Assembly: GCA_945873875.1 (NCBI GenBank)
Contig: CAMCER010000017.1
Location: 1-9,234, forward strand
Direction of reading: 5' to 3'
DNA length: 9,234 bases
Source: an uncultured Clostridia bacterium
Lineage (GTDB): Bacteria > Bacillota_A > Clostridia > Peptostreptococcales > Anaerovoracaceae
Below the pieces are notes generated by a model. That model had not been told where the DNA came from. It was given only the letters and a program-made list of their open reading frames with translations, and searched no databases. This document shows, piece by piece, positions 1-9,234 of this stretch (positions are counted from its first letter, which is position 1; the number at the start of each line of letters is the position of its first letter). The position numbers and the translations under genes were made by a program.

Positions 1-2
1 CC

Positions 3-56
3 TGCAAAAAGATCGGGACAAAGGAAGCAGGCGATCTGATAGTTTCAAACATCTGA
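3..56 (+). CDS. Possible 3' end of a rightward gene entering from the left edge
   Basis: In the third forward frame the window opens with 17 sense codons and a TGA at 54-56, ending KEAGDLIVSNI. The composition is protein-like, and the stop lies about 30 bases before a strong hairpin terminator, which is where a convergent rightward gene would end. No family can be recognised from so little. An alternative is that bases 1-88 are plain intergenic DNA; another forward frame also stays open here but runs through the terminator. Confidence 0.3.
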   Translation, partial: CKKIGTKEAGDLIVSNI

Positions 57-88
57 TCCCCCAGGCGGATAGTATAAAGAAAAGAAAG

Positions 89-124
89 ACCCCTTTTATC
101 AGAGACATCTCCGGTAAAAGGGGT
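89..124. terminator. Bidirectional intrinsic terminator
   Basis: A perfect 10-bp inverted repeat (ACCCCTTTTA at 89-98, TAAAAGGGGT at 115-124) encloses a 16-base loop. On the + strand it is followed by a T-rich tail (ATTGTTTTTATTTT, 125-138). On the - strand it is followed by the complement of the A-rich stretch 75-88, again pyrimidine/T-rich. It can therefore stop the leftward amidase transcript, whose stop codon is at 153-155, and anything arriving from the left edge. Confidence 0.85.
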
Positions 125-152
125 ATTGTTTTTATTTTGTCGCCTTATCTTT

Positions 153-773
153 TTAAAGCCTTTCTCTTACGTAGTTTTTCAGCATCTCCCACTCGTCCGG
201 ATGCTCGACATAGAATTTCGGACAGTTCTTCCCGGTGATATCATAGTGTCTTATGATATTGTCCTCGTCCAGCCTGAACTCCTGACACAGCCACACCAGC
301 AGCTTCACCAGCGCGTTATATGTGGGTATACTGAACTCTCCCGTGGAATCCGGGTGACACACTTCTATGGATATGGTGTCCGGATTTCTCTGGTTTGAAG
401 CTGAAGACTGCTCATCCATGGGCACGCACTGTATTATCTCCCCCTGCAGGCCCACTATGAAATGAGCGCTGGTAGTTGAACTGGGAGAATTGAAATAGCT
501 CCTGTTATCTGCGGCGCTGCTCCCCGGATTTGCCACATAGTGCACCACTATGTCCTTTACTCCGTCCAGAGCCCAGCCTGTGCGGGAATGGCCGTCCTTA
601 TCGATGAAGTCCTGCTCGATCCAGTTCGGCACGCTTACATCCGCGGGATCCGGTCTGCTGAAGTGGATCCACGTAAGGCAGGCGCAGGCCACTACAAGAA
701 GAATGGCCACGAGGGCCACTGTTCTGCTTTTCTTCTTTTTCTGTTTTTTCTTCTTTCTGGAATGTTCCGCCAT
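153..773 (-). CDS. Membrane-anchored N-acetylmuramoyl-L-alanine amidase (Amidase_2 / PGRP fold)
   Basis: Predicted to hydrolyse the bond between muramic acid and the stem peptide of peptidoglycan, acting outside the membrane. The 206-residue protein begins with a very basic stretch (RKKKKQKKKKSR, residues 6-17) and one hydrophobic helix (about 19-36) with no obvious signal peptidase site, so it should be an N-in, C-out anchored protein. The Amidase_2 domain spans about residues 50-200. Zinc ligands are seen as His78 (in IVVHYVANPGS), His176 (in IRHYDITGKNCP) and Cys184, with Glu137 (SIEVCHP) in the usual catalytic position. There are no cell-wall binding repeats, so it is a compact catalytic form. 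The start is supported by AGAGGAG 11 bases upstream on the minus strand. It lies 89 bases downstream of the DUF3592-like gene with no terminator visible between them, so the two may be co-transcribed. Whether it serves cell division, wall turnover or sporulation, or is a domesticated phage lysin, is not shown. Confidence 0.88.
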   Translation of the reverse strand: MAEHSRKKKKQKKKKSRTVALVAILLVVACACLTWIHFSRPDPADVSVPNWIEQDFIDKDGHSRTGWALDGVKDIVVHYVANPGSSAADNRSYFNSPSSTTSAHFIVGLQGEIIQCVPMDEQSSASNQRNPDTISIEVCHPDSTGEFSIPTYNALVKLLVWLCQEFRLDEDNIIRHYDITGKNCPKFYVEHPDEWEMLKNYVRERL

Positions 774-862
774 TTCGCTTATACTCCTCTGATCGCCTTA
801 CCCTGCGTGTCTTCTCCGGTCCGCGCATTTTTCCTGCCGGCCGATTTATCTCACCTGCGGCC

Positions 863-1342
863 TCAGCCGAGCATAGACTTAAAGCCGTACACTACGAAAG
901 GAAGAACTCCCACCAGGAGGACCACTGCGACGAACATCTGGTTCATCTTCTTTTTCTCTTCCACTTCTACAGGGTGGAGTACAATGAATTTATCCGGTCT
1001 TTCCGGAAGATACATTATCGGCAGCTGCTGTCCTTTATAGAAATATTTACCGTAACGGTCTCTGTAGGGAACGATCCTGTCTTTTACGATTATCCTCTTA
1101 TAGTACCTTTTCACCTTGCCTTTGGGTGTATCATATTTGATATTCATAAGGTATGCGATCTTGGTAGCATGGAACGGATTTTCTTTTATATCTGTGATCT
1201 CCGCTGTAGTCTCGACTCCGTGCTTCATTATCCTTCTGGTCTGGAAGAACTGCGCGCTGTTGATCCAGTGCATTATGCCCGCAGCAATAGCGCCGAACAT
1301 CACTACGAAAACCAGAACTGCCATCAACCATTGTGTATTCAT
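863..1342 (-). CDS. Two-helix membrane protein, DUF3592-like
   Basis: A 159-residue protein of unknown function. It has a hydrophobic helix near the N-terminus (about residues 6-28), a strand-rich soluble middle (about 42-122) and a second helix near the C-terminus (about 134-155). The middle has the look of the DUF3592 family: an alternating pattern around AEITDI, YLMNIKYDTPKGKVKRYY, then GQQLPIMYLPERPDKFIVL, where the family has a G-x-x-V-x-V-x-Y-x-P motif. The middle is rich in Lys, Arg and Tyr. The start ATG (1340-1342) is preceded by GAAAGGG with an 8-base spacer on the minus strand. A promoter with an 84-base 5' leader lies upstream. It probably forms a transcription unit with the amidase gene. 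The family call rests on pattern resemblance only; no function is claimed. Confidence 0.75.
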   Translation of the reverse strand: MNTQWLMAVLVFVVMFGAIAAGIMHWINSAQFFQTRRIMKHGVETTAEITDIKENPFHATKIAYLMNIKYDTPKGKVKRYYKRIIVKDRIVPYRDRYGKYFYKGQQLPIMYLPERPDKFIVLHPVEVEEKKKMNQMFVAVVLLVGVLPFVVYGFKSMLG

Positions 1343-1432
1343 ATCTGTACCCTTTCAGTTTCAGGATCCGTGCAGCAAGAACAGAAAAACTGTAAGATCC
1401 CTTTACTCCTTTTGTCATCTGACGTATGCATA

Positions 1433-1461
1433 ATTATATCATGCCTGCTTTTTACGGGCAA
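1433..1461 (-). promoter_or_regulatory. Leftward sigma-A-type promoter for the DUF3592-like/amidase unit
   Basis: On the minus strand, TTGCCC (1461-1456) lies 17 bases from TATAAT (1438-1433), which has a TG extension (TGATATAAT, 1441-1433). Predicted start is near 1426, giving a leader of about 84 bases before the ATG at 1342. The -35 hexamer lies in the spacer of the divergent rightward promoter, so the two promoters overlap. Confidence 0.7.
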
Positions 1462-1465
1462 CATG

Positions 1466-1474
1466 TGGTATAAT
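1466..1474 (+). promoter_or_regulatory. Extended -10 promoter of the CDF transporter gene (leaderless start)
   Basis: A perfect extended -10 element (TGGTATAAT) occupies 1466-1474. No good -35 box is present at the expected place (TGCTTT at 1446-1451), which is tolerated by extended -10 promoters. Counting 7 bases from the last -10 base puts the transcription start at 1481, which is the A of the transporter ATG. The predicted mRNA therefore has no 5' untranslated region. Confidence 0.65.
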
Positions 1475-1480
1475 GCCCCC

Positions 1481-2374
1481 ATGAGCAGTAAAGAATTGAC
1501 AAAAGACCAGACCAGAGGCGTGAGAGTCTCTGTTGTGAATCTGGTCGTGAACATAATAGTTTTCATCGGCAAGCTGTTTGCCGGCATAGCCAGCCATTCA
1601 ACGGCTCTCATTTCAGATGCCATCCATTCAGCCTCCGATGTTCTCGATACCATCATCGTCATGGCAGGCGTGAAGCTGTCTGCGAAAAAGCCGGATAAGA
1701 CACACCACTTCGGGTATGAGCGAATGGAAGCAGTCGCTGCCCTGATCCTTGCCGTCATCCTTTTCATCACAGGAGCGACTATAGGCATCGAAGCAGGCGA
1801 GACCATCATTTCCGGAGAGTATAAGACCAAGGCGAGCCCGGGTCTTCTCGCTCTCATAGTCGCCATCGCCTGCATCATCATAAAAGAGATCATGTACTGG
1901 TACACCCGTTCCGCGGGAAAAGCGCTTTCATCAGGCGCCCTTATGGCCACCGCCTGGCACAGCAGAGCTGACGCCCTCTCTTCGCTGGGGGCTCTGGCAG
2001 GCATCCTGGGTGCGCGCATGGGTCTTGCCATACTGGATCCTCTGGCAGGCATATGCATATGCCTCTTCGTCTTAAAAGTCGCCTGGGGCATATTCAGAAA
2101 CGCGGCAGGAAAACTGACTGACCGGTCGGCGGGAGAAGATCTTGAAGAGTCTGTGCGTCTGGCCGCAGAAAAGATCCCTCAGATAAAGGAAGTCCGCGCT
2201 GTTCGCAGCCGCCTCTTCGGAAACAGGGTCTTTATCGAGGCAGACGTCACTGCAGACTCCGGACTTTCTGTCTCAGAGTGCGCAGATATACGTGCCGCCC
2301 TGAAAAAAGACGTGACAGAAAAGCTGCCTCAGGTGAAAGACTGCCTCATACAGATATTCCCGGCAGACAGATAG
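1481..2374 (+). CDS. Cation diffusion facilitator (CDF) family metal efflux transporter
   Basis: Predicted to export divalent metal (Zn, Fe, Mn, Co or Cd) from the cytoplasm in exchange for protons. It has 297 residues, normal for a bacterial CDF: six transmembrane helices over about residues 15-210, then a cytoplasmic ferredoxin-like dimerisation domain (about 215-295) with the typical VRAVRSRLFGNRVFIEADV strand pattern. The membrane metal site is visible as His49/Asp53 in helix 2 (DAIHSASDVLDT) and His160/Asp164 in helix 5 (AWHSRADALSS). The HxxxD plus HxxxD set points to Zn over FieF-like DxxxD proteins, but specificity cannot be settled. The frame stays open far upstream, but homology begins at this ATG and the upstream part overlaps the DUF3592-like gene antisense. 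No Shine-Dalgarno sequence precedes the ATG, which fits the leaderless mRNA predicted from its promoter. A terminator begins at its stop codon, so it is monocistronic. Confidence 0.92.
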   Translation: MSSKELTKDQTRGVRVSVVNLVVNIIVFIGKLFAGIASHSTALISDAIHSASDVLDTIIVMAGVKLSAKKPDKTHHFGYERMEAVAALILAVILFITGATIGIEAGETIISGEYKTKASPGLLALIVAIACIIIKEIMYWYTRSAGKALSSGALMATAWHSRADALSSLGALAGILGARMGLAILDPLAGICICLFVLKVAWGIFRNAAGKLTDRSAGEDLEESVRLAAEKIPQIKEVRAVRSRLFGNRVFIEADVTADSGLSVSECADIRAALKKDVTEKLPQVKDCLIQIFPADR

Positions 2375-2396
2375 TTGCCTGAGGGTAACATTTTTT
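2374..2396 (+). terminator. Intrinsic terminator of the CDF gene
   Basis: A 6-bp stem (GTTGCC 2374-2379 with GGTAAC 2384-2389, one G-U pair) with a TGAG loop is followed by A and six T residues (2391-2396). The stem begins on the last base of the transporter stop codon. It separates the transporter from the aro operon promoter 20 bases further on. The stem is short, so readthrough is possible. Confidence 0.65.
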
Positions 2397-2416
2397 CCCA
2401 GCACTGCAAAAAATAC

Positions 2417-2445
2417 TTTACTTGTTTTTTTCAAAGTGGTAGAAT
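2417..2445 (+). promoter_or_regulatory. Promoter of the aromatic amino acid operon
   Basis: TTTACT (2417-2422), a 17-base spacer and TAGAAT (2440-2445) with a TG extension (TGGTAGAAT, 2437-2445) make a good sigma-A-type promoter. The predicted start is near 2452, about 54 bases before the leader peptide ATG and about 296 before aroF. It is the only convincing promoter seen between the transporter and aroF. Confidence 0.7.
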
Positions 2446-2505
2446 TTCTTTGTTCGTGTTTGAAGTATATTTTACTCATAAAGGAACAACTGGAAGGATA
2501 AAATA

Positions 2506-2601
2506 ATGGCCTGTAAACTCAGCAAAAAAGCAGCAGCATATTTTTACTTTTATTTTGGCTTTATCTGGAGAGGTAAGGCGTGTTCTGCTGCAGAGAGCTG
2601 A
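2506..2601 (+). CDS. Aromatic leader peptide (Tyr/Phe/Trp-rich), attenuation sensor of the aro operon
   Basis: A 31-codon ORF that ends before aroF and has no resemblance to an enzyme. It starts MACKLSKKAAA, then YFYFYFGFIW at residues 12-21 (2539-2568), and stops with TGA at 2599-2601. Eight of ten residues in the run are aromatic: four Phe (all TTT), three Tyr, one Trp. The ATG is preceded by GGAAGGA (2492-2498) with a 7-base spacer, a stronger ribosome binding site than several of the enzyme genes have. Its likely role is to make translation speed depend on charged tRNA-Phe, tRNA-Tyr and tRNA-Trp, as the trpL and pheA leader peptides do in enterobacteria. The last third of the ORF (2581-2591) is the switching segment of the RNA structures described at 2530-2673. 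Its position between promoter and attenuator of an operon making these same amino acids is what identifies it. No separate function of the peptide is proposed. Confidence 0.88.
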   Translation: MACKLSKKAAAYFYFYFGFIWRGKACSAAES

Positions 2602-2656
2602 TATCAAGGCATCAAAGGTTTTTCACGAAAAAGACTCAGACTCCGCAGGCAGAACG
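2530..2656 (+). promoter_or_regulatory. Alternative leader RNA structures: protector (1:2) and antiterminator (2:3)
   Basis: Segment 1, GCAGCAG (2530-2536, the Ala codons just before the aromatic run), pairs perfectly with CTGCTGC (2585-2591) in segment 2; past a C/U mismatch three more pairs form (A-U, U-G, A-U, joining 2538-2540 to 2581-2583). Segment 2, TGTTCTGCTGC (2581-2591), pairs alternatively with 2645-2656 through 11 pairs (one G-U) with G2648 bulged. That partner contains most of the 5' arm and part of the loop of the terminator at 2643-2673, so the antiterminator and the terminator cannot coexist. A ribosome stalled early in the aromatic run covers segment 1, frees segment 2 and favours transcription into aroF. 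A ribosome that reaches the stop at 2599 covers segment 2 and favours termination. Pairings were found by eye; energies were not computed. Confidence 0.8.
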
Positions 2657-2673
2657 ATGTCTGCGGTTTTTTT
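2643..2673 (+). terminator. Attenuator: intrinsic terminator in the aro operon leader
   Basis: CCGCAGGCA (2643-2651) pairs with TGTCTGCGG (2658-2666), 9 bp with one G-U, around the loop GAACGA, and is followed directly by seven T residues (2667-2673). It lies 41 bases after the leader peptide stop and 74 before the aroF ATG, with no gene ending just before it except the leader ORF, so it is placed to cut off the operon. Its 5' arm is shared with the antiterminator. Confidence 0.88.
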
Positions 2674-2678
2674 ATGAA

Positions 2679-2696
2679 GCCCGGGAAAAACCGGGC
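2679..2696 (+). other. Small GC-rich hairpin downstream of the attenuator
   Basis: GCCCGG (2679-2684) pairs with CCGGGC (2691-2696) around GAAAAA. No U tract follows, so it is not a terminator. It would sit near the 5' side of the readthrough aroF mRNA and might affect stability or act as a spacer. The rest of 2697-2732 shows nothing clear; the aroF ribosome binding site begins at 2733. Confidence 0.45.
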
Positions 2697-2747
2697 GGAG
2701 GCTGCAGACAGGATGCGGCAGGGCTGAAAGAGAAAGGAATCATAAGA

Positions 2748-3761
2748 ATGATAATCGTACTGAAAAAAGACCCGGAAAAAACACAGCTGGATAACCTGAT
2801 CGCATGGCTCAGATCCATGGATCTTGACATCAACTTCAGCCAGGGCGAGAACACCACCATCCTGGGCCTCATCGGCGACACCAGCCAGGTGGACATAGAT
2901 CTTATCCGCGCCCTTGACATAGTCGATATGGTAAAGCGTATCCAGGAACCGTATAAAAGCGCCAACCGCCAGTTCCATCCGGAAGACACTGTGGTGGATG
3001 TGAACGGGACGAAGATCGGCGGCGGCAATTTCCAGATAATCGCAGGACCCTGCTCAGTAGAATCCCGCGAGCAGGTCATAGAAATAGCCATGGCCGTCAA
3101 AGGCTCCGGCGCAGGTCTTTTCAGAGGCGGCGCCTTCAAACCAAGGACTTCCCCATACGCATTCCAGGGTCTCAGATCAGAAGGCATAAAGCTGCTGATG
3201 GAAGCCAAAAAGGCATCGGGACTTCCTATCGTTACAGAAGTAATGGATATCTCACATCTTCCCCTCTTTGAAGATGTTGACGTGATACAGGTAGGCGCCA
3301 GGAACATGCAGAACTTCGAGCTTCTGAAAGAGCTGGGCACATGCAGAAAGCCCATCCTTCTCAAGCGCGGACTTTCAAACACACTGCAGGAGTTCCTCAT
3401 GAGCGCAGAATACATAATGTCCGGAGGAAACGAGAACATCATCCTCTGCGAGAGAGGCATACGTACTTTTGAAACAGCTACCAGAAATACTCTTGATCTG
3501 GCTGCAGTGCCTCTCCTCAAGAGCAAGACTCATCTGCCGGTCATCGTTGACCCGTCTCATGCCACAGGCATCGCCGATCTGGTAGAGCCTATGGCGCTGG
3601 CGGCTGCAGCTGCCGGAGCTGACGGCCTGATGATCGAGGTCCACAACGACCCGCCTCATGCACTCTGTGACGGAGCTCAGTCTCTGACTCCGGAAAAATT
3701 CGACGAGGTAGCCAGAAAAGTAAGAGCCATACTTCCTAACGCCTACAGGCGCCCGGAATAG
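2748..3761 (+). CDS. aroF: 3-deoxy-7-phosphoheptulonate (DAHP) synthase, type I-beta
   Basis: Condenses phosphoenolpyruvate and erythrose 4-phosphate to DAHP, the first step of the shikimate pathway (EC 2.5.1.54), in the cytoplasm. At 337 residues it matches the Thermotoga/Bacillus-like I-beta enzymes of about 338. An N-terminal ferredoxin-like regulatory domain (about 1-68, MIIVLKKDPEKTQLDNLIAW) precedes the TIM barrel (about 90-335). Visible motifs are GPCSVES (100-106), GGAFKPRTSPYAFQG (127-141), KRG (206-208), RTFETATRNTLD (239-250) and VDPSHATG (267-274). The metal set is Cys102, His271, Glu297 and Asp308. The ATG at 2748 has AAAGGA (2733-2738) 9 bases upstream and starts exactly where the family does; an in-frame GTG at 2580 would run through the leader and is rejected. 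It is the first enzyme gene of the operon and sits directly behind the attenuator. In this subfamily the N-terminal domain commonly binds Tyr or Phe, so enzyme inhibition probably adds to the transcriptional control. Confidence 0.96.
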   Translation: MIIVLKKDPEKTQLDNLIAWLRSMDLDINFSQGENTTILGLIGDTSQVDIDLIRALDIVDMVKRIQEPYKSANRQFHPEDTVVDVNGTKIGGGNFQIIAGPCSVESREQVIEIAMAVKGSGAGLFRGGAFKPRTSPYAFQGLRSEGIKLLMEAKKASGLPIVTEVMDISHLPLFEDVDVIQVGARNMQNFELLKELGTCRKPILLKRGLSNTLQEFLMSAEYIMSGGNENIILCERGIRTFETATRNTLDLAAVPLLKSKTHLPVIVDPSHATGIADLVEPMALAAAAAGADGLMIEVHNDPPHALCDGAQSLTPEKFDEVARKVRAILPNAYRRPE

Positions 3762-3783
3762 ACCATGTAAAGGCAGGACATAT

Positions 3784-4650
3784 ATGAATAACGAAATGAA
3801 TGAACAAATGAAAATAGCAGTTATCGGGCTGGGCCTTATCGGCGGCTCCATGGCCAAAGCCTTAAAGAACCAGACCCACCACTACATATACGGTGAAGAC
3901 AAAGACGAGACCGTGGTACGCAAAGCCATACTTGTCGACGCCATAAACGAGCCTCTCACAGACGAGGCTCTCGCAGAATGCGATCTGATTATCGTTGCCC
4001 TCTACCCTCAGGATACTGTGGATTACGTAAAGGAGCACAGCGGTGTTTTCAAGAAGGGAGCAGTGGTCCTGGACTGCTGCGGCGTCAAAGGCGTGGTATG
4101 CAGCCAGCTCTTTCCTGTGGCTAAAGAAAACGGATTCGTTTTCATGGGCGGACATCCCATGGCTGGTCTGGAGCATTCCGGATTCGCTCATTCTAAGAAC
4201 GCCCTCTTTGACAACGCTTCCATGGTAATGGTGCCGGCAAAGGGCACTGCCATAGAGACAGTGGAAAAGATCATGAACCTGTGCAGGCAGATCGGCTTTA
4301 CCAACATACAGATAACCACACCTGAGGAACACGATAAGATGATCGCCTTCACATCTCAGCTGGCACACGTAGTGTCAAGCGCATATATCCAGAGCCCTAC
4401 GGCCGCGAAGCACGAAGGCTTTTCTGCAGGCAGCTATAAGGATCTGACCAGAGTAGCCAAGCTCAACGAAGACATGTGGACCGAGCTTTTCCTGGACAAC
4501 AGAGAAGCTCTGGTCTCAGAGATAGACGGCATCGCAGAAAGACTCAGCTCTTTCAGCAAAGCCATAAAAGAGGGTGATGAGGATACCCTCCACGAGATAC
4601 TGAAAAACGGAAGGATACAGAAGGCCCTTATCGACGGAGAAGTCTTCTGA
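3784..4650 (+). CDS. tyrA: Prephenate dehydrogenase, short form without ACT domain
   Basis: Oxidatively decarboxylates prephenate to 4-hydroxyphenylpyruvate with NAD(P)+, the committed step to tyrosine. The 288-residue protein has a Rossmann domain (about 9-180) with GLGLIGGS (15-22) and an acidic end of the second strand (YGEDKD, 36-41) favouring NAD+, then the helical dimerisation domain (about 182-285). Family signatures are GGHPMAGLEHSG (122-133) with the active-site histidine His124, SQLAHVVSSA (191-200) and GSYKDLTRVAK (216-226). The protein ends at about 288, where the Bacillus subtilis type continues into an ACT domain, so feedback by tyrosine through ACT is not expected. The start at 3784 has AGGCAGGA 5 bases upstream; the ATG eight codons later is possible but lacks a ribosome binding site. 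It follows aroF by 22 bases. Confidence 0.95.
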   Translation: MNNEMNEQMKIAVIGLGLIGGSMAKALKNQTHHYIYGEDKDETVVRKAILVDAINEPLTDEALAECDLIIVALYPQDTVDYVKEHSGVFKKGAVVLDCCGVKGVVCSQLFPVAKENGFVFMGGHPMAGLEHSGFAHSKNALFDNASMVMVPAKGTAIETVEKIMNLCRQIGFTNIQITTPEEHDKMIAFTSQLAHVVSSAYIQSPTAAKHEGFSAGSYKDLTRVAKLNEDMWTELFLDNREALVSEIDGIAERLSSFSKAIKEGDEDTLHEILKNGRIQKALIDGEVF

Positions 4651-4666
4651 TAACAGAAAACTTAAA

Positions 4667-5782
4667 ATGAGATCTTTTACAGTAAAAGCCTCAACTGAAT
4701 ACGATGTGATCATGGGATCAGGCCTGCTCTCTGACGCAGGCAGGCTCATCCGCCGGGCCCTTCCCGACGCGGAGGCTCTTGTCGTGATCACAGACGATAC
4801 AGTCGCAGCGCTTTATGGAAAAGAGGACCAGCCTCTGATGCGCGGCCTGAAAGAAGCCGGCTTCAGGGTCTCTGAATATGTTTTCCCTCACGGGGAACGC
4901 TCTAAAACACTGAATACTGTGGAAGGCATGCTGGAATATATGGCATCAGACGCTGGCCTTACCAGAAAAGACGCAGCAGTCGCTCTTGGCGGCGGCGTTT
5001 GCGGTGATATGGCAGGCCTTGCCGCAGCTCTCTATATGAGAGGCATCCGGTTCGTCCAGCTTCCTACCAGCCTTCTGGCCGCAGTGGATTCGTCAGTCGG
5101 CGGAAAAACCGCTGTTGACCTTTCCGCAGGCAAGAACCTTGCCGGTGCGTTCTGGCAGCCTTCACTGGTACTCTATGATACAGATACCGCAATGACACTT
5201 GAAAGGACACAGCTTATGGAAGGTCTGGCTGAAGCCGTTAAAAGCGGCATTATAGCAGACCCGTCGCTGTTTTCATATATAAGAGACCGGGCAGATGATC
5301 TTAAAGGATATCTTTCCGGGACAAAGGAAAAAGATCCTTCTTTCACAGAGATGTCTGAGACCATAGCCTTTATGTCCGCCTCCGTGAAAAGGGATATCGT
5401 CCAGCGCGACGAAAAAGAGTCGGGAGAAAGAAAACTCCTGAACCTCGGCCACACTCTGGGCCACGCAGCAGAAAAACTTTCAGGCTTTGAGCTGTCCCAC
5501 GGGCTTGCAGTAGCCAAAGGTACGGCTCTGATCACGAAGGCCGCATGCAGCGCGGGACTCTGTGAAAAAGAGACGGCCGACGCGATAATCTCTCTGCTCA
5601 CTGCTCTGGGATTTGACCTTAGTTGTCCCTGGAGCGCAGAAGAACTGGCAGAGGCTGCTCTCTCTGATAAAAAAAGACGCGGCAGCAATATCACACTTGT
5701 GATACCCGCTGAGATCGGAAAGTGCTTCCTTGAAGAGGTACATATCTCTCAGCTGACAGACTTCATAGAAAACGGTCTTTAA
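4667..5782 (+). CDS. aroB: 3-dehydroquinate synthase
   Basis: Converts DAHP to 3-dehydroquinate with NAD+ and a divalent metal (EC 4.2.3.4), the second shikimate step. The 371 residues are close to the usual 350-370. The N-terminal half binds NAD: GGGVCGDMAGLAAALYMRG (108-126), QLPTSLLAAVDSSVGGKT (131-148), with DSSVGGKT the most diagnostic. The metal-binding half shows Glu189 in GLAEAVKSG, the NLGHTLGHAAEK motif (259-270) with His262/His266, and His278 in LSHGLAVAKG. KRRG near 337-339 is also typical. The start at 4667 matches the family N-terminus (RSFTVKASTEYDVIMGSGLL), but there is no Shine-Dalgarno sequence in the 20 bases before it. It begins 16 bases after the tyrA stop, so translation may depend on ribosomes finishing tyrA. 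Confidence 0.96.
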   Translation: MRSFTVKASTEYDVIMGSGLLSDAGRLIRRALPDAEALVVITDDTVAALYGKEDQPLMRGLKEAGFRVSEYVFPHGERSKTLNTVEGMLEYMASDAGLTRKDAAVALGGGVCGDMAGLAAALYMRGIRFVQLPTSLLAAVDSSVGGKTAVDLSAGKNLAGAFWQPSLVLYDTDTAMTLERTQLMEGLAEAVKSGIIADPSLFSYIRDRADDLKGYLSGTKEKDPSFTEMSETIAFMSASVKRDIVQRDEKESGERKLLNLGHTLGHAAEKLSGFELSHGLAVAKGTALITKAACSAGLCEKETADAIISLLTALGFDLSCPWSAEELAEAALSDKKRRGSNITLVIPAEIGKCFLEEVHISQLTDFIENGL

Positions 5783-5810
5783 AAGACCAATGCTTCGGCA
5801 TAAACATACA

Positions 5811-5857
5811 GCGGTGCCGGCTATCACTTTCCCGGCATCCAAGAAAAAAGGCACCGC
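5811..5857 (+). other. Two mutually exclusive hairpins in the aroB-aroA gap
   Basis: The 102-base gap 5783-5884 is the longest between the enzyme genes. GCGGTGCC (5811-5818) pairs perfectly with GGCACCGC (5850-5857). Alternatively GGTGCCGG (5813-5820) pairs with CCGGCATC (5832-5839), with one G-U. The two 8-bp stems share 5813-5818 and cannot form together. Neither is followed by a U tract, so this is not an obvious terminator. Just upstream are a small C(UUCG)G hairpin (5790-5801) and an inverted repeat over the aroB stop (5774-5788). The aroA ribosome binding site AGAGGA (5871-5876) lies 14 bases after the long stem. Function unknown. Confidence 0.5.
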
Positions 5858-5884
5858 AGTTTCATGAAAGAGAGGAACGAATAA

Positions 5885-7117
5885 ATGGATGTAAAAATCA
5901 CCCCGGGTTATCTGTCCGGAGATATCGAAGCTATAGCATCGAAATCCCATGGTCACAGACTGCTTCTGGCATCTGTGCTTACCGCTGCTGAAAGCGGCCG
6001 CACTTCCGCTGAGGATATCGATGAGGCCATCAGAAAGATCTCCATCCCCACCAGATCGGTGGACATCATCACTACAGAAAAATGCCTCAGGGCCCTGGCA
6101 GAAGACGAACCTGTCTTCGAATGCGAAGAAAGCGGTTCGACCCTGCGTTTTCTGCTGCCCGTTGCAATGGTACTGAAAAACAGCGCCGTCTTCAAAGGGA
6201 CAGAAAGGCTTTTCAAAAGACCGCTTTTCCCTCTGGATGAAGAGATGGAAAAACACGGCTGTACCTTCGAGAAAGGCGACAGAGAGCTGAAGGTCACAGG
6301 TTCCCTTACTGCAGGTGTCTACACCATACCCGGAAATATCAGCTCACAGTACATAACAGGACTGCTCTTTGCCCTGTCCCTTCTTGAGGACGACAGTTTC
6401 ATAGAAGTACCGACACGACTGGAGTCTGCAGGCTATATCGACATGACCGTGCAGGTCCTGAAGGATTTCGGGATAGAGATAGATAAAAAACACGCAACTA
6501 AGAAAAGACCCCTTACCTTTGTCATAAAAGGAGGGCAGAAATACACATTCCCTGAGGAAGTTCATGTGGAAGGCGACTGGTCCAACACAGCCTTCTGGTT
6601 CGCAGCCAACGCTTTAGGCTCGAGGATAATCTGCCACGGTATCGACTCACATTCCGCTCAGGGCGACAAAGCCATTCTGGACATCATCGGCTTTTACTCC
6701 AACCTGGGTTCACCCTACGACAAAGGCGGCCCCGTCATGATCGACGTGTCAGATACCCCGGATCTGGTACCCGTAGCCGCTGTCCTTGCGACGGCAGTTC
6801 CGAGAGAGACGCGCATAGTCAGAGCCGGAAGACTCAGGCTCAAGGAAAGCGACCGTCTCAAGACCACCACAGCTCTCATACGCTCACTGGGCGGCAGGAT
6901 CATAGAAAACGAAGATAATCTGGTAATACGTCCTTCCGTCTTAAAAGGCGGAACTGTTGACGGCTCCAACGACCACCGCATCGTCATGGCTGCAGCCATC
7001 GCTGCCACCATCTGCCGTGAGCCGGTGATCATACGCGGCGCTGAAGCCGTAAAAAAATCCTACCCGGACTTCTTCGATGATTTCAGGAAACTGGGCGGGA
7101 TAGCTGAAGAGATATGA
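5885..7117 (+). CDS. aroA: 3-phosphoshikimate 1-carboxyvinyltransferase (EPSP synthase)
   Basis: Transfers enolpyruvate from PEP to shikimate 3-phosphate (EC 2.5.1.19). The 410 residues form the two inside-out alpha/beta domains of the family, slightly shorter than the 427 of E. coli. Motifs in order are SKSHGHR (19-25), ESGSTLRFLLPVA (82-94), GNISSQYITGLLFAL (150-164), ESAGYIDMTVQ (180-190), EGDWSNTAFWFAANAL (229-244), DTPDLVP (290-296) with the catalytic Asp293, LKESDRLK (319-326), DGSNDHRIVMA (359-369) and KSYPDFFDDF (391-400). The PEP-site motif differs from the usual GNAGTxMRP form. Aligning the shared arginine, E. coli Gly96 is kept, Thr97 is Ser and Pro101 is Phe. Similar ESGSTLR motifs occur in Clostridia-type enzymes as far as I recall. 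The start has AGAGGA with an 8-base spacer. Confidence 0.96.
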   Translation: MDVKITPGYLSGDIEAIASKSHGHRLLLASVLTAAESGRTSAEDIDEAIRKISIPTRSVDIITTEKCLRALAEDEPVFECEESGSTLRFLLPVAMVLKNSAVFKGTERLFKRPLFPLDEEMEKHGCTFEKGDRELKVTGSLTAGVYTIPGNISSQYITGLLFALSLLEDDSFIEVPTRLESAGYIDMTVQVLKDFGIEIDKKHATKKRPLTFVIKGGQKYTFPEEVHVEGDWSNTAFWFAANALGSRIICHGIDSHSAQGDKAILDIIGFYSNLGSPYDKGGPVMIDVSDTPDLVPVAAVLATAVPRETRIVRAGRLRLKESDRLKTTTALIRSLGGRIIENEDNLVIRPSVLKGGTVDGSNDHRIVMAAAIAATICREPVIIRGAEAVKKSYPDFFDDFRKLGGIAEEI

Positions 7118-7147
7118 CCTGAATAACCTCAGAAAGGATGGTGCCGT

Positions 7148-8323
7148 ATGGCTCCTGAAACTAACGGAAACAGAAACTCTGTGCGTTCCGGATTCGGAAA
7201 CGCCCTTCACGTGGAAATCTGCGGCGGATCACACGAGCCCTTCGTAGGCGTGACCCTTACAGGACTTCCCGCCGGATTTGAAATAGATAAAGATGCGCTT
7301 TTCCGGTTTATGGAACTGCGCGCTCCCGGAAGATCGCCCTTGGCAACGGGACGCCGTGAACCGGATATCCCGGTATTCACTTCCGGTCTCACTGAAGGAA
7401 CATGGAAAACCGACGGAACGCCTCTTACCATAAAAATAGAAAATACGGACGTCCGCTCCGGGGATTATGATCAGATGAAGACTGTCCCCAGACCGGGACA
7501 CGCGGACTTCTCCGCATATATGAAATATCGTAAAAACGGAACTAACACCGGACCCTGTATGGCCGGCGGCGGACCTTTTTCTGCAAGACTGACTGCGCCT
7601 TTATGCACGGCAGGCGGCATAGCCATGCAGCTACTGGAGAAAAACGGCATCAGTATCGGCGCCCATATTTTCTCTGCAGGAGATGTATATGATACGCCTT
7701 TTGACCCTGCACAGGTCACCGGCAGCAAGCTGAAAAAACTGGCCCAGAGCCCTTTCCCCGTAAACGACGAAGTTTCCGGAGAAAAGATGAAAGCCCTGGT
7801 GCTGGAGATGAAGGAAGCCGGAGATTCAGCAGGCGGCATCATCGAAGCCGCTGTCACAGGTCTTCCTGCAGGTAAAGGCGGACCCATGTATGACGGCGTG
7901 GAGAGCATACTCTCGCCGATCCTGTTCGGGATACCTGCCGTAAAAGGCGTTGAATTCGGGACAGGCTTCGCGTCGGCATATCTGAAGGGCTCGGAAAACA
8001 ACGACCCCTTCGTGATCAGAGACGGTAAAGTCAGCACCGTGACCAACCATCACGGAGGCATCCTTGGCGGCATCACCACCGGCATGCCTCTCATAGTCAG
8101 AGTCGCTTTCAAACCGACTCCGTCCATCGCCCTTGAGCAGGATTCTGTCGACCTTGAGAAAATGGCTCCTGCAAAGATAAAAGTAAGCGGCCGTCACGAC
8201 CCCTGTGTGGCACTTAGAGCAGCACCGGCAGTAAACGCCGCGCTGGCTTTAGGTCTTTCTGACCTTCTGCTTCAGCAGGGATTTGACTGCAGCTGTCAGG
8301 ATAAGGATCCAAAGTGCAGATAA
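7148..8323 (+). CDS. aroC: Chorismate synthase
   Basis: Removes phosphate from EPSP to give chorismate, using reduced FMN as cofactor (EC 4.2.3.5). The 391 residues are somewhat longer than the usual 350-390, with a 10-residue N-terminal extension and a Cys-containing tail. Signatures are GRSPLATGRREPD (61-73), VPRPGHAD (113-120) with the conserved His118, GLPAGKGGPMYDGVES (238-253), TNHHGGILGGITTGMP (299-314) and SGRHDPCVALRA (347-358). Two places are divergent. The first signature, usually GESHG, reads GGSHE (26-30) but keeps His29. The FMN-loop region, usually GGRASARETA, reads AGGGPFSARLTAP (139-151). A GGG-x-FSxRLTAP form appears to be a clostridial variant, from memory. The ATG at 7148 has AAAGGA (7133-7138) 9 bases upstream. 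It follows aroA by 30 bases. I expect an active enzyme. Confidence 0.95.
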   Translation: MAPETNGNRNSVRSGFGNALHVEICGGSHEPFVGVTLTGLPAGFEIDKDALFRFMELRAPGRSPLATGRREPDIPVFTSGLTEGTWKTDGTPLTIKIENTDVRSGDYDQMKTVPRPGHADFSAYMKYRKNGTNTGPCMAGGGPFSARLTAPLCTAGGIAMQLLEKNGISIGAHIFSAGDVYDTPFDPAQVTGSKLKKLAQSPFPVNDEVSGEKMKALVLEMKEAGDSAGGIIEAAVTGLPAGKGGPMYDGVESILSPILFGIPAVKGVEFGTGFASAYLKGSENNDPFVIRDGKVSTVTNHHGGILGGITTGMPLIVRVAFKPTPSIALEQDSVDLEKMAPAKIKVSGRHDPCVALRAAPAVNAALALGLSDLLLQQGFDCSCQDKDPKCR

Positions 8324-8335
8324 CCATCTGCATTT
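8312..8335 (+). other. Hairpin across the aroC stop codon
   Basis: AAGTGCAGAT (8312-8321) pairs with ATCTGCATTT (8326-8335), ten pairs with one G-U, around the tetraloop AACC. It includes the aroC stop TAA (8321-8323). Only TTT follows in the stem itself and then AAGATATATC, so the U tract is too poor for a normal terminator. It may be a weak terminator lowering pheA expression, an mRNA end protector, or chance. Confidence 0.5.
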
Positions 8336-8352
8336 AAGATATATCAAACCCG

Positions 8353-8397
8353 AAAGGAGTGCAGCCGGCACACATGCACCGGCCTGCGGAAAATGCA
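8353..8397 (+). promoter_or_regulatory. pheA ribosome binding region with an intervening hairpin
   Basis: A strong AAAGGAG (8353-8359) is 14 bases from an in-frame ATG at 8374 and 38 bases from the ATG at 8398. Between them GCAGCCGG (8361-8368) can pair with CCGG-CTGC (8379-8387, C8383 bulged), placing the first ATG in a 10-base loop. Folding this hairpin would bring the AAAGGAG to an effective distance of about 11 bases from the second ATG. A weaker GGA (8388-8390) sits 7 bases before 8398. Confidence 0.45.
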
Positions 8398-9234
8398 ATG
8401 GAAGAAAAAATGAACATGGAAGAGATCCGAGATCAGATCGATAACGTGGACGAGGAGCTCTGCAGCCTCTTCAGAAAAAGGATGGACCTTTCTCTGAGCA
8501 TGGCGAAATACAAGAAGGAAAACAACCTGGCTGTTTTCAATCAGGAAAGAGAAAACCAGATACTCCACAAAGTGACGAATATGCTGGGCGAGCCTCTGGA
8601 CAAATACGGCAGGATCCTCTATAACACCATCTTTGACGTGAGCCGCGCTTATCAGCACAGCTACATGGATCACAACTCTGAACTGAAAGAAAAGATCAGG
8701 ACCGCAGTTGAAAACACACCTGCTCTTTTCCCGGAAAAAGCTGCAGTTGCCTGCCAGGGCATCGCAGGAGCCTTTTCACAGGCTGCAGCAGAGAAACTGT
8801 TCCAGTTTCCTACCATCATGTTCTTTGCAAGCTTTGAAAGCGTCTTCAACGCTGTGGAAAAAGGCATGTGCAAATACGGCCTTCTCCCTATAGAGAACAG
8901 CTCTTATGGTTCAGTCGGCAGGGTCTATGACCTAATGAAGAGCCATAATTTCAATATCGTCAGAGTCGTAAGGATGAAAGTGACTCACAAGCTCCTGGCA
9001 AATCCGGGTGCGAAAACGGAAGACATAAAAGAGATCATCTCCCATGAGCAGGCCATCGGCCAGTGTTCTGAGTTCATCCGTCAGCTGACAGAAAAGAACG
9101 ATGTAAAGATCACCGTATGCGAGAATACTGCCCTTGCCGCGGAAACAGTCGCTAAAAGCGGCAGGACTGATATCGCCGCCATCTCTTCAAGAGAATGCGC
9201 AGGCATATACGGTCTGCAGATACTCAGTGAGAAC
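8398..9234 (+). CDS. pheA: Bifunctional chorismate mutase / prephenate dehydratase (P-protein), cut by the right edge
   Basis: Rearranges chorismate to prephenate and dehydrates it to phenylpyruvate, the phenylalanine branch. 279 codons are present and the frame is open at the edge. Residues about 8-92 are an AroQ-type chorismate mutase: Arg11, Arg28, Lys39, Arg51 and Glu52 fall at the E. coli P-protein active-site numbers when counted from this ATG (residue 48 is Asn instead of Asp). The dehydratase domain starts near 115 (VACQGIAGAFSQAAAEKLF), with GLLPIENSSYGSVG (161-174) and AAISSRECAGIYGLQIL (260-276). Its catalytic Thr-Arg-Phe motif and the expected ACT domain for Phe feedback lie beyond the window. 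The numbering match supports 8398, but 8374 (8 residues longer), 8410 and 8416 are possible starts. It lies 74 bases after aroC. The mutase domain supplies prephenate to both this enzyme and TyrA, which has no mutase domain. Confidence 0.94.
   Translation, partial: MEEKMNMEEIRDQIDNVDEELCSLFRKRMDLSLSMAKYKKENNLAVFNQERENQILHKVTNMLGEPLDKYGRILYNTIFDVSRAYQHSYMDHNSELKEKIRTAVENTPALFPEKAAVACQGIAGAFSQAAAEKLFQFPTIMFFASFESVFNAVEKGMCKYGLLPIENSSYGSVGRVYDLMKSHNFNIVRVVRMKVTHKLLANPGAKTEDIKEIISHEQAIGQCSEFIRQLTEKNDVKITVCENTALAAETVAKSGRTDIAAISSRECAGIYGLQILSEN

What the first reader, a model, noticed from the sequence alone, without database searches (positions are those of the whole stretch)
2452..2747. Ribosome-mediated attenuator with a Tyr/Phe/Trp leader peptide in front of the whole aromatic operon
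Seen directly: a promoter, a 31-codon ORF with a strong ribosome binding site, the run YFYFYFGFIW, a 9-bp U7 terminator, and an 11-bp antiterminator (2581-2591 with 2645-2656) that uses the terminator's 5' arm. All parts of a trpL/pheL-type attenuator are present. What stands out is that one peptide carries codons for all three aromatic amino acids, that it controls a six-gene common-plus-branch operon starting with DAHP synthase, and that the host looks like a Gram-positive, where such operons are more often under T-box or TRAP-type control. I do not know of a described example with this layout, but cannot search.
Basis: partly seen in the sequence, partly recalled or inferred. Interest (0 to 1): 0.93.

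Follow-up and report, generated by a model that had tools for sequence, protein, structure and literature searches.

The report
Aromatic leader-peptide switch in Clostridia
A 31-codon reading frame packed with tyrosine and phenylalanine codons plus one tryptophan codon lies with a transcription terminator before a cluster of aromatic amino-acid genes and likely switches them on when those amino acids run short; 39 of 80 sampled genomes of Clostridia with this first enzyme carry such a frame before it.

Summary
Window 2417-2747 contains a promoter-like site, a Shine-Dalgarno-led 31-codon ORF with YFYFYFGFIW, a 9-bp U7 terminator and an alternative stem using the terminator's 5' arm (10 bp with one bulge plus 4 bp, not 11 clean pairs). 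An aromatic-run ORF precedes 56 of 80 related DAHP synthase genes, against 0 of 146 control windows, and 39 of 110 genes in an even draw of the class Clostridia; 37 of those 39 have a terminator after the run. In both sets, which share no leader sequence, stems 1:2 and 2:3 pair specifically with their own partners; two control pairings are far weaker. Leaders never coincide with T-boxes (39, 19, 0 both of 110). Tyr/Phe sensing is well supported by sequence. Trp sensing is less certain: W is in the run of 9 of 39 leaders class-wide but 25 of 35 in one order. The mechanism is the known trpL/pheL type; nearest described case is uORFC-13-1, upstream of aroF in Acholeplasma (PMC8632094). No expression data were available.

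The parts
2417..2445 (+). sigma-70-type promoter-like site TTTACT-17-TAGAAT with extended TG; predicted start near 2452
   Evidence: (9 of 12; 1 found, 0.5 expected), sequence
2492..2498 (+). Shine-Dalgarno GGAAGGA, 7 nt before the leader ATG
   Evidence: sequence
2506..2601 (+). leader ORF, 31 codons, MACKLSKKAAAYFYFYFGFIWRGKACSAAES*
   Evidence: counterparts
2539..2568 (+). control codons 12-21, Y F Y F Y F G F I W
2530..2541 (+). segment 1, pairs with 2580-2591 (anti-antiterminator 1:2)
   Evidence: own-partner specificity across loci
2578..2591 (+). segment 2, pairs with segment 1 or with segment 3 (antiterminator 2:3)
2643..2655 (+). segment 3, terminator 5' arm; alternative partner of segment 2
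2658..2673 (+). segment 4, terminator 3' arm 2658-2666 plus U7 2667-2673
2748..3761 (+). aroF: DAHP synthase, type I-beta with N-terminal FXD domain
   Evidence: NF006421, TIGR01361, PF18152
3784..4650 (+). tyrA-like prephenate dehydrogenase (below the cut-off of every family listed)
   Evidence: best 25 of 26 families listed
4667..5782 (+). aroB, 3-dehydroquinate synthase
5885..7117 (+). aroA, EPSP synthase (255 bits, cut-off 287)
7148..8323 (+). aroC, chorismate synthase
8410..9234 (+). pheA-like fused chorismate mutase-prephenate dehydratase, start uncertain, cut by window end

Best explanation
The stretch 2452-2747 is predicted to be a ribosome-mediated transcription attenuator in which translation of a 31-codon peptide with a Tyr/Phe run and one Trp codon would decide whether RNA polymerase reads through into the aroF operon. 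Shown by sequence and comparison: the ORF, the run, the terminator and the alternative partners recur before related DAHP synthase genes. Inferred: when charged tRNA-Tyr or tRNA-Phe is scarce the ribosome would stall on codons 12-19 and keep segment 1 away from segment 2; segment 2 would then pair with segment 3 before segment 4 is made, no terminator would form and aroF-tyrA-aroB-aroA-aroC-pheA would be transcribed. With enough aromatic amino acids the ribosome would run on to the stop codon at 2599-2601, cover segment 2, and the 3:4 terminator would stop transcription. Trp shortage would act the same way through codon 21 (least certain step).
For: Aromatic-run ORF with SD before 56/80 near relatives versus 0/74 downstream and 0/72 further-upstream windows, 1/80 reverse strands and 0.1% of 1600 shuffles; 39/110 class-wide genes, reverse strand 1/110. 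The excess over the reverse strand holds at each of 18 detector settings (its class figures predate a strand fix). Terminator within 200 nt of the gene in 37/39 leader loci, 18/19 T-box loci, 8/52 with neither. Own-versus-foreign pairing: near set n=53, 2:3 z -5.5 and 1:2 z -10.2, both 0/20000 permutations, controls 1:3 z -1.0 (3000/20000) and 1:4 z -1.8 (715/20000); class set n=33, 2:3 z -4.2 (3/20000), 1:2 z -11.4 (0/20000), controls -0.8 and +1.5. No leader DNA is shared between the two sets. Window model with segment 4 not yet made: segments 2:3 paired 0.90 with the A site on any of codons 8-22, 0.08 at codon 25, 0.00 at the stop. In the same type of model E. coli trpL gives 0.62 on its Trp codons and 0.00 at the stop, pheL 0.80-0.81 and 0.00, hisL 0.35-0.68 on His codons and 0.07-0.68 at the stop depending on RNA length. 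T-box and leader never coincide: 0 of 110, Fisher 9e-5.
Against: With the full RNA at equilibrium the terminator stays above 0.5 for every stall in the run in 45 of 53 loci; the window is one of the 8 exceptions, and there a stall on Trp21 still gives terminator 0.95. Single-locus shuffles reach p<0.05 in only 10 of 55 loci for 2:3 and 17 of 55 for 1:2. In the 30 loci with a common GCAG-like terminator core, 2:3 is only weakly own-specific (z -2.1, 342/20000). Without a ribosome the truncated model often still pairs 2:3 (window 0.65, 0.86; mean of 53 is 0.56, as in shuffled sets), so shutdown of an untranslated leader is not reproduced. 'Stall minus stop >0.3' is 35/53 against 21-31 in ten shuffled sets, a modest gain. 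No RNA or starvation data. 24 of 80 near relatives and 71 of 110 class-wide genes lack the leader by the strict test.
Confidence: 0.9

Rival explanations
1. The terminator is controlled by another sensor (T-box, metabolite riboswitch or RNA-binding protein), and the ORF is incidental.
For: T-box motifs precede the same gene in 19 of 110 class-wide cases; of the 17 found first, Rfam matched 16 at E<=1e-3, 13 of them over the gathering score.
Against: No Rfam family reaches its gathering score in the window, and the only match up to E 1 in the leader is a chance-level lncRNA model on the other strand; 0 of 20 leader loci given to Rfam hold a T-box (20 of 39). The aromatic run is kept in frame while the sequence drifts, with changes by codon position 244/246/415 in 54 pairs (pairs were chosen by peptide similarity, which biases this).
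Confidence: 0.04
2. The leader senses only Tyr and Phe; the single Trp codon in the window is a neutral substitution at the end of the run.
For: In near relatives W is in 3 of 59 leaders and 2 of 421 aromatic codons of the best windows; the window W sits where several relatives have Y/F before a GKA-like stretch; the equilibrium model gives terminator for a stall at codon 21. In leader genomes trpE has its own T-box motif in 12 of 15 examined.
Against: W is in the run of 25 of 35 leaders in one order, at kept places such as QSYWFFSFGYF and FSWGYYY; the co-transcriptional model gives 0.90 antiterminator for a stall at codon 21.
Confidence: 0.45
3. The short ORF encodes a small membrane peptide of its own function and its T-rich codons are a by-product.
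For: Runs of Phe/Tyr are hydrophobic; five leaders tested match no Pfam or NCBIfam family, so no such function is excluded by name.
Against: Peptides differ widely while the RNA partners are kept specifically. That the ORFs lie before DAHP synthase is by design of my search and is no evidence here.
Confidence: 0.02

Closest known systems
E. coli pheL and trpL ribosome-mediated attenuators
   Same: Short ORF with control codons, alternative stems, U-tract terminator, biosynthetic gene downstream; the same folding model behaves alike on them.
   Different: One amino acid each; here Tyr and Phe codons with one Trp, before the first common-pathway gene plus Tyr and Phe branch genes; longer peptide; no Rfam match.
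uORFC-13-1 motif (PMC8632094, section 26 read)
   Same: uORF with at least one Phe codon, directly before a terminator, upstream of aroF; attenuation by Phe proposed.
   Different: Reported as 24 representatives only in Acholeplasma and environmental sequence; no Tyr/Trp run mentioned in that section. Its consensus could not be compared (figures not held).
His leader peptides of hisS paralogues in Bacilli (PMC2965389, passages)
   Same: Leader-peptide attenuator in Firmicutes replacing a T-box.
   Different: Histidine, tRNA synthetase genes, Bacilli.
Attenuator sensing Tyr-tRNA at aroF, listed in a Shewanella study (PMC2659441, passages)
   Same: Attenuation proposed at a DAHP synthase gene for an aromatic amino acid.
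   Different: Proteobacteria, Tyr-sensitive enzyme; no leader sequence was seen in the passages.
Leu-rich attenuator peptide of ilv genes in Staphylococcus aureus (PMC5794164, search listing only) and ilvL/thrL of E. coli (recalled)
   Same: Leader-peptide attenuation in a Firmicute; ilvL and thrL are multi-amino-acid leaders.
   Different: Branched-chain or Thr/Ile codons, not aromatic.
T-box upstream of DAHP synthase (RF00230)
   Same: Precedes the same gene in other Clostridia, usually with a terminator (18 of 19).
   Different: tRNA binds the RNA directly, no ORF needed (recalled); never found together with the leader.

Membership tests
ribosome-mediated transcription attenuator (trpL/pheL type) | translatable short ORF with ribosome binding site | tested here: met
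   kept across relatives. Translation itself not shown.
ribosome-mediated transcription attenuator (trpL/pheL type) | run of codons for the operon's end products | tested here: met
   runs in relatives beyond chance. For Trp no trp gene lies in the window.
ribosome-mediated transcription attenuator (trpL/pheL type) | intrinsic terminator between ORF and first gene | tested here: met
   55 of 60 leaders, 37 of 39
ribosome-mediated transcription attenuator (trpL/pheL type) | alternative antiterminator using the terminator 5' arm | tested here: met
   cross-locus specificity; weak in single-locus shuffles
ribosome-mediated transcription attenuator (trpL/pheL type) | stall on control codons, but not arrival at stop, leaves segment 2 free | tested here: met
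   window model; group effect modest
ribosome-mediated transcription attenuator (trpL/pheL type) | stall favours antiterminator in the full-length RNA at equilibrium | tested here: inconclusive
   8 of 53 loci, window among them for codons 15-20 only; E. coli controls were not run in this form
ribosome-mediated transcription attenuator (trpL/pheL type) | readthrough responds to amino-acid starvation | not testable with these tools
   needs a reporter or RNA data
T-box leader | match to RF00230 | tested here: not met
uORFC-13-1 | uORF then terminator directly upstream of aroF | tested here: met
   text of PMC8632094 section 26
uORFC-13-1 | match to its consensus sequence and extra stem | not testable with these tools
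   consensus is in a figure that is not held
Rfam leader families | gathering-score match | tested here: not met
   all 4227 families

The most novel reading that the evidence does not exclude
One peptide integrates Tyr, Phe and, where the cell also makes Trp, Trp tRNA charging to gate entry into the whole shikimate pathway. It is the standard control of FXD-type DAHP synthase in about half of sampled Clostridia, an alternative to the T-box at the same gene, while the trp branch of the same cells keeps its own T-box.
Probability: 0.45. Interest if true: 0.75.

Novelty: new variant of a known kind. Interest (0 to 1): 0.6.

Why it matters
If true, it gives Clostridia, many of them gut bacteria by their record labels, a defined control point for aromatic amino-acid synthesis. 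It adds a multi-aromatic member to a mechanism best known from Proteobacteria. It also offers a clean natural comparison: the same gene under a leader peptide in some genomes and under a T-box in others, never both (0 of 110). The window leader matches no Rfam family at its gathering score and five leader peptides tested match no Pfam or NCBIfam family, so such leaders are not named by these libraries.

Tried and rejected
Genome of the window: none is held, so its own trp genes and other leaders could not be examined, and its host is inferred only from its closest DAHP synthases (77% identical to a Clostridiales MAG). Counting Y/F codon runs genome-wide as a specificity control was uninformative: 5-codon runs are common and not enriched over the reversed pattern in four genomes. 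Equilibrium folding of stalled complexes does not reproduce the switch in most loci; kept as evidence against. Single-locus shuffle tests of stems were weak, so I turned to the own-versus-foreign test, which relatedness should make conservative.

Hypothesis that a Trp codon goes with a trpE gene: class set 7 of 9 W leaders against 9 of 30 others, p 0.015 (deduplicated 7 of 9 against 5 of 26, p 0.003). Follow-up in one order gave the same direction but no significance: 22 of 25 against 6 of 10, p 0.084; an earlier version on fewer loci gave p 0.16, and 0.39 on new genomes only. The hypothesis was formed after seeing the first set, trpE is common in that order, and genomes may be incomplete; suggestive only. 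A second trpE-like hit in one genome of that order proved to be pabB-like, so in the order only hits of 495 bits or more were counted as trpE; class-set hits counted were all 511 bits or more.

Error found and corrected: loci from the genome search are stored unreversed, so minus-strand hits were read on the wrong strand (37 of 110 leaders and 17 T-boxes there). replace them. The class figures also predate the fix.

Rows dropped: L006 (weak, distant ORF) and L010 (same leader as L009); G001 (already L010) and one of two fragments of G119 before the class count of 110; two fragments of G342 before the order count of 52 (54 rows); near-identical leaders before the class swap test (37 to 33). L197 has only 142 nt upstream. 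From (291 genomes, list cut off) only 15 new loci were examined: 3 leaders, 2 T-boxes, 0 both; not used in the headline counts.

Full report
What is in the window. The leader lies between a cation-efflux gene and a gene for DAHP synthase of type I-beta with an N-terminal FXD domain. It holds a promoter-like site at 2417-2445, a Shine-Dalgarno sequence at 2492-2498, a 31-codon ORF at 2506-2601 whose codons 12-21 read YFYFYFGFIW, and a 9-bp terminator at 2643-2666 with U7. Folding shows stem 2:3 (2582-2591 with 2645-2655, one bulged G, plus 2578-2581 with 2657-2660), which excludes both stem 1:2 (2530-2541 with 2580-2591) and the terminator 3:4. The leader folds better than shuffles (z -2.48). 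No Rfam family reaches its gathering score anywhere in the window, and the only match up to E 1 in the leader is a chance-level lncRNA model on the other strand. Five leader peptides tested have no Pfam or NCBIfam match.

Conservation in near relatives. The 80 best relatives of the window's DAHP synthase (64-77% identical) were examined over 500 nt upstream. With a test that demands a start codon, a Shine-Dalgarno 4-mer, 12-60 codons and at least 6 Y/F/W in 10 residues, 56 of 80 have such an ORF, against 0 of 74 windows downstream, 0 of 72 windows further upstream, 1 of 80 reverse strands and 0.1% of 1600 dinucleotide shuffles. Dropping the Shine-Dalgarno demand gives 67 of 80 with 5 on the reverse strand. 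Peptides differ, but many share an Ala-rich stretch before the run and several a GKA-like stretch after it, which is where RNA segments 1 and 2 lie in the window. In 72 of 80 loci at least one further gene of the window's aromatic set lies in the stretch held; three of the other eight stretches end soon after or inside aroF. Common orders are aroF-tyrA-aroB-aroA and aroF-aroB-aroA-aroC. Named isolates with the leader include Angelakisella massiliensis, Yanshouia hominis, Anaerotignum neopropionicum and Aminicella lysinilytica (in the last no terminator was found); it also occurs in loci labelled Treponema and Lentisphaerae (L014, L069).

An even draw of the class. To escape the bias of nearest relatives I searched 118 genomes drawn from the class of G001 (Angelakisella) for the FXD domain; 81 have it. 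I examined 110 genes in 80 genomes. After correcting a strand error, 39 of 110 genes (39 of 80 genomes) carry the leader, 19 carry a T-box motif, none carries both (Fisher 9e-5), and one reverse strand scores. None of these leaders has the same DNA as one of the near set. Rfam matched a T-box in 16 of the 17 motif-bearing loci found first and found none in 20 of the 39 leader loci; the other loci were tested by motif only. Terminators lie within 200 nt of the gene in 37 of 39 leader loci, 18 of 19 T-box loci and 8 of 52 others. So the same gene appears to be under one or the other terminator-based sensor, or neither.

Are the stems real? For each locus I compared the pairing energy of its own segments with those of other loci. 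In 53 near-set loci (window included) the 2:3 and 1:2 pairings are specific to their own partner (z -5.5 and -10.2; 0 of 20000 permutations each), while 1:3 and 1:4 are far weaker (z -1.0, 3000 of 20000; z -1.8, 715 of 20000). In the 23 loci whose terminator lacks a GCAG-like core (a split I set), 2:3 is as specific (z -5.7), so the partners have changed together; there the 1:4 control is also low (z -2.1). In the 30 loci with the core, 2:3 is weak (z -2.1), as expected where loci share the same letters. The class set (33 after removing near-identical peptides) repeats the result: 2:3 z -4.2 (3 of 20000), 1:2 z -11.4 (0 of 20000), controls -0.8 and +1.5.

How it would work. With RNA made only to 2655 and the ribosome's leading edge set at 13 nt from the first base of the A-site codon, segment 3 pairs with segment 2 with probability 0.90 when the A site is on any of codons 8-22, which spans the whole aromatic run and Trp21; it falls to 0.08 at codon 25 and 0.00 at the stop. 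In this type of model E. coli trpL and pheL behave likewise (0.62 and 0.80-0.81 on control codons, 0.00 at the stop); hisL gives 0.35-0.68 on its His codons but its stop value is 0.07 or 0.68 depending on how far the RNA extends. Across 53 loci the mean for stalls in the run is 0.73, against 0.53-0.57 in ten shuffled sets, and falls to 0.34 at the stop, as it also does when shuffled (0.33-0.37). Against this, with the full RNA at equilibrium the terminator wins in 45 of 53 loci whatever the stall in the run, and without a ribosome 2:3 often pairs too. The switch therefore has to rest on the order in which the segments appear, which is inferred, not shown.

Which amino acids? In the near set the aromatic codons of the best windows are TTT 191, TTC 33, TAC 109, TAT 86 and TGG 2; in the class set the runs hold F 209, Y 170, W 10, and 38 of 39 have both Y and F. 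W stands in the run of 9 of 39 class leaders, but in 25 of 35 leaders of the order of G120 (52 genes examined), at kept places such as QSYWFFSFGYF and FSWGYYY; many of those 25 are close relatives. The window is thus a three-aromatic leader, a form that recurs. In the class set W leaders more often lie in genomes with trpE (7 of 9 against 9 of 30, p 0.015), but a follow-up in the order was not significant (p 0.084). In leader-bearing genomes trpE itself has a T-box motif within 500 nt in 12 of the 15 examined (the sixteenth, G012, was not examined), so Trp seems to have a separate control at its own branch.

What is known. In ten searches of the paper library no listed title, and no passage I read, describes a Tyr/Phe/Trp leader before DAHP synthase in Clostridia; the library lacks most subscription papers and I read parts of five papers, so this is weak. 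The nearest is uORFC-13-1, 24 sequences in Acholeplasma and environmental DNA, upstream of aroF with a terminator and at least one Phe codon, proposed to work by attenuation; the same section notes an earlier hypothesis of this kind for aroF of E. coli (PMC8632094; passages and section 26 read). Leader peptides replacing T-boxes in Firmicutes are described for hisS (PMC2965389, passages). An attenuator sensing Tyr-tRNA is listed for aroF in a Shewanella study (PMC2659441, passages). A survey of Actinobacteria found no RNA structures for Phe or Tyr operons (PMC1262725, passages). A survey of 50 genomes shows other uORFs but no aromatic one in the passages seen (PMC11109978).

Verdict. It works like a trpL/pheL attenuator and meets every sequence-level feature tested, apart from the equilibrium test, which is inconclusive. 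I call it a new variant of a known kind: the mechanism is old; the aromatic multi-codon leader at the head of the shikimate pathway, spread through Clostridia as the alternative to the T-box, is what seems undescribed.

Noticed in passing
L225-L239 (trpE loci of leader-bearing genomes): trpE has a T-box motif within 500 nt upstream in 12 of 15 leader-bearing genomes examined, so common pathway and Trp branch appear to use different sensors in one cell. Anaerotignum (G003) also has an Rfam T-box about 135 nt before trpE that my motif missed.
   Followed up: partly
L014, L069, L033, L042, L065, L077: Leader-like ORFs before DAHP synthase also occur in loci labelled Treponema, Lentisphaerae, Planctomycetia and Victivallales (L014 and L069 by the strict test, the others only by the relaxed one); horizontal transfer of the operon with its leader, or mis-binned contigs.
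   Followed up: no
near-set loci, aromatic runs: Codon use differs within the runs: Tyr is TAC 109 / TAT 86, Phe is TTT 191 / TTC 33.
   Followed up: no
class set, 30 genomes with two FXD DAHP synthase genes: In 6 of the 30 one copy has the leader, in none both, and in none one copy has the leader and the other a T-box motif.
   Followed up: no
L305 4846-7715: In G094 the region after the leader-headed aroF and tyrA-like genes also holds pabA/trpG-like, pabB-like and pabC-like genes; ORFs on the other strand lie between, so one operon is not shown.
   Followed up: partly
window 2681-2697: A second small G+C-rich hairpin (CCCGG-GAAAAA-CCGGG) lies just after the terminator without a U-tract (sequence).
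   Followed up: no
window 153-773 (-), 863-1342 (-) and 974-2374 (+): Upstream neighbours: an N-acetylmuramoyl-L-alanine amidase domain protein, an unnamed protein with no Pfam match, and a cation-efflux protein whose true start is probably well inside the listed ORF.
   Followed up: no
52 of 110 class-set genes: FXD DAHP synthase genes with neither leader nor T-box motif mostly also lack a terminator (8 of 52 have one); they may be internal to operons or under other control.
   Followed up: no
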